Source: Alphaproteobacteria bacterium
GTDB lineage: Bacteria > Pseudomonadota > Alphaproteobacteria > Rs-D84
DNA length: 64,000 nucleotides
Reading direction: 5' to 3'
Assembly (NCBI GenBank): GCA_017502865.1
Contig: JAFVUD010000005.1
Coordinates: 80,007 to 144,006 of the forward strand
Shown: one piece after another, positions 1-64,000 of the stretch
How the letters are laid out: every line of letters starts with the position of its first letter
Numbering within the stretch: the stretch's first letter is position 1
Translations under genes and position numbers: made by a program
The notes under the pieces: model-generated
The model's database searches: none
The model's input: only the letters and a program-made list of their open reading frames with translations
Told to the model about the DNA's origin: nothing

Positions 1-609
1 GATAACAATACCGCCATCGGCATCCATCGGCAATACAGTCATTCCACGCTGGGTCAGCATATTTATAAATGTCTGTCGTGTGTATTCAGATGCCGCCGTG
101 TTCAAACCGCACCATGAAACAGGAATTGCCTCGCTAAATTTTGGATTACGCATAATTGCATCTACAATATTGGCCGCCCCGTATAAATTATCGTGATATT
201 CATCAATCGATATATCTAATGAAATTTGGCGATCATGCTGATGTGCAACCTGGGACAAATCGTTCAAGATACGATTGCACAGAAATATATTTTCGCCCCA
301 CTTGCCATTTGTTTTCAGTGCCATCGACAATTTATTTTGTGCCAACAAATTTGCAACGGTTGGAATGTATGCGGATTGTTGTTTGTAATATGGGGCCATG
401 GCTTCGCCGCCGGTCAAAACCACTTCTTCCCAGGTTGGTACCCCCATATCTTTGAATTGTGAAATATACTTTTCAATCTTTTCAATCGGCATCAGGTTTA
501 GTGGTGCCGCCGCACTGCTGCGTTCGCAACAGTGTGCACAATGCAAATTACACCAATTAGTGATTTTTAATGCCAGATTTACTTCCGGCATAGCATCTTT
601 CCAAACCAT
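1..609 (-). CDS. radical SAM protein, 3' end cut off by the window
   Basis: The first 203 residues are visible and run off the left edge. Residues 20-27 read CNLHCAHC, the CxxxCxxC motif that binds the SAM-cleaving 4Fe-4S cluster, and residues 67-69 are GGE, the usual SAM-binding motif at the end of the second strand. A further Cys follows at 28. The substrate cannot be read from this part; SPASM-type maturases and queuosine- or biotin-type enzymes are all possible. The ATG at 609-607 overlaps the stop codon of the upstream LysM gene by one base (TAATG), so the two are probably translated together. Family call is firm; function unknown. Confidence 0.85.
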   Translation of the reverse strand, partial: MVWKDAMPEVNLALKITNWCNLHCAHCCERSSAAAPLNLMPIEKIEKYISQFKDMGVPTWEEVVLTGGEAMAPYYKQQSAYIPTVANLLAQNKLSMALKTNGKWGENIFLCNRILNDLSQVAHQHDRQISLDISIDEYHDNLYGAANIVDAIMRNPKFSEAIPVSWCGLNTAASEYTRQTFINMLTQRGMTVLPMDADGGIVI

Positions 610-1739
610 TACTTTTCTACCGGAATCAGCAACAACTGTTTTGGATAAATCAAATCTGGGTTGTCAATATTGTTGCGTTCCGCGATAATGCTGAACAGAA
701 CACCACGACGCATAAAATTGCGTGCGATAATCCATAAACAATCACCACGACGAACTGTATAGAATGTGTCGTCATCGCCGGTCATTTCGGGCATAACAAA
801 ATCATGATTGACCGATGCAACTGTGCGACCGTCGCCATCATGCATACGCACGGTCAATGAATATTCTTCACCGCTTTTCAATTCACCAACGTCGGCACCC
901 AAACCAAAATGTTTGTGGTCTGATACACGTGCAAAACCCAAATATTTACCATTCAACGCCAATGATACACGCAGACGTGGCAATGCATCGCCTGTCACAA
1001 CAATACGACCAGAATCCAGATAGTCAATTTTTGATACAGACAAATCACCATCACGCAACATAGACGGTGCCTGCAACAATGTGCTGCCGTCTTTGGTCAT
1101 TAACAAAGAAACAGAATTTTCATAACCGTGTTCAGACACATACAAAAATACTTTATCTGTTGATTTGACCGTTGGTTCTGTGCCCAACAAAGAAATTGTA
1201 TAGTTTCCTGGCTTAAACGGATTAACCGGTGCATAAACAAATTCACCACTGTAATCTGTGCGTTCTGTGGCAACGATTTTACCATTTACCAACACAGAAA
1301 TATTCTGGTGTGGCAACCAACGCCCCGCTATAACAACATTGCCATCACGTTCAATACGGACGATGTCAAAACTGGGTTCTGCTTTTTCATCTACAACCTG
1401 AACGACTGGTTCTGGTATCGCTGGTACAACCAAGACTTTCTGTGGTGCATTTGTGCGAACGAATGCAACCCAAATTGCGATAAAGATAACAATCAACGCA
1501 CACAGAATAGGGAACCAATACGCCCCCAGTGTTGAACGACGATTGCGTGCTTCTTCTATATCCTGTTTTGCCACAGACTGATTTTCTTCGTTTTTACGTG
1601 CAAACATATTCATCTTTTTCAAGAATCCACGTGTGTATGAACGGCGATTTTCCAGCCATGCTTTTTGGCGTGCGATTGCATCATCAATCATTGCATCAGA
1701 CGAAGATTTTTTTGTTGTTTTGATATTCTTTTGTGACAT
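609..1739 (-). CDS. LysM-domain membrane protein
   Basis: 376 residues. A basic cytoplasmic N-terminus of about 70 residues is followed by one transmembrane segment (about residues 74-94, beginning WFPILCALIV), a Pro/Val-rich stretch, two Ig-like beta segments (VVIAGRWLPHQNISVLVNG and IVVTGDALPRLRVSLALNG look like repeats of each other), and a C-terminal LysM (from FYTVRRGDCLWIIARN to the end). LysM binds the glycan of peptidoglycan, so the protein is probably a periplasm-facing, cell-wall-binding anchor. Similar LysM proteins with repeated bacterial Ig-like segments occur widely in Alphaproteobacteria. GGAG stands 8 bases before the ATG. The stop codon overlaps the radical SAM start. Confidence 0.85.
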   Translation of the reverse strand: MSQKNIKTTKKSSSDAMIDDAIARQKAWLENRRSYTRGFLKKMNMFARKNEENQSVAKQDIEEARNRRSTLGAYWFPILCALIVIFIAIWVAFVRTNAPQKVLVVPAIPEPVVQVVDEKAEPSFDIVRIERDGNVVIAGRWLPHQNISVLVNGKIVATERTDYSGEFVYAPVNPFKPGNYTISLLGTEPTVKSTDKVFLYVSEHGYENSVSLLMTKDGSTLLQAPSMLRDGDLSVSKIDYLDSGRIVVTGDALPRLRVSLALNGKYLGFARVSDHKHFGLGADVGELKSGEEYSLTVRMHDGDGRTVASVNHDFVMPEMTGDDDTFYTVRRGDCLWIIARNFMRRGVLFSIIAERNNIDNPDLIYPKQLLLIPVEK

Positions 1740-1848
1740 GCCGGATACTCCAATTATTTATCTGTAATATTATGGACAAATTATTGCAAAATATATTTCT
1801 TTGTCAACCCAAATATGATATACTTACCTGGGAACAAAGGAAATATAA

Positions 1849-2928
1849 ATGAAGCGTATTGGAATTATGACAACCGGCGGTGATTGCAGTGGTTTAAACA
1901 CCGCAATTAACAGAATTGTTCGTGGTGCAGACATGCGTGGCTGGGACGTGATTGGTATAATTGATGGTACAGATGGTTTTTGCGACAATCCACCACGCAC
2001 AATCGAATTAAATACCGAAACATTACCATTGGCGGAATCTCGTCTGGCGGGCAGTATTCTGCACAACGGCAACGCTGGTGCAATGAATTTTGAAACAGCC
2101 GCCACATCTGGCAAACTGGCCTTATTCAATCGTCGTTTCAAACGTGGATTGGCATCATTAAACCTGGATGCTTTGATTTTAATTGGTGGCAACGGCAGCA
2201 CATCTTTGGCGTGGGCACACAATGATATTTACAAAGACCTGCAATTAATCTGCATTCCTAAAACAATCGACATGGACATGCCACTGACCGACAAAACATT
2301 GGGATTTGATACCGCTGTGCAACAGTTGACCACATTCTGCGACCAATTACTGTTGACCGCCCGCAGCCATCACCGCTGGTTTATTGTCCAGGCCATGGGT
2401 CGTGACTGTGGCAAACTGGCATTGACCGCTGGTGTCGCATGTGGTGCATCAGCAATATTAATTCCAGAAATTAAATTCAACACCGATAAACTGGCAGAAC
2501 ATATTTTGAATGCACCAACCGACTATGGTATCATCATGGTATCCGAAGGCATCACACTGCGTGGTCATTCTGGACGTCCTGCGGATATGATTTCTCGTAA
2601 ATTAACCGCATCGGGCATTGTAAATCGCACCGCATTCCCCGAACATTATCAGCGTGCCGGTGACACTGTTGCGACCGACCGTATTTTGGCGACCCGTTTT
2701 GCAGACTGTGCATTAAACGCAATCGAAAATGGCGAAACATACGTTATGACCGCATTGCAAGACAACGAATGCAAAACGGTTGCATTATCGGATTTTGTAG
2801 ATTATGGTGATGCCACCCGGGATCCAAACATCCCAGATTTGGTAACCGCCAATGCATATGTCGAACCCGACGACCCACTGTTATCTGTGGCACAAAATAT
2901 GGGTATATACATCGGCGAATATAAATAA
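1849..2928 (+). CDS. 6-phosphofructokinase family protein, phosphoryl donor uncertain
   Basis: 359 residues. The protein opens with MKRIGIMTTGGDCSGLN, the GGDxxGxN phosphate loop of phosphofructokinases, and has CIPKTIDMDMPLTDKTLGFD at residues 135-154, matching the substrate/catalytic PKTIDND-GTD-GFDTA block. The catalytic Asp is D141. Lys138 in PKTID is usual in PPi-dependent and actinobacterial-type enzymes, while Gly116 in GGNGS is usual in ATP-dependent ones, so the donor cannot be settled. Oddly, the acidic residue of GGDGS is Asn115 and the Asn of TIDND is Met142. It would phosphorylate fructose 6-phosphate in glycolysis, with gpmI further along. AAAGGAAA lies before the start. It is followed closely by an unknown gene on the same strand. 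Confidence 0.85.
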   Translation: MKRIGIMTTGGDCSGLNTAINRIVRGADMRGWDVIGIIDGTDGFCDNPPRTIELNTETLPLAESRLAGSILHNGNAGAMNFETAATSGKLALFNRRFKRGLASLNLDALILIGGNGSTSLAWAHNDIYKDLQLICIPKTIDMDMPLTDKTLGFDTAVQQLTTFCDQLLLTARSHHRWFIVQAMGRDCGKLALTAGVACGASAILIPEIKFNTDKLAEHILNAPTDYGIIMVSEGITLRGHSGRPADMISRKLTASGIVNRTAFPEHYQRAGDTVATDRILATRFADCALNAIENGETYVMTALQDNECKTVALSDFVDYGDATRDPNIPDLVTANAYVEPDDPLLSVAQNMGIYIGEYK

Positions 2929-2940
2929 AGGTATTTTTGT

Positions 2941-3774
2941 ATGAGGAATTGTTCCGAAACTAAACGCAAAAACAACGATGAAAAAATTCTGGCAAACCTG
3001 GAATCTGTATTTGCATACTATCAACAACTGGGCTATCGATCAAAACGCCCATGTGCACAATTACAAACATTAAACAATATTCATGCAACAATAAATCGTC
3101 GCAAACGTCATGGCCAATCTGTGCCAGAATCTTGGCATACTGCGATTCAGCAAATATATGCATTGCCCACACAAAAACAGTGGGAAATGAAAAACGCATT
3201 GGATATACGTGCCAGTATTGCTGCAACCCGTGAATCTAATTATAAAAAACTGGCCAAAATCATTCCAAACATTCGTATTATAAAAACATTATTTGGTGAT
3301 GCGGAATTTAATACATTGCTAGACACCCCGATTGATTCCGCCGGTGCATTTTTGTTTAATACAATTCTAGAAGACATGCTGGCATCCACGATGCCAGAAC
3401 GCATCTCTACAATATTAAAATTGTATTCAGGTTGTCCTGTCAGGGATGCTGACATTGTTGCGTATGCAAAAACACATAACATATCCCCAAATGGGTGGAC
3501 CATGCGTGAAATCGGCACGTACTATGGTTTAACCCATGGTCGGGTTGGCATAATTATTGGCAAACAATCCCGACGCCTGGCACAACAACTGACCAAATAT
3601 TATAAAAGTTACATAAACAACGACATAGAAACGATATTAACAGACTTTAAAAACATTCCTAATCTGCGTCCTCGTTTTGAATTCTATCGTCGGTATAAAA
3701 TTAATGACATAGATGTTTCAGAAATGAACCGGGCAGGCCAGTGGTTATTAAATAATTTTGTAAAACAAAAATAA
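2941..3774 (+). CDS. unknown protein with a helix-turn-helix-like C-terminal part
   Basis: 277 residues, no signal peptide and no membrane segment; rich in Lys, Arg, Tyr and Asn. Residues about 188-213 (MREIGTYYGLTHGRVGIII followed by GKQSRRL) look like a sigma-70 region 4 type helix-turn-helix, so DNA binding is plausible. The first two-thirds match nothing I recognise. The gene begins 12 bases after the phosphofructokinase stop and is probably cotranscribed with it; no good Shine-Dalgarno is seen before the ATG. It ends at a strong terminator. Function unknown. Confidence 0.6.
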   Translation: MRNCSETKRKNNDEKILANLESVFAYYQQLGYRSKRPCAQLQTLNNIHATINRRKRHGQSVPESWHTAIQQIYALPTQKQWEMKNALDIRASIAATRESNYKKLAKIIPNIRIIKTLFGDAEFNTLLDTPIDSAGAFLFNTILEDMLASTMPERISTILKLYSGCPVRDADIVAYAKTHNISPNGWTMREIGTYYGLTHGRVGIIIGKQSRRLAQQLTKYYKSYINNDIETILTDFKNIPNLRPRFEFYRRYKINDIDVSEMNRAGQWLLNNFVKQK

Positions 3775-3776
3775 AG

Positions 3777-3797
3777 AACGCCCCATTTTGGGGCGTT
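3777..3797. terminator. hairpin terminator between convergent genes
   Basis: AACGCCCC (3777-3784) pairs with GGGGCGTT (3790-3797) over a five-base loop, followed by a T-rich stretch on the plus strand; the minus strand also runs into a T-rich tail. It separates the unknown HTH gene from dnaK. Confidence 0.85.
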
Positions 3798-3801
3798 TCT
3801 T

Positions 3802-5694
3802 TTATTTCTTTTCAGAAAAATCTGCATCGACTGTGCCATCATCTGGTTTCTTGTCGGCACCTTCGGCATTTTGCTGTTCGGCCTGGGCGGCTTTATATAC
3901 CGCTTCGCCCAACTTCATTGCCTTTTCGGTCAACGCATCTGTTTTTTCTTTCAGGCTTTCTGCTGTTGCATCTGCTTTGGCCAATTCATCTGCCAATGCC
4001 TGTTTTGCATCTTCGATTGCCTTCTTTTCATCTTCGCTGATTTTGTCACCATGTTCTTTCAGTGATTTTTCAATACTGAACACGGCGGTTTCAGCTGTGT
4101 TTTTCGCTTCGGCCAATTCACGTTTCTTTTTATCTGCTTCGGCGTTTTGTGCGGCTTCATCAACCATACGTTTGATTTCATCTTCGCTTAACCCACCGTC
4201 AGATTTAATAGAAATCGCCTGTTCTTTACCTGTACCTTTATCCTTGGCAGATACATGAACGATACCATTGGCGTCAATATCAAAAGACACTTCAATCTGT
4301 GGCATACCACGTGGGGCAGGGGCAATTCCTTCCAGATTAAACTGGCCCAGCAATTTATTATCTGCCGCCATATCACGTTCACCCTGGAATACACGAATTG
4401 TCACAGCCGACTGATTGTCTTCTGCGGTACTGAATACTTGTGATTTCTTGGATGGGATTGTTGTGTTGCGGTCAATCAAACGTGTAAACACACCACCCAA
4501 TGTTTCAATACCCAATGACAATGGTGTCACGTCCAACAACAGAACGTCTTTAACATCACCCTTTAATACACCACCCTGAATAGCGGCACCCATACCCACA
4601 ACTTCGTCTGGGTTCACGCCCTTGTGTGGTTCACGACCAAAGAATTCTTTTACTGTTTCTGCAACCTTTGGCATACGTGTCTGCCCACCGACCAAGATAA
4701 CTTCGTTAATCTGTGATTTGTCCAGACCCGCATCTTTTAATGCCTTTTTGCATGGTTCGATTGTGCGTTCAATCAAATCTGCAACCAAAGATTCCAATTT
4801 TGCACGTGACAATGTTGTGTTAAAGTGCTTTGGACCGGTCGCATCCGCCGTCAAGAATGGCAGGTTAATATCCGCCGATGTCTTTGACGACAATTCGATT
4901 TTTGCCTTTTCTGCGGCTTCTTTCAAACGTTGCAGTGCCAATTTATCGCCAGATAAATCAATACCTGTCTGTGCTTTGAATTCTGCAATCAAATGTTCCA
5001 AAATACGTGCGTCAAAGTCTGAACCACCCAACGCAGTATCCCCGTTGGTAGATTTTACTTCGAATACACCATCAACAATTTCCAAAATAGAAACGTCAAA
5101 TGTACCACCACCCAAATCGTACACAGCAATTGTGCCGTCTTTGCCTTTGTCCAAACCATATGCCAACGCAGCTGCGGTTGGTTCGTTAACAATACGCAAA
5201 ACGTTCAACCCAGCGATACGACCGGCATCTTTTGTTGCCTGGCGTTGTGAATCATTAAAGTATGCAGGAACTGTAATAACTGCATCTGTGACCGGTTCGC
5301 CCAGATAACTTTCGGCATCTTTCTTTAATTTTGCCAAAATCATTGCAGAAATCTGGGATGGGGCATATTTTTTACCGTCCATTTCAACCCATGCGTCGCC
5401 ATTTTCACCGGCTACAATTTTATATGGCACACGTGCTGCAATTTCTTTTACAGCCGGGCTGTCGAAACGCAAACCCATCAAACGTTTGATTTCATAAATA
5501 GTATTTTCAGGATTTGTAACCGCCTGGTTCTTGGCTGTGATACCGACCAACTGGTCACCACCAGAAGTCAATGCCACAACAGATGGTGTGGTACGCTGAC
5601 CTTCGGCGTTTTCGATGATTTTTGGCTCGGTTCCGTCCATGAACGCCATGGCGGAATTAGTTGTACCTAAATCGATACCTAATACTTTTCCCAT
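3802..5694 (-). CDS. dnaK: molecular chaperone DnaK (Hsp70)
   Basis: 630 residues, the usual length. It begins [18 protein letters not shown], the ATPase phosphate-1 loop, contains [14 protein letters not shown] and [10 protein letters not shown] in the nucleotide domain, the substrate-binding beta domain ([12 protein letters not shown]), and a helical lid ending in an acidic tail with [12 protein letters not shown]-driven folding of cytosolic client proteins with DnaJ and GrpE; neither partner gene is adjacent. An in-frame GTG three codons upstream sits inside the AAGGAGTG ribosome binding site, so the ATG at 5694 is taken as the start. A heat-shock-type promoter lies just upstream. Confidence 0.98.
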
Positions 5695-5728
5695 ATTTTT
5701 CACTCCTTAAAATTTTCGCTTACCCACC

Positions 5729-5757
5729 ATATAGTTAAACCTAAAAAACATTTCAAG
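5729..5757 (-). promoter_or_regulatory. candidate RpoH (sigma-32) promoter of dnaK
   Basis: On the minus strand CTTGAA and CTATAT are separated by 17 bases, close to the CTTGAA-N17-CCATAT form known for alphaproteobacterial RpoH promoters. The spacing also permits sigma-70 reading as TTGAAA-16-CTATAT. Position just before dnaK fits a heat-shock role. No CIRCE inverted repeat is seen. Confidence 0.55.
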
Positions 5758-5779
5758 ACCATAGGTAAAAAATAATAAA

Positions 5780-5805
5780 CAAAAAACCGCCCGGGCAGGG
5801 CGGTC
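5780..5805 (-). terminator. terminator after rplY
   Basis: On the minus strand ACCGCCC (5804-5798) and GGGCGGT (5792-5786) form a 7-bp stem followed by TTTTTTG. It closes the rplY transcript before the dnaK promoter region. Confidence 0.8.
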
Positions 5806-5827
5806 AAAGTATAAAATCCAATTTGGA

Positions 5828-6430
5828 TTATTTTTTTGCTGGTGCACCTGGTTTTGTGCCTTCTTCATCTGGCATTTTACCACCGATGGTTGCAAACGCC
5901 AATTCAGCCTGGTGCAGACCCAATTCAACACCTGCTGGCAATACCAAATCAGTACCGTGAACCACGTCACCAATTGTCAGTGCTGACAAATCGATAATGA
6001 TTTTTTCTGGGATAACATCAACCAAACCACGCAAAGCAACTTTACGTACGGCAAAGTTCAATGTACCACCCAATTTCAAACCTTTTGAAGTTTCTGCATT
6101 GATAACTTCTACTGGTACAACTACGTTTACAGGCTTTTTAACATCGATACGTTTAAAGTCTGCATGAATAACCGCATCAGACACTGGGTGATACTGAATA
6201 TCCATCAACATAGCGTCTTCTGTACCTTCGTTTGTTTTAATCTGGAACAATTTTGTCCGCAAACCTGGCTTTTTAACCAGCATTTCGAATTCACGACCGT
6301 TCAATTCGATTGCAACAGGGGCTTTCTTTTCGCCATAGATAACAGCCGGAATATTTTTGTTATTGCGGATGCTGCGTGCGGCCCCCTTGCCAGCAACGTT
6401 GCGAATTTCTGCGTTAATATTAATTGCCAT
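5828..6430 (-). CDS. rplY: 50S ribosomal protein L25, CTC/TL5 type
   Basis: 200 residues: an N-terminal L25 domain that binds 5S rRNA (begins MAININAEIRNVAGKGAARS, with IPAVIYGEK) followed by the beta-rich C-terminal CTC domain (RGLVDVIPEKIIIDLSAL, GDVVHGTDLVLPAGV), which makes it the long form rather than the 94-residue enteric one. The short Pro/Gly/Ala/Lys tail is typical. AAAAGGAAA precedes the ATG. In many bacteria this gene is followed by pth; here dnaK lies downstream behind a terminator. Confidence 0.95.
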   Translation of the reverse strand: MAININAEIRNVAGKGAARSIRNNKNIPAVIYGEKKAPVAIELNGREFEMLVKKPGLRTKLFQIKTNEGTEDAMLMDIQYHPVSDAVIHADFKRIDVKKPVNVVVPVEVINAETSKGLKLGGTLNFAVRKVALRGLVDVIPEKIIIDLSALTIGDVVHGTDLVLPAGVELGLHQAELAFATIGGKMPDEEGTKPGAPAKK

Positions 6431-6543
6431 TTTATTTTCCTTTTTAATAGCATGTTAGACTTGTTGCCCAGCCTCCAAGGGTGCTGTGCGGGGCATATTA
6501 TTTACTAAAAACATAAAAAAATCAAGTAAAATTATATTAAAAA

Positions 6544-6568
6544 AGGACCTTTTTCTTCAAAAGGTCCC
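6544..6568 (-). terminator. terminator after the 6593-7120 gene
   Basis: The minus strand reads GGACCTTTTGAAGAAAAAGG then TCC and a run of Ts, an inverted repeat with long A/T-rich arms at 6545-6567. Confidence 0.75.
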
Positions 6569-6592
6569 GTAAATCCAATATTCTAATTAAAA

Positions 6593-7120
6593 TTAGCTTG
6601 GCTGTTCAACGTATGGCAATTCTGGTGTTTCGACATACATGATACCTGTCACATCGTATTCACCTGCCATTTCGTTAACTGAATCTGCAGACTTATCAAC
6701 CTTGGTGTCACGCAATTCGTTGTCGGCTGCATCAACATAATCCAATGTTGCATAGCCTGTCAAATCAACGTCTGCACCGGCTGAACCATTGGAAACCATA
6801 CCCAACGCACCTGTGCCGCCCAGGTATTTACCAACAGACAAACGATTTGCGTTTGATTTACCTGCTGCCTTTAATGTTGTGCCACTTGTTGCAGACTTAG
6901 CGGTTGTGCTAACTTTTGCAGATTTTGCAATTGTTGGCGAAACACGCAATGTGCCTGCACGATTAACGCTGGATGCCACTGTATTGGCCATTTTCTTTGA
7001 TTCTACTGCACTGGCTGTGCCTGCGTATGTTCCTGTGCCACCCAAACGACGCAAAGAAGACGCCGCAAATGCAGGTGCAACAACAGAAATCGCACATAAC
7101 GCTACAAGAAGTTTTTTCAT
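6593..7120 (-). CDS. exported low-complexity protein with a shared C-terminal module
   Basis: 175 residues. A signal peptide (MKKLLVALCAISVVAPAFA, cleaved before ASSLRR) is followed by about 90 residues dominated by Ser, Thr, Ala, Lys and Arg, then Gly-rich sequence, then a C-terminal part reading YATLDYVDAADNEL, about 20 residues on GEYDVTGIMYVETPELPYVE. The last 50 residues align with those of the 65-residue exported protein at 35346-35543. The Ser/Thr/Ala/Arg segment resembles the N-terminal segments of the large Cys-rich exported proteins at 11856 and 57991. GGAGGG precedes the ATG. Monocistronic, with its own terminator. Function unknown; periplasmic or surface location is inferred from the signal peptide. 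Confidence 0.75.
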   Translation of the reverse strand: MKKLLVALCAISVVAPAFAASSLRRLGGTGTYAGTASAVESKKMANTVASSVNRAGTLRVSPTIAKSAKVSTTAKSATSGTTLKAAGKSNANRLSVGKYLGGTGALGMVSNGSAGADVDLTGYATLDYVDAADNELRDTKVDKSADSVNEMAGEYDVTGIMYVETPELPYVEQPS

Positions 7121-7184
7121 TTAATCCCTCCACTTATGATACTTACAGTATATCATATATTTGACCACTTTCCAAATAGAAAAA

Positions 7185-7736
7185 TTACTTTTTTAATAAA
7201 ATCAAGAATCGTGCACGCCCATACCGTTTATCACGCAAAATCCCCCAGTTTTCTGCCCCTGGCAACATGCTGACATCATTATCTTGTTCCCATAAAACCA
7301 CCGTGCCCGGCCGTACAACGTGCGACAATTTTTCAATAAATTTGTTTCCATATTCGGCATCTGCATATGGCGGATCCACAAAAATAACATCTGCATTTGG
7401 GGCAATCTGGGAAATTAAAGACATGGCATCTGCTTTTTTAACAACCGCATCTGTATCCAGCCCCATCAAATTCTTCTTTATCGTTGCAACCGACGTATCC
7501 GCTATATCTGAAAACAGTACTTTTGCGGTTGGAAATCTTGAAACAACTTCAATTCCAAACTCGCCGCTGCCGGCAAAGGCATCCCACACACACATTCCTT
7601 CACGCCAATCAACAATAGAATCCAGCATATTGAACAAGGCAATTCGTGCCTTGGCCTGGGTTGGTCGTGCATCCGGGGGCAAATTTAATCTGCGTCCCTT
7701 GTACCGACCGGAAATAATTTGCATTTTAGAATTCAT
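7185..7736 (-). CDS. rsmD: 16S rRNA m2G966 methyltransferase RsmD
   Basis: 183 residues. MQIISGRYKGRRLNLP then RPTQAKARIALFNML is the RsmD N-terminal signature; WDAFAGSGEFGIEVVSR is the SAM-binding loop and VIFVDPPYA carries the DPPY catalytic motif of N2-guanine methyltransferases. It methylates G966 of 16S rRNA in the small subunit. Translation could start at the ATG at 7736 or four codons later at MQIIS; neither has a clear ribosome binding site. The start lies only 17 bases from the divergent tadA start. Confidence 0.93.
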   Translation of the reverse strand: MNSKMQIISGRYKGRRLNLPPDARPTQAKARIALFNMLDSIVDWREGMCVWDAFAGSGEFGIEVVSRFPTAKVLFSDIADTSVATIKKNLMGLDTDAVVKKADAMSLISQIAPNADVIFVDPPYADAEYGNKFIEKLSHVVRPGTVVLWEQDNDVSMLPGAENWGILRDKRYGRARFLILLKK

Positions 7737-7753
7737 ATTGTACAGTATACCGC
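7737..7753. promoter_or_regulatory. 17-bp divergent gap between rsmD and tadA
   Basis: The gap holds GTACAGTATAC, whose two strands read TACAGT/GTATAC and TATACT/GTACAA, so a -10-like hexamer can be read both ways. There is no room for a leader or Shine-Dalgarno site for either gene. Transcripts are either leaderless or start inside the opposite gene. Confidence 0.4.
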
Positions 7754-8203
7754 ATGAGATTTATGACGCAAGCCTTACTTTCTGCCCGCCGGGCATTTTT
7801 ACACGACGACGTTCCAATCGGTGCCGTCATTGTGCGTGATGGCAAAATAATTGCCCGTGGTGAAAATATGGTTCAATTAAAAAAGAACCCAACCCTGCAC
7901 GCTGAAATTGTCGCAATAAACCGTGCCTGCAAAAAATTGGGGGCAAAATTTCTGGACGACTGCGACATTTATGTATCACTGGAACCGTGTGCCATGTGTG
8001 CAACCGCCATATCATTGGCCCGCATACGCACTGTATATTTTGCCGCCACAGACGTCAAAGGCGGCGGCATAACATCAAACGCCCGCATTTATGACACAGA
8101 CAAACACTTGTGGAAACCAAATGTAGTGCAAATCCCAGATTTTGCCGACGAATCCGCCGCTTTACTAAAAGAATTCTTTGCGTTACGTCGTGCCAAGAAA
8201 TAA
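7754..8203 (+). CDS. tadA: tRNA-specific adenosine deaminase TadA
   Basis: 149 residues. HAEIVAINRAC supplies the zinc-binding His and proton-shuttling Glu, and PCAMC supplies the two zinc-binding Cys of the cytidine/deoxycytidylate deaminase fold; DVPIGAVIV is the usual N-terminal strand. It converts A34 to inosine in tRNA-Arg(ACG). The ATG at 7754 or the one four codons later (MTQALLSARRAF) could be used; the second lines up better with known TadA N-termini. It ends at a terminator shared with the convergent gpmI. Confidence 0.95.
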   Translation: MRFMTQALLSARRAFLHDDVPIGAVIVRDGKIIARGENMVQLKKNPTLHAEIVAINRACKKLGAKFLDDCDIYVSLEPCAMCATAISLARIRTVYFAATDVKGGGITSNARIYDTDKHLWKPNVVQIPDFADESAALLKEFFALRRAKK

Positions 8204-8204
8204 A

Positions 8205-8224
8205 AACGCCGGTTTTCCGGCGTT
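8205..8224. terminator. terminator between convergent tadA and gpmI
   Basis: AACGCCGG (8205-8212), a TTTT loop and CCGGCGTT (8217-8224) form an 8-bp stem; A/T-rich flanks on both sides let it serve both directions. Confidence 0.8.
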
Positions 8225-8229
8225 ATATT

Positions 8230-9705
8230 TTATACCAAACTGTGTCCCGTCATTTCTGGTGGTTGTTTAATCCCAATGATTTTCAGCATTGTTGGTGCAA
8301 TATCTGCCAAACCACCATCGGCAACCGATTCGATTTGACCATTCGACACCACAACCAAATTCACAGGATTTGTTGTATGTGCCGTCCAGGGTCCATTGTT
8401 TACCGTATCCCACAATTGCTCTGCATTTCCATGGTCCGCAGTAATCAGCATAACCCCATCCAACGCCAACACCGCCGGCACCAATCGTGCCAATTGTGCA
8501 TCTAAAACCTCCATCGCACGCACCGTTGCATCCAGGTTGCCAGTATGTCCAACCATATCACCATTGGCCCAATTCAATATAACAACATCAAATTCGCCCA
8601 ACTTTGGCAACAGTGCATCTGTAATTTCAACCGCAGACATTTCTGGTTTCATATCAAACGTTGCGACATTTGGCGATGGTATTAAAACCTTTTCTTCTAA
8701 ATCAAAATCAACATTACGTTCTGCATCCATAAAGTATGTCACGTGATTATACTTTTCTGTTTCTGCAATACGCAGTTGTGATTTTTCGTTTTCAGCCAAA
8801 ACATCACCCAGCGTATTTTCCACCACCATATCTTCAATCAGGGCAGGGCACAATTCATTCAAGCCTTCACCATACTGTGAAAAACATAAAACATGTGCTT
8901 TTGTTTTTAATATTTCACGCATGATTTGACGTGCACGGTCACTGCGGTAATTCCCGAACAAGAACCCATCGCATTCACGAATTGGTGTGTCACCATCAAT
9001 TACGGTTGGCCATATAAATTCATCTGTTTCACCACGTTCCTGGGCCATTTTAAATGCGTCCATGGCATTGACTGCATGATATTTAGATTTTGCCCCTGCA
9101 ATCGCATCAATGGCAACCGCCGTTCTGTCGTGGTTTTGATTTCTGTCCATTGCATAATAGCGGCCCGAAACAGTTCCCCACTTAACCCGACCGTTGGCAA
9201 AATATTGTGCCAAATCATTTTGAATTTGTTCTACATATTTTACCCCAGATTGTGGCGGTGTATCACGACCGTCTGCAATGAAATGCAACACGACGTCCAA
9301 TCCAGAATCCAACACATAACGCACAATTGTAATAATATCATTTATATCAGAATGTACACGCCCATCAGACATCAATCCACCGACATGAACACGACCGCCC
9401 GCCGCCCGCACATCTGCGATAAAGCGTTGCAGGTTTTTATTTTTATCCCAGTTTTCTAATTGAAAACGTCGCAAAAATTGGTTAACTACACGTCCTGCCC
9501 CAATTGTAATATGTCCAACCTCGGAATTTCCCATTGTTCCATCGGGCAGACCAACTGCCGTTCCACTGGCATCCAATTTACTGTGCGGATATTTGGCCAG
9601 CAACCCATTCCAAAATGGCATTTTTGCCATTGCAACCGCATTACAGTGCGTGTCTGTATTAATTCCCACACCGTCCATAATACATAAAACTAACGGTTTT
9701 GTCAT
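8230..9705 (-). CDS. gpmI: 2,3-bisphosphoglycerate-independent phosphoglycerate mutase
   Basis: 491 residues. MTKPLVLCIMDGVGIN is the metal-binding start of the alkaline phosphatase superfamily domain; GTMGNSEVGH carries the phosphorylated Ser61; DGRDTPP and ITADHGNAEQ supply further manganese ligands. It interconverts 3- and 2-phosphoglycerate in glycolysis. A longer reading frame exists upstream, but GGGGGAAAGC stands directly before this ATG, which fixes the start. Monocistronic between a shared terminator and the xre gene promoter region. Confidence 0.97.
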   Translation of the reverse strand: MTKPLVLCIMDGVGINTDTHCNAVAMAKMPFWNGLLAKYPHSKLDASGTAVGLPDGTMGNSEVGHITIGAGRVVNQFLRRFQLENWDKNKNLQRFIADVRAAGGRVHVGGLMSDGRVHSDINDIITIVRYVLDSGLDVVLHFIADGRDTPPQSGVKYVEQIQNDLAQYFANGRVKWGTVSGRYYAMDRNQNHDRTAVAIDAIAGAKSKYHAVNAMDAFKMAQERGETDEFIWPTVIDGDTPIRECDGFLFGNYRSDRARQIMREILKTKAHVLCFSQYGEGLNELCPALIEDMVVENTLGDVLAENEKSQLRIAETEKYNHVTYFMDAERNVDFDLEEKVLIPSPNVATFDMKPEMSAVEITDALLPKLGEFDVVILNWANGDMVGHTGNLDATVRAMEVLDAQLARLVPAVLALDGVMLITADHGNAEQLWDTVNNGPWTAHTTNPVNLVVVSNGQIESVADGGLADIAPTMLKIIGIKQPPEMTGHSLV

Positions 9706-9823
9706 GCTTTCCCCCATATACTTACATTGATTCACCCACATGATACTATTTTTTTAATGGAAAAAAATAAAAAAATCATGTAAAATTCAACCAGAAAAAG
9801 AATTTCTATCTAAGGGGGAAGTT

Positions 9824-10237
9824 ATGCCAGGAAAACCATACACACCAAGTGTTGTTGATATTCACGTTGGTCGCCGCTTACAGATACGCCGCACTATGTT
9901 GGGACTGTCCCAGAAAGATTTAGCAGAAAAATGCGGTGTCACATTTCAACAAATTCAAAAATATGAATGTGCCGGCAACCGTGTGTCTGCATCCCGCCTG
10001 TTTGATTTAAGCCAGGCTCTAAATACACCAATTGATTTCTTTTTTATGGGATTGCCGGGCAATCTGCCATCTGAAAACAAACGCAACCGTTCAAAACCCC
10101 AGATTTCAGATCAACAGCCCCAGGATCCATTAAGCAAAACAGAAAGCCTGGAATTAATAAGATTATACTGGAAATTACCAGACAACGACAAACGTGAATT
10201 GGTAATGAAAATGTTGCGTACATTAAACACCCAATAA
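9824..10237 (+). CDS. Xre-family helix-turn-helix regulator
   Basis: 137 residues. An N-terminal Cro/CI HTH spans about residues 13-67 (VGRRLQIRRTMLGLSQKDLA, then CGVTFQQIQKYE and RVSASRLFDLSQALNTPIDF), a type very common in Alphaproteobacteria. The second half (SLELIRLYWKLPDNDKRELV) is a short helical tail seen in many of these regulators. Probably a dimeric cytosolic DNA-binding protein; target unknown. TAAGGGGGAAG lies 4 bases before the ATG. Confidence 0.88.
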   Translation: MPGKPYTPSVVDIHVGRRLQIRRTMLGLSQKDLAEKCGVTFQQIQKYECAGNRVSASRLFDLSQALNTPIDFFFMGLPGNLPSENKRNRSKPQISDQQPQDPLSKTESLELIRLYWKLPDNDKRELVMKMLRTLNTQ

Positions 10238-10255
10238 AAAACAATCCAATAAATA

Positions 10256-10276
10256 ACCGCCCAGAAATAGGGCGGT
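10256..10276. terminator. terminator between convergent genes
   Basis: ACCGCCC (10256-10262) pairs with GGGCGGT (10270-10276), followed by TTAATTTTTATT on the plus strand. It closes the xre gene and the minus-strand Cys-rich gene. Confidence 0.8.
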
Positions 10277-10286
10277 TTAATTTTTA

Positions 10287-11834
10287 TTATTTTACCATTT
10301 GTCTTTTCACCGGGGTTCTTACCGCTTGTTGGAATTGAACCTGGGTTTGAATTTTACTAAATCCATTCGACGGCAACGTTGGCACCGCAGGCGATGTGTC
10401 AACCACAACACCCGCAGACCCAGAACCACCGCTACTGCCACCACTGCCACCTGGCAAAGAACTGCCACTGGTACCCGACGAAACGGACCCCAACGATGGC
10501 AAAGGACCCGCATTTAGCAAACCTGTGCCCGGCAACAAATCACGTTTCAGTGTTGGCAAAACCGCCAACGAGAAACCTGTGCCACTGGATGTTGTTGCAC
10601 TGTCTGCATCGCCCATGTTTTCAGTGTCTGTCACACCGTGAATTACACACACTTTATATTCGTCTGGTGTCACCTTGGGCCAACATTGGTCCAGAACGTT
10701 TGGTACCGTGTTACGTGTTTGACCCTTGCCATAAACCATGTCTGTTTTGCTGTATGCGGCTGCCGCCTGGCATTCGCCAGAATCCGCATTAAAGAATTGA
10801 CCTGTCTGGCACACAACGCATTGACCGTTTGTTGGATGTGGTCCACCCTTGATACCTGTGGCACAATCTATACATTCAAATGCACCCGCCGCTGGATATG
10901 CCTGACCCGGCTGTGTACAAAAGAACTTAGAACAACTGCCTACATTTTTCAAATAATGTGTCGCAGGGTTAAAGCTGGCTTCTGGGAACCCGTCACAGAA
11001 CGTCACACCTGCCGTTGGATCTGTCACGGCTTCGGCAACGGTCGGTGCACATTTACTGGTTGGGACACAGTCTGTATATTGTGCATTTGGTTCATATCCA
11101 CTGGCACATGCCAACACATGACGTCCTGTTTCTTTTTTTACTGTTTCAACATATGAATCATTGTCTTTCCAGTTAACACGTTGACACTGAACACGAACCG
11201 GCCCAATCATTACGCCATGTTCCAAGAATTTCGTAACCCCCAACAGAACGTCAATTTCGTTCTTTTTACTGCCGAAATCCGCCCCACAATATTTCTTTTT
11301 CTGGTACCACGCATCAAAACCTGCGACTTCGGATTCCACCTGACCCGCATCTCCGCCAGTTGTTTTTAAAGACAGTCCAGAAAACTTACCGCCCGATGTC
11401 GTTGTGTATGATGTATGGTCGCACGATGCTTCACCACTTGCCGCTGCACAGTTTTCACCTGCATACCCCGGTTCACATAACCAAACACATTTCCCATCTG
11501 TGTATCCATTTGGACGATAATACATTGTCCATGACTTTTTGTTTTTGCGTTTGTTCGCACACTGCAACTGATACGGACAGAAATACCCACCATGTGCCAC
11601 AATCTTTTTAGCAATCATTGCGACAATACCCCATTCGTCGCTATGCGTACCATGCTGACCACTTTTACCCAGTGTGCCTGCGATAATAAAATCTGGTGCA
11701 TTTTCCGCCGGGCAATTATCACGTTTGGTGTAACCCCATGCCGAACGCATATCTGATTTTACATTAATCGCATGTGCTGGCATCATCACCGCCATTCCCA
11801 ACAAAGCTGATAAAAATGCTCTATGCAAACTCAT
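10287..11834 (-). CDS. exported Cys-rich protein of unknown family
   Basis: 515 residues. Signal peptide MSLHRAFLSALLGMAVMMPAHA, then a body with more than 25 Cys, several in short EGF- or TNFR-like spacings (CVWLCEPGYAGENCA, CIDCATGIKGGPHPTNGQC, CQTGQFFNADSGEC), then a C-terminal Gly/Ser-rich linker (GSGGSSGGSGSAG) and a basic tail. The many Cys imply disulfide formation in the periplasm or outside. No enzyme motif is visible. The gene starts 21 bases after the 11856-14282 gene ends, with AAGGAAA before its ATG, so the two are probably one operon. Unknown function. Confidence 0.75.
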   Translation of the reverse strand: MSLHRAFLSALLGMAVMMPAHAINVKSDMRSAWGYTKRDNCPAENAPDFIIAGTLGKSGQHGTHSDEWGIVAMIAKKIVAHGGYFCPYQLQCANKRKNKKSWTMYYRPNGYTDGKCVWLCEPGYAGENCAAASGEASCDHTSYTTTSGGKFSGLSLKTTGGDAGQVESEVAGFDAWYQKKKYCGADFGSKKNEIDVLLGVTKFLEHGVMIGPVRVQCQRVNWKDNDSYVETVKKETGRHVLACASGYEPNAQYTDCVPTSKCAPTVAEAVTDPTAGVTFCDGFPEASFNPATHYLKNVGSCSKFFCTQPGQAYPAAGAFECIDCATGIKGGPHPTNGQCVVCQTGQFFNADSGECQAAAAYSKTDMVYGKGQTRNTVPNVLDQCWPKVTPDEYKVCVIHGVTDTENMGDADSATTSSGTGFSLAVLPTLKRDLLPGTGLLNAGPLPSLGSVSSGTSGSSLPGGSGGSSGGSGSAGVVVDTSPAVPTLPSNGFSKIQTQVQFQQAVRTPVKRQMVK

Positions 11835-11855
11835 CTTGCTATTTCCTTGTTTTGA

Positions 11856-14282
11856 TTACTCTGGTTTAACAAAGCATGTACCATTTTCCCAGTATCCATT
11901 CCCCAGGATTGTGCACTGCTGTTGATACCACGCATCGGTAAAGATACATTCGTCTGTGGTTGCATTATAAGTTGCCAATGGTGATTCTGCACCTGCATTA
12001 TATGCTTCACAGCGAACCTTGATTGTGTTTTCAATACACACACCCCAGTCTTTTCTGTCTTCGTCCCCGGCATAAACATTTTTGTAAAATGCTTTCAGTG
12101 TTGGTGTTGTACCTTGTTCATCTGTTTCAACCCAGTATCCATCCAACGCTTCACATTCTTCTAATAATTGGTATTCCAACTGTTCTGCGATATCCTGGAT
12201 AGACTTTTCAACCTGGATACGTGTCTGTGTTGGCAAAGAATCAAAACTTTTGTCTGTGGCCGTTGGATTTGCACAGTTATCCACTGCAAACTGTTTTATG
12301 TTCGCCGTCAACGTTGCTGTCAATTCTGGGCTTTCTGCATCTGTAATCGCCCCCAATGGCTTCAATCTGCAATTCCATGGGAATTCGTGTGTCCCAGTTG
12401 TTGGTGTACACAGTTCGGTCACATAATTATCAATTGCACCCGAACAACCTTCGGCTACACGCACCGTATCAACGTTGTCCACGAACGCCAACAGGGCGGT
12501 CAATCCACACGATGCAGATGCTGTCAAAGAACTGCTGGAATTGCCCTTGGTTAATTTACCATTGCCGTCAAATTCACACCCATCTGTATTGCCATACAGT
12601 GATGCACATGCAATAACTTTGTCCTGGCACATTTCTTTGGCGGCATAGACCGAAATCGCACCGGCTGCCTGGGCGGTTGTGTCATCGAAACTCTTTAACG
12701 CATTTGTCTGGGTGTCATAACATTCTTTCATTGTGCTGACACACGACATTCTAACTTCTTCTAACTTTACGTCTTGGGCCTGGGCAATTTCAATCAGTGC
12801 CACACGCTTAAATTCATCCCATACGACCTGGGAAATATCACGACATGAATCCAACGCAGTCGCTGCAAACATCTTGCGTGTTTCCAGGAACGAATTAAAC
12901 TGTTCATTCTGGGTCAAGATATCCGCACTGCCGTCCAGTTTGATTAAGTCGGTCAATTCAAACAAACGTGGGCTGTAAATCGGTTCGCCCGTTGATTGGT
13001 TAATATACGCCCCAGAATAGTCCAAACAACGTTTATAGTTTGCACCGCACGCCGTATCCTGGGTCAGGGCACTGCGAACCTTGTCCAAACATTCATTAAC
13101 GTCGGCACTGTTATGTGAACGATATTCTTCTAAACGGGCCTCTCTCAAATATTTTTCAGCCTGACGAACAGTCTGCAAAACACCTTCTCGTTTTGCATCA
13201 ACGTTCTTTTCATACGCATTACAGTCTTGGGAAATCATAATGCCATACGCACTTTGTGCCATATTAGACACCGCAGTGCTTTGGCATGTATCTTTGACCA
13301 TTGCAACACACTGTGCACTGGCGGCATTGTACAATTCCTGACCTTCTAAATCATTTAAATTGGTACCTGTACCACCACCAAAAATAGAACTAACCCCACT
13401 GCTGGACCAAATGTCACCCGCATCGGCGGTAAAATCTAAATCCAACACGCCCAACGAACCACCGGTACTTTTTGCAGGTGTGCTGCTTTTCTTTTTGCCT
13501 GATAACAAATCGCCAATTTCATTCAAAATAGACTGGGCACCACTGACGTCATTTTTAATCGCCATTTCACCAACCGTGGCTGTGTACATGGCGTTTACTT
13601 CGGCCGCCGTCTTGTCAACTGCATTCAAATTATTGTCTTCAAATTGCATCAACAGACGTTTTGCTTCGTCCATTGCATATTCTGTATCACGAAATTCTGT
13701 AAAACGAGAACTGCAAAAACAACGACGATATGTTTCATTTGCTTTGGCACAGAATTGATCCATACATGTTGCATACGCATCACGACAACCCGCATATCCG
13801 CCACCAATCTTGGAAACATCATCAAACACAGCCGTCGCACGTGCCAAACCTGCACGGGACACACCCGATGTTGATGCGTTTGTTGCACTGCGGGCTGTAT
13901 TGGCTACATGTGCTGCCGCACTGCGTGCAATATTCATACCACTGCGTGCATTTGATAACTCTTGTTTTGCCTTGCTGGCATTTGCGGTCGCTGCACGTCC
14001 CGACACACGTCCAGCCGCCGGTGCCACAACCCCAGAACGGGCCACATTTGCATTTGCCCGACGTCCCGTGTTCGTGGTTGCCGCACGGGATACAACCGTC
14101 TGGGCAACATCTGTATTCCCATCCCCACGTTTAACTGCACTGCCATCAGCACGCTGGGGTGCAACAATGGAATTCGATGCAGCACGTGGATTTTGTGGTT
14201 GGGCCGCAACCAATGCACCTGTTGTGCAAACAGCTGTCAACAGGGCAGAAAACTTTATAAAATCGGCGATACGTGTTTTCAA
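11856..14282 (-). CDS. large exported Cys-rich protein, paralogue of the 57991-60618 protein
   Basis: 808 residues. The only in-frame start is TTG at 14282, preceded by a stop and by GAGAG. A signal peptide (MKTRIADFIKFSALLTAVC to LVAAQ) leads into about 120 residues rich in Ala, Arg, Ser, Thr, then a Cys-containing helical body. YATCMDQFC, YRRCFCSSRF, CGANYKRCLD with TGEPI, and CEALDGYWVET have clear counterparts in the 57991-60618 protein (YFTCMDQFC, YRRCSCNDR, CGKNYHKCLD with TGAPI, CTNLQGRFIET). Probably periplasmic or cell-surface with disulfides. No known domain recognised. Neighbours on both sides on the minus strand are also unknown envelope-type genes. Confidence 0.8.
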   Translation of the reverse strand: MKTRIADFIKFSALLTAVCTTGALVAAQPQNPRAASNSIVAPQRADGSAVKRGDGNTDVAQTVVSRAATTNTGRRANANVARSGVVAPAAGRVSGRAATANASKAKQELSNARSGMNIARSAAAHVANTARSATNASTSGVSRAGLARATAVFDDVSKIGGGYAGCRDAYATCMDQFCAKANETYRRCFCSSRFTEFRDTEYAMDEAKRLLMQFEDNNLNAVDKTAAEVNAMYTATVGEMAIKNDVSGAQSILNEIGDLLSGKKKSSTPAKSTGGSLGVLDLDFTADAGDIWSSSGVSSIFGGGTGTNLNDLEGQELYNAASAQCVAMVKDTCQSTAVSNMAQSAYGIMISQDCNAYEKNVDAKREGVLQTVRQAEKYLREARLEEYRSHNSADVNECLDKVRSALTQDTACGANYKRCLDYSGAYINQSTGEPIYSPRLFELTDLIKLDGSADILTQNEQFNSFLETRKMFAATALDSCRDISQVVWDEFKRVALIEIAQAQDVKLEEVRMSCVSTMKECYDTQTNALKSFDDTTAQAAGAISVYAAKEMCQDKVIACASLYGNTDGCEFDGNGKLTKGNSSSSLTASASCGLTALLAFVDNVDTVRVAEGCSGAIDNYVTELCTPTTGTHEFPWNCRLKPLGAITDAESPELTATLTANIKQFAVDNCANPTATDKSFDSLPTQTRIQVEKSIQDIAEQLEYQLLEECEALDGYWVETDEQGTTPTLKAFYKNVYAGDEDRKDWGVCIENTIKVRCEAYNAGAESPLATYNATTDECIFTDAWYQQQCTILGNGYWENGTCFVKPE

Positions 14283-14339
14283 ATTTCACTCTCTCTAATG
14301 ATATTTTATCACTTTTTGCCAATATGAATCAATACCGAA

Positions 14340-14954
14340 TTATTCGATACAGCAATTAACCTTGCTTTTGACCCATTGACCTAACCGTTTAACCGTAGAT
14401 TTTGATTCTGTGGCTTTAACAGTTTCTTTGGCATTTGTTTTTGCAATTTTTTTATCTGCAACCGGTGCCAGTTCACATGCCCCCGTTGCACGTTCATAAA
14501 CTTCTGGTGCAATTTGCTTAACCCCCGTCAGGTCAATCAAATCCATATTAATCCCCCAGAACAGCGAATATAAATCATATGCTTTGTTGAACAGATTATA
14601 CGCATCTTCACGATTGCCGGCGGCGATTGCCTTGGTGCCAACTTCCATCAAACGCATGGCACCTGCCAACAAATGCTTTGAAATGCACCAAACTTCACCA
14701 TTTTCCGCCGTAGATTTCTTTACGATGCGTTCCATCAGTTCTTTACGCATATCACGCACAGTATTAATCAAATCATAAAAACCAGTTTTCTGGGTTTTTG
14801 CCCCACTGAAAAAGAAGTGTTCTTCCAGCGAAATCAAATTCATTAACGCAATCGACAGATCCTGGTCAGACGACAAATCCAGTGGATTTACTTTCTTGGC
14901 AGCATCAACCTGTTCAATCATTTCTTCCAGTGTCAATTTTTTTGCTTTTTTCAT
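14340..14954 (-). CDS. unknown helical protein
   Basis: 204 residues, no signal peptide, mostly helical. It starts MKKAKKLTLEEMIEQVDAAK and holds NREDAYNLFNKAYDLYSLFW, which resembles a TPR-like helix pair. The last 50 residues are Lys/Thr-rich (KTNAKETVKATESKSTVK) and end in CCIE. AAGGAA precedes the ATG, and the gene follows the 14970-15506 membrane protein after 15 bases, so the pair is probably cotranscribed. Function unknown; a cytosolic partner of the membrane protein is possible. Confidence 0.65.
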   Translation of the reverse strand: MKKAKKLTLEEMIEQVDAAKKVNPLDLSSDQDLSIALMNLISLEEHFFFSGAKTQKTGFYDLINTVRDMRKELMERIVKKSTAENGEVWCISKHLLAGAMRLMEVGTKAIAAGNREDAYNLFNKAYDLYSLFWGINMDLIDLTGVKQIAPEVYERATGACELAPVADKKIAKTNAKETVKATESKSTVKRLGQWVKSKVNCCIE

Positions 14955-14969
14955 CTCACATTCCTTTTC

Positions 14970-15506
14970 TTAGCAAATAACAATACCCATCTTTGGCAAC
15001 CAATGCAAAATCGCCCATACCACAACCGTTGTCACCAACAGACCTGTAAATGGCATAACAACTTTCTGGAATGGATATTTTGCATGTCCACCATTGTTCT
15101 TTTTGATATTTTCATACCACTTTTCCATTGTCCAAAATACCACAGACCCAATGATTGTCCCCAACAGAAACTGATCCATTCCCCAGATACAATTTGCCTT
15201 GTACACAACATAGGGCAGGGATGTTGGCACAAAATATACCAACGACAACAACGCATAATACGCCACAAAGTTCAAACCATACCAAAAACGCCCCTTAACC
15301 CCACGTTTTTTCATATAATTCGCCGTCCATCCAATCAACGAAAATGTCAATCCACCGGCCCAGATTGCGACGATAATATCGTCAACCCCGAACAAACGTG
15401 CACCTTCCAGGGCGGCCCCAACCGCAACCGTACACACCGGACAACCTGCATTGGCCATACCAATACCCGCCAATATTGCGGTCATCGCAAACAATATTTT
15501 TTTCAT
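14970..15506 (-). CDS. polytopic membrane protein with an N-terminal CxxC
   Basis: 178 residues. An N-terminal signal-like helix (MKKILFAMTAILAGIGMANA) is followed at once by GCPVCTVAVGAALEGARLFG, then about four transmembrane segments (IIVAIWAGGLTFSLIGW, FVAYYALLSLVYFVPTS, FLLGTIIGSVVFWTM, VVMPFTGLLVTTVVVWAIL). The CPVC pair at the predicted mature N-terminus could be redox-active or metal-binding, but nothing else in the sequence confirms this. AAAGGACG precedes the ATG. It lies between rsmH and the 14340-14954 gene on the same strand. Unknown family to me. Confidence 0.7.
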   Translation of the reverse strand: MKKILFAMTAILAGIGMANAGCPVCTVAVGAALEGARLFGVDDIIVAIWAGGLTFSLIGWTANYMKKRGVKGRFWYGLNFVAYYALLSLVYFVPTSLPYVVYKANCIWGMDQFLLGTIIGSVVFWTMEKWYENIKKNNGGHAKYPFQKVVMPFTGLLVTTVVVWAILHWLPKMGIVIC

Positions 15507-15563
15507 TAAAACGTCCTTTCCTTACTCAATTTTTTTAATCCTACAAAATTTACGCCCACTGGG

Positions 15564-16409
15564 TCAATATGATTTTATCACACCCCGCATATGTGCTGAC
15601 CGTGCACGTGGATTATGCTCTAATTCCATTTCCGTTGGCACCTGGGGTTTAACAAGAACAAACGGTGCCGCCACCACAACCGGCATACGTGGATCACCCG
15701 GTGCCACTGTCCACTGCTTAAATGTGTTTTTTACAATCCTGTCTTCCAGCGAATGGAATGTCACACACAGACACTTGCCACCAACCTTTAATTTTTCTGG
15801 CACCACCGCCAACGCACGTTCAACTTCGCCCATTTCATCATTCGCCGCAATTCGCAATGCCTGAAATACGGGTGCAACATCTTTCGGATTGTGAATTAAA
15901 TCACGCAATTCAAACGTTGTTTTGGGCAACGCATCTTTTATCGCACGTGCTAAAATTCCGGCCTTTTTAACATCGCCATAGTTACGCAACACGTCTGCTA
16001 ATGCGGCAACAGACAAACGGTTAATCAATTCCGCCGCGGTTTCACCATCGCTTGACATACGCATATCTAATGGTGCATCTGCACGAAACGAAAAACCACG
16101 TTCTGGGATATCAATCTGCATCGAAGAAATCCCCAAATCGAAAACAATCGCATCAACCACTGTGTCTAATTTGTCCAGATTTGAAAACGCCATCGGCATA
16201 AATTGGAAACGGTCACCATATTCCTGCTTTATCGCATTTGCATCATCGACCACATTTGGATCACGATCAAACGCAATAACATTCGCCCCACGTTCCAAAA
16301 ATGCACGGGTATAACCGCCGGCCCCAAACGTACAGTCCACAACCGTCTGGCCACGAATGTCGCCCAACGCATCCAGAACTGCATTCAACAATACAGGTAT
16401 GTGTTTCAT
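15564..16409 (-). CDS. rsmH: 16S rRNA m4C1402 methyltransferase RsmH (MraW)
   Basis: 281 residues. MKHIPVLLNAVLDAL, DCTFGAGGYTRAFLERG (SAM-binding loop) and FHSLEDRIVK are RsmH signatures; LGISSMQIDIPERGFSFR is the conserved core. It methylates C1402 of 16S rRNA at the decoding centre. AGAGG precedes the chosen ATG; a TTG three codons earlier is less likely. It starts one base after the dnaE stop. Usually the gene opens the cell-division (dcw) cluster; here it trails dnaE and is followed by unknown genes. Confidence 0.95.
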   Translation of the reverse strand: MKHIPVLLNAVLDALGDIRGQTVVDCTFGAGGYTRAFLERGANVIAFDRDPNVVDDANAIKQEYGDRFQFMPMAFSNLDKLDTVVDAIVFDLGISSMQIDIPERGFSFRADAPLDMRMSSDGETAAELINRLSVAALADVLRNYGDVKKAGILARAIKDALPKTTFELRDLIHNPKDVAPVFQALRIAANDEMGEVERALAVVPEKLKVGGKCLCVTFHSLEDRIVKNTFKQWTVAPGDPRMPVVVAAPFVLVKPQVPTEMELEHNPRARSAHMRGVIKSY

Positions 16410-16410
16410 A

Positions 16411-19400
16411 CTATTCAACCTCTACCTTAATCCCCAGACCGGCCAAATCGGTTGCGGTCGTCGCCCCCAATTCAACCCCGCCCGGCAACGCCATTGTTGC
16501 AACCTTGCCGGCACCATGCAGATTTAATTCCACACGTGTATATCCTGCACCCAATGCAGACAATGCCTTTTTAACATCGGCCAGTGAATTTTTATCCCAC
16601 ACATCCAATGTTATTTTGCGTGCAATCTTGGCAACCCATTGTGCCAACGGTGTAATAGAATCTACAAATATAGACACACGATCATCACGGTTTGACGTTT
16701 TGCCCGAAATCAATACCACTGTTTCGTTTGCCAATGTCTGGGCAAATTCAATCGCACTGTCCCCAAACGCAACAGCATCGATGTTGCCCGCACTGTCTGA
16801 CGCATTTATCGTAATCATTTCTTTGCCAGTCTTGGTTTTTCTGCGCCCGAACGAGTTCACATTAACCGCAATTTGAACTGCCTTTCTGTCGCCCAACGCC
16901 GCCAAAGTTGCACTGGTTGTCAATCCCGCACGTGCAATCAAATGCTTATACTGGTCCAATGGATGTGCCGAAATATAAAATCCCAATGCCGACAATTCAT
17001 TTTCCAGTTTTTGCCCAAACGTCCATGGGGCGGTTCTGGGCAAATTCTTGGTCAATCTGTCTTCGGCGACATCGTCTTCGACCGTATTTGCAAACAGCGA
17101 CAACGAATTCGCACCTTCTTTGGACTTAGACGCATATGACAAAATCGCATCTGCATTCATGTAAATCGCCGCACGATTTGGTTCCAGCGAATCCAATACA
17201 CCTGTTTTTGCAAACGCTTCTAAGATACGCTTGTTCATAATATGCGAAGTACGCTTGGCAAAATCGGTCAGGTTTTTGAATTTACCATTTGCATTTCTTT
17301 CTGCCACAATCGCATCTGTTGCGACGGTACCAACACCCTTTAATGCGGCCAGCCCATAAACAATCTTGCCATCTTTAACTGTGAACAAAGATTCACTTTT
17401 GTTAATATCTGGGGCAACAATATCGATTCCAAAGTTAGTTTTGGCATCATCTACGAATATCGCCAGTTGATCTGTGTCATTCAAATTACTGGACATAGAT
17501 GCCGCCAAGAATTCCGGTGTATAATTCGCTTTTAGATATGCACACTGGTTCGCAACAATCGAATATGCAATCGCATGCGATTTGTTAAATGCATACTTGG
17601 CAAATTCCTTGAACTTTTCCCACAAATCTTTTGCTGTTGCACGGTCCAGGGTTCCTTCTTTTTCGCACCCTTCATAGAATTTACCTTCTAATTCGTCCAA
17701 CATCTTGATAATCTTTTTACCCATCGCCTTACGCACGTTGTCCGATTGCCCACGGGTAAAGCCCGCCAATGCACGTGTCAACTGCATAACCTGTTCCTGG
17801 TAAACGATAATCCCATATGTTTCTTTCAAAATAGGTTCTGCCTTAGGATGCACATATTCAATTGCTTCTTCGCCATGCATACGTGCAATAAATTGCGGAA
17901 TAAACGCAATAGGTCCCGGTCGGTTCAACGCATTCAACGCCGAAATTTCCAAGAAACTTGTTGGATGCATTTTACGCAGTGTTTGCTGAACAAACTGGGC
18001 ATCAAATTGGAATATACCTTCGGTCAGGCCCTGTTGCCACAAACGCATCGTTTTTTCATCATCTGTTGGAATCTGGTCCAAATCAATATGAATTCCACGT
18101 GTCTGCTGAATTAACCGTGTTGCGTATTTCAGCACCACCAACGTTTCCAACCCCAAAAAGTCAAACTTAATCAATCCCGCAGATTCCAAATAGTGCCCGT
18201 CAAATTGACACGACGGCAATTGGTTGGCCGGGTCACGATAGACCGGTGCAATTTTCGTAGTAGGGCGGTCACCAATAACCACACCGCACGCATGTTGCCC
18301 CAGATTTCGCAACGAACCTTCTAATTCTTCTGCGACACTAACCACCTTGTTCATGTCTTCGTCATGCTGCAAAATATCCTGAATTTCTGTCGAAGAATTC
18401 ACCGCATCTTTCAGTGTCTTGGCATCCTGGGGAATTAATTTAGATAATCTGTCTGATTTAGAATAGGGGATTCCATAAACACGCCCAATATCACGAATTG
18501 CACCACGTGCCTGCAAACTACCAAACGTGATAATTCGGCACACAGAATCATGTCCATATTTCTGGCAAACGTATTCCAGCACACGTTCAATCCCCGTCGG
18601 TTCAAAGTCCACGTCAAAGTCGGGCATTGAAATACGATCTGGATTCAAAAATCTTTCGAACAGCAATCCATACTTTAATGGGTTTACGTTTGTAATCCCC
18701 AACGCCCACGCCACAATAGACCCCGCACCCGAACCACGTCCAGGCCCCGTCAAAACATCATTATTTCTGCACCAATCGATATAGTCCGCCACAATCAGGA
18801 AATACCCCGGGAAACCCATACCGATAATAACACCCAATTCAAATTCTGCCTGTTCATAGTATGGTGCTGTATCTGTAATACCATGCTGTTCCAAACGACG
18901 TTTTAATCCCGCCATCGTATTGTCACGCAGCATCTGGCATTCTGTTTCCAAATCGTCCCCAAAACGTGGCAGCAATGGTCGTTCATGAACATTCACCATA
19001 AACCCACAACGATTTGCGATAATAACTGTATTTTCTATTGCCTCGGGCAGGTCGGAAAAGATTTCCGCCATCTGTTGTGCCGACTTAAAATATTGTTCAG
19101 ACGATTTACGTGGTCTTTCTGGGTCAATAACCTTGGTCTGGCCCAAAACACAACTTAACGCATCCGCCGGTTCATAGTCTGCATCAGACCCAAAGCACAC
19201 ATCATTTGTTGCAACAATTGGAATATTTAATTCTTGGGCTATTTTCAAGAAACTGGGTTCGGTTTTTATCTGTTCTTCTAAACCAAATCGCTGAATTTCC
19301 ATATAGAAACGATTGCCAAACAAACCCAACAAACGCTGGGCATATGTTCGGGCCAATTCTTCCTGATTTTCCAAAACGGCAACCCCAACCGGTCCCAAAT

Positions 19401-19821
19401 GTGCACCCGACAAACAAATCAAACCATCTGTATGTTCGGCCAATTCGTCAAATGTAACATATGGCCCCAAATGATGATTTTCCGTACGCATATACATTAT
19501 GCGGTTCAGTTCACACAGATTCAAATACCCCGGATGATTTTGTGCCAACAAAACAATCTTGGACAACGCATTTGAACGCAGCATTTTTGGATCAACATTA
19601 TGCTGATTCAACGTAATTTCCACACCAATAATCGGCTGCACTTTATTTTTTGGCATAACATCTGAAAATTCCGCACAGCCCGACATCAAATTCGTATCCG
19701 TCAACGCACAGGCCGGCATACCCGCCGCCTGACACAGCACAGGAATATCCTTGATTTTCAGGGTACTTGCCCCGACCGAGAATCTTGAATGTACACGAAG
19801 ATGAATAAATTGATTTTCCAT
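16411..19821 (-). CDS. dnaE: DNA polymerase III alpha subunit
   Basis: 1136 residues. The N-terminal PHP domain opens FIHLRVHSRFSVGAS; the polymerase palm has PDFDVDFEP with the catalytic Asp pair; GPGRGSGAGSIVAWALGIT and LDELEGKFYEGCEKEG are usual DnaE blocks; the tail contains an OB fold (KAVQIAVNVNSFGRRKTKTG). It is the replicative polymerase subunit. A longer frame reaches 19857, but MENQFIHL at 19821 matches family N-termini. No ribosome binding site is seen; TTGCGG-18-TATGGT sits 6 bases before the ATG, which suggests a leaderless message. Confidence 0.97.
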   Translation of the reverse strand: MENQFIHLRVHSRFSVGASTLKIKDIPVLCQAAGMPACALTDTNLMSGCAEFSDVMPKNKVQPIIGVEITLNQHNVDPKMLRSNALSKIVLLAQNHPGYLNLCELNRIMYMRTENHHLGPYVTFDELAEHTDGLICLSGAHLGPVGVAVLENQEELARTYAQRLLGLFGNRFYMEIQRFGLEEQIKTEPSFLKIAQELNIPIVATNDVCFGSDADYEPADALSCVLGQTKVIDPERPRKSSEQYFKSAQQMAEIFSDLPEAIENTVIIANRCGFMVNVHERPLLPRFGDDLETECQMLRDNTMAGLKRRLEQHGITDTAPYYEQAEFELGVIIGMGFPGYFLIVADYIDWCRNNDVLTGPGRGSGAGSIVAWALGITNVNPLKYGLLFERFLNPDRISMPDFDVDFEPTGIERVLEYVCQKYGHDSVCRIITFGSLQARGAIRDIGRVYGIPYSKSDRLSKLIPQDAKTLKDAVNSSTEIQDILQHDEDMNKVVSVAEELEGSLRNLGQHACGVVIGDRPTTKIAPVYRDPANQLPSCQFDGHYLESAGLIKFDFLGLETLVVLKYATRLIQQTRGIHIDLDQIPTDDEKTMRLWQQGLTEGIFQFDAQFVQQTLRKMHPTSFLEISALNALNRPGPIAFIPQFIARMHGEEAIEYVHPKAEPILKETYGIIVYQEQVMQLTRALAGFTRGQSDNVRKAMGKKIIKMLDELEGKFYEGCEKEGTLDRATAKDLWEKFKEFAKYAFNKSHAIAYSIVANQCAYLKANYTPEFLAASMSSNLNDTDQLAIFVDDAKTNFGIDIVAPDINKSESLFTVKDGKIVYGLAALKGVGTVATDAIVAERNANGKFKNLTDFAKRTSHIMNKRILEAFAKTGVLDSLEPNRAAIYMNADAILSYASKSKEGANSLSLFANTVEDDVAEDRLTKNLPRTAPWTFGQKLENELSALGFYISAHPLDQYKHLIARAGLTTSATLAALGDRKAVQIAVNVNSFGRRKTKTGKEMITINASDSAGNIDAVAFGDSAIEFAQTLANETVVLISGKTSNRDDRVSIFVDSITPLAQWVAKIARKITLDVWDKNSLADVKKALSALGAGYTRVELNLHGAGKVATMALPGGVELGATTATDLAGLGIKVEVE

Positions 19822-19886
19822 GCCCAAACCATAGCAAATTTTTCGCCGTCGCCGCAACCAGATATTTCAATAAAAACACAAAAAAA

Positions 19887-19906
19887 CGGGCCGGAATCCC
19901 GACCCG
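19887..19906 (-). terminator. terminator after secA
   Basis: On the minus strand CGGGTCGG and CCGGCCCG form an 8-bp stem (one G-T pair) over GATT, followed by seven Ts. It lies between the secA stop and the dnaE promoter region. Confidence 0.85.
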
Positions 19907-19913
19907 ATATTTT

Positions 19914-22523
19914 TTACTTTAATTTTCCGCAACAGTGCTTGAATTTCTGTCCCGACCCACATGGACATGGGGCATTTCTGCGGGCGTCGCCGGTGGCCTG
20001 ATTTAGCCCGGCATCGTGCTGTGCCCGTTCTTTTTCTGTTGCATCAACGTCTTCACGTGTCAATTCCATACGACAAATGTACGACACAGACATAATTTTG
20101 AAATTGTTCACTGTATTCTTGAACAAATCCAACGCTTCACGTTTGTATTCATACAGTGGATTTTTCTGGGCATAACCACGCAAACCAATCGCACTTTGCA
20201 GATAATCCATCTGTTGCAAATGACGTTTCCAGACCGAATCCAGTGCCCCCAACATCATCTGGCGTGATGCCATCTGCATTAATTCTGGGCCGTATTTATT
20301 TGCCTGGTGTTCATATCTACGCATTGCCAGATTGACCAATGTTTCATATGCTTTGCGTTCTGTGATATTTTCATCTGTTTTCCATTTTTCAATATCTGTA
20401 ATATCCAACGCAAACGTACGCATCATAGCATTGTGAATCCCGTTCAGGTTCCAATCTGCCTGATGTGCCTTTTCTGGGATACAGTTTTCACAGATAATTT
20501 CTACCACATCACCAATCATTTCATGTGCCAGCGATGTTAAATCCTGGGCCGTCATCAGTTCATCACGTTGTTTGTAAATCACTGTACGCTGTTCGTTCAT
20601 AACGTCATCGTATTTCAGCAATTCTTTACGTGCTTCGAAATAGCGGGCTTCTACGCGTTTCTGGGCTTTTTCCAATGCTTTTGTAATCCATGGATGCGTA
20701 ATCGCTTCACCGGTTTTCAGCCCCAGTGTCGTCAGCATACCATTCAAACGTGCCGCACCAAAGATACGCATCAAATCGTCATCCAATGCCAAGAAAAACT
20801 TAGAATCCCCTGGGTCACCCTGACGACCAGAACGACCACGCAACTGATTATCAATACGACGTGATTCATGACGTTCTGTACCAATTACATACAGTCCACC
20901 AACATCCAGAACCAATTTTTTATTGGCTTCGATTCTGTCATAGATTTCTTTTTTCTTTTCTTCGAAATCTGGTGCATCTTTATCCAACGTCGCAATCAGT
21001 TCTTCTGCATTACCACCCAATTTAATATCGGTACCACGTCCCGCCATATTTGTTGCAATTGTGACCGCCCCTGGGGCACCCGCCTGGGCAACAATTTTTG
21101 CTTCGGATTCGTGATGTTTAGCGTTCAAAACCGCCGGTTCAATCCCCAGTTTTTTACGCACAATCGCCGCCAATTCTTCGGACTTTTCAATTGAAACAGT
21201 CCCCACCAGAACCGGCTGTTTGCGTTTCATACAATCTTCGATTTGTTTCAAAATCGCATCATATTTTTCATCTTTATTACGATAGATTTCGTCATGATGA
21301 TCGACACGTGCCACCGGACGATTTGTTGGAATAGAAACCACACGCAATTTATAGATTTCTTCAAATTCTGCCGCTTCGGTCATTGCTGTACCGGTCATCC
21401 CAGACAACGATGGATACAGACGGAACAGATTCTGGTACGAAATACTGGACACAGTCTGGTTTTCAGGCTGAACCTGAACATGTTCTTTGGCTTCGATTGC
21501 CTGGTGCAAACCTTTGCCAAAACGACGCCCGGTCATAACACGACCTGTAAATTCGTCCACGATTAAAATTTCACCATTACGCACAACATAGTTCACGTTT
21601 TTCTGGTACAAATGATGTGCCAACAAAGACTGCTGGATATGCATAACCAATGCCGCATTTTCAGACGCATACAAATTGTCGCCAACCAACAAATCCGCTT
21701 CTTTCAGTAAACGTGTTGCCGTATCAACCCCAGATTCTGTCAATGTCACATGACGATCTTTTTCATCTTTTTTGAAATCATCTTCTTTCAGCATTGCAAC
21801 AACCGCATCAACCTTGGCATACAGTTCACTGGTATCTTCGGCCGGCCCTGAAATAATCAGTGGCGTACGTGCTTCGTCAATCAAAATACTGTCAACTTCG
21901 TCAACGATTGCAAAAAAGAATGGACGCAACACCTGTTGCTTTTTTGTGAATTTCATATTGTCACGCAGATAGTCAAATCCCAATTCAGAATTCGTCACAT
22001 ACGTAATATCACATGCATATGCTGCACGTCTTTCTTCGTCGGTCATATCATGCTGAATAATTCCAACCGTCAACCCCAAGAAACGATAAATCTGGCCCAT
22101 CCAATCTGCGTCACGTGATGCCAGGTAATCGTTAACTGTAATCAAATGTGCACCTTTGCCATGCAACGCTTTCAAATACATTGCCAACGTCGCAACCAGT
22201 GTTTTACCTTCACCGGTTTTCATTTCTGCAATTTGGCCATTGGTCAAAACCATACCGCCAATCATCTGGACATTAAAGTGTCGCAGACCAATCGTACGCA
22301 CCGATGCTTCACGCACCAACGCAAAGGCATCTGGCAGAATATTTTTTTCTTTTTCACCATTTGCCAAACGTTCACGCAGCACAACTGTTTGCTGACGCAA
22401 TTCATCATCTGACATTGCATGATATTTTGGTTCCAAATCGTTAATCAACGAAACCGTTTTATCATAGCTTTTTACAATTCTGTCATTTGCAGAACCCAAC
22501 AATTTACTAAAAACATTAAACAT
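19914..22523 (-). CDS. secA: protein translocase ATPase SecA
   Basis: 869 residues. MKTGEGKTLVATLAMYLKAL is the Walker A region, VDEVDSILIDEARTPLIISG the DEAD/Walker B region, NMAGRGTDIKLGGNAEE and LRGRSGRQGDPGDSKFFL the second nucleotide-binding fold, and APCPCGSGQKFKHCCGK the zinc-binding SecB/ribosome-contact tail. It drives preproteins through SecYEG, and the many exported proteins in this window are probable clients. AAGGAAAG precedes the ATG. Monocistronic by its surroundings. Confidence 0.98.
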   Translation of the reverse strand: MFNVFSKLLGSANDRIVKSYDKTVSLINDLEPKYHAMSDDELRQQTVVLRERLANGEKEKNILPDAFALVREASVRTIGLRHFNVQMIGGMVLTNGQIAEMKTGEGKTLVATLAMYLKALHGKGAHLITVNDYLASRDADWMGQIYRFLGLTVGIIQHDMTDEERRAAYACDITYVTNSELGFDYLRDNMKFTKKQQVLRPFFFAIVDEVDSILIDEARTPLIISGPAEDTSELYAKVDAVVAMLKEDDFKKDEKDRHVTLTESGVDTATRLLKEADLLVGDNLYASENAALVMHIQQSLLAHHLYQKNVNYVVRNGEILIVDEFTGRVMTGRRFGKGLHQAIEAKEHVQVQPENQTVSSISYQNLFRLYPSLSGMTGTAMTEAAEFEEIYKLRVVSIPTNRPVARVDHHDEIYRNKDEKYDAILKQIEDCMKRKQPVLVGTVSIEKSEELAAIVRKKLGIEPAVLNAKHHESEAKIVAQAGAPGAVTIATNMAGRGTDIKLGGNAEELIATLDKDAPDFEEKKKEIYDRIEANKKLVLDVGGLYVIGTERHESRRIDNQLRGRSGRQGDPGDSKFFLALDDDLMRIFGAARLNGMLTTLGLKTGEAITHPWITKALEKAQKRVEARYFEARKELLKYDDVMNEQRTVIYKQRDELMTAQDLTSLAHEMIGDVVEIICENCIPEKAHQADWNLNGIHNAMMRTFALDITDIEKWKTDENITERKAYETLVNLAMRRYEHQANKYGPELMQMASRQMMLGALDSVWKRHLQQMDYLQSAIGLRGYAQKNPLYEYKREALDLFKNTVNNFKIMSVSYICRMELTREDVDATEKERAQHDAGLNQATGDARRNAPCPCGSGQKFKHCCGKLK

Positions 22524-22717
22524 CGTTCTTTCCTTAGCTTTTTATCACAAAATCTATAGCAATTTTGCACCTTTCGGTCAAGTCACTTTATCATATAATG
22601 CTAATATTTTGGCCGACAAGTACTTAAAAAGACAAAAAATTACATTTTTTTGATTTTTTAAGGGGATTTTTCATAAAAAATGTGTTATATTACATGCGAC
22701 CAAGGGGGGATTTTATC

Positions 22718-22933
22718 ATGCGTGAACCTGTTCAAAAGTTAAGCACAGCCAATATTACCAGCGAAACATACACAATCGCACCCAGCCAGATTGACTACAT
22801 CGCCCAAATATTTGGAAATACTGTTGCAGATACAATGAACATGCGTACATTTGCCCCAAAAATTCGTATGATTGCCGAACGTGCATTGCGACACGCACTG
22901 GGGGCGGCCCGCACCATGGGTGAAAAGAAATAA
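22718..22933 (+). CDS. small unknown protein
   Basis: 71 residues (begins MREPVQKLSTANITSETYTI). AAGGGGGGA stands 7 bases before this ATG and decides the start over a longer frame. The C-terminal half (MRTFAPKIRMIAERALRHAL) is an amphipathic basic helix. No signal peptide or membrane segment. It lies alone upstream of the RNase P RNA gene, in a region with AT-rich promoter-like sequence. The strong ribosome binding site supports translation; function unknown. Confidence 0.65.
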   Translation: MREPVQKLSTANITSETYTIAPSQIDYIAQIFGNTVADTMNMRTFAPKIRMIAERALRHALGAARTMGEKK

Positions 22934-22953
22934 TTCCACCAACAACTATCAAC

Positions 22954-22981
22954 TTGAAAAATCATATTTTCGTGCTATTAT
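22954..22981 (+). promoter_or_regulatory. promoter of the RNase P RNA gene
   Basis: TTGAAA (22954-22959), a 16-base spacer and TATTAT (22976-22981). The expected start falls about 7 bases further on, next to the P1 helix of the RNA. Confidence 0.7.
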
Positions 22982-22988
22982 TGCACCC

Positions 22989-23310
22989 GCAGATGCACAG
23001 GACATGGCGGGACTAAACAACCCGAGGAAAGTCCGGACTGCATGGGACAACACACCGGCTAATATACCGGGCGGGGCGACCCGACGATTAGAGCAACAGT
23101 GACGAAACGATTTAATTCGAGTGAAACGGGCAATCTCTGTGTGCAGCAACCTCAAATAGACCACCTATATGCGTCCCACATTGGTGGCGGGTAGGGGGCT
23201 TGACAAGTATGGTAACATACATTGCAGATTAATCATGTCCACTACCGTTATTTGGTGTCTAAACCACACTGGATTTCGGCAGGACAAAATCCGGCTTATC
23301 GTGCATCTGC
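22989..23310 (+). ncRNA. rnpB: RNase P RNA, bacterial class A
   Basis: The catalytic RNA that trims 5' leaders from tRNA precursors. GAGGAAAGTCCGGACT near the 5' end, AACAGTGACGAAACGA, GGCAATCTCTGTG, and ACAAAATCCGGCTTATCG near the 3' end are the universal conserved blocks of RNase P RNA. GCAGATGCAC (22989-22998) and GTGCATCTGC (23301-23310) are perfect complements and form helix P1, which fixes both ends to within a few bases. A hairpin terminator with a seven-T tail follows at once. Confidence 0.96.
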
Positions 23311-23311
23311 C

Positions 23312-23337
23312 CACGTCCCTTTGGGGCGTGTTTTTTT
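23312..23337 (+). terminator. rnpB terminator
   Basis: CACGTCCC (23312-23319) and GGGGCGTG (23323-23330) form an 8-bp stem with one G-T pair, a TTT loop and a seven-T tail. The T tract overlaps the stop codon of the convergent DUF2817 gene. Confidence 0.9.
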
Positions 23338-24457
23338 ATTTTTGTTGTTGCTTCAAATTGTGAATCAATTCCACAAACAAAATCCATGCACCATCCAGTG
23401 CAGCATCACGCCACTTTGGACTTTGTGGATACCAACTTTCGGTCAGGTTATTGAATGTCTGGGTACTGATATGCCCATGGTTCAGCAAATCATATCGTGC
23501 ATCACCCATATCCATACGTTTGTACACAGGCGACATAATCGGGAATTCACCGGTACCAATTTCAAAATCTGCCGTATAGACCGGAATTTCTGGGGTACCA
23601 TATCGTGTTTCCAAACAATCCACCAAATCCCCCAATAACACCGGACCATTTTTCGCACGTTCATCTGGAATTACAGCGGTCGCCACCAATAAATCTGTAA
23701 AATATTTCGTGTTTTTATGTTCTGCCGGATGTGACACCAACAACTGGCGTGTCACACGCCCACGCTTTCTGTCAAATCGCCCCACACCTGTATGCAACCC
23801 AATCGACACCAATGACGTTGCATCACGCATAATTTCATCATAAATATGCATTGTCATCTTGTTTTCCATCATTGGTGCAGAACCACCATAAAACAATCCA
23901 TACGGGTGCTTATATTGACCATGGCTAATCGCATCCCACGCACCATCCGTCAAATGTTCACTGCGGAATTTTTTAATTGCATTCTTTTTCGCAACCGCAT
24001 CTGGCTTTGACAACAATAAATCATGTGCTAATTCATATTTTGGATTCTGGGGCAAGGTTTCTGGTCGATTAAAATCAATACCAAAGTTTCTGTTCAAATC
24101 CACCAATCCGCCATGCTTATTATCCATCACTTCACGCATACGGTTCTGCATACCCCAACCATTAATTGCATGGATTAAAACAAAAGTATATTTTGCCTGC
24201 ATTTCTGGGGTTAAATTACGTGCCAATTTATCCAAAAACATATTCTGGGCGGCACTGCCGAAATAGCCTTCTATACCATGAATACCTGAATTTATAACAA
24301 CCTTGTTCGGGCCGTTTCCAATCAAAACATATGGGATATCAAAATCATGTCCATCTGCAACACACCACCGCAAATCCCCACGCATTGACGCATTTCTAAA
24401 GAATTTATCCGTGGCCTGGTACCAGTTCTCAGAATAATATGCATCTTTCTTCATCAT
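23336..24457 (-). CDS. DUF2817 family zinc carboxypeptidase-like protein
   Basis: 373 residues, no signal peptide. VVINSGIHGIEGYFGS carries the HxxE zinc pair of M14-type carboxypeptidases in the DUF2817 arrangement, and GLVDLNRNFGIDF holds the substrate-binding Asn-Arg. FALVSIGLHTGVG-like sequence further on (LVSIGLHTGVGRFDRKRG) supplies the third zinc His. The substrate is unknown, though a cytosolic peptide or amide hydrolase is likely. GGGGG precedes ATGATG. It follows tolA on the same strand after about 40 bases and could be read as the last gene of the tol operon. Confidence 0.85.
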   Translation of the reverse strand: MMKKDAYYSENWYQATDKFFRNASMRGDLRWCVADGHDFDIPYVLIGNGPNKVVINSGIHGIEGYFGSAAQNMFLDKLARNLTPEMQAKYTFVLIHAINGWGMQNRMREVMDNKHGGLVDLNRNFGIDFNRPETLPQNPKYELAHDLLLSKPDAVAKKNAIKKFRSEHLTDGAWDAISHGQYKHPYGLFYGGSAPMMENKMTMHIYDEIMRDATSLVSIGLHTGVGRFDRKRGRVTRQLLVSHPAEHKNTKYFTDLLVATAVIPDERAKNGPVLLGDLVDCLETRYGTPEIPVYTADFEIGTGEFPIMSPVYKRMDMGDARYDLLNHGHISTQTFNNLTESWYPQSPKWRDAALDGAWILFVELIHNLKQQQK

Positions 24458-24497
24458 TTACCCCCATATGCTATTATTCTCTCTCACCGTATCCCTG

Positions 24498-25253
24498 CTA
24501 CATAACTTTCCCTTGTGTTGGATAAAAAGTCAACTGAATTTTTTCCCACTTGGCATATTCATTTGTCGGCAACATCTTAAACGGCTGACACGTATTAATC
24601 GCATCACGAATTGTTTCCAACACATATGCAAATCCCGGGTCTGTTTCCGCACGGGCGGCCGATTCAAACCACACATCACGAACGGTTCCATTTTTACGCA
24701 ATGTCAAATGTGCGACCGCACGAATATCTGAAACATCTGGCCGTTTGGTGTCTATTGACCAACAACGTGTCATTGCCACACGCAACGCATCGACCACCGA
24801 AACCGTCATTGTACGGTCCAGTGATAAAACCTCTCGATTAACACGAACAACCGTTTTCTTTTTAGGCACCGGCTTGTCATCTGTCTTTTGTTCCTGGACA
24901 TCTGCCTTTTCTTTTGGCGTATCCTTTTTGTCTTCATCAACCAGTGTTGGTGTTTCGATTGGCTTTGCTTCTTCGGCCGGTTCTGGTTCTGGCTGTGGTT
25001 CTGGTTCTTTTTGCGGTTTTGGCTTTTCTTCGGCCTGGGTTGGTGTACCAACATTTCTTAGAATTGTTTCATCACCCGAAATTTTTACGTTATCCAAATC
25101 AATTTCCATAATTTGAATTCTGTCTGGTGTCACCAATTCTGCCCGTTCCAACACCAACGCAAACGAAGTAATCATAACCGCCACCAAAAACAGGTGTCCA
25201 CCAATCGACATCAGCAAATTTTCAGAATTAAAACGCCGCCACCAACTGTTCAT
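24498..25253 (-). CDS. tolA: TolA-like envelope-spanning protein
   Basis: 251 residues. MNSWWRRFNSENLLMSIGGH leads into one transmembrane helix (LFLVAVMITSFALVL), then a Pro/Glu/Lys-rich spacer (KPKPQKEPEPQPEPEPAEE), which replaces the long Ala/Lys helix of enteric TolA, and a C-terminal TolA/TonB-like domain with VAHLTLRKNGTVRDVWFES. It links the TolQR motor to the outer membrane. The identification rests mainly on position after tolQ and tolR; it would otherwise be called TonB-like. The ATG lies 7 bases past the tolR stop, and a longer frame into tolR is less likely. Confidence 0.85.
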   Translation of the reverse strand: MNSWWRRFNSENLLMSIGGHLFLVAVMITSFALVLERAELVTPDRIQIMEIDLDNVKISGDETILRNVGTPTQAEEKPKPQKEPEPQPEPEPAEEAKPIETPTLVDEDKKDTPKEKADVQEQKTDDKPVPKKKTVVRVNREVLSLDRTMTVSVVDALRVAMTRCWSIDTKRPDVSDIRAVAHLTLRKNGTVRDVWFESAARAETDPGFAYVLETIRDAINTCQPFKMLPTNEYAKWEKIQLTFYPTQGKVM

Positions 25254-25260
25254 ATCTGTA

Positions 25261-25659
25261 TTACTCCGGCTGGGTGCGCAGACCAACTTTCTGGAAACCT
25301 GCGTCCTTTAATCTGCCCATCATAGACATAACCGCACCATAATCCGCACTGCTGTCACCACTAATCATAATGGTCAAATCTGGATTTTCACCACGCATTG
25401 CAACGGCACGCTTTACGATTTCATCACGTTTTAATTGTGTTTCCGCCAAATAATATCTGCCGGCTTTGTCTACACTGATTTGAATGGCATGATCATTACC
25501 CGTCATCGCAGACCGCCCCGCACGTGGCAAATCCAAATCAATACCTGTGGTCATCATCGGGGTTGTCACCATAAACACCGCCAACAACACCGTCATAACG
25601 TCAATCATCGGTGTCAATTGAATTCCACCATCAAACTGTCTGCGTCTGATTCTTGACAT
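25261..25659 (-). CDS. tolR: TolR, ExbD/TolR family
   Basis: 132 residues. RRQFDGGIQLTPMIDVMTVL is the cytosolic start and proton-path transmembrane helix with the essential Asp in PMIDVM; the periplasmic domain has the usual AIQISVDKAGRYYLAE and DLTIMISGDSSADYGAVMS. It works with TolQ as the proton-driven motor of the Tol system. It sits 15 bases after tolQ and 7 bases before tolA. Confidence 0.93.
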   Translation of the reverse strand: MSRIRRRQFDGGIQLTPMIDVMTVLLAVFMVTTPMMTTGIDLDLPRAGRSAMTGNDHAIQISVDKAGRYYLAETQLKRDEIVKRAVAMRGENPDLTIMISGDSSADYGAVMSMMGRLKDAGFQKVGLRTQPE

Positions 25660-25674
25660 TCTTAAATCCCCCGA

Positions 25675-26166
25675 TTATTTCTTTGATTTCAATTCACGAC
25701 GAACATCTTCTAATCTGTCATACAATTCATCAGATTTTTTTGCAAAAACCTGGTGTGCAATACCCGCCGGCACAGCCGCAATCAGCCCCAACGCTGTTGT
25801 TCCCAACGCAACTGCCAAACCTGGGGCAATAACACCAATGCTGACCGATTGATTCACGCCAATTGATGCAAACGAATCCATAACACCCCAAACCGTACCA
25901 AACAAACCAATGAACGGTGAAATGTATGCCACCATGGCCAAGAACCACAGATTTTTATCAAACGGTTTAATTAATCTGTCCACTATCACCGCCAAATTAT
26001 CACTTGGCTTGATTTTAACAGGATTCTTTTTATTCATACGCCACAAACGGATTTTTTCAATAATGACCGCCCATGACATAACACTGAACCCAACCAACAC
26101 CAACGACACCAACAATGTCATCCAGTCACTTGTGAACAAATTTAACAATGAAAAATTATTCGTCAT
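25675..26166 (-). CDS. tolQ: TolQ, compact form
   Basis: 163 residues, against about 230 for most TolQ. The first membrane helix (TLLVSLVLVGFSVMSWAVII) and the paired later helices (FIGLFGTVWGVMDSFASIG and APGLAVALGTTALGLIAAVP) are complete with the diagnostic GTVWG and the Thr/Ala proton path. The reduction is in the cytosolic loop after helix 1, which is only about 45 residues. MotA/TolQ/ExbB family motor subunit in the inner membrane. The reading frame is intact, so this is a shortened rather than a broken gene. AAAGGAAAGG precedes the start. Confidence 0.92.
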   Translation of the reverse strand: MTNNFSLLNLFTSDWMTLLVSLVLVGFSVMSWAVIIEKIRLWRMNKKNPVKIKPSDNLAVIVDRLIKPFDKNLWFLAMVAYISPFIGLFGTVWGVMDSFASIGVNQSVSIGVIAPGLAVALGTTALGLIAAVPAGIAHQVFAKKSDELYDRLEDVRRELKSKK

Positions 26167-26192
26167 TTTCCCTTTCCTTTCTGTTTTTTTAT

Positions 26193-26567
26193 TTATACCA
26201 ATTGTGCGATAAATTCTTCTGGTATGCGTCTAGGCCGCATATTTCCGCCCAAATACGCAACTTTGATGTTTATTATAGCACATTCCACATCGTCTTTCAC
26301 GAACTTTTGTTCAATCCGTACAATTGCCGACCCAACATCTGTCACTCTGGTTTCTACGACAATATCGTCGGCCGCATGCAGCGGTTGCAAATATTTGATA
26401 TTTAATTCCCGAACAACAAACCCAATATCATCGCCCACAACCACATGCCCACGCAGCCAATTCATACGGGCACGTTCTGCAATTTCCAGATATCGTGCAT
26501 GATAAACAATACCTTCGGCATCGGTATCAGCATATGCGATTGTGAATGGAAACTTATGCACTTTCAT
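26193..26567 (-). CDS. ybgC: acyl-CoA thioesterase of the YbgC family
   Basis: 124 residues, a single hotdog fold. FTIAYADTDAEGIVYHARYL contains the catalytic Asp and the YbgC signature of the 4-hydroxybenzoyl-CoA thioesterase family. It hydrolyses acyl-CoA or acyl-ACP and is nearly always the first gene of tol-pal operons, as here. Its start overlaps the stop of the HD-domain gene by 4 bases (ATGA). Confidence 0.93.
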   Translation of the reverse strand: MKVHKFPFTIAYADTDAEGIVYHARYLEIAERARMNWLRGHVVVGDDIGFVVRELNIKYLQPLHAADDIVVETRVTDVGSAIVRIEQKFVKDDVECAIINIKVAYLGGNMRPRRIPEEFIAQLV

Positions 26568-27172
26568 TTTTTATACCCCACCGCATCTATCCCCAGTTCA
26601 TCTTTTAAACGTGCCGATACACGCCCCCGGATTTCGTCCAAGACACGTCGCAACACTGGTTCAAAATCAAACATTTTGGCAAATTCATCATCAAAGAACA
26701 ATTTCCAATAAAAACCATTTTCAAAACTGCCCACATACGCTAAATCTTTGGCACACATGTGTTGCACCGCTGTATCCATAACATCCAACGCCTTGACCAA
26801 TTGTGATTCTTTGGATTGCCGTGCTTCATATTCCGCAAACAAATCTGCAATACGTTCATTCTGTAAAATCCCCAGAATTTGTTTCACCGCCGCTGTTTCC
26901 GCTGCATGCTTTTGTTCCCGCACCTGGGGTGTTTGTTCGTGCAGTGGAACATCATGTGCAATCGCTTCGGGCAAATCATGAATCAAACACAATTCCATCA
27001 CCCGTCGCATATCATAGTCATTTTGGAAATAGGGCTGTAACACCATTGAAATCATCGCCATATTCCACGAATGCGATGCAACCGCCTGGGGCATATCATC
27101 TGACATACGGGTCAAACGATATTCGCATTCCAGTTTTTCAGCAATGGTCAAAAAATCTACGATATTTTTCAT
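26564..27172 (-). CDS. HD-domain phosphohydrolase, YfbR/HDDC2-like
   Basis: 202 residues. The metal-binding residues are recognisable as [22 protein letters not shown] and [11 protein letters not shown], the order of the HD_3 (YfbR-like) 5'-deoxynucleotidase group. It probably dephosphorylates deoxynucleoside monophosphates in the cytosol. It is inserted between ruvB and ybgC with 4-base ATGA overlaps on both sides, so it is cotranslated with DNA repair and Tol genes; I do not know this as a usual member of that operon. Confidence 0.82.
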
Positions 27173-28158
27173 TTTTCCAGCCCCAGATGCTTATACCCCG
27201 CATCTGTTATAATACGACCACGTGGCGTACGCTGAACAAATCCCAACTGCATTAAATAGGGTTCAATAACATCTTCGATTGTGTCACTGGGCTCTGACAA
27301 AGCCGCCGCCAGGTTTTCGATTCCAACCGGACCGCCGGCATAGTACTTTACAATCATATTCATGTATTCACGGTCTATTTCATCTAACCCACATTCGTCA
27401 ATATGTAATTGAAACAGGGTGGTTTTTATCGTATCTGCTGTAATTTGCCCTTTGCCCAACGCAGATGCAAAATCACGTGCACGTTTCAGCAAACGGTTCG
27501 CAATACGTGGCGTACCACGTGCCGACCGTGCCAACATCAGTGCCCCATCTTCATCAATCGGTGTCCCCAAAATATTCGCACTGCGTCGTATAATCTTGGC
27601 CAAATCTTCTGGTGAATAGAACGTCAAACGCAAATCAATTCCAAATCGGTCACGCAATGGATTCGATAACAATCCCGTACGTGTCGTCGCCCCAACCAAC
27701 GTAAATGGTGGCAAATCAATACGCACACTTTTTGCACTGGGGCCTTCGCCCAACATAATATCCAACTTGAAATCTTCCATTGCAGAATACAGCACTTCTT
27801 CTATTGCTGTCGGCAAACGGTGAATTTCATCAATAAACAAAACATCCATCGGTTCCAACGCTGTCAAAATTGCTGCCAAATCCCCTTGCTTGGTCAACAT
27901 AGGTGCCGCAGTTGCCCGGAAATTAGTCCCCAATTCATTTGCCACAATATGTGCCAACGTTGTTTTACCCAACCCCGGGGGACCGTACAGCAACACATGA
28001 TCCATCGCTTCGCCACGACTGCGTGCCCCGGACACAAACACAGACAAATTCTGCTTTAAACTTTCGTGACCAATAAAATCCGCCAATGACCGTGGACGAA
28101 TGGTCGCCGCCATATCATCTGGAATATTTGCATCTAAAAATCGTTCTTTGTTCTGCAT
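27169..28158 (-). CDS. ruvB: Holliday junction branch migration ATPase RuvB
   Basis: 329 residues. [20 protein letters not shown] is Walker [21 protein letters not shown] Walker [22 protein letters not shown] the sensor region, and the C-terminal winged helix ends with [20 protein letters not shown]. RuvB rings drive branch migration with RuvA. Neither ruvA nor ruvC is adjacent. It begins 3 bases after the hydrolase gene ends and overlaps the HD gene at its 3' end. Confidence 0.97.
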
Positions 28159-28161
28159 ATC

Positions 28162-28821
28162 TTACAACAACTTGTCTTCTGCATTTTCACGACCAACATA
28201 GGCCTTTAAATCATTATACATTTGACGCAAATCTGCCGGCTGACCATAACTGGCATCTGCGTTTTTGACACGAATGGTTTCCAAATCAATCTGTGCCTGC
28301 TTTTTCAAGATCTGGGTTAAATGTGTTGCGAATGCCTTGGCATCGTCTGTTTCGTTTGCCCCCTGCAACAACAGCCCACGATTTGGACGTGGTGACAAGA
28401 ATGCAAAATCAGACACCGACGAATCCGGCGACACCAATGCAAACCCTGAAACTTCGGGCCGACGCATCATGGCCTGTAAAACATACCATGCACCCAACTG
28501 ATGTCCCGCCAACCAGATTTTATCACTGTCTTCATTGTGATTTTGAATCCAGTCAATAACGGTTGCAATGTCCAACATATTTTCAGATGTCGTACCAATG
28601 GTACCTGCGGAATCGCCGACCCCACGATAATTAAATCGCACCACAGAAAAGCCAATATCCATAAACGCACGGAACATTGCATATGACACACGATCATTCA
28701 TATGATATTTCTGGCGTGGATTCCCCGACAGAACCACCGCCAACGGTGCATTTGGCAATGCCGATTTATGATAAACCGCATGCAATTTTCCTGATTCACC
28801 TGTAATAATGATATCGACCAT
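28162..28821 (-). CDS. alpha/beta-hydrolase fold protein lacking the nucleophile Ser
   Basis: 219 residues. VVLSGNPRQKYHMNDRVSY and VVRFNYRGVGDSAG are the N-terminal strands of the COG2945-type alpha/beta hydrolases. The nucleophile elbow, normally GxSxG, reads AGHQLGAWYVLQA, with Gln108 in place of Ser. The DNA is unambiguous at this point (CAT CAG TTG). The protein may be inactive as an esterase, act as a binding or scaffold protein, or use another residue. No signal peptide. First gene of the ruvB-tol operon; no clear ribosome binding site beyond AAGGGAAAAAGGAAA. Confidence 0.8.
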   Translation of the reverse strand: MVDIIITGESGKLHAVYHKSALPNAPLAVVLSGNPRQKYHMNDRVSYAMFRAFMDIGFSVVRFNYRGVGDSAGTIGTTSENMLDIATVIDWIQNHNEDSDKIWLAGHQLGAWYVLQAMMRRPEVSGFALVSPDSSVSDFAFLSPRPNRGLLLQGANETDDAKAFATHLTQILKKQAQIDLETIRVKNADASYGQPADLRQMYNDLKAYVGRENAEDKLL

Positions 28822-28897
28822 TTCCTTTTTCCCTTGTTTTAATTCGTACCTAATTTAGAACAAACCATTTATAATTTTCAATAAAAATATTTTTGTT

Positions 28898-28927
28898 TTG
28901 ACACAATAATCAAAAATGTTCTAATAT
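28898..28927 (+). promoter_or_regulatory. promoter before the 28955-29878 gene
   Basis: TTGACA (28898-28903), an 18-base spacer and TAATAT (28922-28927). The following gene starts about 28 bases downstream. Confidence 0.6.
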
Positions 28928-28954
28928 TTACCTAAGAGAAAGAAAGGCTTGGAG

Positions 28955-29878
28955 ATGTCACGATACAAATTACTGTCATTTTTACTGGTTTTATGCACAT
29001 CTGGCGCATTTGCCCAGACTGAAATTGTCGAACAAAATTTCCAGACAGTTTATACTGAAACCCCGGTTCAGTCCTATTATGCATACCCAGACGATCCAAA
29101 TTTCATCCCAGAAACAGAATTTATGGAACGTGCCGACAGCCTGGATTATGACCAGAATATCGAAGCCGCCCGCATAGAAGAGGGCAACATGCATCCCGGC
29201 GTGATGTTTGCAAACCGCCCAATGGTAATTTGTCGTAATTTCGGTTGCACACGCCTGAACGACCGCATTACACGCACATTCTTGTTCAACAGCCTGGCAA
29301 ACATGTTCATGATGAACGCACATTCACGTGTATATATTTGTGAAGCCGACCCATTCTCACGCGATTGTCTGCAATCTGGGATTTCTTTCCCTGTCCGCAG
29401 CGGCATCGCCAACGCATTGGTCAAAATACCCAAGGCCACCGTTTCCCAGGTCAGCGTTTCAACCGGCCTGTCCAAGGCGACTGTTGGTATGACCTATGAA
29501 TTTTTGGTAAACGGCATTGACCGTGTGTGCGAACCAACCGTTATGGATATTATGGTCCCAATTAATTCCGAAGCCGTTCTGTCCAACCGTGAATTTGCCT
29601 GCAAAATGACCAGCGATGGCATCAGCAGCGTATCTTTGATGATAAGTTTGGACTACATCGATCTGGACTATGGCATCTTGGGCGGTTATTACTCGTTGGG
29701 GATGCAGGGGCCAACAACCGGTGGCGGCACCGGCTATGCATTATTCAAAACTGAATTCACAACCGGTGGCATGACATTCCGTGCCGCAATCACTGGCGAA
29801 GAAGATGCCATGGGCGCCAACAATGCATTCATGACAATCCAGCCTGGCGAATATGCGGTTGAACCACTGGAAAAATAA
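28955..29878 (+). CDS. exported protein of unknown family
   Basis: 307 residues. The ATG at 28955 (MSRYKLLSFLLVLCTSGAFA) is preferred over an in-frame TTG two codons upstream; GGAG is directly before it. After the signal peptide comes an acidic, Tyr-rich stretch (NFQTVYTETPVQSYYAYPDD), a Cys-containing segment (MVICRNFGCTRLNDRITRTF, VYICEADPFSRDC) and a beta-rich C-terminal half with Gly-rich turns. Six Cys in all after the signal peptide, compatible with three disulfides. No known domain. It precedes the two-component system on the same strand with an inverted repeat between. Confidence 0.75.
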   Translation: MSRYKLLSFLLVLCTSGAFAQTEIVEQNFQTVYTETPVQSYYAYPDDPNFIPETEFMERADSLDYDQNIEAARIEEGNMHPGVMFANRPMVICRNFGCTRLNDRITRTFLFNSLANMFMMNAHSRVYICEADPFSRDCLQSGISFPVRSGIANALVKIPKATVSQVSVSTGLSKATVGMTYEFLVNGIDRVCEPTVMDIMVPINSEAVLSNREFACKMTSDGISSVSLMISLDYIDLDYGILGGYYSLGMQGPTTGGGTGYALFKTEFTTGGMTFRAAITGEEDAMGANNAFMTIQPGEYAVEPLEK

Positions 29879-29889
29879 TTTGCGATTTC

Positions 29890-29955
29890 TGATTCATGGT
29901 TTATGATTCTATGTAACACAGACTATCAGGAATCCTATAAACCTTGAATCATAAA
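29890..29955. repeat. long inverted repeat before the response regulator gene
   Basis: TTTATGATTC (29900-29909) is repeated inverted as GAATCATAAA (29946-29955). TGATTCATGG (29890-29899) also pairs with CCTTGAATCA (29942-29951) with one mismatch, so two overlapping pairings compete. No T tract follows. It could be a binding site for the regulator or a weak RNA structure at the operon boundary. Confidence 0.45.
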
Positions 29956-29966
29956 GCAAATAAGAT

Positions 29967-30614
29967 ATGAGTAAGACTGTTTTAATTATTGACGACGACG
30001 ACATTTTACGCAAAGCCCTGGCACGTGGTTTACGCACATCTGGGTTTAATGTTCTTGCATCTAATTCTGCCGAAAACGCAATAGAAGTCTTGGCACGCAC
30101 CACAGTTGATGCGCTGATTCTGGATCGCATGATGACCGGCATGGATGGTTTAACCCTGTTAAAGAAATTACGCCGTGACGGCAACACAACCCCAACAATC
30201 ATGTTAACCGCAATGACCGGGGCCGAAAATGCCATTGATGGTCTGGCGGGCGGGGCAGACGATTATTTGGCAAAACCATTTCAACTGCGTGAACTGGAAT
30301 TACGCTTGAATAATATTATTAAAAAACACGATTCCACAGACCTGAAGATGCCAACCGGCCTGGTATTCACAGACGATGAATTCTTTGTACAAACAAATGG
30401 CAACCCGCCACAACTGTTGGCACTGTCTGGCGAAGAAAAGAAATTATTACAGCATTTAACCCGCCCATTGGGAAACATTGCCGCTGCGGCCCCAATGGTC
30501 GCAAAACGCTTGCGTGCGAAATTAAATATAGTATTATCTAACCTGGACATCATAACAATTCGCGGTCGTGGATATAAACTAATCGACAAAAACACGACCC
30601 ATGAACAGAACTAA
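29967..30614 (+). CDS. OmpR-type response regulator with a shortened effector domain
   Basis: 215 residues. A complete receiver domain: acidic pocket IDDDD at 8-12, phosphorylation site D53 (ALILDRMMTGMDG), Thr in MLTAMT and Lys in DDYLAKPF. The C-terminal winged helix starts as usual (LSGEEKKLLQHLTRPLGNI) and ends as usual (LDIITIRGRGYKL), but about 20-25 residues between, where the wHTH loop and recognition helix lie, seem contracted to AAAAPMVAKRLRAKLN. The gene pairs with the downstream histidine kinase, 18 bases away. EnvZ/OmpR-like regulation of envelope genes is likely, not shown. Confidence 0.9.
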   Translation: MSKTVLIIDDDDILRKALARGLRTSGFNVLASNSAENAIEVLARTTVDALILDRMMTGMDGLTLLKKLRRDGNTTPTIMLTAMTGAENAIDGLAGGADDYLAKPFQLRELELRLNNIIKKHDSTDLKMPTGLVFTDDEFFVQTNGNPPQLLALSGEEKKLLQHLTRPLGNIAAAAPMVAKRLRAKLNIVLSNLDIITIRGRGYKLIDKNTTHEQN

Positions 30615-30632
30615 AACCCAAAGGGGACACAC

Positions 30633-31913
30633 ATGAAATTGATGCCACGCACCTTTTTATGGCGCACAATATTGATGATTTTAATCCCATTGGTAATCGC
30701 CCAGATTATCGTTGCCAACGCATTCTTTGGCAACCACTGGTCACGTGTACATGCGACATTGGCCCGCACATTATCTGGTGAAATTGCAACCATGATGAAC
30801 TTTATGGATTCTGGCGACAGTGTTGCAACCCAGCGACTGGCCAAAGACATTGGCATTAACGTCACGATTAACAACCACCTGAACCGACCACGCCACAACG
30901 ACAACAATGCCCGTGAAACAGGATTGCTGGCCGACGAGTTATCAAAACGCCTGAAACGTCCTGCCCAAATTTACATGGACCGTGGCAAACGTTTGGTATA
31001 TGTGGACGTTCCAACCAAAGACGGCCAAATCGCAACATTTGGCACATCACTGTATCGTATTTATTCGACCAGTGCCGAAGTTTTCTTGATTTGGCTGCTG
31101 GGGTCAATATTAATTGTGTCTGTTTTGGTGGCACCATTTATCATTGTACACACCCGCAGCATCAAACGCATCGCCCGTGCCGCCAGCCGCTTTGGCCGTG
31201 GCCTGGACGCACCTGGATTTGTTCCAACCGGTTCCAAAGAAATTCGTGAAGCCGCAACATCTATGATTGTAATGAAAGAACGCCTGAACCGTTACAATCG
31301 TACACGTACAGATATGTTAAATGCGGTCAGCCACGACCTTAAGGCACCATTAACCCGCATGCGTCTGGCGGTCGAAACGGGTTCTGCATCAGATGCCGAT
31401 TTAATCCGTGATATTGACCGCATGACCGAAATGGTGAACGGCTATCTGGCGTTTGCACGTGGTGAAATGCCTGAAATCGAACAGGCCACCGAATTACCCG
31501 CAATGTTAATTCGTACCGCCCGTGATGCCGCCCCAGACAAAGAAATTGAAACAAATTTCCCAGACACACCGGCCCAGTTTTATGCCCGTCCAATGGCATT
31601 GGCCCGTGCGTTTGGCAACATCATTGAAAATGCGGCCCGCTATGCGACCAAGAAAATCAAAATCACTGAAATCGATTCCGAAGACCATATCGAAGTCATC
31701 ATCGAAGACGACGGTCCCGGAATCCCAGATGACCGCAAAAAAGATGCCATGCGTCCATTTGTACGTCTGGACGACGCACGTGGTACCGACACCGGCGGCA
31801 CAGGTTTGGGATTGTCGATTGCACAAACGGCATTTGAAAATCACGGTGGCCAAATGTTCCTGGAAAACAGCGAACTGGGTGGTCTTAAAGTAAGAATTGT
31901 TTTACCAATATAA
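30633..31913 (+). CDS. EnvZ-like sensor histidine kinase
   Basis: 426 residues. Transmembrane helix 1 (TILMILIPLVIAQIIVANAF), a periplasmic sensor segment of about 110 residues, helix 2 (FLIWLLGSILIVSVLVAPFI), a HAMP linker, the dimerisation domain with the phospho-His in NAVSHDLKAPLTRMRL, and the ATPase domain (NIIENAARYATKK, IEDDGPGIPDDR, GTGLGLSIAQTAFENHGG). The His box resembles EnvZ (VSHDLRTPLTR). It phosphorylates the regulator encoded just upstream. AAAGGGGA precedes the ATG. Confidence 0.95.
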   Translation: MKLMPRTFLWRTILMILIPLVIAQIIVANAFFGNHWSRVHATLARTLSGEIATMMNFMDSGDSVATQRLAKDIGINVTINNHLNRPRHNDNNARETGLLADELSKRLKRPAQIYMDRGKRLVYVDVPTKDGQIATFGTSLYRIYSTSAEVFLIWLLGSILIVSVLVAPFIIVHTRSIKRIARAASRFGRGLDAPGFVPTGSKEIREAATSMIVMKERLNRYNRTRTDMLNAVSHDLKAPLTRMRLAVETGSASDADLIRDIDRMTEMVNGYLAFARGEMPEIEQATELPAMLIRTARDAAPDKEIETNFPDTPAQFYARPMALARAFGNIIENAARYATKKIKITEIDSEDHIEVIIEDDGPGIPDDRKKDAMRPFVRLDDARGTDTGGTGLGLSIAQTAFENHGGQMFLENSELGGLKVRIVLPI

Positions 31914-31941
31914 TTAAATAATGGGACAGGGGTATTAAGAA

Positions 31942-33648
31942 ATGAATTTGTACAAACACGTATCTGATGCAATAAACGAAAAACTGGGAACCGTTGTAAA
32001 ATTGGAAGTTCCCCGCAATCGTGAATTTGGTGATTTTTCTACAAACGCAGCCATGGTTATGGCCAAATCCGCTGGTAAAAACCCACGTGAATTGGCGGCT
32101 GAAATCGCACCAAAACTGGCCCAATTGCCATTTGTTGCCGACACATCTATTGCCGGTCCAGGTTTCATTAACATCAAATTACGTGACGAATTCATTTGGG
32201 AATCTGCATCCATGGACCAATCCCCACGCACAGACACCCCACAAACGATTGATTTAGATTATGGTGCGTACAACGTTGCCAAATCATTACACATTGGCCA
32301 CCTGCGTACATCTATCGTTGGTGACACATTTAATCGCATTGCTAAATTGCTGGGACACAAAACATATTCATGGAACCACATTGGCGACTGGGGCAAACCA
32401 ATGGCATTGGTTATTGCATGGATTGAACGTCTGCATCCAGAATTACCATATTTTTCAGACAATTTTGATGCGAACATCCCGGTTGACTTTGAAATCGACC
32501 CTGCGGAATTAAACACATACTATCCATCGGCCAGTGCATTTGCCAAAGAAAACCCTGAATTCCAGGCCCACGCCCAGGATATCAAGGCCCATTTCCAAGA
32601 TGGCCATGCCGGATATTTTGCATTGTATGAAAAGTTCCTGGAAATCTCGTTAAAAATGATGAACGAAACCGTCCAGCGTTTGAACATTTTGCCATTCGAT
32701 TATGATTTGGGCGAACGCAACGCGGCACAATACCTGCCGGCGGTCGAAGAAATCCTGCGTGCAAAAAATTTAATCGAAGAAAGCGATGGTGCCCAGGTTA
32801 TCGTCGTAAAACGTGAATCTGATAACAAACCAATGCCACCATATATGTGGACCGATTCCCGTGGGGCAGACACATACGATTCAACCGACCTGGCGGCGGT
32901 ATATTGTCGCAAACAGACCGACAATCCAAACAAAATCATTTACTTTACAGACCTGCGTCAAAGTCTGCACTTTGAACAATTGTTCCGTGCCGCCGACATG
33001 TCTGGCATATTCCCATATGAAAATTTTGAACATATTGGATATGGCACAATTAATGGCACAGACGGCCGCCCGTTTAAAACCCGTGATGGCAATGCCGCCG
33101 GTCTGGACGATATCATTGATGCTGTAAACGATGCCGTAAACGCACGTGTTGCAGAATCTGGCAAAAATCTGGACAGTGACACAATTTCCGCCATTGCTTT
33201 GGCTGCGGTTAAATTCAACGACCTGTTGCACGACGTGCGTTCGGACTATATCTTTGATCCAAATTCCGTCACCAGTTTCGAAGGTCGCACCGGCCCATAC
33301 ATTCTGTACACAGCCGTTCGTTTGAACAGTGTATTGAAACGTGCCACCGCCGACACAGATGCATCATACATGCCAATGAACGCCGACGAACGCAATTTGT
33401 TGATTGGAATCCTGGATTTCGAACGTACTGTCCACAGTGCATTTGAAAACCGTGCAACCGACATGATTGCAAACTATGCATACGATTTGTGCCAGTTGAT
33501 AAACACATTCTATCACAATTGCCCAATCCTGCGTGAAGACATTGACACCAAAACAAGGGCAGGCCGCCTGCACATCGTCCGTCGTGCCCAGGACACATTG
33601 GCAAAAACAATTGATTTGATGGGATTAAAAATACCATCTGAAATGTAG
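31942..33648 (+). CDS. argS: arginyl-tRNA synthetase
   Basis: 568 residues. N-terminal Add1 domain (REFGDFSTNAAMVMAKSAGK), class I catalytic core with the HIGH motif (AKSLHIGHLRTSIVGD), a KMSK-like loop replaced by PFKTRDGNA as in many ArgRS, and a C-terminal DALR anticodon-binding domain ending TIDLMGLKIPSEM. It charges tRNA-Arg. AGGGG lies before the start, and the gene follows the histidine kinase after 28 bases, possibly as part of the same transcript. Confidence 0.97.
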   Translation: MNLYKHVSDAINEKLGTVVKLEVPRNREFGDFSTNAAMVMAKSAGKNPRELAAEIAPKLAQLPFVADTSIAGPGFINIKLRDEFIWESASMDQSPRTDTPQTIDLDYGAYNVAKSLHIGHLRTSIVGDTFNRIAKLLGHKTYSWNHIGDWGKPMALVIAWIERLHPELPYFSDNFDANIPVDFEIDPAELNTYYPSASAFAKENPEFQAHAQDIKAHFQDGHAGYFALYEKFLEISLKMMNETVQRLNILPFDYDLGERNAAQYLPAVEEILRAKNLIEESDGAQVIVVKRESDNKPMPPYMWTDSRGADTYDSTDLAAVYCRKQTDNPNKIIYFTDLRQSLHFEQLFRAADMSGIFPYENFEHIGYGTINGTDGRPFKTRDGNAAGLDDIIDAVNDAVNARVAESGKNLDSDTISAIALAAVKFNDLLHDVRSDYIFDPNSVTSFEGRTGPYILYTAVRLNSVLKRATADTDASYMPMNADERNLLIGILDFERTVHSAFENRATDMIANYAYDLCQLINTFYHNCPILREDIDTKTRAGRLHIVRRAQDTLAKTIDLMGLKIPSEM

Positions 33649-33660
33649 TTCTGTAAAAAA

Positions 33661-33679
33661 ATGTCCCAAAACGGGACAT
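33661..33679. terminator. terminator between argS and the convergent repeat protein
   Basis: ATGTCCC (33661-33667) and GGGACAT (33673-33679) form a 7-bp stem followed by TTTTATT on the plus strand; As before it give Ts on the minus strand. Confidence 0.8.
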
Positions 33680-33695
33680 TTTTATTACCCAACAT

Positions 33696-35336
33696 TTATT
33701 TTCCCCCACCCCAAACAGATGGAATGTTGGCATAATCATCCAACCCTGTATCATCTTTATACATATTCCCAACCTGAGCATTTGTGGCATCTGGCCAAAT
33801 ATCATACAAATACACGCCTTCTATTGTTGCAGACGGTCCCGACAAATCATACGCACGATAAAACATTTCCATAAACATCCCAGACTGGGCATCGCCTTGT
33901 ATTTTACCAAAGATTTCACCATCAAAACCGGTCAAGCCCGAACAATTAAAAAATGTGCGGTAAAACATTTGAACCGCTGGTGGCCCATATATTCCACCAA
34001 ATAACCCCCCAGGTAAATTACCACTTAAACCGGAACAACCTGCAAATGTGTTATAAAACATTTTTTCTGCTGGCACGCCTGCAATGCCTGCAAACAATGT
34101 CGCCGGCACCTGATATTCCAGCGCTGCACACGAATTAAATGTCCCTTCGAACATTCGTTTAGCCGGGGAACCATTTATACCTGCAAACAAATTCGCAGGA
34201 ATTGCCCCCGTCAACCCCTTGCACGAAAAGAAAGTATTCCCAAACATCAATTCCTGTGGTGCACCATCAAACACACCAAACAATGCATCTGGAATACTAC
34301 CACGCAACCCCGTACAACCATAAAATGTTGCATTATACATCCTTTGTGCTGGTGCACCATTTATCCCAGCAAACAAACCATTTGGAATTTCTGAAATACC
34401 CGTACACCCAGAAAAAGTACCATGAAACATATCACGGGCAGGCGGTCCACTTATTCCCGCAAACAAATTCCCTGGTACCGTGGTCAAACCCGCACAATTT
34501 TCAAATGTACGATAAAAAACACCCTCCATAGGTTCGCCCACAACCCCTTCAAACAATTCTTCTGGAACAGCCCCTCGTAACCCCGTGGCACCACTAAATG
34601 TCGCATAAAACATATTTTTTGTAGGTTTGCCACTAACACCATAAAACAGTGCAGGGGGAATTTGTCCCTCTAACGCCGTATTCCCAGCAAAAGTAGAATA
34701 AAACTTTGGCTGTCCACCATTTGCCAATGTGGAAAATATATACCCCAAACTACCCGACACCTTTTTAATATTCACATTATCTTTAAAGCTAACTGCTGCA
34801 ACCGTATTACTGCTACTGTATGCAGTCGCCTTTCCACCCATTTCAATGTCGTATGCGCCCGGCAATTCATAGGTATGTGAATACAGTGTTTCATTAGTAT
34901 CATCTCTATCGATAACGTCTTCTTTACCATCACCCCAATTTATATAAAATTTTCCTTTGGCAGATATAGTTAACGAAAACTCAACTGTATCCTCTGTAGT
35001 TTTTATCTTAAATGGTGCCCCCATATATTTAATCAGTGTTTCCACAGCTTCATTTGTTGCCACAGAATCTGCTGCCGCTGTTGTTGCATATTCTGTTCTT
35101 GCATAGCTGGTTGTGGGCCAACCATTCAATTTTTTATTTGCCACATCTATCGCCGCCAGCAAATATTCCATATTCGCCACAACCGACAAATCTGTTAGTT
35201 CTTGGTTGTACGGAACCTCTACCCCCCATTTTTGTGCAATCAAATCATGAATATATCCAACATTTACAACCGGTCCGGCGTATACTGCCGATCCCAAAAA
35301 CACCATTAAAAAAAGGCCCAAAATCTGTCGCATCAT
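33696..35336 (-). CDS. exported repeat protein with a PKD-like domain
   Basis: 546 residues. Signal peptide (MMRQILGLFLMVFLGSAVYA), an N-terminal region of about 120 residues, a PKD-like beta domain (FYINWGDGKEDV, then HTYELPGAYDIEM, about residues 135-175), and then nine or more copies of a repeat of about 30 residues with the pattern MFxxTFxGCTGLxGxIPxxLFAGIxGxPA. This resembles the BspA/DUF285 leucine-rich-type surface repeats. The repeat usually contains one Cys (GCTG). Probably surface-exposed and adhesive, by analogy only. The small exported protein upstream ends 9 bases before it and is likely cotranscribed. Confidence 0.8.
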   Translation of the reverse strand: MMRQILGLFLMVFLGSAVYAGPVVNVGYIHDLIAQKWGVEVPYNQELTDLSVVANMEYLLAAIDVANKKLNGWPTTSYARTEYATTAAADSVATNEAVETLIKYMGAPFKIKTTEDTVEFSLTISAKGKFYINWGDGKEDVIDRDDTNETLYSHTYELPGAYDIEMGGKATAYSSSNTVAAVSFKDNVNIKKVSGSLGYIFSTLANGGQPKFYSTFAGNTALEGQIPPALFYGVSGKPTKNMFYATFSGATGLRGAVPEELFEGVVGEPMEGVFYRTFENCAGLTTVPGNLFAGISGPPARDMFHGTFSGCTGISEIPNGLFAGINGAPAQRMYNATFYGCTGLRGSIPDALFGVFDGAPQELMFGNTFFSCKGLTGAIPANLFAGINGSPAKRMFEGTFNSCAALEYQVPATLFAGIAGVPAEKMFYNTFAGCSGLSGNLPGGLFGGIYGPPAVQMFYRTFFNCSGLTGFDGEIFGKIQGDAQSGMFMEMFYRAYDLSGPSATIEGVYLYDIWPDATNAQVGNMYKDDTGLDDYANIPSVWGGGK

Positions 35337-35345
35337 TCAATACAA

Positions 35346-35543
35346 TTAGTCTGCAGGCGGCAACGGTGGGGTAGGCACATGCAAAGTTCCTGCAATGGTA
35401 TAATCTCCCTTCAATGTCTGTTTTGCATTTTCTGACAAATCAACTTTTTCTTCTAATCTGGTTTCAACATATTCGACAGATGCCAAGTCTGCATACGCCA
35501 CTTGACTGAACAAAACCAAGAAAAACAAAACCAGTTTACGCAT
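35346..35543 (-). CDS. small exported protein sharing the C-terminal module of the 6593 protein
   Basis: 65 residues. Signal peptide MRKLVLFFLVLFSQVAYA, then ASVEYVETRLEEKVDLSENA and GDYTIAGTLHVPTPPLP at the C-terminus. These align with ATLDYVDAADNEL and GEYDVTGIMYVETPELP of the 175-residue exported protein at 6593-7120, so this is essentially that module alone behind a signal peptide. The mature form would be about 47 residues. A longer frame with seven more residues exists; MRKLV gives the better signal peptide. Upstream partner of the repeat protein. Function unknown. Confidence 0.7.
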   Translation of the reverse strand: MRKLVLFFLVLFSQVAYADLASVEYVETRLEEKVDLSENAKQTLKGDYTIAGTLHVPTPPLPPAD

Positions 35544-35657
35544 CAAACAAAAAATCCCCAACACATGTTTTATACAAAAAACAATGCGTCATCCTCCCTT
35601 ACAATATATTATCAACCTATATTATATCAAAAAGCCCACTTTATAGACAAGAGATTA

Positions 35658-35685
35658 TTATCAAACGTATTTTATGCGGTATAAT
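35658..35685 (+). promoter_or_regulatory. upstream promoter candidate for rplM-rpsI
   Basis: TTATCA (35658-35663), a 16-base spacer and TATAAT (35680-35685), in an AT-rich region between divergent genes. Confidence 0.5.
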
Positions 35686-35704
35686 GGTACCATATCATTT
35701 TTTC

Positions 35705-35733
35705 TTGACTTTTCTGCTGGGTTGGGGCATAAT
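35705..35733 (+). promoter_or_regulatory. main promoter of rplM-rpsI
   Basis: TTGACT (35705-35710), a 17-base spacer and CATAAT (35728-35733), about 38 bases before the rplM start. Confidence 0.65.
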
Positions 35734-35771
35734 AGGCCCGCTTTAATTTATAAACTAAAGGTAAAACAACA

Positions 35772-36245
35772 ATGGCAGCGACAAAATCGTTAAAAAAGTG
35801 CGAATTAGAAGCCAAATGGTATCTGATTGACGCAACTGATTGCACATTGGGTCGTTTGGCGGCATACACTGCCAACATCCTGCGTGGCAAGCATAAGCCA
35901 ACATGGACACCAAACATGGATTGTGGTGATCATGTTATAATCATCAACGCAGACAAGGTTGCCTTGTCTGGTAAAAAGGCCGACAAAGATCGTTTCTTCT
36001 GGCACTCTCTGTGGACAGGTTCTTTGAAATCTCGTACATTGGGCCAGATGCGCAGCGAAAAACCAGAACAGTTGGTATTCAACGCTGTAAAACGTATGAT
36101 GGGCCGCCGCACAGCAGTTGCATTGGCAAACCAGCGTTTGACCAAATTGCACGTATATGCTGGTGCAGAACACAAACACGAAGCCCAGAAACCAGAAGTT
36201 ATTGATTTCGCAGGCTTGAACCGCAAGAACAAAAGGGGCGAATAA
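35772..36245 (+). CDS. rplM: 50S ribosomal protein L13
   Basis: 157 residues. [40 protein letters not shown] and GMMGRR-type sequence ([17 protein letters not shown]) are the L13 signatures. It binds 23S rRNA early in large-subunit assembly. AAAGG precedes the ATG. It overlaps rpsI by one base (TAATG), the usual pairing of these two genes. Confidence 0.97.
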
Positions 36246-36727
36246 TGGCAGAAGCAAAGAAAACAGCAACCAAGACAGTCAAAAAGGCTGCCCCTGCAAA
36301 AACAACTGCTAAAAAAGCACCAGTTGTTGCACCAAAATTGAATGACGCAACATATGCAACCGGCAAACGTAAAGATTCTGTTGCCCGTGTATATTTGATG
36401 CCTGGTAAAGGCAACATCATCGTCAACGGCAAACCATCTGCTGAATACTTCCGTCGTGCTGTATTGCAGATGATTATCGCCCAGCCATTCGGCGTAACAA
36501 AACGCGAAACATCTTATGACATTGTTGCAATGGTCGAAGGTGGCGGTTTGTCTGGCCAGGCCGGTGCCGTTAAACACGGTATTTCCAAAGCATTGGAAAA
36601 AGCAGAACCAGAATTGCGCGCTGCGTTAAAGGCCGCTGGCTTCTTGACACGCGACAGCCGTGTTGTTGAACGTAAACACTACGGTTTCCGCAAGGCACGT
36701 CGTTCTACCCAGTTCAGCAAACGTTAA
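36245..36727 (+). CDS. rpsI: 30S ribosomal protein S9
   Basis: 160 residues. The S9 domain runs from [17 protein letters not shown] to the strictly conserved C-terminal [12 protein letters not shown], whose basic tail reaches the P-site tRNA. It is preceded by an unusual Lys/Ala/Thr-rich N-terminal extension of about 35 residues ([20 protein letters not shown]), as seen in several alphaproteobacterial ribosomal proteins. Cotranslated with rplM. Confidence 0.97.
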
Positions 36728-36746
36728 TTTGCATGGACCAAAATCA

Positions 36747-36771
36747 AATCCCGCCCTGTGCGGGATTTTTT
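36747..36771 (+). terminator. terminator after rpsI
   Basis: AATCCCGC (36747-36754) and GCGGGATT (36760-36767) form an 8-bp stem followed by TTTTTATT. Confidence 0.85.
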
Positions 36772-36837
36772 ATTATTGCTTTCACCAAAAAACATTGTAT
36801 AATCACACGGCAATTCCATTTAACTAGGGGAAAACAT

Positions 36838-38145
36838 ATGTTCAAAAAAGAAAAAATCAAAGACTTGCACTATTCAGTAAACGGCTTGATTTCTGCAGAT
36901 GAATTGCAGGCAGCCGCCGACGAAATTTTGACTGAATACGGCAAAAAAGTTAAAATGCCTGGTTTCCGTCAGGGCAAAGTTCCATTATCAATTCTGCGTC
37001 AAAAATACAATGCATCTGCATACGGCGAAGCAATTGACAAATTGATGAATCGTGATTTGGAAAACTATGTCGCAGACAAAAAAATCCGTCTGGCCGGTGC
37101 ACCAAAAGCCGATTTGGCCGGCTGGGAAATTGGCAAAGATGCTGAATATTCATTAGAATTCGACATTCTGCCTACATTGCCTGCAATCGATTTGGAAAAA
37201 ATCACAGTAACCAAGAAGGTTGCCCAGTTAGACGAAGCCGAAGTTGAAAAGGCCCTGGAAAACATCCGCAAATCACGCAGCGTTGCTGAAAAACAGGATG
37301 AAAAATACAAAGCCGCCAACGGTGACGTTGCCGTTATCGACTTCAAAGGTTTCATTGGCGACGAAGCATTCGCCGGCGGCGAAGCCAAAAAGCATCACTT
37401 GATTTTGGGCTCTGGTGCGTTTATCCCTGGGTTCGAAGACCAAATCATCGGCCACAAGGTTGGCGACAAATTCGACGTAAACGTCAAATTCCCTGCCGAC
37501 TATCATGCAGAAAACCTGGCGGGCAAAGATGCACGCTTTGCTGTCGAAATTCACGAAGTTCGCAAACACATTTTGCCTGAACTGAACGACGAATTGGCAA
37601 AACAGGTTGGCCAAGAATCAGTCGAAGCCCTGCGTGAACACATCCGCAAAATCATCACTGAACAATATGACGAAGCGGCAAAACGTGAAATGCGTAACGA
37701 ATTGTTGGACACATTGGCCGACAAAGTAAAACTGGATTTGCCAGAAACATTGGTTGAACAAGAATTCAACATGGCAAAATCTGAATTCGACCGCAATCAT
37801 TCACATTGCCACGATGAAAAATGCGACCACAAATGGGACGAAAAATCAGAACGCAAAGATGCTGAACGTCGCGTAAAATTGGGTTTGATTTTGGCCGAAT
37901 GGGGCACCCAGAACAAAGTCGAAGTCACCCGTGACGACCTGCAACAGGCTGTCTGGGCCGAAGCATCCCGTTACCCAGATCCAAAACAGGTATTTGAATT
38001 CTATAACAAGAATCAAAACGCTTTGGCAATGCTGCGTGGTATGATTTTCGAACGCAAAGCATTGGATGCAATGTTGACACACGTCAAAACCAAAGAAAAA
38101 AGCGTCCCAGCCGACGAATTGTTCAAACAGGCCGAAGTACGCTAA
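36838..38145 (+). CDS. tig: trigger factor with a His/Cys-rich insert
   Basis: 435 residues. N-terminal ribosome-binding domain (KMPGFRQGKVPLSILRQKY is the usual GFRxGKxP signature), the FKBP-type prolyl isomerase domain in the middle (VIDFKGFIGDEAFAGGEAKK), and the helical chaperone domain. It meets nascent chains at the ribosome exit. Around residues 320-331 a short insert reads NHSHCHDEKCDHKW, with four His and two Cys, which looks able to bind a metal ion and is not part of E. coli trigger factor. AGGGGA precedes the ATG; an upstream in-frame ATG before the terminator is rejected. Confidence 0.95.
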   Translation: MFKKEKIKDLHYSVNGLISADELQAAADEILTEYGKKVKMPGFRQGKVPLSILRQKYNASAYGEAIDKLMNRDLENYVADKKIRLAGAPKADLAGWEIGKDAEYSLEFDILPTLPAIDLEKITVTKKVAQLDEAEVEKALENIRKSRSVAEKQDEKYKAANGDVAVIDFKGFIGDEAFAGGEAKKHHLILGSGAFIPGFEDQIIGHKVGDKFDVNVKFPADYHAENLAGKDARFAVEIHEVRKHILPELNDELAKQVGQESVEALREHIRKIITEQYDEAAKREMRNELLDTLADKVKLDLPETLVEQEFNMAKSEFDRNHSHCHDEKCDHKWDEKSERKDAERRVKLGLILAEWGTQNKVEVTRDDLQQAVWAEASRYPDPKQVFEFYNKNQNALAMLRGMIFERKALDAMLTHVKTKEKSVPADELFKQAEVR

Positions 38146-38153
38146 TCACACAG

Positions 38154-38175
38154 AACGCACCCCAACGGGTGCGTT
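38154..38175 (+). terminator. terminator after tig
   Basis: AACGCACCC (38154-38162) and GGGTGCGTT (38167-38175) make a 9-bp stem followed by TCTTTCT. Confidence 0.85.
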
Positions 38176-38203
38176 TCTTTCTAAAGCCACGGGGGAATTT
38201 CAT

Positions 38204-39169
38204 ATGCAGGCATATCTTGATATATTAAAAGACATTCACACCAACTGTACCGATGTACGCAACAACCGCACCGGCATTCCAGATATTGGCCTGGGCCACG
38301 GGGCAACATTTGTCCACGACATGTCAATGGGGTTCCCATTGGTCACGACCAAGAAAATGGGGCTGAAAAACATTGCGACAGAACTGGAATTCTTTCTGCA
38401 CGGCATCACAGACAAACAATGGTTACGCGACCGTAAATGTAAAATCTGGAACGAATGGGCCAACCCCGTCAAAGTCGAACAGACATACAAAATCAAATCC
38501 GGATTATTAGAGCAGGGCGGCCCATTAACCGACCAACAAAAAGTTATTTTACGCAATTCCATCATGGACAACGAACGTGATTTGGGACCAATTTATGGGT
38601 TCCAGTGGCGACATTTTGGCGGTGAATACCAATGGGACAAATCCAGAATTGAAAAAGACCCAACAGACAATTTCAACCCGCAAAAACCAGGCATTGACCA
38701 AGTACAGGTTGCCATAGACAAACTGAAAAACAATCCAAACGATCGACGCATTTTAGTGTCTGCATGGAACCCGACCGACTTTCCACAAATGGCATTACCA
38801 CCATGCCACATGATGCACCAATTAATTGTACGTGATGGCAAATTGTCACTTATCTGGACCCAACGTTCATGCGACATGTTCCTGGGGGTACCCTATAACA
38901 TCGCCAGTTATGCACTGCTGCTGTTGCTGTACGCCAAAGAAGCGGGTCTAACCCCACACATCTTAAAGGGCGAACTGCACGATGCACATATCTATACCAA
39001 TCATTTACCCCAGGTGGCCGAACAGTTAACCCGCACACCACACAAATTGCCAACGGTCGAAATACCAGATACCAATTGGCACGGCATGTTAAATTGGCAC
39101 GCCGACGGCGGTTTTATACTGAAAGACTATATATGTCACGATGCCCTGCGTGGGGCAGTTGCCCGCTAA
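38204..39169 (+). CDS. thyA: thymidylate synthase ThyA
   Basis: 321 residues, somewhat longer than the 264 of E. coli. The catalytic Cys is in ALPPCHMMHQL; TQRSCDMFLGVPYNIASYAL and LHDAHIYTNHL are the folate and dUMP binding blocks; GIPDIGLGHGATFVHDMS is the phosphate-binding Arg loop region. The extra length lies mainly in the small domain (WANPVKVEQTYKIKSG onward). It methylates dUMP to dTMP with methylene-tetrahydrofolate. GGGGGAA precedes the ATG. Confidence 0.97.
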   Translation: MQAYLDILKDIHTNCTDVRNNRTGIPDIGLGHGATFVHDMSMGFPLVTTKKMGLKNIATELEFFLHGITDKQWLRDRKCKIWNEWANPVKVEQTYKIKSGLLEQGGPLTDQQKVILRNSIMDNERDLGPIYGFQWRHFGGEYQWDKSRIEKDPTDNFNPQKPGIDQVQVAIDKLKNNPNDRRILVSAWNPTDFPQMALPPCHMMHQLIVRDGKLSLIWTQRSCDMFLGVPYNIASYALLLLLYAKEAGLTPHILKGELHDAHIYTNHLPQVAEQLTRTPHKLPTVEIPDTNWHGMLNWHADGGFILKDYICHDALRGAVAR

Positions 39170-39175
39170 CCATTT

Positions 39176-39200
39176 AACACCCCAAAATGGGGTGTTTTTT
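39176..39200 (+). terminator. terminator after thyA
   Basis: AACACCCC (39176-39183) and GGGGTGTT (39189-39196) form an 8-bp stem followed by TTTTATT. Confidence 0.85.
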
Positions 39201-39201
39201 A

Positions 39202-39229
39202 TTGACTTTTACGCCACCCGTGCTAGCAT
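39202..39229 (+). promoter_or_regulatory. promoter of the 39268 gene
   Basis: TTGACT (39202-39207), a 16-base spacer and TAGCAT (39224-39229) directly behind the thyA terminator; the ATG is 39 bases on. Confidence 0.6.
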
Positions 39230-39267
39230 ACCTGCGGTTTCATCAGGAAACACAGGGGAAACAACAA

Positions 39268-39756
39268 ATGCAAACACAATTATTGCCTATATTTCAATTA
39301 CGTGAATTATGCCTGGCTGCGATTAATCCTGTATTTTATCGGCAAAACGCAACCATGATTCGCAACAGTTCTTTGGCTGCCCAAGATTATTTGTTATCTG
39401 GCACATACAAACGTGAATATCACAGCCACCTGGGTCGCAATTTCAAACACTTGCCCGGGTACAGAAAAATTCACGAAAAATATTCTATTCCATATAATCC
39501 ATACGCCACCAGCCATGACGACAAATCTATCAATCCTGGCCTGGTAATGGATTTAGCATGGTCATTCAATACCGACATTGTCAACGGTATCATCGATGCA
39601 AACGGCAACATTCGCAACCGTGCAACATTGCCAAATTCCCAGGTCTTGGGGGCATACCACTGCTCGGCCACGTCTGGAACACCGTCCAGTGCATTTCGTT
39701 TGCTGTTACCCAGCCAAATGGATGCAATTTTTGCCAAACTGGTCAAAACGAAATAA
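39268..39756 (+). CDS. unknown cytosolic protein
   Basis: 162 residues. AGGGGA before the ATG at 39268 decides the start over a longer frame. No signal peptide or membrane segment. MQTQLLPIFQLRELCLAAIN opens the protein; the middle is rich in His and Tyr (YKREYHSHLGRNFKHLPGYR), and AYHCSATSGTPSSAFRLLLP lies near the end. It has its own promoter and terminator, so it is an independent gene. I do not recognise the family. Confidence 0.65.
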   Translation: MQTQLLPIFQLRELCLAAINPVFYRQNATMIRNSSLAAQDYLLSGTYKREYHSHLGRNFKHLPGYRKIHEKYSIPYNPYATSHDDKSINPGLVMDLAWSFNTDIVNGIIDANGNIRNRATLPNSQVLGAYHCSATSGTPSSAFRLLLPSQMDAIFAKLVKTK

Positions 39757-39759
39757 TCC

Positions 39760-39780
39760 ACCGCCCATTTGGGCGGTTAT
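39760..39780 (+). terminator. terminator before the rpsA promoter
   Basis: ACCGCCC (39760-39766) and GGGCGGT (39771-39777) form a 7-bp stem over ATTT, followed by TATTTATT. Confidence 0.8.
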
Positions 39781-39793
39781 TTATTGAAAAAAC

Positions 39794-39822
39794 TTGCATT
39801 TTGTCAAAAAAGCATATATAAT
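39794..39822 (+). promoter_or_regulatory. rpsA promoter
   Basis: TTGCAT (39794-39799), exactly 17 bases, then TATAAT (39817-39822). The predicted start near 39829 leaves a leader of about 119 bases. Confidence 0.8.
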
Positions 39823-39828
39823 TCGTGC

Positions 39829-39947
39829 GATTTTGCGGGTGGGCGCAGAATCAGTCCGATTAACCCCACAAGACCCCCAGAGAGATTTTAGGTGGCCTGC
39901 CACCCGAAACCTTGGTGAAGGGTGGCAAACTTTGATGAAAATTTCTT
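39829..39947 (+). promoter_or_regulatory. structured leader of rpsA with competing hairpins
   Basis: GCCACC at 39899-39904 can pair upstream with GGTGGC (39891-39896) or downstream, as GCCACCC (39899-39905), with GGGTGGC (39920-39926). The two pairings exclude each other. The second encloses GAA, ACCTTGGT, GAA, that is, a symmetric GAA/GAA internal loop under a CUUG tetraloop. No Shine-Dalgarno site stands before the rpsA ATG. S1 genes are known to be autoregulated at translation in E. coli, and a comparable role is likely here. Confidence 0.6.
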
Positions 39948-39976
39948 ATGAAAGATTTATCCAAAGACTTATTTAA
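39935..39976 (+). CDS. possible 13-codon leader peptide overlapping rpsA
   Basis: ATG at 39935 opens a short frame encoding MKISYERFIQRLI and stopping at 39976, inside rpsA by 29 bases in another frame. GAAGGG lies about 14 bases before it, rather far for a ribosome binding site. It could couple or compete with rpsA initiation, or be chance. Confidence 0.3.
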   Translation: MKISYERFIQRLI

Positions 39977-41636
39977 CCCAGTATCCGGCGAAGATTTCGT
40001 CCAGATGTTCGATGCGAACTATGGTTCCCAGGAAACTTTGCAGGGCTATGCAACCAAAGGTACCGTAAAAGACATCCGTGGCGATTTTGCTATGGTTGAT
40101 GTTGGCCTGAAATCCGAAGGCCGCGTTCCTTTGAAAGAATTCGGTGCATCTGTACCATCTGTTGGCGACATCATCGACGTTTTCGTAGAACGTTATGAAT
40201 CCCGCGAAGGTACCGCTGTTCTGTCTTATACCAAAGCACGTGCAGAAAAAGCATGGAAAGATTTGGAAAAGACTGTTGCCGAAGGCATCGACCCAGAAGG
40301 TACAATTATCGACGTTGTTCGCGGTGGTTTCACAGTGGACATCAATGGCGTATTTGCATTTATGCCATCTTCCCAGGTTGATCACAAACCTATCCGTGAT
40401 GCAAAATCTTTGATTGGTTTAAAAGACAAATTCCGCGTATTGAAAATGGATGCATTGCGTACAAACGCAATCGTTTCACGTCGTGCAATTCAGTCTGACA
40501 CAATCGCAGCTGCCCAGAAAGAAGCGATGAAAAACATCACTTTGGGTGCAGTTATCGAAGGTACTGTTAAAAACATCACAGACTACGGTGTATTCGTAGA
40601 TTTGGGCGGCATTGACGGTTTGTTGCACGTCACAGACCTGTCATGGAAACGCGTAAATCACCCACGTGAATTGGTTCACGTTGGCGAAAAGATTCAGGTC
40701 AAAGTTATCCAATTCGACCCAGAATCACATCGTATTTCATTGGGTATGAAACAATTAGAAGAAGACCCATGGGAAACAGCATCCCGTGCATTCAATGTTG
40801 GCGACACAGTATCTGGCAAAGTATCATCTTTGACAGACTATGGTGCATTCATTGATTTGGGCAACAATATCGAAGGTCTGGTTCACATGTCTGAACTGTC
40901 CTGGACAAACAAAAATATCCACCCAAGCAAAGTTTTGCAGAACGGCCAGGATATCAACGTTGTTGTTCTGGGCATCGACCAGGATAAACGCCGCATTTCA
41001 TTGGGTTACAAACAACTGCAACCAAATCCATGGAAACAGTTTGCCGAAACACACAATGTTGGCGACGTAATCACAGGCCCAATCAAAAACACAACTGAAT
41101 TCGGTCTGTTCGTTGCATTGACACCTGAATTAGACGGTATGGTTCACATTTCTGACCTGTCTTGGAACAAATTGGACGAAGAAGAATTGAAAAAATTCGT
41201 TCGCGGCCAAGAAGTCACAGCCAAGATTTTGGACATCAATCCAGAAAAAGAACGCGTCACATTGGGTATCAAACAATTGACAGAAAGCGCAGAAAACAAC
41301 GCAGTTTCTATCAAGAAAGGTGCTGTTGTATGCGGTACAGTTTCCGAAATCACACCTGACGAATTGATTTTGTCATTGGCTGGCGATGCACGCGGTATCA
41401 TCCGTCGTACAGACCTGTCACGTGAAAAATCTGAACAGGACACATCTAAATTTAACATTGGCGACAGCGTAGAAGCATCTGTAGTTTCCGTTGAAGACAA
41501 CACTGTTAAATTGTCAGTTCGTGCCTTGCAGGTGACATTGGAAAAGCAGGCCGTCAAAGAATTCGCTAACGAAGCCGATTCCGGTTCCGTATTGGGCGAC
41601 ATCTTGGGCGCTGCAATCGAAAACAGCAAAAAATAA
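39948..41636 (+). CDS. rpsA: 30S ribosomal protein S1
   Basis: 562 residues with six S1 (OB-fold) repeats; the third to fifth are most typical (GAVIEGTVKNITDYGVFVDL, GDTVSGKVSSLTDYGAFIDL, GDVITGPIKNTTEFGLFVAL), each ending in a VxVKVIxxDPExxRISLG-like strand. It binds mRNA on the 30S subunit and helps unfold structured starts. The ATG at 39948 lacks a Shine-Dalgarno site, as is common for rpsA, and lies behind a structured leader. A terminator follows. Confidence 0.97.
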   Translation: MKDLSKDLFNPVSGEDFVQMFDANYGSQETLQGYATKGTVKDIRGDFAMVDVGLKSEGRVPLKEFGASVPSVGDIIDVFVERYESREGTAVLSYTKARAEKAWKDLEKTVAEGIDPEGTIIDVVRGGFTVDINGVFAFMPSSQVDHKPIRDAKSLIGLKDKFRVLKMDALRTNAIVSRRAIQSDTIAAAQKEAMKNITLGAVIEGTVKNITDYGVFVDLGGIDGLLHVTDLSWKRVNHPRELVHVGEKIQVKVIQFDPESHRISLGMKQLEEDPWETASRAFNVGDTVSGKVSSLTDYGAFIDLGNNIEGLVHMSELSWTNKNIHPSKVLQNGQDINVVVLGIDQDKRRISLGYKQLQPNPWKQFAETHNVGDVITGPIKNTTEFGLFVALTPELDGMVHISDLSWNKLDEEELKKFVRGQEVTAKILDINPEKERVTLGIKQLTESAENNAVSIKKGAVVCGTVSEITPDELILSLAGDARGIIRRTDLSREKSEQDTSKFNIGDSVEASVVSVEDNTVKLSVRALQVTLEKQAVKEFANEADSGSVLGDILGAAIENSKK

Positions 41637-41658
41637 TTTGTGAATTCATAAATTGTTT

Positions 41659-41692
41659 CACCGCCACGACATCTTGTCTGGCGGTGTTTTTT
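41659..41692 (+). terminator. terminator after rpsA, overlapping the adk promoter
   Basis: CACCGCCA (41659-41666) and TGGCGGTG (41679-41686) form an 8-bp stem, extended inside by GAC/GTC, followed by TTTTTTAT. The -35 element of adk lies within the hairpin. Confidence 0.85.
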
Positions 41693-41702
41693 ATGCTATA
41701 AT
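41674..41702 (+). promoter_or_regulatory. adk promoter, probably giving a leaderless mRNA
   Basis: TTGTCT (41674-41679), 17 bases, TATAAT (41697-41702). The expected transcription start coincides with the ATG at 41710, so the message would have no leader. Confidence 0.65.
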
Positions 41703-41709
41703 CATGAAC

Positions 41710-42285
41710 ATGATGAAACAAAAAAACGACATGATTATCATGATGGGTGGCCCCGGCACGGGCAAGGGCACTTTTTCACGTATGTTGCACGAACTGTATC
41801 CCGAATACACCCATATTGAAACCGGTGCAATCCTGCGGGCACAACCAGACGGTTCACCAATTCGCATGGCGATTGCGGGGGGCAACCTGATACCAGATGA
41901 AATGGTGTGCGATTTAATTACACAAACACTGGCCCAAAATCATGGCAACATAATTCTGGATGGATTTCCCCGCACATTGATTCAGGCTCAATGGCTGGTA
42001 AAAAACTATGCCGACACATACAACATACATGTCATATACCTGAATGTATCTGACGAAATTATGGTACGGCGAATCCAGAAACGCAAAAGCGAAGGTTCTA
42101 CCCGCCGTGACGATTCAAACATGTCAATCGTCAACCACCGTATTGAAACATTCCACAACACGACTATGCCGGCGATAAAATGGCTGGCCGGGGTGGGGAA
42201 CATAACATTTTCCGACATTGATTCCAATGGACCCGAAAATGAAAACTTTGACCATATCGTTGACGCACTGAACACAAACAAATGA
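41710..42285 (+). CDS. adk: adenylate kinase
   Basis: 191 residues, the short form without the zinc/LID insertion. MIIMMGGPGTGKGTFSRML is the phosphate-binding loop, HIETGAILRAQ the AMP-binding helix, IILDGFPRTLIQAQWL the AMP-binding block and RIQKRKSEGSTRRDD the LID arginines. It equilibrates ATP, ADP and AMP. Three ATGs (41704, 41710, 41713) are possible; the position of the -10 box at 41697-41702 favours 41710 as the 5' end of a leaderless message. Its stop overlaps the next start (ATGA). Confidence 0.93.
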   Translation: MMKQKNDMIIMMGGPGTGKGTFSRMLHELYPEYTHIETGAILRAQPDGSPIRMAIAGGNLIPDEMVCDLITQTLAQNHGNIILDGFPRTLIQAQWLVKNYADTYNIHVIYLNVSDEIMVRRIQKRKSEGSTRRDDSNMSIVNHRIETFHNTTMPAIKWLAGVGNITFSDIDSNGPENENFDHIVDALNTNK

Positions 42286-43325
42286 CCATTAAAAAAACAC
42301 TATTTTATATTTGTCTGTCTGCATGCCTGTGCGTATCGGTCCAGGCGGGATTTTTGCAACCAACAAAATTCCCATCAACGGTGGCTGATTTGTCTTATTC
42401 TGCCCAAACCGCTATGAAGGCTGATGATTACATGCCGTACGCCGGCCTTAGCCCATATCAAATTTTTCAATTACAAGAAATGGAAGATATCGCATATGCG
42501 GCAATCGAACAAGAATTAGAGCAGGCCGGTATCGACACATGCGTAAATTGTGATGAAAACGGCAATCCACAGCCCCAAGATGGCAGTACCCTTATCGTAA
42601 CGGCACCCACCACACAACCAACCCCAGAAACGCCACAACAGCCATCAACAACACCACCAACACCGGCACCACAACCAACCCAGCCTGTACAACCGACATT
42701 ACCAAATGCACCCGCCACTGGATATTGTGCCCGTCGCAGTCCATATATCCACACCGGCCAAAAAGTTCCATTTGGTCTGCCCGTGAACCTGGATGAATTG
42801 CCCGACAACGCATCAGACCGTTCCAAAAGTATTGCCAGCAACACAAAACGTGGTTTGTTCTGTTCACCATACGGTTGCGAACGTGGCCGCCCACACCAGG
42901 GGGTTGATATCGGCTGTACCGCAGATTTTTATCAAATGCCAATATACGCCACCGCAGACGGCGTTGTTGAATCAATCACACAGGCTGGCAACAATTCATC
43001 CGCCGGTAACTATATCCGCCTTAATCACGGCAACGGTTGGGTCACCCAGTACATGCACCTGGACCAAATGTTTGTCACAACCGGCCAACATGTATCTGCC
43101 GGCTGTCTAATCGGCCTGATGGGCCACACTGGCGGCAATGTTGATCAAAAAATACGTAAAATGGATCGTGCACTAACCCATTTGCATTATGAAATCGTAT
43201 ATTATGGAAAATCTTCGTACCTCCAAACACCAACCAACACAAAAATTAAAATCACCAAATATTATAAATGTGGCGATTTCAAAAGCAAAATTAAACCAAA
43301 TGAAATTATGACATACACATATTAA
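42282..43325 (+). CDS. exported M23 (LytM-type) peptidase with N-terminal FLQP module
   Basis: 347 residues. Signal peptide to A22, then a module of about 60 residues (FLQPTKFPSTVADLSYS, then DDYMPYAGLSPYQ) shared with the proteins at 50241 and 54385, then a Pro/Thr/Gln-rich linker (about 106-145), then an M23 metallopeptidase domain with zinc ligands H205 and D209 (RPHQGVDIG) and H300/H302 (THLHYEIVY). It probably cleaves peptide cross-bridges of peptidoglycan in the periplasm; all ligands are present, so it should be active. It overlaps adk by 4 bases, an odd pairing. Confidence 0.88.
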   Translation: MTIKKTLFYICLSACLCVSVQAGFLQPTKFPSTVADLSYSAQTAMKADDYMPYAGLSPYQIFQLQEMEDIAYAAIEQELEQAGIDTCVNCDENGNPQPQDGSTLIVTAPTTQPTPETPQQPSTTPPTPAPQPTQPVQPTLPNAPATGYCARRSPYIHTGQKVPFGLPVNLDELPDNASDRSKSIASNTKRGLFCSPYGCERGRPHQGVDIGCTADFYQMPIYATADGVVESITQAGNNSSAGNYIRLNHGNGWVTQYMHLDQMFVTTGQHVSAGCLIGLMGHTGGNVDQKIRKMDRALTHLHYEIVYYGKSSYLQTPTNTKIKITKYYKCGDFKSKIKPNEIMTYTY

Positions 43326-43327
43326 AA

Positions 43328-43345
43328 AACCGCCAAACGGCGGTT
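43328..43345. terminator. terminator between the M23 gene and corA
   Basis: AACCGCC (43328-43334) and GGCGGTT (43339-43345) form a 7-bp stem with A/T flanks on both sides, serving convergent genes. Confidence 0.8.
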
Positions 43346-43349
43346 TTAT

Positions 43350-44234
43350 TTATACAATCCTGCGACGAACCGCACCAAACAATGCAAACCCCAACAACAA
43401 CACCATGATAAATATAAAAATCGTCACCGCTGCATGACTGTGATTTGCGAATGGCAATTCCAGATTCATTCCATAATACCCCACAATAACAGTTGGCACG
43501 ACCAGAATAATATTCCACATCGTCAACCGATTAATGTTCGTATTAGAATCCATATTAATAACACTTTCAAATGTTTCTTTGATTGATTTCAACATTTTAC
43601 CATATGTTGCAACAACCTCGGTTGCCTGACCCAATTCAATACGTGTATCTTCGGCCAGTTCTGCTGCTTCATCTGTTTTTACGAATCCACGCACCTTTTC
43701 CAGTTTATCCAACACGGCCACATTACCCTTGATACCCGCCATATATAAAGTATAACTGTTTTCAACCTCTAACAAATCCATCAGTTCTTTTTTGCGAATC
43801 CGTTCCTGCAACACACGTTTTGATGCCAAAACACGTTTATTCAGTTCCTTTAACATACGCAAATAAGATTCTGCGATATAATACATGATATTCAGGATAA
43901 ATTCTTCACGACTGGTTTTTTCAGACCGTTTAATTTTATCCAACAAATCACAACGTTTACGACACACTGTAATAACCCGATTCGATGTATAAATAATCGA
44001 CAGTGGTTCTGTATGCCATAACGTCCCAGATTCCCGGTTTATAATTGGGAAACGCACGATAATAACCTTGTAATCATCTTCCACTTCGAATCGTGGCTGT
44101 TCATCTGGGTCTAAAATGTCTGAAATAGTATCTTCGTCGATTTTATAATCCGTCTGCAGTCTTTCAAAGTCATCATGATCTGGATTTCCGACATTCACCC
44201 AAGAGAAAGTCTTTAATTTTTCCGTCACAAACAT
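43350..44234 (-). CDS. corA: CorA-family divalent cation transporter
   Basis: 294 residues. A large acidic cytosolic domain, a long helical stalk (about 130-230), and two C-terminal membrane helices with the selectivity motif YGMN at the end of the first (NIILVVPTVIVGYYGMNLEL) and a basic tail (RRRIV). It carries Mg2+ (or Co2+/Ni2+) as a pentamer in the inner membrane. AAAGGAGA before this ATG decides the start over a longer frame reaching 44300. Confidence 0.95.
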   Translation of the reverse strand: MFVTEKLKTFSWVNVGNPDHDDFERLQTDYKIDEDTISDILDPDEQPRFEVEDDYKVIIVRFPIINRESGTLWHTEPLSIIYTSNRVITVCRKRCDLLDKIKRSEKTSREEFILNIMYYIAESYLRMLKELNKRVLASKRVLQERIRKKELMDLLEVENSYTLYMAGIKGNVAVLDKLEKVRGFVKTDEAAELAEDTRIELGQATEVVATYGKMLKSIKETFESVINMDSNTNINRLTMWNIILVVPTVIVGYYGMNLELPFANHSHAAVTIFIFIMVLLLGFALFGAVRRRIV

Positions 44235-44371
44235 GGCTTTCTCCTTTGGTTTGGTTTCATATCCCATTTTACCGCTGTTTTTGAAAAAAATCAAGACCAC
44301 CCCAGGAATAAAAAACCATATTTTTACCCCACTAAAAATGATACAGTTCCATTAACCAGGGAAAATAAATT

Positions 44372-44800
44372 ATGAAAAGAAACAAAAACACACCAACATC
44401 ATATAAAATTGCACGCTATCTGGGGTTGATATTCCTGATTGGATTGGCAATATGCATTATCATATGGGCACTTATCAGCCGTGCCGAAGAAAACACCATC
44501 ACACACACCAGCATGAAAAAATTAACCCCATGTGAACAAAGTGTCACCAACGCCATATCACAAATGTGGGCATATAACCAAGAATTAATTCCACCAAAAT
44601 ATATCCAAATGGCCAAAGAATACGCCGACGAAACAATCACCAATCGCACAACCGGCTATTGCAACGACGCATCATTCACGTGCCGTCCTGGGCAACGTCG
44701 TTCTGTATGCGACCCATGTGCCCGTGGTACCGGGCGACAAATGGCACTGGATGCCCATATTGCCGACACAATAAAAACTACATGCGATACCAGTAAATAA
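44372..44800 (+). CDS. unknown membrane-anchored Cys protein
   Basis: 142 residues. A basic N-terminus and one transmembrane helix (LGLIFLIGLAICIIIWALIS), then about 100 residues presumably in the periplasm with six Cys (LTPCEQSV, TGYCNDASFTC, RSVCDPCARG, TTCDTSK). Probably a type II anchored protein with disulfides. CAGGGAAAA precedes the ATG. No known domain. It ends close to the convergent tRNA-Pro gene. Confidence 0.7.
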   Translation: MKRNKNTPTSYKIARYLGLIFLIGLAICIIIWALISRAEENTITHTSMKKLTPCEQSVTNAISQMWAYNQELIPPKYIQMAKEYADETITNRTTGYCNDASFTCRPGQRRSVCDPCARGTGRQMALDAHIADTIKTTCDTSK

Positions 44801-44828
44801 AAAAAACACCGCACCAGCGATAATTTAA

Positions 44829-44854
44829 CTATACACAACCTTGGTGAAGTATGG
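44829..44854 (+). repeat. GAA/CUUG hairpin element beside tRNA-Pro
   Basis: CTATAC (44829-44834), ACA, ACCTTGGT (44838-44845), GAA, GTATGG (44849-44854). The arms pair over six positions with one G-T pair. The last three bases are the complement of the tRNA CCA end. Second of three copies in the window (others at 39899-39926 and 57515-57540). Read here on the strand opposite to the tRNA. Confidence 0.6.
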
Positions 44855-44928
44855 TCGGGGTGACAGGATTCGAACCTGCGACCCCTTGCACCCCATGCAA
44901 GTACTCTACCAGGCTGAGCTACACCCCG
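44852..44928 (-). tRNA. tRNA-Pro(GGG)
   Basis: 77 bases with encoded CCA. Acceptor CGGGGTG/CACCCCG with discriminator A, D-arm GCTC/GAGT, anticodon stem CTTGC/GCAAG around ATGGGGT (anticodon GGG, proline), T-arm GCAGG-TTCGAAT-CCTGT. Confidence 0.97.
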
Positions 44929-45073
44929 ACAACGCGATTTATCATATACCACAATGAAATAAAAAACAATGCTTTTTTATACTGGAATACATGCATATTG
45001 CCCCATACGACCCAACAATGTATTATCAAAATGTCCGGACATAATCTAACCATAAAACCAAAGGAAACAAAAA

Positions 45074-45172
45074 ATGTCTAAACATGATGACAAACAATGC
45101 AAATGCAAACACTGTGGCAATGTTCAACCAACAAATTGCGACAAAAAATCAGGTGGAGAAAAGAAAAAATAG
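45074..45172 (+). CDS. 32-residue Cys-rich small protein
   Basis: The ATG at 45074 is preceded by AAAGGAAAC and the frame closes at TAG 45170-45172, just ahead of a strong terminator. The product starts MSKHDDKQCKCKHCGN and has Cys at 9, 11, 14 and 22, a CxCxxC plus one more, suggestive of a single zinc or iron site, and ends in a Lys run. The good ribosome binding site, own terminator and metal-site spacing make it likely real although very short. Function unknown. Confidence 0.55.
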   Translation: MSKHDDKQCKCKHCGNVQPTNCDKKSGGEKKK

Positions 45173-45180
45173 GGCACACA

Positions 45181-45213
45181 ACACACCGGCATGGATACAG
45201 CCGGTGTGTTTTT
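45181..45213 (+). terminator. terminator after the small Cys-rich gene
   Basis: ACACACCGGC (45181-45190) and GCCGGTGTGT (45200-45209) form a perfect 10-bp stem, followed by TTTT. It also lies at the end of the convergent gene. Confidence 0.85.
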
Positions 45214-46336
45214 AATCTGCAACCATATTGTCGTCATATATTGTGTATTCTGTATCCCCATCAAAAACATGTATTGTGCCTGTTATTCCCGTTCCAGCAC
45301 TGCCATAAAAAACATTTTTTCCAAACTGAACATGTAATGCAGGATCTGTCTTTTGTTCACTACGCAAATATAATTTCTTGCCCCCAAAATTCAAAACATG
45401 ACCACAGTCACCGGCTTCGTCCGCACCGGCACCATACCCACTGGTCGTCATGCCATCTGGACACGCATTACGAACACCTGTCGTACCGTAATTTACCACA
45501 GATTCTGGGGCCCAATAGCCTTCGCCCACATCAAAACAGCCATACGGTCGTGCAAATTCACCTTCGCCACTGTTATATGTATATGATTGCGTCACATAAT
45601 CATACATACACACCACACCATTCGGATCAACACTGGGGACCATATCACGCAACAGCGTTCCGCCATATTTATCATATTCACGATATTGATAGATAATCAA
45701 CCCCGGCGTAATAGTATCTGGCCCTGTATCTGTCTGGCGTGCATATAAATAAGATTCATATGGCATAACCATATCTGGATATGCCGGTATAGAAAAAGCC
45801 TTGCCATCAAATGTGCCTTTGCCGGTCGCTGCATTTAATTTATACGAATGAATATCCAAATCAAACGGTGCCAGAACCGTTGTTCCATTTATCCCCGTAA
45901 AGAATTTGTCCAAATACGCCCCAACACTGATACGTGGGGTCAGGGGACCATTTGGATTATTGGCATAGTTTCGTGGAATACCACCCCAAACCGCATAAAC
46001 CTGCTGGGCGGTTTTCATTTCTGGACGTGTTGTAAATTGAAAGACCAATTCCACATATGTTTGACCCGTCGCAACAACACCTGTATTAATAAACGCCTTG
46101 CCGTCTGATGCCAATCGTGGTTCAGACACATATTGCCCCCCACTGCATTTTGTTTGGCATTGTGATACATCTGTTTTGCCATCATCGGTGTTATAGTCAT
46201 ACCCATACGGACATTTAATACATTGTCCCAACGAAGAATCCATATATGTTGCACCGGTACAAATATCATCCGCCACCACAGGCATCGCCCCCAGTGCACC
46301 ATACACAACAGCCAAGAAAAATAAATTCTTGTTCAA
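45212..46336 (-). CDS. exported protein with Cys-rich N-terminus and lectin-like middle
   Basis: 374 residues. The start is TTG at 46336 behind GGAAGGG; signal peptide MNKNLFFLAVVYGALGAMPVVA. Then a GCC2/EGF-like Cys segment (CIKCPYGYDYNTDDG, CQTKCSGGQYVS), followed by a beta-rich region of about 230 residues whose end (GGTLLRDMVPSVDPNGVVCM then YDYVTQSYTY) looks like the LamG/jelly-roll type domains of gut bacterial surface proteins, and a C-terminal GGKKLYLRSEQKTDPALHVQ segment. Probably surface or periplasmic. I cannot name the family with certainty. Confidence 0.72.
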   Translation of the reverse strand: MNKNLFFLAVVYGALGAMPVVADDICTGATYMDSSLGQCIKCPYGYDYNTDDGKTDVSQCQTKCSGGQYVSEPRLASDGKAFINTGVVATGQTYVELVFQFTTRPEMKTAQQVYAVWGGIPRNYANNPNGPLTPRISVGAYLDKFFTGINGTTVLAPFDLDIHSYKLNAATGKGTFDGKAFSIPAYPDMVMPYESYLYARQTDTGPDTITPGLIIYQYREYDKYGGTLLRDMVPSVDPNGVVCMYDYVTQSYTYNSGEGEFARPYGCFDVGEGYWAPESVVNYGTTGVRNACPDGMTTSGYGAGADEAGDCGHVLNFGGKKLYLRSEQKTDPALHVQFGKNVFYGSAGTGITGTIHVFDGDTEYTIYDDNMVAD

Positions 46337-46437
46337 AACCCTTCCTAACTATTCAGTACCAAGATACAAAATACAGACAATTAATACAATGCTTTTTTCC
46401 ACATAAAAACAAATATATGAAAATATGTATTTTAGGC

Positions 46438-46467
46438 TTGCACGAATCGGAAAAATATTATTAGTAT
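46438..46467 (+). promoter_or_regulatory. possible acpS promoter
   Basis: TTGCAC (46438-46443), 18 bases, TAGTAT (46462-46467). The spacing is acceptable and the -10 box moderate. Confidence 0.4.
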
Positions 46468-46519
46468 GGCACATACTCACAAGAGTAAACCAAACTTCAC
46501 AACAAGGGGGGACCCCAAA

Positions 46520-46897
46520 ATGATTACAGGGATTGGTATCGATTTAGTTGAATGTGGCCGTTTTCTTGATTGGTCTGCATTCAAAAAACAACGCATATTT
46601 ACAAAAAAAGAACTAGAATATGCCGATAACGACAATGCAAATTCGGAACGCCACCTGGCAAATTTCTGGGCGGCCCGTGAAGCATTCTTAAAAGCCATCG
46701 GCACCGGCTTTGGCGACGACATCGCATTCGCCGACGTATCTGTTGTACACAACGATGCCGGCCGCCCAGAATTATTAATATCTGGCGGTGCCCGTGCCGC
46801 ATTAAAAGAAATCGCCGGCACAGATGCCCATGTACACCTGTCCATCACAGACCAGGGTGATTACTGTGCTGCAATGGTTGTCATAGAACAGGCATAA
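46520..46897 (+). CDS. acpS: holo-[acyl-carrier-protein] synthase
   Basis: 125 residues. MITGIGIDLVECGRF holds the metal-binding Asp8, and LANFWAAREAFLKAIGTGF the conserved Glu of the AcpS phosphopantetheinyl transferases; HVHLSITDQGDYCAAMVV is the closing strand. It moves 4'-phosphopantetheine from CoA to the acyl carrier protein for fatty acid synthesis. AAGGGGGGA before this ATG decides the start over an 18-residue longer frame. Confidence 0.95.
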   Translation: MITGIGIDLVECGRFLDWSAFKKQRIFTKKELEYADNDNANSERHLANFWAAREAFLKAIGTGFGDDIAFADVSVVHNDAGRPELLISGGARAALKEIAGTDAHVHLSITDQGDYCAAMVVIEQA

Positions 46898-46922
46898 ACA
46901 AAATAAAAAAACAATTAATAAA

Positions 46923-46942
46923 AACGCCCCAAACGGGGCGTT
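46923..46942. terminator. terminator between acpS and the convergent bitopic protein
   Basis: AACGCCCC (46923-46930), AAAC loop, GGGGCGTT (46935-46942). Same stem sequence as the terminator at 3777. Confidence 0.8.
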
Positions 46943-46959
46943 TAATATTACCAACTGTA

Positions 46960-49011
46960 TCACAGTGGCGGGAAACAATCGCCCCCATCATCTGGACAGC
47001 ACACATACCCACCATTTTCAATTTGGGTATATGATTCCCCTGGGCAACAACCAAACTGGTCTGGGTATGCACCATTTGCACATGCACCATCGCCTGATTC
47101 TGCCACAGCATCTACAACTTCTTCTTCGAATACTGGTTCAACATATTCTGGTTCTTCAAAAACTGTTTCAACTTCTGCCTGAACTGGTTCTGGCTGGGCG
47201 CTAACAACCACATCTGCACCACTGACCCCCACAGGTTCCAGATTTGCCAATCTGTCCGTCACATAATCTGCCGCTGCGACAAACATATTTTCATTTTGCG
47301 ACACATTATATTCTGGTTTATCGGTCACTGGTTCTTCTATTGGTTCTATGAACGGGCTTTCTTCCTCCACTGGTTCTGCTGCAACCGTCTTGACTGGCAC
47401 AGTAACCGGGATAATCTGTTCCAATGGTTCAACATCTACAGGTTCTGATTCAACCACAACTGGTTCTGGTTCGATAATCGGTGCTGTTGGCACAACAACC
47501 GCTTCGACCACTGGTTCTGGTTGAACAACTGGTTCTGGTTGAACAACCGGTTCTTCCACAACAACTTCTGGTTCCGCAGGTGGCAACAATTCTGGCACAG
47601 TGTTTCCACCTGTATTTTTCTGGTACAACCACAGTGTAAATATCGACAACATAATCAACAGCACCAGCAAGAAATAATACAATTTGCCTGGCTTTGCACG
47701 CCCCGAATCCCCACCAGACACCGGTGCCACACCTGTAATTGGCGATACTGGACGTACCGGTGCCGCAATTGGCGTTGCAGCTGGCATTGGCACCGCATCC
47801 GCCACAGGGGCAGGGGCCACCACAGGTTCCGCAACCGGCATTGGTGACACCGGTGTCATAACATCAACAACCGGTGTTGGTGTTGGCATAATTGGTTCTG
47901 GTTCTGCTGGCACGACCGGTGCCTCAGGTGTCGCCGTTGGCATTACTGGGATATCTTCGATTGGCTGACTGGCAACCGGTGGCACAAACGACACAGGCTG
48001 GGCCGCTTCAACTGGGGCCGCTGGCTGTGCAGCAGGTGCAATGCCCGTTGGCACATTGAAATCGATTGGCTTAAACGCAATTTCTTCGTCCAAAATTTCT
48101 GGATCTTTATCAAATAACGGTTTTACTTCTTCGTCCGCCATTGGTTCTGCCTTTGGTTCTGTATATTCAATTTCTTCTTCTGTTTCCATTATATCAGATT
48201 CATCATCTTCGTCAAAATCTGAAAACACAGGTTCAAACTGTATCGGGGTCATCGGTTGTTCAACCACCGCCACCGGATTTTCTGGAATTTCTGCCACTGG
48301 ATTATCATGCACCACCGCCGGCACAACAGTCGTTTCAGGAATATTTTCCAGCCGTGCCAATACTTCACGGGCGGCTTCGGCATCATCTTCGGCCGCAACC
48401 AGACGTTTCTGTGCACTGACCAAACGTTTTTTTGCACGACGCAACTTTTCATTCGTAGCATCAATCTGGGATTCCGCACGCAAAATCTTGGCCGCAGACT
48501 GCTTAGTTGGTTCTTTACCAATGCCCTTGCGGTGTGCAGCTAATTTAGCACGCAACTGTTTAATTTTTTCCTGCAACTCGTAAATTGCATCATCTGTTCT
48601 GTCAATTGTTTCACGTGCATTTTCTGCGGTAAATTCTGCAGATTTCAAACGTTCATTTGCAACACGACGTGCAACGATGACCCGAAATTCATCCAGCATA
48701 TTAATTTCTGCAGAAACATCTTCACCATTATCAAACGCAGAAATCAAACTGTCATAAACCGACAGACCACTGTATTCAATATCTAACTTTTGATATTTAT
48801 TGTCTTTCTTGGGCCGTACAGTTTCCAAATCCACCGCATAATCATTTTCCAGAATATCGTCCCATTTACGGTCACCATCTGGATTAATAACCAACAAAAC
48901 ATTTGGTTTAATATCAGAAACCGTTGAGTCCACAACAAACACCAGTCTGCCTTCGTCATAATATGCGACCAAGGCATTTCCATTTATATCATACTGGCGT
49001 GAAATTAACAT
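46960..49011 (-). CDS. large bitopic protein with coiled coil, acidic Pro/Val repeats and Cys-rich tail
   Basis: 683 residues. GAGGGAG before the ATG at 49011 sets the start. N-terminal globular part of about 110 residues, a coiled coil (about 115-225, ETIDRTDDAIYELQEKIKQL), an acidic and then Pro/Ala/Val-rich cytosolic stretch, one transmembrane helix near 440-460 (KLYYFLLVLLIMLSIFTLWL), a periplasmic Pro/Glu/Val-repeat stalk (EPVVQPEPVVQPEPVVE), and a Cys-rich end (CCPGESYT, YVCCPDDGGDC). The layout is that of an envelope-spanning connector like TonB or TolA but with no known end domain. It lies next to gcrA on the same strand. Confidence 0.75.
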   Translation of the reverse strand: MLISRQYDINGNALVAYYDEGRLVFVVDSTVSDIKPNVLLVINPDGDRKWDDILENDYAVDLETVRPKKDNKYQKLDIEYSGLSVYDSLISAFDNGEDVSAEINMLDEFRVIVARRVANERLKSAEFTAENARETIDRTDDAIYELQEKIKQLRAKLAAHRKGIGKEPTKQSAAKILRAESQIDATNEKLRRAKKRLVSAQKRLVAAEDDAEAAREVLARLENIPETTVVPAVVHDNPVAEIPENPVAVVEQPMTPIQFEPVFSDFDEDDESDIMETEEEIEYTEPKAEPMADEEVKPLFDKDPEILDEEIAFKPIDFNVPTGIAPAAQPAAPVEAAQPVSFVPPVASQPIEDIPVMPTATPEAPVVPAEPEPIMPTPTPVVDVMTPVSPMPVAEPVVAPAPVADAVPMPAATPIAAPVRPVSPITGVAPVSGGDSGRAKPGKLYYFLLVLLIMLSIFTLWLYQKNTGGNTVPELLPPAEPEVVVEEPVVQPEPVVQPEPVVEAVVVPTAPIIEPEPVVVESEPVDVEPLEQIIPVTVPVKTVAAEPVEEESPFIEPIEEPVTDKPEYNVSQNENMFVAAADYVTDRLANLEPVGVSGADVVVSAQPEPVQAEVETVFEEPEYVEPVFEEEVVDAVAESGDGACANGAYPDQFGCCPGESYTQIENGGYVCCPDDGGDCFPPL

Positions 49012-49062
49012 AGATGCTCCCTCTCTCTTATCTGGCATAAATATCCCCCATTGCCATAAAAC

Positions 49063-49668
49063 TTACTTTTTCTTTGGTGGTGTAAACTGATACGCCTGTT
49101 TACAGTGTTCATAACAATATGGTTTGCCAACAAACACCGTTTCACCACAGAAATGAAAATGTTCAGAATCCGGATCGCCAATTGGCCATCTGCACTGATT
49201 CGGTTTCAGGTTCGCCATTTCCAACGAATGCTGAATAATACGCTGATGCATCGCCAGGTTTTTTGCACTGGATTTGCCCGATGTTTTTGGTTCTGCTTTG
49301 GCCTTAGCCGGTGCCTTGGCGGTTGTTTTTTCTGCTGGCTTGGCTGGCTTTTTTGGTGCGGCTGCAACCTTCTTTTCTGTCGCCTTTGGTGCTTTAACAG
49401 CCGCTTCTTTCTTTTTAGCCGCTGTGGCTGTCTTTTTCACCGTTGCCTTAGGTTCTGTGGCTTTTTTAGTCGCTGTTTTTTTGGTTGTTGCCGGAATAGT
49501 GGCCGCTGCGGCACCGCCCGCCTTGGCATTCCAGCCCAAACGATTCAGTTTACCAACAATCGCATTTTTTGACATGCCCAACCGCTTACCGATTTCGGAT
49601 GTAGACAAACCTTTGCCTGTCAACGCCTTTAACTTTTTCAGCGTCGCATTATCCCAGCCTTTGCTCAT
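49063..49668 (-). CDS. gcrA: GcrA cell-cycle regulator
   Basis: 201 residues. N-terminal HTH (GWDNATLKKLKALTGKGLS and SEIGKRLGMSKNAIVGKLNR) and C-terminal CRWPIGDPDSEHFHFCGE with PYCYEHCKQAYQ are the GcrA signatures. GcrA binds sigma-70 RNA polymerase at methylated GANTC-containing promoters and drives S-phase genes in Alphaproteobacteria; the family is nearly restricted to that class. The linker of about 90 residues is unusually long and Lys/Ala/Thr-rich (KKTATKKATEPKATVKKTAT), like a histone-H1 tail. Own promoter region in the divergent gap with the prepilin peptidase gene. Confidence 0.95.
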   Translation of the reverse strand: MSKGWDNATLKKLKALTGKGLSTSEIGKRLGMSKNAIVGKLNRLGWNAKAGGAAAATIPATTKKTATKKATEPKATVKKTATAAKKKEAAVKAPKATEKKVAAAPKKPAKPAEKTTAKAPAKAKAEPKTSGKSSAKNLAMHQRIIQHSLEMANLKPNQCRWPIGDPDSEHFHFCGETVFVGKPYCYEHCKQAYQFTPPKKK

Positions 49669-49740
49669 TTTACAAAACCTCTGTTATACTTTATAGTAAT
49701 AGTGTAGCATAGTTCCGAATCGAAAGGCAAGGGAGAAAAC

Positions 49741-50211
49741 ATGTTTTCGACGATATTTTTTTATGCCGTAATACTGGTCGCAATCTGGTGTGCATACCGG
49801 ATTTCTGTCACGGATTTTCGTCGCAGAATTATACCCGATGTGTATTTGTTCCCACTGCTACTGGCCGGATTAATTTTATCGGCTTTTTATGCATGGCCAT
49901 GTGATATAAAAACCGCCGCAATCGGGGCTGTTTTTGGTTATGCCATGTCCGCAATTATTGGTGTTATCTTTGACATTCGCCTACGTCGTCGTGACCCAAA
50001 CATAATTTCACCAATTGGCATGGGCGACATTAAATTATTGGGGGTGGGTGGCCTGTGGTTGGGGACCACTGGCCTGGCCATTGCATTATTGTGTGCATGT
50101 ATCCTGGGGGGAATGTGGTCACACCGAAAACATCAAAAATACATTCCATTCGCCCCATTCTTTGTTTGTGGGGGAATTTTGGCTTTGATTGCAATAACCT
50201 TTTTGTTATAA
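49741..50211 (+). CDS. CpaA/TadV-like prepilin peptidase (A24)
   Basis: 156 residues, all membrane helices, without the N-terminal methylase domain. The two catalytic Asp blocks are present: SVTDFRRRIIPDVYLFPLLL and IGMGDIKLLGVGGLW. It would cut the leader of type IV or Flp-type prepilins in the inner membrane. No pilin, CpaB or CpaF gene is in the window. The exported operon from 50241 begins 29 bases later on the same strand, so the two may be cotranscribed. GGGAGAAAAC precedes the ATG. Confidence 0.9.
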   Translation: MFSTIFFYAVILVAIWCAYRISVTDFRRRIIPDVYLFPLLLAGLILSAFYAWPCDIKTAAIGAVFGYAMSAIIGVIFDIRLRRRDPNIISPIGMGDIKLLGVGGLWLGTTGLAIALLCACILGGMWSHRKHQKYIPFAPFFVCGGILALIAITFLL

Positions 50212-50240
50212 TCTATATAAATATAGTGGGGATATAAACG

Positions 50241-51128
50241 ATGAGAATAAATCACAAAACCTTGTTTTGTGCCATATTGGCGACATTTTGCGGTATCTTG
50301 ACCGCGTCTGCCAATACGACACCATTTTCCCAATATGGCCAAATCCAGAACGTACAAACATATTCATCAAATCCATTCTGGAATCCAAACGGCCCATATA
50401 ACCAACGCATGCCCCAGGTTGTATATGCCACCGGCCCAGATATGAACGCTGGCGATTGCCAACGTGTTGTATCATCACTGGTTGCAAACCTGTGTGCAAC
50501 AATGAACAACTGTATTGATGCCACAATCGCAGACGTTCGCCCAACATTAATGTTGCAACTGTCCAGATTACCGGGACACAATTATGCAACATCCTGTTCT
50601 GGTTGGATTGATGGGGAATTTGAAACATTCAAAAAACAGTATGCCACGGCCGGCATTAATGTTAACGCCGCTTTTCCAACTGCAACTGCACCAAACCCAG
50701 ACGCATACAACAACGGTAATATCAATATTCAAAACCCATTTGAAACAACTGTTCCCGAATGGAAGGGCGACATAATGGACCGTGCCCAAGAATTGGAAGA
50801 TTTAAAGGCACAAAGTGGCTATGTTCCCGCCCACATTGAAAAAATGGACTTTCCAACAACTGTTGCAGATATCTCATTCACAGATCGTGTAAATCTGGCG
50901 GTTGATGGATACGCCCCATTCAAAGATCTTAAGGCATACCGCACCCTGGACATCGAAGATTATGAAACATATATTACCCGCATGCGTGACAGCCTCAGAT
51001 TAAACATCACAGAATATTGTAAAAAGCATCCCAATGATGAACAATGCAAAGAACACGCAAACAACACGGCAAATCGTGAAAAAATCATGAATCAAATCCT
51101 GGCAATATTAAAAGACGCAAAAAAATGA
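50241..51128 (+). CDS. exported protein with C-terminal FP-module, first gene of a coupled operon
   Basis: 295 residues. Signal peptide MRINHKTLFCAILATFCGIL to ASA, then a Pro/Asn/Tyr-rich segment, a Cys-containing domain (AGDCQRVVSSLVANLCATMN, NNCIDAT), and from about residue 202 the module DFPTTVADISFTDR, GYAPFKDLKAYRTLDIEDYE, YITRM, ITEYCKKHPNDEQC. The same module begins the mature M23 peptidase (42282) and the GH108-like protein (54385). GGGGA precedes the ATG. Its stop overlaps the next start (ATGA). Function unknown. Confidence 0.78.
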   Translation: MRINHKTLFCAILATFCGILTASANTTPFSQYGQIQNVQTYSSNPFWNPNGPYNQRMPQVVYATGPDMNAGDCQRVVSSLVANLCATMNNCIDATIADVRPTLMLQLSRLPGHNYATSCSGWIDGEFETFKKQYATAGINVNAAFPTATAPNPDAYNNGNINIQNPFETTVPEWKGDIMDRAQELEDLKAQSGYVPAHIEKMDFPTTVADISFTDRVNLAVDGYAPFKDLKAYRTLDIEDYETYITRMRDSLRLNITEYCKKHPNDEQCKEHANNTANREKIMNQILAILKDAKK

Positions 51129-52633
51129 AAATACTACGTAACATCTGTTTATTTATTTGCTTGACTCTTGGATGCGCTGGTTCTTCAAATGCCGCCATAT
51201 CCGCCGACTGTGAAAAATACACAGATTGCGATTCATTGGTGGCATGCGAACTAACTCTCCAGGTTGAAAACGCATTAAGTGGCCTGGGTACAGATTACGA
51301 AGGGGCCGTTGCAAACGCTGCATCATACCGCACCACATGTGCCACATATCCCGATGCTTTCAAAAAAAATATTGACGCTGTTATTTCTCAAAATCCAGAA
51401 GTAAAAATTACCATCAACTGGGACAATGTCCGTAACAGAATGCGCTATGGTTCCCAGGGCAACTTTGATGATTCTGACTTGGCGCTTGTAAACCTGATTG
51501 TGGACATACTAGGTCCAGATACAGAAGCCCAGAAAAAATTCTTCAATGACTTGGCAACCGCATACGTAAACGCCAACAAACAAGATGAAACCGCACGTCT
51601 AAACGATGCGTTTGTATTGGATTTCTTGGGCACAGATGACAATTTTGAAAAATATCGTCTGGTGGTTCGTGACCTGACTGGCGATATTGTAGAAGAACCA
51701 ATGGGCATCGATATATCATGGGACGATGTATTAACAGAAATCTCAAACGTACTGGATACAACCGCCCAGAAACGCGGTGCCATTGTATGCGAAAACAACC
51801 GCTCATACCAGGCTGGTATTGATACTGCTGGCTGGATTATCACTGCTGTTGCCGCTGTCCTTACAATCTATGTTGGTGGTGCTGGTGGTGCCGCCGTTGC
51901 TACAGGTCGTGCAGCAATCGGCACAGGACTGAAAGCCGCCGCCAAAGGCATTGCCAAGGTTGGTGGAAAAGCCTCCGCCAAAAAAATGTCCAAGGCCGGG
52001 GGAAAACAACTGGCTAAAGCCGCAGTAAAACTGGGACTGAAACAAAACATGCGTGGATACGCCAACTATGCCGGCAAAGGCGTCCTGAAAGTGGGGATAA
52101 AAAAAGTTGGCGAAAACCTGTCAAAAAAATGGGCAACAATTGCTGCATCGTCTGCTGCAATCTGGGGCCTGGGCAAGGGCGCAGCCAAAGCAACTGGGGC
52201 CTCCGCCGGCACATTCTACAGTTTATTAAGCAGTGATTTGGACAAAGAATTCCTGAACTGTCACGACCTGGATCATAACGAAGGTTGTTATACTGTTTGT
52301 GGCGACGGCCAGGCCAACGACTATATCAACAAATACGCATTACAACCAGTTTTGAACAAAACATATTGCGTTAATCCAACCGACTATGCACTGTATGAAA
52401 TCAACCCGGACGGTTCACGTGGCAAATTATTAACATTCGATGCAAACAAACAATCTGCGATTGTAAGCCGTCTGAAACAACATGTTGTTGACAAAGGGAC
52501 ACGTAAATTAGGTTGCGATTGGAACGAAGACGACATCGATATGTACTTTGGTTTTTACATATACGACCCGGACACCCTGGAAATATCTGAAGAAGCAATG
52601 GTTATTGACGATGCAATTCGACTGGATGACTAG
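51125..52633 (+). CDS. exported protein with glycine-zipper-like membrane segments
   Basis: 502 residues. Signal peptide (ICLFICLTLGCAGSSNA), a Cys-containing helical N-domain of about 200 residues, a hydrophobic segment near 235-256 (GWIITAVAAVLTIYVGGAGG), about 80 residues of Lys/Gly/Ala-rich amphipathic sequence (KAAAKGIAKVGGKASAKKMS), a second hydrophobic segment near 336-352 and a C-terminal Cys domain (CYTVCGDGQANDY, YCVNPTDYALYE). The centre resembles membrane-inserting hairpins of pore-forming or envelope-spanning proteins. It overlaps both neighbours by a few bases. No family recognised. Confidence 0.75.
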   Translation: MKILRNICLFICLTLGCAGSSNAAISADCEKYTDCDSLVACELTLQVENALSGLGTDYEGAVANAASYRTTCATYPDAFKKNIDAVISQNPEVKITINWDNVRNRMRYGSQGNFDDSDLALVNLIVDILGPDTEAQKKFFNDLATAYVNANKQDETARLNDAFVLDFLGTDDNFEKYRLVVRDLTGDIVEEPMGIDISWDDVLTEISNVLDTTAQKRGAIVCENNRSYQAGIDTAGWIITAVAAVLTIYVGGAGGAAVATGRAAIGTGLKAAAKGIAKVGGKASAKKMSKAGGKQLAKAAVKLGLKQNMRGYANYAGKGVLKVGIKKVGENLSKKWATIAASSAAIWGLGKGAAKATGASAGTFYSLLSSDLDKEFLNCHDLDHNEGCYTVCGDGQANDYINKYALQPVLNKTYCVNPTDYALYEINPDGSRGKLLTFDANKQSAIVSRLKQHVVDKGTRKLGCDWNEDDIDMYFGFYIYDPDTLEISEEAMVIDDAIRLDD

Positions 52634-54383
52634 GTTTGTCATTATATTATCATCATTGTTTTTGCTGATTAATAAACCAGCATTGGCAAACACAGTCCAA
52701 TCACAGCCCGCTGAAAACGAAATCACATTGGCAGATTACCTGGAACGGGAACCAGACCAAACCGAATGTGCGACGGCGGCATTTGCCGATGCATTGGCGG
52801 CAAACGCATCACAAATTTCTGCCGATGCATACGAAAGCGATGTTCGTCTGTGGATAAACACCGTGTTTGCAGCCCCCGCAACATTGGATGCCGTTTTGGC
52901 ATGCCCAGAACTGCAAAACACCCCAGACACCCAGGCCATTAAATTTATGCCAATTATGTACACATTCCCCAATGGTCGTGAAATTGTCATTAATTACGAA
53001 ACCCAGCCGAAAATTCTAAAACAACGACGTACACTGGGCAACAAACGTGAATTACCAACCGACGGAAACGCCAATCCACGCATTGGTGCCACCGGCGACG
53101 ATTCCATATGGACATACACAGATCCTGCATGGTACGCAATTATGATAACCGAACACGGTGCACTGGACGAATTTGCTGGTCCTGGCAAAAACAACACAAT
53201 TTCTATGGATTACATTCGTGATAATATCGACGACCTGTACCCATCTGGATATAATTGCAGCGACAAAAGTGCCAAATCACGTGATATCACCATGATACAC
53301 CGTGCCACAAAACAGACCGTTGGCCTGGCCGATGCTGGCGAAAAAGATTCCAACGACTATTACATTGCCGGTGACGTAAATCTGCAATGGTTGTCATATC
53401 TGGAAATTGCACTGGACGTCGCATTAACTGTTGTCACAGTTGGTGGATCCCAGGCTGTGACCGGCGTGACCAAGGCCGTCCGTGCATCACGTTCATTAAA
53501 AACACTATCCCAATCATTACGTGGCCTGCGTACACTGGATTCTGTTCGTGATTACATCCGTCTGTCCAACCAACTGGATAATGCAAAAGATGCGTTAAAA
53601 AAATTAGACCGTATTACAGATGCCGCAGAATACCGTAAAAAATCCCGTGAAATCGATAATCTAACCGACCGCATGCGTCAAATGGAACGTACCGACGACA
53701 ATGTAAAAAAATTCAAACAACAATCCGAAACATTCCAGCAACTTAACCAGTACCGCCATCAATTACAGGCCCTGCGTGGTCGCAGAACAACCGGCAACAT
53801 TATCACCCGTGGGTGGCGTACACTGCGTGCCGTTAACAGCGGTGGCAAACAATTAAACAACGCCGCCAAATTGGCCCGTTCTGCCCGCATTGGCCGCACC
53901 AGCACACTGTCCGGCCGTGTACGTGATTGGCTGTTTCAATCCACAATGTCAAACATCGGTGCACTGGGGAAACTGGCCGCCACAGGCACACTGATTTCTG
54001 GTGCATTAAAATTCATAGGTGGCATGTACGATTGGACCGAAACCAGCACCGGTGAATACACCAGCGGTGTTGATTTTGCACCATTGTTGCTATTATCTGC
54101 CGACGATTTACAGGGCCAAGAAAACGTTGTTAATCACGGCATGTGGTTGCTGTGGTCGGGCAGCTCGACCAGCCCATCTGACGACGATGCCGCATACCTG
54201 CAGGCCACCGATTTTGCATCCAAACTGCACCAGGATTTATACGAAATGCAGAACGACACCGCATCACCCTGCAACGTTGACATCTGGGTTGTACGTCCTG
54301 TATTACGCAACCCACAATCTGAAACACCCCAGTTATATTACCTGATTATGAACGACCAACCATGGACAACCGCAGACAAATAA
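52626..54383 (+). CDS. exported protein with two membrane segments and a coiled coil
   Basis: 585 residues from the ATG at 52626, chosen because it gives a clean signal peptide (MTRFVIILSSLFLLINKPALA) and an 8-base overlap with the upstream gene. A Cys-containing N-domain of about 230 residues, a hydrophobic segment near 255-275 (YLEIALDVALTVVTVGG), a basic coiled coil (about 310-385, including REIDNLTDRMRQMERTDDN), a second hydrophobic segment near 445-465 (LGKLAATGTLISGALKFIGG) and a C-terminal domain. The plan matches that of the preceding protein, so they may be partners or distant relatives. Unknown family. Confidence 0.75.
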   Translation: MTRFVIILSSLFLLINKPALANTVQSQPAENEITLADYLEREPDQTECATAAFADALAANASQISADAYESDVRLWINTVFAAPATLDAVLACPELQNTPDTQAIKFMPIMYTFPNGREIVINYETQPKILKQRRTLGNKRELPTDGNANPRIGATGDDSIWTYTDPAWYAIMITEHGALDEFAGPGKNNTISMDYIRDNIDDLYPSGYNCSDKSAKSRDITMIHRATKQTVGLADAGEKDSNDYYIAGDVNLQWLSYLEIALDVALTVVTVGGSQAVTGVTKAVRASRSLKTLSQSLRGLRTLDSVRDYIRLSNQLDNAKDALKKLDRITDAAEYRKKSREIDNLTDRMRQMERTDDNVKKFKQQSETFQQLNQYRHQLQALRGRRTTGNIITRGWRTLRAVNSGGKQLNNAAKLARSARIGRTSTLSGRVRDWLFQSTMSNIGALGKLAATGTLISGALKFIGGMYDWTETSTGEYTSGVDFAPLLLLSADDLQGQENVVNHGMWLLWSGSSTSPSDDDAAYLQATDFASKLHQDLYEMQNDTASPCNVDIWVVRPVLRNPQSETPQLYYLIMNDQPWTTADK

Positions 54384-54384
54384 A

Positions 54385-55557
54385 ATGGCACACCATACAC
54401 CATCTTTATCAATACTGATATTTGTCATGACCATGGGATTGGCAAACGCATCTTTTCTGCAACCGGTCAGTTTTCCAAAAACCGCCAACGATGCATCATT
54501 TATAACCCAAACCAATAACAAAGCCACGGGCTATGAACCATTTCGTGGTAAATCGGCATACCGCACACTTAAAATAGAATCCCAGGAAGAGTATATCGCC
54601 CGCATGGTTGCCGCAGCCGAGGCCGAAAGCCAACACGACCTGGCCACAATGACAATTGCAGAATATTGCGACAAATATCCACTGGATGCAAAATATTGCA
54701 GACAAACCCCAGATCTGTTTAATCAAATCGCCGCTATTGGGAACCAACAAACGCCGTCCCAGCCAACGGTTCCACCAACGCCAACACAACCAACAGAACC
54801 TGGACAACCAACAACACCTGTCCAGCCAACAACACCAACGACACCCACACAACCTGTACAACCCACACAACCTGTACAACCAACGCAACCATCGTTGGCC
54901 GGTCCTGTTGTCGGGTACAGCACATCTGGCCAACCTGTAATCGCCAGTTCCAAGATACACAACGGCCCATGCACCCCATCACAACGCAGTACACATTTTG
55001 CAAACGAAATATACACAACGGGCCAATACGAAATATCCGATCCCGCTTTTGACAAAGCAATGGCCACAACTTTCCGCACCGAAGGCGAATGTGGCAACGA
55101 CCCCGACGATACCGGCGGCTATACATGCTATGGCATATCACAAAACAATAATCCCGAAGTTGATGTTCGCAACATAACACGTGCCGATGCCGAAAGAATA
55201 GGGCACGACAAATACTATACCCGCTATGGCATTGAAAAATTACCCGACAATTCACGTGGCAATGTATTCATGCTGGGGTGGGCCGGTGGCACCATCACAG
55301 GCATTCACCGTTTTTGTAATTTTCTGGGCATAAAAAAACGCAACAAAATCGATGCCGAGGTTGTATCTGCCGCCGAAAACTATCCTGGCGACATCCACAA
55401 CGATTTCCTGAACAACCAACAGGAATTCTATATCCAGGTCGCCAGACGTGGCAACAACAGAAAATTCTTAAAGGGCTGGATGAACCGTGTTCAATTAATG
55501 CGTGAAAACGGCTGTCACACACCAACGACAAAACCATTAACACGAAATGCGTCATAA
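54385..55557 (+). CDS. exported GH108-like muramidase with N-terminal FLQP module
   Basis: 390 residues. Signal peptide to A22; module FLQPVSFPKTANDASF, GYEPFRGKSAYRTLKIESQE, YIARM, IAEYCDKYPLDAKYC (24-105); a Pro/Thr/Gln linker (about 124-170, with PVQPTQPVQPTQP repeats); then a domain resembling GH108 N-acetylmuramidases with the probable catalytic E233 in FRTEGECGNDPDDTGG, the CYGIS turn and ITRADAERIGHDKYYTRYG, and a C-terminal peptidoglycan-binding-like part. It probably cuts the glycan strand of peptidoglycan. Last gene of the coupled operon, one base after the previous stop. Confidence 0.82.
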   Translation: MAHHTPSLSILIFVMTMGLANASFLQPVSFPKTANDASFITQTNNKATGYEPFRGKSAYRTLKIESQEEYIARMVAAAEAESQHDLATMTIAEYCDKYPLDAKYCRQTPDLFNQIAAIGNQQTPSQPTVPPTPTQPTEPGQPTTPVQPTTPTTPTQPVQPTQPVQPTQPSLAGPVVGYSTSGQPVIASSKIHNGPCTPSQRSTHFANEIYTTGQYEISDPAFDKAMATTFRTEGECGNDPDDTGGYTCYGISQNNNPEVDVRNITRADAERIGHDKYYTRYGIEKLPDNSRGNVFMLGWAGGTITGIHRFCNFLGIKKRNKIDAEVVSAAENYPGDIHNDFLNNQQEFYIQVARRGNNRKFLKGWMNRVQLMRENGCHTPTTKPLTRNAS

Positions 55558-55563
55558 TTCTTA

Positions 55564-55592
55564 TTGTAAAAACGACCGTAATTTCGTATAAT
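55564..55592 (+). promoter_or_regulatory. promoter of the 55622 gene
   Basis: TTGTAA (55564-55569), 17 bases, TATAAT (55587-55592), then 29 bases to the ATG with AGGGGA before it. Confidence 0.7.
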
Positions 55593-55621
55593 GTAAGCAT
55601 AAGCAACCCAGGGGAAAAGAA

Positions 55622-55939
55622 ATGAAAAAAATATTTGCCGCATTATTATTGATAACAACCGCTATTGGTTCTGCATCTGCATACCAGGTTATGTCTTCCA
55701 AAGAATTAGGCAAAAACGATGCCCGCAATCAAAACGTTGTTGTAAAATGCACCACTGATACCGGCCGTGTATCAAACCAAACATGTTCTTTACGCCGCTA
55801 TGCAAAATGCACCGGCACAGGCAACAACAAAAATTGCGCTGGCTGGCAACCATGGAAAGATTTACGCAACCCATCAAAAACATATTCCGATTGGCGTTCG
55901 GCCGCATCTGCATGCTGCCGTGCCAAGGGCCTGCGTTAA
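55622..55939 (+). CDS. small exported basic Cys protein
   Basis: 105 residues. Signal peptide MKKIFAALLLITTAIGSASA, then about 85 residues, basic, with six Cys (VVKCTTDTGRVSNQTC, RRYAKCTGTGNNKNC, ASACCRAKG) and several Trp. The Cys spacing and size are reminiscent of secreted disulfide-rich effectors or inhibitors, but no family is recognised. It has its own promoter and terminator, directly after the coupled exported operon. Confidence 0.72.
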   Translation: MKKIFAALLLITTAIGSASAYQVMSSKELGKNDARNQNVVVKCTTDTGRVSNQTCSLRRYAKCTGTGNNKNCAGWQPWKDLRNPSKTYSDWRSAASACCRAKGLR

Positions 55940-55950
55940 GACAAACAAAA

Positions 55951-55972
55951 AACCGCCGATTGGCGGTTTTTA
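55951..55972. terminator. terminator after the 55622 gene
   Basis: AACCGCC (55951-55957), GATT, GGCGGTT (55962-55968), then TTTATC; As before it provide Ts for the opposite strand gene. Confidence 0.8.
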
Positions 55973-56674
55973 TCTTTGTTTGTCATCTAAAATAAACAAA
56001 TGACAATCTGACAAAACCATATCATGAATTGCCGCATCTTTGTTCGGCACCTTCCACCATCTTTCTGTAGATTTCAGCGGTTCCAACGCAAACACAAAAC
56101 CTGAATCACGCAAAGTTGTCTGATTTACCGCCGCCCGTGCCATAATTGGTGCATCACCACCAACAATAACACAGCCACTTTCGGTCTCTTTACCAATATT
56201 TTTCTCGATATCACTGCGACGAACCATATATAAATATGTTTCATTACCATCTGGCAGGCTGTACCAATTTGGTCCAACCGACATACCATCATATATGACT
56301 AATTTGTACTGATTGCTGGCAAACACAAAAAAGTCTGTCGCCTGTAATTGGTTCTTGCCCCATTTACGCACCAACGCAAATCGCAGTGCCATTGCCAAAT
56401 CACCCAGGAACAACCGCAACCGAAAATAATCTTCTTTGGCCTCTAACACGTCCTTGCCGGGGGCCAGTTTTATTGGTGATCCATGAAACAAATATTCCCC
56501 ACTGAATCGATATTGAATCATGTCTTTTAAATGCATTTCTGGCATAATTGGGGGCAAAATACCTGTTTTCGATGTTTCTTGTTTTACCTGGCCAGATTGC
56601 GATTGTTCTGGCTGTGGCCGCATTTCTAATTCTGCTTTAATCGTGCCCCAGAAATTTTTCAAACCATTTTTCAT
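55970..56674 (-). CDS. FHGSP protein, second of a tandem pair
   Basis: 234 residues from the ATG at 56674, which has AAAGG 9 bases before it; a GTG two codons upstream is less likely. No signal peptide. Shared blocks with the upstream paralogue: YLFHGSPIKLAPGKDVL, LAMALRFALVRKWG, DFFVFASNQYKLVIYD, PIMARAAVNQTTLRDSGFVF and RWWKVPNKDAAIHD. The His-Gly-Ser and following GxxL block recalls the start of ADP-ribosyltransferase-like folds (Arr, for example), but the other catalytic residues cannot be assigned from sequence alone. Cytosolic; function unknown. Confidence 0.7.
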   Translation of the reverse strand: MKNGLKNFWGTIKAELEMRPQPEQSQSGQVKQETSKTGILPPIMPEMHLKDMIQYRFSGEYLFHGSPIKLAPGKDVLEAKEDYFRLRLFLGDLAMALRFALVRKWGKNQLQATDFFVFASNQYKLVIYDGMSVGPNWYSLPDGNETYLYMVRRSDIEKNIGKETESGCVIVGGDAPIMARAAVNQTTLRDSGFVFALEPLKSTERWWKVPNKDAAIHDMVLSDCHLFILDDKQR

Positions 56675-56680
56675 AGACAC

Positions 56681-57316
56681 TTACCTTTGATTTTCAAAAC
56701 ACAGCATTTTATCGGTCAACACATGTTCTTTAATAACCTTGTCTTGGTTTGCAACCCACCACCATCGTGACGTTGTTTCCGGATTAACATCAACTGCGAA
56801 CACAAATCCATTTTTACGCAGTGCATTTGGCGTAACCATTGCCCGTGCCACAATCGGCACCGCATTAATAGATGTTTCTTCTTTTGTAATCATTTCACGT
56901 GGCACCGCATAGATATATGCCGGCACATTCGAATTCCGCCACCCGACACCAATTTCCGCCGACGAAATTACAATTCGATAACTTTTACTGACATACACAA
57001 AGAAATCTTTACCACATTCTTGGTCAACACCCCATGTACGCACCATTGCGAACCGTAACGCATCGTTTAACAGCCCTGCAAAAACCAGTCCTTGCCCACG
57101 TACACCACTTTTTGTACTGGGGCGCAACATATCTGTTCCCGGCTCTAACTTTACAGGCGAGCCATGAAAAAAATATTTATTTTCATCCCTTAATTGCAAC
57201 ATTTGTTCCAACGACACTTCGCCAATTGGCACGAATCTGGGGCAGGGCTGACATTGCACTTCATCCGCCACAACTTGCTTTCTAGGTCTAAAAAAATCTT
57301 TTAAATTAAGCCTCAT
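56681..57316 (-). CDS. FHGSP protein, first of a tandem pair
   Basis: 211 residues from ATG 57316 (MRLNLKDFFRPRKQVVADEV). A longer frame is rejected because the promoter TTGACA-16-TACACT lies inside it and would start transcription at about this ATG, leaderless. Blocks: YFFHGSPVKLEPGTDML, LNDALRFAMVRTWG, DFFVYVSKSYRIVISS, PIVARAMVTPNALRKNGFVF, RWWWVANQDKVIKE. It is a clear paralogue of the 55970 protein, whose gene begins 6 bases further on. Possible ADP-ribosyltransferase-like fold, unproven. Confidence 0.7.
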   Translation of the reverse strand: MRLNLKDFFRPRKQVVADEVQCQPCPRFVPIGEVSLEQMLQLRDENKYFFHGSPVKLEPGTDMLRPSTKSGVRGQGLVFAGLLNDALRFAMVRTWGVDQECGKDFFVYVSKSYRIVISSAEIGVGWRNSNVPAYIYAVPREMITKEETSINAVPIVARAMVTPNALRKNGFVFAVDVNPETTSRWWWVANQDKVIKEHVLTDKMLCFENQR

Positions 57317-57324
57317 ACTAAAAC

Positions 57325-57352
57325 AGTGTACTACAAACATGCTTTTTGTCAA
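57325..57352 (-). promoter_or_regulatory. promoter of the FHGSP pair, leaderless type
   Basis: TTGACA (57352-57347), 16 bases, TACACT (57330-57325) on the minus strand. Only 8 bases separate the -10 box from the ATG. Confidence 0.65.
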
Positions 57353-57365
57353 CAATAATTCCAAA

Positions 57366-57385
57366 AGAAAAGGCGGCATTGCCGC
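57366..57385 (-). terminator. terminator after tRNA-Val
   Basis: On the minus strand GCGGC, AAT, GCCGC (57385-57373) is followed by CTTTTCTTTT. It closes the tRNA cluster before the FHGSP promoter. Confidence 0.65.
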
Positions 57386-57390
57386 AAAAC

Positions 57391-57467
57391 TGGTGGATGT
57401 GATTGGACTCGAACCAACGACCTCTTCGATGTGAACGAAGCGCTCTAACCAACTGAGCTACACATCC
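57391..57467 (-). tRNA. tRNA-Val(CAC)
   Basis: 77 bases with encoded CCA. Acceptor GGATGTG/CACATCC, discriminator A, D-arm GCTC/GAGC, anticodon stem CTTCG/CGAAG around TTCACAT (anticodon CAC, valine), T-arm GTTGG-TTCGAGT-CCAAT. Confidence 0.97.
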
Positions 57468-57483
57468 ATTCCAAAAAACAAAA

Positions 57484-57506
57484 ATCGCCTGAACATTCGG
57501 CGAATT
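57484..57506 (-). terminator. terminator after tRNA-Leu(TAA)
   Basis: On the minus strand TCGCC and GGCGA pair across an eight-base loop and are followed by TTTTTGTTTTTT. It lies between the GAA/CUUG element and tRNA-Val. Confidence 0.65.
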
Positions 57507-57514
57507 TGACTGTG

Positions 57515-57540
57515 CCATACGAAGCCTTGGCGAAGTATGG
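57515..57540 (+). repeat. GAA/CUUG hairpin element beside tRNA-Leu(TAA)
   Basis: CCATAC (57515-57520), GAA, GCCTTGGC (57524-57531), GAA, GTATGG (57535-57540). Six-bp outer stem, symmetric GAA/GAA internal loop, two pairs, CUUG tetraloop when read as plus-strand RNA. Its last three bases are the complement of the tRNA CCA end. Same plan as the elements at 39899-39926 and 44829-44854. Confidence 0.65.
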
Positions 57541-57624
57541 TGGGGATAGTGGGACTCGAACCCACACGGTCGCAATGACCAAAGGATTTTAAGTCCTCAG
57601 CGTCTACCATTCCGCCATATCCCC
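57538..57624 (-). tRNA. tRNA-Leu(TAA)
   Basis: 87 bases with encoded CCA and a long class II variable arm (GGTCATTGCGACC). Acceptor GGGGATA/TATCCCC, anticodon loop CTTAAAA (anticodon TAA, leucine), T-arm GTGGG-TTCGAGT-CCCAC. Confidence 0.97.
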
Positions 57625-57636
57625 GAAGACTCTTTT

Positions 57637-57657
57637 AATAAAGCCGCACCTGCGGCC
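57637..57657 (-). terminator. terminator after tRNA-Ala
   Basis: On the minus strand GCCGCAGGTGCGGC (57656-57643) is followed by TTTATTAAAA. Confidence 0.55.
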
Positions 57658-57663
57658 AATGTT

Positions 57664-57739
57664 TGGTGGAGCTGATGGGACTCAAACCCACGACCTCTAC
57701 GATGCGAACGTAGCGCTCTATCAGCTGAGCTACAACCCC
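57664..57739 (-). tRNA. tRNA-Ala(CGC)
   Basis: 76 bases with encoded CCA. Acceptor GGGGTTG/CAGCTCC contains the G3-U70 pair that identifies alanine tRNAs; anticodon stem CTACG/CGTAG around TTCGCAT (anticodon CGC, alanine). Confidence 0.97.
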
Positions 57740-57746
57740 TAAATCC

Positions 57747-57833
57747 TGGTGGGCGTAAGAAGACTCGAACTTCCAAGGTATTGCTACCACTAGTACCTGA
57801 AACTAGCGCGTCTACCAATTCCGCCATACGCCC
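57747..57833 (-). tRNA. tRNA-Leu(CAG)
   Basis: 87 bases with encoded CCA and long variable arm. Acceptor GGGCGTA/TACGCCC, anticodon stem CTAGT/ACTAG around TTCAGGT (anticodon CAG, leucine). It lies 7 bases upstream of tRNA-Ala in the transcript, so the two are cotranscribed. Confidence 0.97.
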
Positions 57834-57904
57834 AATAAAAATGCTTAAAGCGACCTGAATAATAACTCAATTCATTATATTTTGCAACAAGAAAAATTTA
57901 AACT

Positions 57905-57932
57905 TTGCATTTTTTATTAAATAAAATATACA
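57905..57932 (+). promoter_or_regulatory. promoter of the 57991 gene
   Basis: TTGCAT (57905-57910), 16 bases, TATACA (57927-57932), giving a leader of about 50 bases. Confidence 0.6.
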
Positions 57933-57990
57933 TTTGGCTTATTATTTCACTTGCCCTGAAATTTACAAATTTGCTAACATTAAACCAGAG

Positions 57991-60618
57991 ATGAAGAAAA
58001 TTCTGGTTTTTGTACTGTCTGCAGTTATGGGTATCGGCACGTCCGATGCGGCTGTTCGTGATGGAAATGCCGCCATTCGGGCCAAAGGCGACACAACCCA
58101 ACCAACCCAGCAACGCATTTCAACTACATCTAAGTCAGATAAAAATACCGCCCGCACAACCGCACTGGTTCCACGCAACACATCATCAAACCGGGGTACC
58201 ACTGCACGTGCAACAAATGCAACGAAATCAAACCGTGGCACCACAGCCCGCACCGCAACAAACACGGTAACCCGTACTGCAAACCAAACATCGGTCCCAC
58301 GTTCAACCATTGCCCGTGCCACCGACACTGACCCAACCGTTCCACAAACACGCACAGGTGCAGAATACGAACGTTGCAAAACCGCATACTTTACCTGCAT
58401 GGACCAGTTCTGCACATTAAAGAACGATGATTATCGCCGCTGTTCCTGTAACGACCGTGTTTTTGAACTGACCGAAATCCGTGATGTTATGACCCAGGCT
58501 GGCGAAAAATTAACTGTATTCACAGAAAACCTGGACATAATTGGCATGACCGCCGCCCAGGCGACCGCCATGATTACCGCATCCGAAGGTGAAAACGCAT
58601 TAACCGCCGACACATCTGCATCCAAGGCTTTATTACAAGCCATCATGAATTCTATCCGTGGCGAAGATTCCACCGTTGGGGGCAAATTTACAGACCTGAA
58701 CAGCATCAATATTTCTTTCGACAGTGCAAACGCATTTGGCAATGCGGATTCCGGCCAAATCATTGCCAGTTATAATGGCAAAAACCTGTACAATGCCGTA
58801 TATCCACAATGCCGCGAAGCCGTCCGTGCCGATTGCAACGACGCATCACTGCAACGTGCAATTACTGCATACCTGATGGCAATTGAACAAGATTGCAACA
58901 CCGTTCAAACCGCCATCCAGGAAAATCAAAAGAAAATGAAATCTGCCGTGCGTGAAGGCAACGCCATGCTGGACCTGGCCCGTATCGAAAATCGCCAAAA
59001 ACATAATTCATACGATGTTACAACATGCTTGGCCAACGTAGAATCCGCAATCCTTAGCGAAGAAGTATGTGGCAAAAATTACCACAAATGCCTGGACAAC
59101 GGCGAATTTATTGATGTCACAACCGGTGCACCAATCGCAGGGGTTGCTAACTTCTATAAACTGGAAGAAATGCTGTCATTTTCATCTGGCATTGATGCAT
59201 CTGAACAGAAATTATCAAAAATCAACCGCAACCGCCAATTTGTTGCCAATTTCGAAAGCAAAACAAAAAAATTCGCAGAACCCGTCCTGGATAAATGTGT
59301 CGAAGATGCAGATTTAGTCTGGGCCGAATACCTGGACAAAGCATTGCTAGACATTTACTATGCCCAACGTGCCAAGGTTGCAGAAATCAAACAGGGTTGC
59401 TTTGATTTTGTATCGAACTGCTATGTCAACAGTGACGACGCATTAACCGATGCTATGAAGAACCTGTTGGGCGACAGTGCTATTTCCGTCACCCCATCAA
59501 AAATCGTGTTAAATACACAAATGTGCAATGATTACGTCCAATCATGCAACAATATGTTCGATGGGGACATCATAGCCCAGTATATCCAAGAACGTGAACA
59601 AACCGATATTCTGGCATCTTGCCGTGCAGTGGTAAAACAATGCTTTGATAAATTTGGTGGCACCGGCTATGAAAACTTCTATTATCCATACAGTGGCCTG
59701 TTTATCCCAGACACAGAAAGTGCACCAGAATGGTTCACACTGTATGAAATCGTGGCCGACCCAGACGTCACAGATGCCCCAACCGAATTCTTTGTCCGTG
59801 AAGGAATCGACGGCCATGTACGTTATAAATCCGCCTGTGCCAAGCAGTTGGCAACCATAGATGCCTGCAATTCCCCAGAAATGATAGAGCAGGCATTCGG
59901 CGGCCTTGATCAAATGTACGTTATAGCACCAGAAACCGATTCAACAACCGACAACAGCAGTGGACAAACAACCGCCGCCGACAGCATTACATACCAGTAT
60001 GTAGGGGCAGAAACCGACAACGAGGGCAATGTTGCTGTGATAAAATATGGTCTGCAACAAAAACAGAACAATACAACCATGTTGTCACATCGCAATCTGC
60101 GCCCAACAGGGGTCGCCACAGAAATTTACAACCAGGTTATTGACATTCTGGCTACCCAGTGCACCAACTTGCAGGGTCGCTTTATTGAAACCCAGCAAAT
60201 CAAAGCCTCGCAATACCAAAGCGATGATTATTGTTTAAAAACTGGCACCGACCAAACATTGGTGGACACATACGGCATCGGCGAAGGAGAAAACATGTGC
60301 CCACGTGACTATAAATTGGACGTAGATACAAAATCTTGGGGTGCATGTCTGTGTTGGGAAAATGGCGGCCGCCGCAGCAAATGGGGCCAATCCCCAAAAT
60401 GTGTCGCAGCCTTGCCAACTACTACCGATGCAAACGATGCTGTTTGCTCTACAATCGGCGATGTTAGCCTGGAGACACCAAATGCAACCAGTACTGCAAA
60501 ATGGTGCACACAAACCATTTTATCCTCTGATCAGCAGGTATGCCCACTTGGCTCTTCCAGTACTGCAAACTGTAATACCAACATCAGCGAATTGGTCCCT
60601 GCTGGAAACAAGAAATAA
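57991..60618 (+). CDS. large exported Cys-rich protein, paralogue of the 11856-14282 protein
   Basis: 875 residues from the ATG at 57991, chosen for the signal peptide MKKILVFVLSAVMGIGTSDA; a longer frame adds 19 residues without one. About 110 residues of Thr/Arg/Asn-rich low complexity with near repeats (SNRGTTARATN and SNRGTTARTAT) follow, then a mostly helical Cys-containing body with YFTCMDQFC, YRRCSCNDR, CGKNYHKCLD, FDFVSNCYVN, CNDYVQSCNN, and a C-terminal Cys domain (WGACLCWENGG). The blocks match the 808-residue protein at 11856. Periplasmic or surface location inferred. No known domain. Confidence 0.8.
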   Translation: MKKILVFVLSAVMGIGTSDAAVRDGNAAIRAKGDTTQPTQQRISTTSKSDKNTARTTALVPRNTSSNRGTTARATNATKSNRGTTARTATNTVTRTANQTSVPRSTIARATDTDPTVPQTRTGAEYERCKTAYFTCMDQFCTLKNDDYRRCSCNDRVFELTEIRDVMTQAGEKLTVFTENLDIIGMTAAQATAMITASEGENALTADTSASKALLQAIMNSIRGEDSTVGGKFTDLNSINISFDSANAFGNADSGQIIASYNGKNLYNAVYPQCREAVRADCNDASLQRAITAYLMAIEQDCNTVQTAIQENQKKMKSAVREGNAMLDLARIENRQKHNSYDVTTCLANVESAILSEEVCGKNYHKCLDNGEFIDVTTGAPIAGVANFYKLEEMLSFSSGIDASEQKLSKINRNRQFVANFESKTKKFAEPVLDKCVEDADLVWAEYLDKALLDIYYAQRAKVAEIKQGCFDFVSNCYVNSDDALTDAMKNLLGDSAISVTPSKIVLNTQMCNDYVQSCNNMFDGDIIAQYIQEREQTDILASCRAVVKQCFDKFGGTGYENFYYPYSGLFIPDTESAPEWFTLYEIVADPDVTDAPTEFFVREGIDGHVRYKSACAKQLATIDACNSPEMIEQAFGGLDQMYVIAPETDSTTDNSSGQTTAADSITYQYVGAETDNEGNVAVIKYGLQQKQNNTTMLSHRNLRPTGVATEIYNQVIDILATQCTNLQGRFIETQQIKASQYQSDDYCLKTGTDQTLVDTYGIGEGENMCPRDYKLDVDTKSWGACLCWENGGRRSKWGQSPKCVAALPTTTDANDAVCSTIGDVSLETPNATSTAKWCTQTILSSDQQVCPLGSSSTANCNTNISELVPAGNKK

Positions 60619-60642
60619 TACAACCGCCCACGACAAATAAGA

Positions 60643-60664
60643 AACACCGCAAATGCGGTGTTTT
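60643..60664. terminator. terminator between the 57991 gene and lpxB
   Basis: AACACCGC (60643-60650), AAAT, GCGGTGTT (60655-60662), then TTAC. Convergent genes on both sides. Confidence 0.75.
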
Positions 60665-60683
60665 ACTTTTCACATAACAGAAA

Positions 60684-61841
60684 TTATTTTTTCACAGCCC
60701 GAATCCCGTCCGCAATCAACGCACTGGGGACACCGTCTGGTTTTCGCCACAGTTTATCTGCTTCTTTTAACGATTTAACCATCTTTTCACGCACAGACGG
60801 TATCGTCAACTGACCAAACGCATCTAATACATTTTCTGCCGTGGCAGCCGGCCCCAAAAATTCAGGATAAACCCCACGATTTAACAGGATATTAACCAAT
60901 GACACCCATTTAACACGTATCATCTGGCGAACCAGCCACGTTGTTATCGGGTTCATTTGATACACAACGATTGTTGGAATATGCATCATTGCCAATTCCG
61001 CAGAAACCGTACCACTGGCCACAATTGCGACATATGTTTTTGCATAAATATCATAACGTTGCCCCGCCGGCACCAGTTCTGGTTTGACTTCCCATCTGGA
61101 AACCTGGTCACGCACATAATCTACCGTCGTTTCAACTGTTGGAATTACGAATTTATATCCCAAAAATCCATTTCTGTGCAACTGTTCCACAACATCACGG
61201 AAAATCGGCAACAAACGTTTGACTTCTGACATACGGCTGCCCGGGACCAACGTGATTATTTTTTCTTCTGTTTCTTTCTTGGGTGCCTTGTATTTACCAA
61301 TTATACCATCTGCAATTGGATGCCCAACTGCGACCGTATCCAATCCGTATTTAGTGAAATAGGGGATTTCAAAGTCAAAAAACGCATACAGTTTATCAAA
61401 CGATTTAGCGTACTTTTTTGCACGTCCCGGCCGCCATGCCCAAACCTGGGGGGCAACAACATGATGGAACTGCAGTCCTGCTTTAATCAATTCCTGGCCA
61501 TCGGGACGCTTGCGAATTTGTTTAATAACACTTTTAACAAATCCTGGGGCATCAATACTGACCACGACATCAGGTTTTGCGGCGATAATCGCATCAACCG
61601 CTTGCCGTATACGCTGTATCAGTGTTCGTGCATGTGCCAACACCTCTACCGCACCCATAACCGCCAAATCAGCCATTGGGAATAATGAATTCAGTCCTGC
61701 CGCAATCATATTTTCGCCACCAATGCCGATGAATTCTGCATCTGGCATTTGCGACATAATACGTGCCCCTAAAACATCGCCGGACACTTCGCCGGCGACA
61801 ATAAATACTTTTAAATCTTTTTCTTGTGGTTTAGTCTGCAT
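60684..61841 (-). CDS. lpxB: lipid-A-disaccharide synthase
   Basis: 385 residues. KVFIVAGEVSGDVLGARIMS is the N-terminal signature, FHHVVAPQVWAWRPGRAKKY and ITLVPGSRMSEVKRLLPIF the substrate and UDP-binding blocks of glycosyltransferase family 19. It joins two acylated glucosamines in lipid A synthesis at the inner membrane. The ATG at 61841 lies inside the end of lpxA (11-base overlap), so the two are translationally coupled. A longer frame into lpxA is rejected. Confidence 0.96.
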   Translation of the reverse strand: MQTKPQEKDLKVFIVAGEVSGDVLGARIMSQMPDAEFIGIGGENMIAAGLNSLFPMADLAVMGAVEVLAHARTLIQRIRQAVDAIIAAKPDVVVSIDAPGFVKSVIKQIRKRPDGQELIKAGLQFHHVVAPQVWAWRPGRAKKYAKSFDKLYAFFDFEIPYFTKYGLDTVAVGHPIADGIIGKYKAPKKETEEKIITLVPGSRMSEVKRLLPIFRDVVEQLHRNGFLGYKFVIPTVETTVDYVRDQVSRWEVKPELVPAGQRYDIYAKTYVAIVASGTVSAELAMMHIPTIVVYQMNPITTWLVRQMIRVKWVSLVNILLNRGVYPEFLGPAATAENVLDAFGQLTIPSVREKMVKSLKEADKLWRKPDGVPSALIADGIRAVKK

Positions 61842-62628
61842 TTTTAGATGTTCCAATACCACGCTTTGAACGGTTTTCAATAAAATCAATTGCGTCCATC
61901 GCATATTTATTATTTTTTACTTCCTTGCGAACCTTGGCCAGACGTTCTGATGCTGTACCTTCGCCACCACGGAACACTGCACTGTACACAGAATGAATCG
62001 CATGCATATCTTCGTTTGTGAACCCATGACGCATCAAACCAACACGGTTAATAGTACGATATACTGCACGATTACCATCATAAATTGCATATGGCAAAAC
62101 ATCATTACCAACACCCGACATACCGCCAATAAACGCATTACGACCAATACGTGCAAATTGCAACACCATTGTACCGCCTGACAAAATTGCAAAATCTTCA
62201 ATTTCTACGTGACCTGCAACCTGAACCAGGTTCGACATAACAACACTATTGCCAACCTTGCAGTCATGACCAACGTGGGCATTTACCATAATTTGACAGT
62301 CATCACCAATCACCGTCCCATCAGATGCCGGTGTTCCCGAATGAATTGTTGCATATTCACGAATTTTACAACGTTTTCCAATACGCAACCCTGTCATGGT
62401 CGCTTCGTCCTGCCATTTTAAATCCTGGCTCATAACGCCCAGAACTGCGAACGGATAAACAATAGAATCATCACCAATGGATGTTTTTCCATCAATAACA
62501 ACATGTGAAACCAATTCCACACGGTCGCCCAAAACCACATTTGGCCCCACAACACAGTATGGACCAATTTTACAATCTGCGCCCAACTTGGCACCGTCGT
62601 GAATAATTGCTGTTGGATGTATCGCCAT
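61831..62628 (-). CDS. lpxA: UDP-N-acetylglucosamine O-acyltransferase
   Basis: 265 residues. Left-handed beta helix of hexapeptide repeats from MAIHPTAIIHDGAKLGADCK, with the catalytic His region in VNAHVGHDCKVGNSVV and the usual helical C-terminal domain. It adds the first acyl chain to UDP-GlcNAc in lipid A synthesis. lpxD and fabZ, often adjacent, are not here. It overlaps lpxB. Confidence 0.97.
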   Translation of the reverse strand: MAIHPTAIIHDGAKLGADCKIGPYCVVGPNVVLGDRVELVSHVVIDGKTSIGDDSIVYPFAVLGVMSQDLKWQDEATMTGLRIGKRCKIREYATIHSGTPASDGTVIGDDCQIMVNAHVGHDCKVGNSVVMSNLVQVAGHVEIEDFAILSGGTMVLQFARIGRNAFIGGMSGVGNDVLPYAIYDGNRAVYRTINRVGLMRHGFTNEDMHAIHSVYSAVFRGGEGTASERLAKVRKEVKNNKYAMDAIDFIENRSKRGIGTSKNAD

Positions 62629-62714
62629 AATATACTTCTTTTATTTTTTGTTATTATTCTGCAAAAAATAATACATTATAACGATTTTGATTGGTATTAA
62701 ATAAATATAACCAA

Positions 62715-63722
62715 TTATAACAAGAATCTTGTCTTACGCCAGAATCCGCCGTTTGATGCATTTAGCCATCCCACGACCCCCAATGCAGTAATCGCCGGCA
62801 TCGTTGTTATCACCCCGAACATGACCAGCATACCTGCAAACATGTACCACCCCAAATCTTCTGGCACAGAATCCGCATGCCATACCGACATTGCAAACAA
62901 AATCAACACTGCGGCCAATCCACCCAAAAATACCGGCACAGATTCTGTCATAGCAAACAACACCATTGCCAAGGCCACTATAAACCGCACCATCCATTTC
63001 AGTTTAATAAACGCACTGCGATGAATTCGTCCACATGGCTTAACATTATACAACACCACCACCGCCATCGCAAAGATGCCCAATCCCATCAACGAAATCA
63101 AATGCAGTGGCGACAAATCACCCAACTGACCAAAACGGAAAAATTCAGGCTGCATCAACATTGCGGTCGCAACCATCATCATTATCAGCACTGTTCCTGC
63201 AATTGGCCGCATGGCTGCACGTCCCGCACGCCCCATGAATACCCCGGCCACGAACGCACCAATCTGCAAAATTGGTCCCCACCAGGCATGCAAATCACTG
63301 CCCCCCAGCATCGCCAACCACGCAAACATGCACAAAACTGCCACCGTCTTCTTGCTGCGATTCAATTCTTTAAACCGGGGCAGGGCAAATTCACGCAAAT
63401 GTGATCCAACAAACAAAGATGTCAAAAATACAATCGCCGCTGTCATAAATGGCAATACAGATACACCATCACGCAAAACCGCATAATTACCACCAAACAA
63501 CACAACCCACAGCAAAGTCAAAACCGCCACAGCCAATCCACTGCGTGAAACAAAGTTGTCTTTGGTCCAACCAAACCGTGCCAAGAAATCATTACCATAA
63601 AATGCCGCCAACCCAAACAAAGGCAACGACAACAACGCCACCCACATAAACCCAGGGGTCGCCAACGCCGCATTATTAAACGCACTTACTGCACTTTGAA
63701 CTACTACAACATCTTCAAACAT
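62715..63722 (-). CDS. polytopic membrane protein of unknown family
   Basis: 335 residues with about nine or ten hydrophobic segments (for example FMWVALLSLPLFGLAAF, GLAVAVLTLLWVVLFGG, TVLIMMMVATAMLMQ, VRFIVALAMVLFAM) and short, weakly charged loops. AAAGG precedes the ATG. No transporter motif can be recognised. It lies 86 bases upstream of lpxA on the same strand and may be cotranscribed with it. Divergent from the trmN-like gene. Confidence 0.7.
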   Translation of the reverse strand: MFEDVVVVQSAVSAFNNAALATPGFMWVALLSLPLFGLAAFYGNDFLARFGWTKDNFVSRSGLAVAVLTLLWVVLFGGNYAVLRDGVSVLPFMTAAIVFLTSLFVGSHLREFALPRFKELNRSKKTVAVLCMFAWLAMLGGSDLHAWWGPILQIGAFVAGVFMGRAGRAAMRPIAGTVLIMMMVATAMLMQPEFFRFGQLGDLSPLHLISLMGLGIFAMAVVVLYNVKPCGRIHRSAFIKLKWMVRFIVALAMVLFAMTESVPVFLGGLAAVLILFAMSVWHADSVPEDLGWYMFAGMLVMFGVITTMPAITALGVVGWLNASNGGFWRKTRFLL

Positions 63723-63726
63723 AGAC

Positions 63727-63754
63727 TTGCCTTTTGATTTTGTTGAATTATTAT
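63727..63754 (+). promoter_or_regulatory. promoter of the trmN-like gene, leaderless type
   Basis: TTGCCT (63727-63732), 16 bases, TATTAT (63749-63754), six bases, ATG. No room for a leader. Confidence 0.55.
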
Positions 63755-63760
63755 ATAGGT

Positions 63761-64000
63761 ATGACCGAAAAACAAGAAATTTTTACCCTGGTTGGCGGCC
63801 GCGTCAAGATGCACCGTGGCCACTATAACCCAACATCCGATGCGGTATGGCTGGCTGCATTTGCACCAACCGCCAACGCAAAAACCGTTCTGGACGTCGG
63901 TATTGGAACCGGCGGGGTATCATTGTGCATGCTGGCCCACAACCCAGATTTAACAATAACTGGATTAGACACATCACAACAAATGCTAGCCGCATGTGAA
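63761..64000 (+). CDS. TrmN6-like SAM-dependent methyltransferase, 3' end cut off
   Basis: The first 80 residues are visible. GGRVKMHRGHYNPTSDAVWL is the N-terminal block of the tRNA1(Val) A37 N6-methyltransferase family (COG4123), and VLDVGIGTGGVSLCML is the SAM-binding loop. The catalytic NPPY lies beyond the window edge. It would methylate A37 of a tRNA. A leaderless start is suggested by the promoter position. Confidence 0.82.
   Translation, partial: MTEKQEIFTLVGGRVKMHRGHYNPTSDAVWLAAFAPTANAKTVLDVGIGTGGVSLCMLAHNPDLTITGLDTSQQMLAACE

Follow-up and report, generated by a model that had tools for sequence, protein, structure and literature searches.

A conserved predicted pseudoknot and bulged hairpin at the start of rpsA mRNA in an order of Alphaproteobacteria

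The rpsA locus

The window analysed here, a stretch of 64,000 nucleotides, comes from an alphaproteobacterial genome of 0.89 Mb in 6 contigs. It carries rpsA on the plus strand (39948..41636), and the promoter and leader features given below lie on the same strand. The gene encodes ribosomal protein S1 (562 aa) with six S1 domains (Pfam S1 matching in six stretches, E 8e-82), and its nearest named relatives come from uncultured gut Alphaproteobacteria, some of them called Candidatus Enterousia. Ahead of rpsA lies an ORF of 189 aa (39187-39756) with no Pfam family, and a terminator-like hairpin (39760-39777) stands between this ORF and the rpsA leader; the stretch holding the hairpin (39759-39786) recurs at G000:C6:154216-154245 with 90% identity. 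Elsewhere in the window, 22989-23314 is a bacterial RNase P class A RNA (Rfam RF00010).

Upstream of the leader, the sequence contains a likely promoter (39794..39822) made up of TTGCAT (39794-39799) and TATAAT (39817-39822) separated by 17 nt. A consensus promoter scan listed no site here. Among the 81 genus leaders having the loop GGG of the first leader hairpin, P1, an exact TATAAT was found 14-16 nt ahead of that loop in 70. From the promoter spacing, transcription would start near 39829, that is, at P1.

Conserved structure of the leader

Comparison of rpsA leaders revealed a conserved RNA at the start of the mRNA, predicted to fold into a pseudoknot and a bulged hairpin. From 5' to 3', it consists of P1, a pseudoknot between the P1 loop and CCCAC, the motif AAG[A/U]CC, a bulged hairpin (P3) closing on GG(C), and an A/U-rich start. 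Ninety cores were chosen by a detector requiring both P1 and pseudoknot pairing. Only L165 and L167 were kept from its seven class rows, the other five being judged chance or doubtful, which left 85 cores; 56 of the 90 cores formed alignment A1, in which L142 and L143 were kept though one column out of register. Overlapping genus loci were reduced to 83 distinct leaders by their last 130 bases, and 31 of the 83 full leaders formed alignment A5.

P1 is a hairpin of 9 bp (39829..39852; 39829-39837 with 39844-39852) and shows two-sided changes at 9 of 9 pairs among the 56 sequences of A1. Its loop, GTGGG (39839-39843), pairs with CCCAC (39865-39869), a segment 3' of the hairpin, as in an H-type pseudoknot (39839..39869), and this pairing covaries in the order. 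In A1, 96.4% of the GUGGG/CCCAC cells are paired, a percentage inflated by a detector that required pairing; for the same reason the two-sided changes, found at two of the pairs, are the stronger evidence. The covariation totals of P1 and the pseudoknot were reached by 0 of 500 shuffles of the 56 sequences. Among the 85 cores, selected on pairing, the pseudoknot takes 12 distinct forms, including GCGGG/CCCGC, GUCGG/CCGAC, GCGCG/CGCGC, GUAUG/CAUAC and GUGUG/CACAC, and swapping strands among the forms of these selected cores gave full pairing, wobble allowed, in 16 of 132 cases.

When the detector was applied to all leaders, it found the P1-pseudoknot arrangement in 72 of 83 from the genus, 11 of 15 from the family, 6 of 13 from other families of the order and 4 of 60 from the class; its rate on shuffles was 2.5 to 4.5% of anchored leaders. 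Of the leaders missed in the genus, L034 and L107 come from truncated contigs, and in L016, L019, L048, L059, L087 and L105 both strands of the pseudoknot can be recognised by eye; L007, L015 and L101, present in the 90-core set, lie too near an edge for this count. By eye, a matching pseudoknot pair is present in all the other-family leaders of the order except L148 and L158, where no motif was seen.

The junction AAGACC (39870..39875), of which AAG and CC are invariant in A1, opens P3 with its CC. In P3 (39874..39925), 39874-39878 pairs with 39920-39922 and 39924-39925, base 39923 being bulged. Across the 31 leaders of A5, P3 is 98.4% paired with two-sided changes at 4 of 6 pairs, and the covariation values observed with P3 included were reached by 0 of 500 shuffles. 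After P3 comes a conserved GGCAAACTTTG (39924..39934), whose GGC is invariant in A5. Judged from these alignments, the conserved parts of the leader are P1, the pseudoknot, the P3 base and GGC; an earlier note on this DNA had chosen other features and missed the two stronger ones, namely the base of P3 and the pseudoknot formed by the P1 loop.

The P3 loop of L007 (1334-1478) holds a large palindromic or repeated DNA insert with the P3 base pairs kept, and the arms of L011, L015, L102, L129, L131, L137 and L142 likewise carry large P3-loop inserts. Parts of the L007 insert match other places in that genome; the total, with its own place and self-matches counted, is 12 matches. A mobile repeat was also considered as the identity of the window's P3 arm and rejected, the arm having one copy in its own genome.

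The features that the earlier note had chosen were two pairings in the 3' part of the leader, between which S1 or initiating ribosomes were proposed to shift it. On paper both pairings can form, and they are, as claimed, mutually exclusive: GGTGG (39891-39895) with CCACC (39900-39904) in the distal hairpin of the P3 arm (pairing A, 39891..39904), and GCCACCC (39899-39905) with GGGTGGC (39920-39926) in an alternative (pairing B, 39899..39926) that competes with the P3 base. The CCACC-bearing arm is confined to a sub-lineage (16 rows in alignment A4, one truncated), in which pairing A is 92.0% paired with one two-sided change and pairing B is 94.6% paired with none. In most other genus members, which lack this arm, the same P3 base closes a short, unrelated one. 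The alternative is formable in most sub-lineage rows.

Forced folds of 39829-39976 gave -39.0 kcal/mol for P3 with hairpin A versus -41.7 for the alternative, which is 2.7 kcal/mol lower over this stretch of the window; the unconstrained leader fold had z = -2.27. When the 3' part of the leader was folded for 15 members of the sub-lineage, the P3 form was lower in 10, equal in 3 (including the window) and higher in 2, and when the P3 5' strand was barred from pairing, the most stable fold differed from the alternative helix in 6 of 15. With the consensus form at least as stable as the alternative in 13 of 15 relatives, and with pairing B restricted to the sub-lineage and free of two-sided changes, a shift between hairpins is not supported as the conserved mechanism. 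We rejected the two-hairpin switch as a general mechanism; within the sub-lineage, where both pairings can form, it may operate. Held against the refuting condition that the earlier note had set, the switch loses ground and the short frame described below fails.

The leader ends in an A/T-rich start region (39935..39947) without a Shine-Dalgarno (SD) site; the last 16 nt of the genus leaders have a mean A+T of 81%. The absence of an SD site before rpsA, already pointed out in the earlier note, is real and conserved: none of the 83 distinct genus leaders has an SD-like 4-mer in the final 20 nt. In the window, 20 of 46 genes (start taken as the first ATG) have such a 4-mer, versus 7 of 46 in the control stretch. 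Some other alphaproteobacterial orders have SD-like AAGGA or GAGG before rpsA (e.g. L170, L172, L177). The short frame said to overlap the rpsA start is also there (39935..39976, 13 codons, ATG to TAA), but it is not conserved and we judge it incidental. Of the 83 genus leaders, 44 contain no ATG between CTTTG and the rpsA start, and 8 have one with the spacing and phase seen in the window; the other 75 either lack the frame or have it at a different position or in a different phase. A role for the frame found no support in these counts, and a leader peptide was rejected, since the frame is not conserved among relatives.

Distribution in the order and the class

A covariance model of the leader element, R1, was run on the window's own genome and on 142 genomes of the order. 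The own genome has one copy (E 9.4e-16, next best 0.8), and the order gave 113 matches in 112 of the 142 genomes. All but two of them (111 of 113) lie 10-377 nt (median 13) 5' of rpsA on its strand, the exceptions being a partial match in G004, on a different contig from rpsA, and a weak one in G117 (E 0.014). Thirty of the 142 genomes had no R1 match under stricter filters, and for some of these no full-length rpsA was found either. The element keeps with rpsA while the upstream gene differs, this being cytidylate kinase in the three distant leaders tested versus the Pfam-less ORF in the window. It stands 5' of a ribosomal protein gene and has a covariation-supported structure, as a ribosomal leader does.

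Two loci are irregular. In L145 (G043:C5:177236-177836), the P1 5' strand runs directly into about codon 9 of rpsA, and the first codons are gone along with most of the leader, through a deletion or an assembly fault. The rpsA match of L114 (G094:C6:15307-16992, a metagenome assembly) has one internal TAA, possibly a sequence error.

For comparison across the class, 60 rpsA upstreams of other groups were taken. AG[A/T]CC followed by a stem, one bulged base and GG was found in 17 of 59 class upstreams versus 34 of 5900 shuffles. Fifteen of the 17 hits formed alignment A6 (L180 and L200, not ending in GGC, were left out); in these leaders, selected on pairing, the P3 core shows 99.0% pairing, with two-sided changes at 5 of 7 pairs. 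R1 proved too narrow for the whole class: at E<=0.1 it matched 5 of 192 genomes, and the window's own genus accounted for three of the five. A short P3 model, R2, was therefore built from the 15 class P3 leaders and run on 192 class genomes. It gave 37 matches at E<=0.005, of which 36, G176 included, lie immediately upstream of rpsA, 14 in genomes that had supplied the model and 22 in others; the remaining one, in G341, ends 10 bases from a contig end. Three more matches, with E between 0.005 and 0.01, all lie elsewhere than rpsA, and at E<=1 there is a match in 99 of 192 genomes, with many weak ones elsewhere.

The pseudoknot, clear in the window's order, is not supported as a class-wide feature: 12 of 36 leaders from other class orders have it, versus a rate of 0.17 in shuffles. 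Evidence for a nested helix next to AGACC in those orders was weak, with mean pairing above 0.8 in 11 of 40 versus 14% of shuffles; the anchor used there for L189 was not the P3 anchor.

Proposed function and comparison with known systems

We suggest that the element is probably an rpsA ribosomal leader RNA through which S1 holds down its own translation. The expected ligand is S1, because the element accompanies rpsA although the upstream gene varies, and because S1 is described as binding H-type pseudoknots tightly (PMC7708055) and as repressing its own SD-less rpsA start in E. coli, competing with 30S-bound S1 (PMC10931766). In our model, the rpsA mRNA would begin with P1, whose loop would pair downstream to form the H-type pseudoknot; AAG[A/U]CC would open the bulged P3 ending in GGC, and A/U-rich bases would then lead to the SD-less AUG. 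The 30S subunit would start here only through its own S1 gripping the pseudoknot/P3 region and the A/U-rich start, and excess free S1 would occupy the same RNA, blocking or mispositioning 30S, and S1 synthesis would fall. S1 binding and the direction of regulation are what we infer here. The SD-less start (0 of 83) is consistent with free S1 competing against S1 on the 30S; SD-like strings before rpsA in some other orders count against a uniform mechanism and, by the E. coli logic, would weaken free-S1 competition. Of the earlier note's proposal, S1 acting on a structured SD-less leader agrees with the structure, the missing SD site and an E. coli likeness in outline, but the hairpin shift that went with it is not supported as the conserved mechanism.

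The SD-less, A/U-rich start would also suit a standby site or translation enhancer that brings 30S, via ribosome-bound S1, to the start for high output with no feedback, and a pseudoknot standby site requiring S1 is known from tisB (PMC7708055). We consider this unlikely, since a general enhancer could serve other genes too, whereas the tie to rpsA alone suggests S1 feedback. More doubtful still is a ligand other than S1, be it a different ribosomal protein, the 30S subunit or a small molecule. Together, P1, the pseudoknot and the bulged hairpin, with its invariant bases, might provide a specific binding site, and the sequence preference of S1 itself is described as weak (PMC10931766). Against this, rpsA is the sole gene seen downstream of the element in the matches checked, and a sensor of a small molecule should turn up ahead of other genes also. 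There is little chance that the leader chiefly shields the mRNA 5' end from decay; P1 does start at the inferred transcription start, but a covarying pseudoknot and invariant AAG[A/U]CC and GGC are not needed for simple protection. Least probable by our estimate is a switch made of the two exclusive hairpins and the short frame and controlled by S1 or initiating ribosomes. The close predicted energies of both forms in the window and the alternative's formability in most sub-lineage rows speak for it; its confinement to the sub-lineage, the want of two-sided change in the alternative and the unconserved frame speak against it.

Beyond self-repression by S1, we see about an even chance that the leader belongs to an unreported, ancient alphaproteobacterial S1-sensing RNA, with a bulged AG[A/U]CC..GGC hairpin shared by much of the class, a covarying pseudoknot added or kept by the window's order, and S1 self-control independent of the gammaproteobacterial rpsA leader. 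S1 feedback control is described in gammaproteobacteria (PMC10931766); if many Alphaproteobacteria share a conserved leader, this would point to such feedback in another class, perhaps via a different RNA, and would offer a compact pseudoknot for studying by what means a protein with weak sequence preference picks out its own mRNA. A known Rfam family was rejected as the identity of the leader: in Rfam 15 the window leader has no match at the curated gathering score, only weak hits far below it, and 20 further related loci gave two weak hits below that score. Searches of the open literature turned up no paper on an alphaproteobacterial rpsA leader, an unnamed listing being possible in the surveys PMC7247131, PMC2704228 and PMC11109978; the accessible text of PMC10931766 names conserved rpsA start regions only for several gammaproteobacterial families.

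The closest parallel is the rpsA leader of E. coli and other gammaproteobacteria, likewise described as structured, 5' of rpsA, without a canonical SD and with an A/U-rich single strand near the start (PMC10931766). The missing SD is shared by the window's genus (0 of 83), whereas some other orders have SD-like strings. Compared by description only, the gammaproteobacterial leader has a fold conserved in several families of that class (PMC10931766), whereas the window's leader differs in its pseudoknot at the 5' end and its bulged hairpin AG[A/U]CC..GGC. The pseudoknots of E. coli rpsO (S15) and tisB are alike in lying in 5' mRNA, acting in translation start and being bound by S1, but they belong to other genes, and the AG[A/U]CC..GGC bulged hairpin is not in their available descriptions, on which this comparison is based (PMC7708055, PMC3858243). 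The alphaproteobacterial rpsB leader motif, as described, is also a ribosomal-protein leader with a pseudoknot in Alphaproteobacteria, but it stands before rpsB (PMC2704228).

Follow-up and report, generated by a model that had tools for sequence, protein, structure and literature searches.

An alphaproteobacterial envelope locus with an exchangeable middle gene and a matching tail on its neighbour

The window, by which we mean the whole stretch of 64,000 nucleotides that was analysed, contains a run of tightly packed genes (49741-55939, forward strand) encoding a prepilin peptidase and the exported proteins A to E. Comparison with relatives revealed that the interval between A and C is a slot which, as judged by profile comparison, is filled by one of at least four unrelated families, and that the C-terminal tail of A changes together with the slot gene. 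The architecture of the locus is well supported. From it we infer a function, namely that the locus builds a pilus-linked envelope assembly with one exchangeable part, a tentative reading that we regard as a serious possibility, though short of probable.

Layout and distribution of the locus

The genes are closely spaced (Table 1), with a gap of 29 bases between the peptidase gene and A, overlaps of 4 bases between A and B and of 8 bases between B and C (whose start codon is the ATG at 52626), and a single base between C and D. These spacings and coordinates agree with a first-pass annotation of the same DNA, which had also reported signal peptides on A to D and a small Cys-rich exported protein after D. 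Both observations hold, and a Sec-type signal peptide is found at the start of E as well. Prepilin leaders are absent from A, the slot proteins and C, which have ordinary Sec leaders instead. Matches to known families were limited to the peptidase and D. The peptidase scores 59.5 bits against PF01478 (cut-off 26.5) and contains the GxGDxK motif as GMGDIKLL. D matches the GH108 profile PF05838 (E 1.1e-13, 51.9 bits against a cut-off of 21.2) and the phrog_315 endolysin family (E 1.3e-28), its residue E233 and the adjacent motif residues are invariant across 10 relatives, and a weak peptidoglycan-binding domain accompanies the FP module, linker and GH108 domain. No Pfam or NCBIfam family was found for A. 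Just downstream of the locus, on the opposite strand, lies a tandem paralogous pair (55970-56680 and 56681-57379), a copy of which is found nearby in some relatives.

Table 1 Features of the locus and related genes in the same genome
Feature	Position	Strand	Description
Prepilin peptidase (Peptidase_A24)	49741..50211	+	Pfam PF01478, E 4.9e-16; first gene, constant
Gene A	50241..51128	+	Exported putative scaffold/adaptor: four-Cys helical domain, FP module, slot-specific C-terminal tail
FP module of A (~55 aa)	50841..51005	+	From alignment and family-wide search
C-terminal tail of A, B1 type (..KIMNQILAILKDAKK)	51006..51125	+	In swapped unit; homology breaks here
Gene B, the slot gene, family B1	51125..52633	+	Exported; hydrophobic segment, basic loop, Cys-rich C-terminal region
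Gene C	52626..54383	+	Constant, exported; two confident globular parts flank hydrophobic segment and coiled coil
Gene D	54385..55557	+	FP module, Pro/Thr linker, GH108 muramidase; optional member
FP module of D	54463..54627	+	At mature N-terminus; from profile match, alignment and family-wide search
Gene E	55622..55939	+	Small (105 aa) Cys-rich exported protein; near-constant, downstream
M23 peptidase with FP module	42282..43325	+	Separate from locus; exported; PF01551 E 3.2e-22; FP module at mature N-terminus
Dispersed type IVb pilus genes	G000 C6: L118:9150-13826, L124:7498-10130, L060:9741-16187		
Vir-type type IV secretion genes	L117:12437-15216, L114:13677-15884, L059:6267-10952, L105:13842-14801		

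The genome that contains the window is 0.89 Mb in size, and its nearest named relatives are Candidatus Enterousia, gut Alphaproteobacteria of the order Rs-D84 (PMC12306168). A profile search found C in 156 of the 201 genomes of the order (107 of the 126 better ones), all of them in the window's own family, and in a class-wide sample of 385 genomes the matches to C were confined to the window's own genus. The A profile had no match in twelve genomes of sister families, C was not found in viral contigs and B was not found in phages. By these searches the locus is a core feature of a single family, in which it apparently originated. We ruled out reading it as an accessory island, since C and the FP module both count among the family's core features.

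In relatives, the locus occupies a conserved site beside gcrA and retains the peptidase, A, one slot gene, C and usually E. The peptidase gene directly adjoins A in 74 of 75 testable relatives, the remaining one being a mis-called gene start; thus, the arrangement is not due to chance. E lies at most 2.5 kb downstream of C in 70 of the 75 loci, with ~67-81% identity between relatives, and only 18 have D directly after C. What stays constant is the peptidase-A-C-E set, with D as an optional extra. A and C, as constant parts, co-evolve (rank correlation of identities 0.59). One relative (G100, at L053) retains A, a B1-type slot gene and D with no C adjoining them, so C is not strictly needed. 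The first-pass annotation had taken A to D for a single envelope device with its own wall-cutting enzyme, a set to be sought in relatives as four genes kept together. What stands of this is a conserved, family-wide locus tied to the peptidase, with a GH108 enzyme in the operon of some genomes, but the four genes are no fixed set and are not kept together in relatives, most of which have unrelated genes in place of B and many of which lack D after C.

The slot between A and C and the tail of A

The A-C interval nearly always contains a single gene, or else A is fused to the slot protein; one locus has a split slot. The occupants fall into family B1 (the type in the window), B2, B3 and B4, plus singletons. 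B4 is a clear paralogue of C. B2, the largest slot family, has a glycine-rich hydrophobic segment and many cysteines; its best match among Gly-zipper profiles is a weak one to PF13441 (E 1.6e-4), seen in 7-8 of 32 members. Profile comparison, which stops short of very remote homology, found no relationship among B1, B2 and B3 or of these to C. An apparent likeness by eye of C-terminal regions, among slot families or between slot proteins and C, fell within the shuffled background in hhalign comparisons of both full and C-terminal profiles, and an 89% match between alignments A2 and A8 was discounted because A2 includes one B3 member. No copies of B2 or B3 were found elsewhere in the window's genome.

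The tail of A differs by slot type. Next to B1 it ends in an amphipathic stretch (e.g., ILAILKDAKK), next to B2 in a three-Cys segment ending in LKGTY or similar, and next to B3 in a short hydrophobic strand such as ILFIL or VFRI. These motif rules were drawn up after viewing the tails. Independently of them, a nearest-neighbour test predicted the slot type correctly in 56 of 61 cases from the A tail, against 38 of 61 from the conserved part of A. Fusions of A to the slot protein were seen for B1, B2, B3, B4 and rarer slot types. Since the tail type follows the slot type and A-slot fusions exist, there is good indirect evidence, drawn from sequence, that A and the slot protein bind each other and form a complex.

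We mapped slot type onto a tree of 80 C proteins, mostly from the loci closest to the window's C. This required at least 29 changes, where the minimum possible is 7 and the mean for shuffled labels is 37.4; with the well-supported branches alone, B1, B2 and B3 still require at least 12, 12 and 11 changes, respectively. In 11 close pairs of loci, nucleotide identity of ~70-93% runs through the peptidase gene and A, stops just after the FP module of A and resumes near the start of C. Thus, what is exchanged extends from the tail of A through the slot gene to the very start of C; this unit contains no immunity gene. Homologous recombination in the constant sequence on either side could account for the joint replacement of these parts. 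Nearly all of the relatives' sequences are metagenome assemblies, and very remote homology is possible by profile, which leaves room for the swapping to be an assembly artefact or for the slot families to be distant homologues. We consider this very improbable: the swaps are numerous and recurrent, the flanks are too divergent at these identities for easy mis-joins, the tails change with the slot and the fused genes carry matching tails.

We also inspected the membrane topology and folds of A, B and C. The first-pass annotation had described paired hydrophobic segments in B and C around a basic Lys/Gly/Ala-rich region or a coiled coil. The Lys/Gly/Ala-rich loop in B and the coiled coil in C are present, but only the first internal hydrophobic segment of each protein passes the usual threshold in the window (B 238-256, C 256-274), the second being marginal. 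In one B1 relative a basic loop lies between the hydrophobic segments and the outer parts are acidic, and in C all four cysteines are invariant and lie in the outer parts. Periplasmic ends with a cytoplasmic loop would fit this pattern, a topology read only from hydrophobicity, charge and cysteines, with a marginal second membrane segment. The structure predicted for C (mean pLDDT 79) is confident in its two globular parts, one at each terminus; between them lie a hydrophobic segment, weakly predicted, and a coiled coil of helices. The model of a natural A-B fusion (mean pLDDT 60) is poor except for the helical domain of A. Fold searches with C (PDB and viral structures) and with the fusion (PDB) returned nothing below E 0.02. 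The tripartite alpha pore-forming toxins AhlC, XaxA and YaxB matched C with Foldseek E values of at least 0.14, probably driven by the coiled coil. Further candidates were set aside: the VIA-align rows for C cover the coiled coil only, the top rows for A (Z ~6 over 70 residues) reflect common helical arrangements, and matches of C to Pfam coiled-coil families are noise.

The FP module, wall enzymes and pilus genes

Of 113 genomes of the family, 106 carry the FP module (~55 residues), with between one and four copies apiece. The sharing of this module by A and D, reported in the first-pass annotation together with the GH108 domain of D, is real: the FP profile matches A with E 3e-22 and D with E 1e-24, as well as the separate M23 protein at 42282 (E 5e-15). 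Among the copies read, the carriers were limited to A, GH108 proteins, M23 peptidases and one SGNH-like protein. All carriers other than A are exported enzymes, in which the module mostly forms the mature N-terminus; in A it is internal. FP-GH108 proteins occur inside or outside the operon and are sometimes preceded by a whole A domain. The SGNH-like hydrolase (L248:1043-2179, the same as L151:13551-14687) was recognized by motifs alone, has no Pfam match and is possibly a peptidoglycan or polysaccharide esterase.

The presence of one module on hydrolases of several bond types could also be read in terms of wall growth or division, with A, the slot protein and C forming a housekeeping complex that scaffolds FP-tagged peptidoglycan hydrolases and the slot protein being an interchangeable structural part. 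The near-universal presence of the locus in the family agrees with this, as does the fact that every part is periplasmic or membrane-bound as predicted from sequence. However, core growth machinery does not as a rule trade a subunit for unrelated proteins among close relatives, and in the sister families of the order, whose genomes are equally small, neither A (sought in twelve genomes) nor C was found. Hence we judge a housekeeping complex unlikely.

The genome contains type IVb pilus genes scattered in clusters, encoding PilO, an ATPase, a T2SSF protein, a secretin, TcpQ, a PilS-like pilin and large prepilin-like proteins. Prepilin-like proteins are encoded at L060:9741-13621 on contig C6. 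When the genome pieces were scanned by motif, a single prepilin peptidase turned up, namely the first gene of the A-C locus. Since TcpQ is present in 191 of the order's 201 genomes, some from families that have neither A nor C, the type IVb pilus predates the locus and is wider in range. The position of the peptidase next to A may thus reflect operon history. A published survey of the lineage mentions type IV pili for another lineage only (PMC12306168).

A dispersed vir-type secretion system is present in the same genome, with VirB4, VirD4, VirB10 and VirB11 homologues recognized by profile and VirB3, VirB8 and VirB9 guessed from position and sequence. The locus might then be a lineage-specific accessory to this system, in which D and the M23 peptidase play the part of VirB1-like wall enzymes and the slot protein supplies a variable substrate or pilus tip. 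This appears improbable, as no vir gene was recognized beside the locus in relatives, where the conserved neighbour is the prepilin peptidase.

A possible pilus-linked assembly and its comparison with known systems

In the pilus-linked assembly that we favour, the tail of A would hold the slot protein, and C would anchor the assembly in the inner membrane with both of its ends in the periplasm. As a tag for docking or secretion, the FP module would gather A and the enzymes that carry it (GH108 D, M23 and SGNH-like) in one place, most likely at the machinery of the type IVb pilus, whose peptidase is encoded by the operon's first gene. There the FP enzymes would open the wall. The slot protein would be the secreted or surface-displayed part, and contact with hosts, partners, rivals or phages would provide the selection that maintains its several versions. 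A bolder version, which we think possible though unlikely, is that the locus is a new modular secretion or display system in which FP is a type IVb pilus signal for wall enzymes, A is a universal adaptor whose tail loads unrelated slot payloads, and recombination in the constant flanks allows a symbiont with a tiny genome to swap its contact or attack protein as a unit.

No known system matches the locus by profiles or by folds, in line with the first-pass annotation. The closest comparisons are partial. The type IVb pili of R64 and TP114 likewise have a prepilin peptidase beside a gene with exchangeable versions, and the genome here encodes the same pilus type. In the R64 pil operon the wall enzyme PilT is encoded next to the peptidase gene. 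The exchangeable R64 protein is a minor prepilin with a type III leader, whereas the slot protein here is no prepilin. Whole unrelated genes are swapped between genomes here, in contrast to the inversion of segments within one genome there, and B2 and B3 have no silent copies in the window's genome. In TP114 the adhesin is PilV, with a C-terminal domain switched by the shufflon (PMC9045228). A second likeness is to pilus-dependent secretion by the TcpF/TcpB and CofJ/CofB pairs. TcpF is a secreted protein encoded in a pilus operon, and its flexible N-terminus is recognized by a minor pilin (PMC9565799). The FP module stands at the mature N-terminus of the wall enzymes here, but it is internal in A, and the likeness is drawn by analogy rather than from sequence. 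We do not claim membership in the PilV or TcpF systems on the strength of such analogies.

Type 10 secretion, with its TtsA-like muramidase and holin, resembles the locus in tying a GH108-type muramidase to exported proteins. However, D carries a signal peptide and an FP tag of its own, it scores 30.9 bits against the holin-associated muramidase model NF040573 (below the cut-off of 240), and no holin gene was recognized in the operon. Polymorphic toxin and tail-fibre-chaperone cassettes also combine a constant module, an exchangeable module and a matched small partner region; here, in contrast, whole slot genes are replaced between two constant genes, and no immunity gene, toxin domain or fibre domain was found.

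The resemblance of slot-type switching to polymorphic toxins, the hydrophobic and often glycine-zipper segments of slot proteins such as B2 and the tag common to the slot partner A and the wall-cutting enzymes would suit a contact weapon. Slot proteins would be membrane-active toxins delivered into other cells, the FP-tagged muramidase and endopeptidase would cut the target wall and slot diversity would record an arms race. We regard this as rather unlikely, given that the swapped unit lacks an immunity gene and that the slot families have no toxin domain match above the cut-off; C is constant and so cannot be a type-specific immunity protein.

The bacteria concerned are widespread in guts and uncultured, with genomes of ~1 Mb, and are probably dependent on other cells. 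A published survey says of their hypothetical membrane proteins only that they may serve transport or cell contact (PMC12306168). A swapped middle gene with a matching tail on its neighbour points to a molecule under selection in cell contact. The pilus-linked assembly predicts that each tail binds its cognate slot protein and that a short tag is common to several wall enzymes; should FP turn out to be a signal for secretion by the pilus, the range of pilus-dependent secretion would widen to include wall-cutting enzymes.

The window encodes other exported proteins as well. Two are large and Cys-containing (57934-60618 and 11856-14282) and belong to a family with about a dozen paralogues in the genome and no Pfam match. 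Another exported protein, at 33696-35336, likewise has about a dozen paralogues across the genome.
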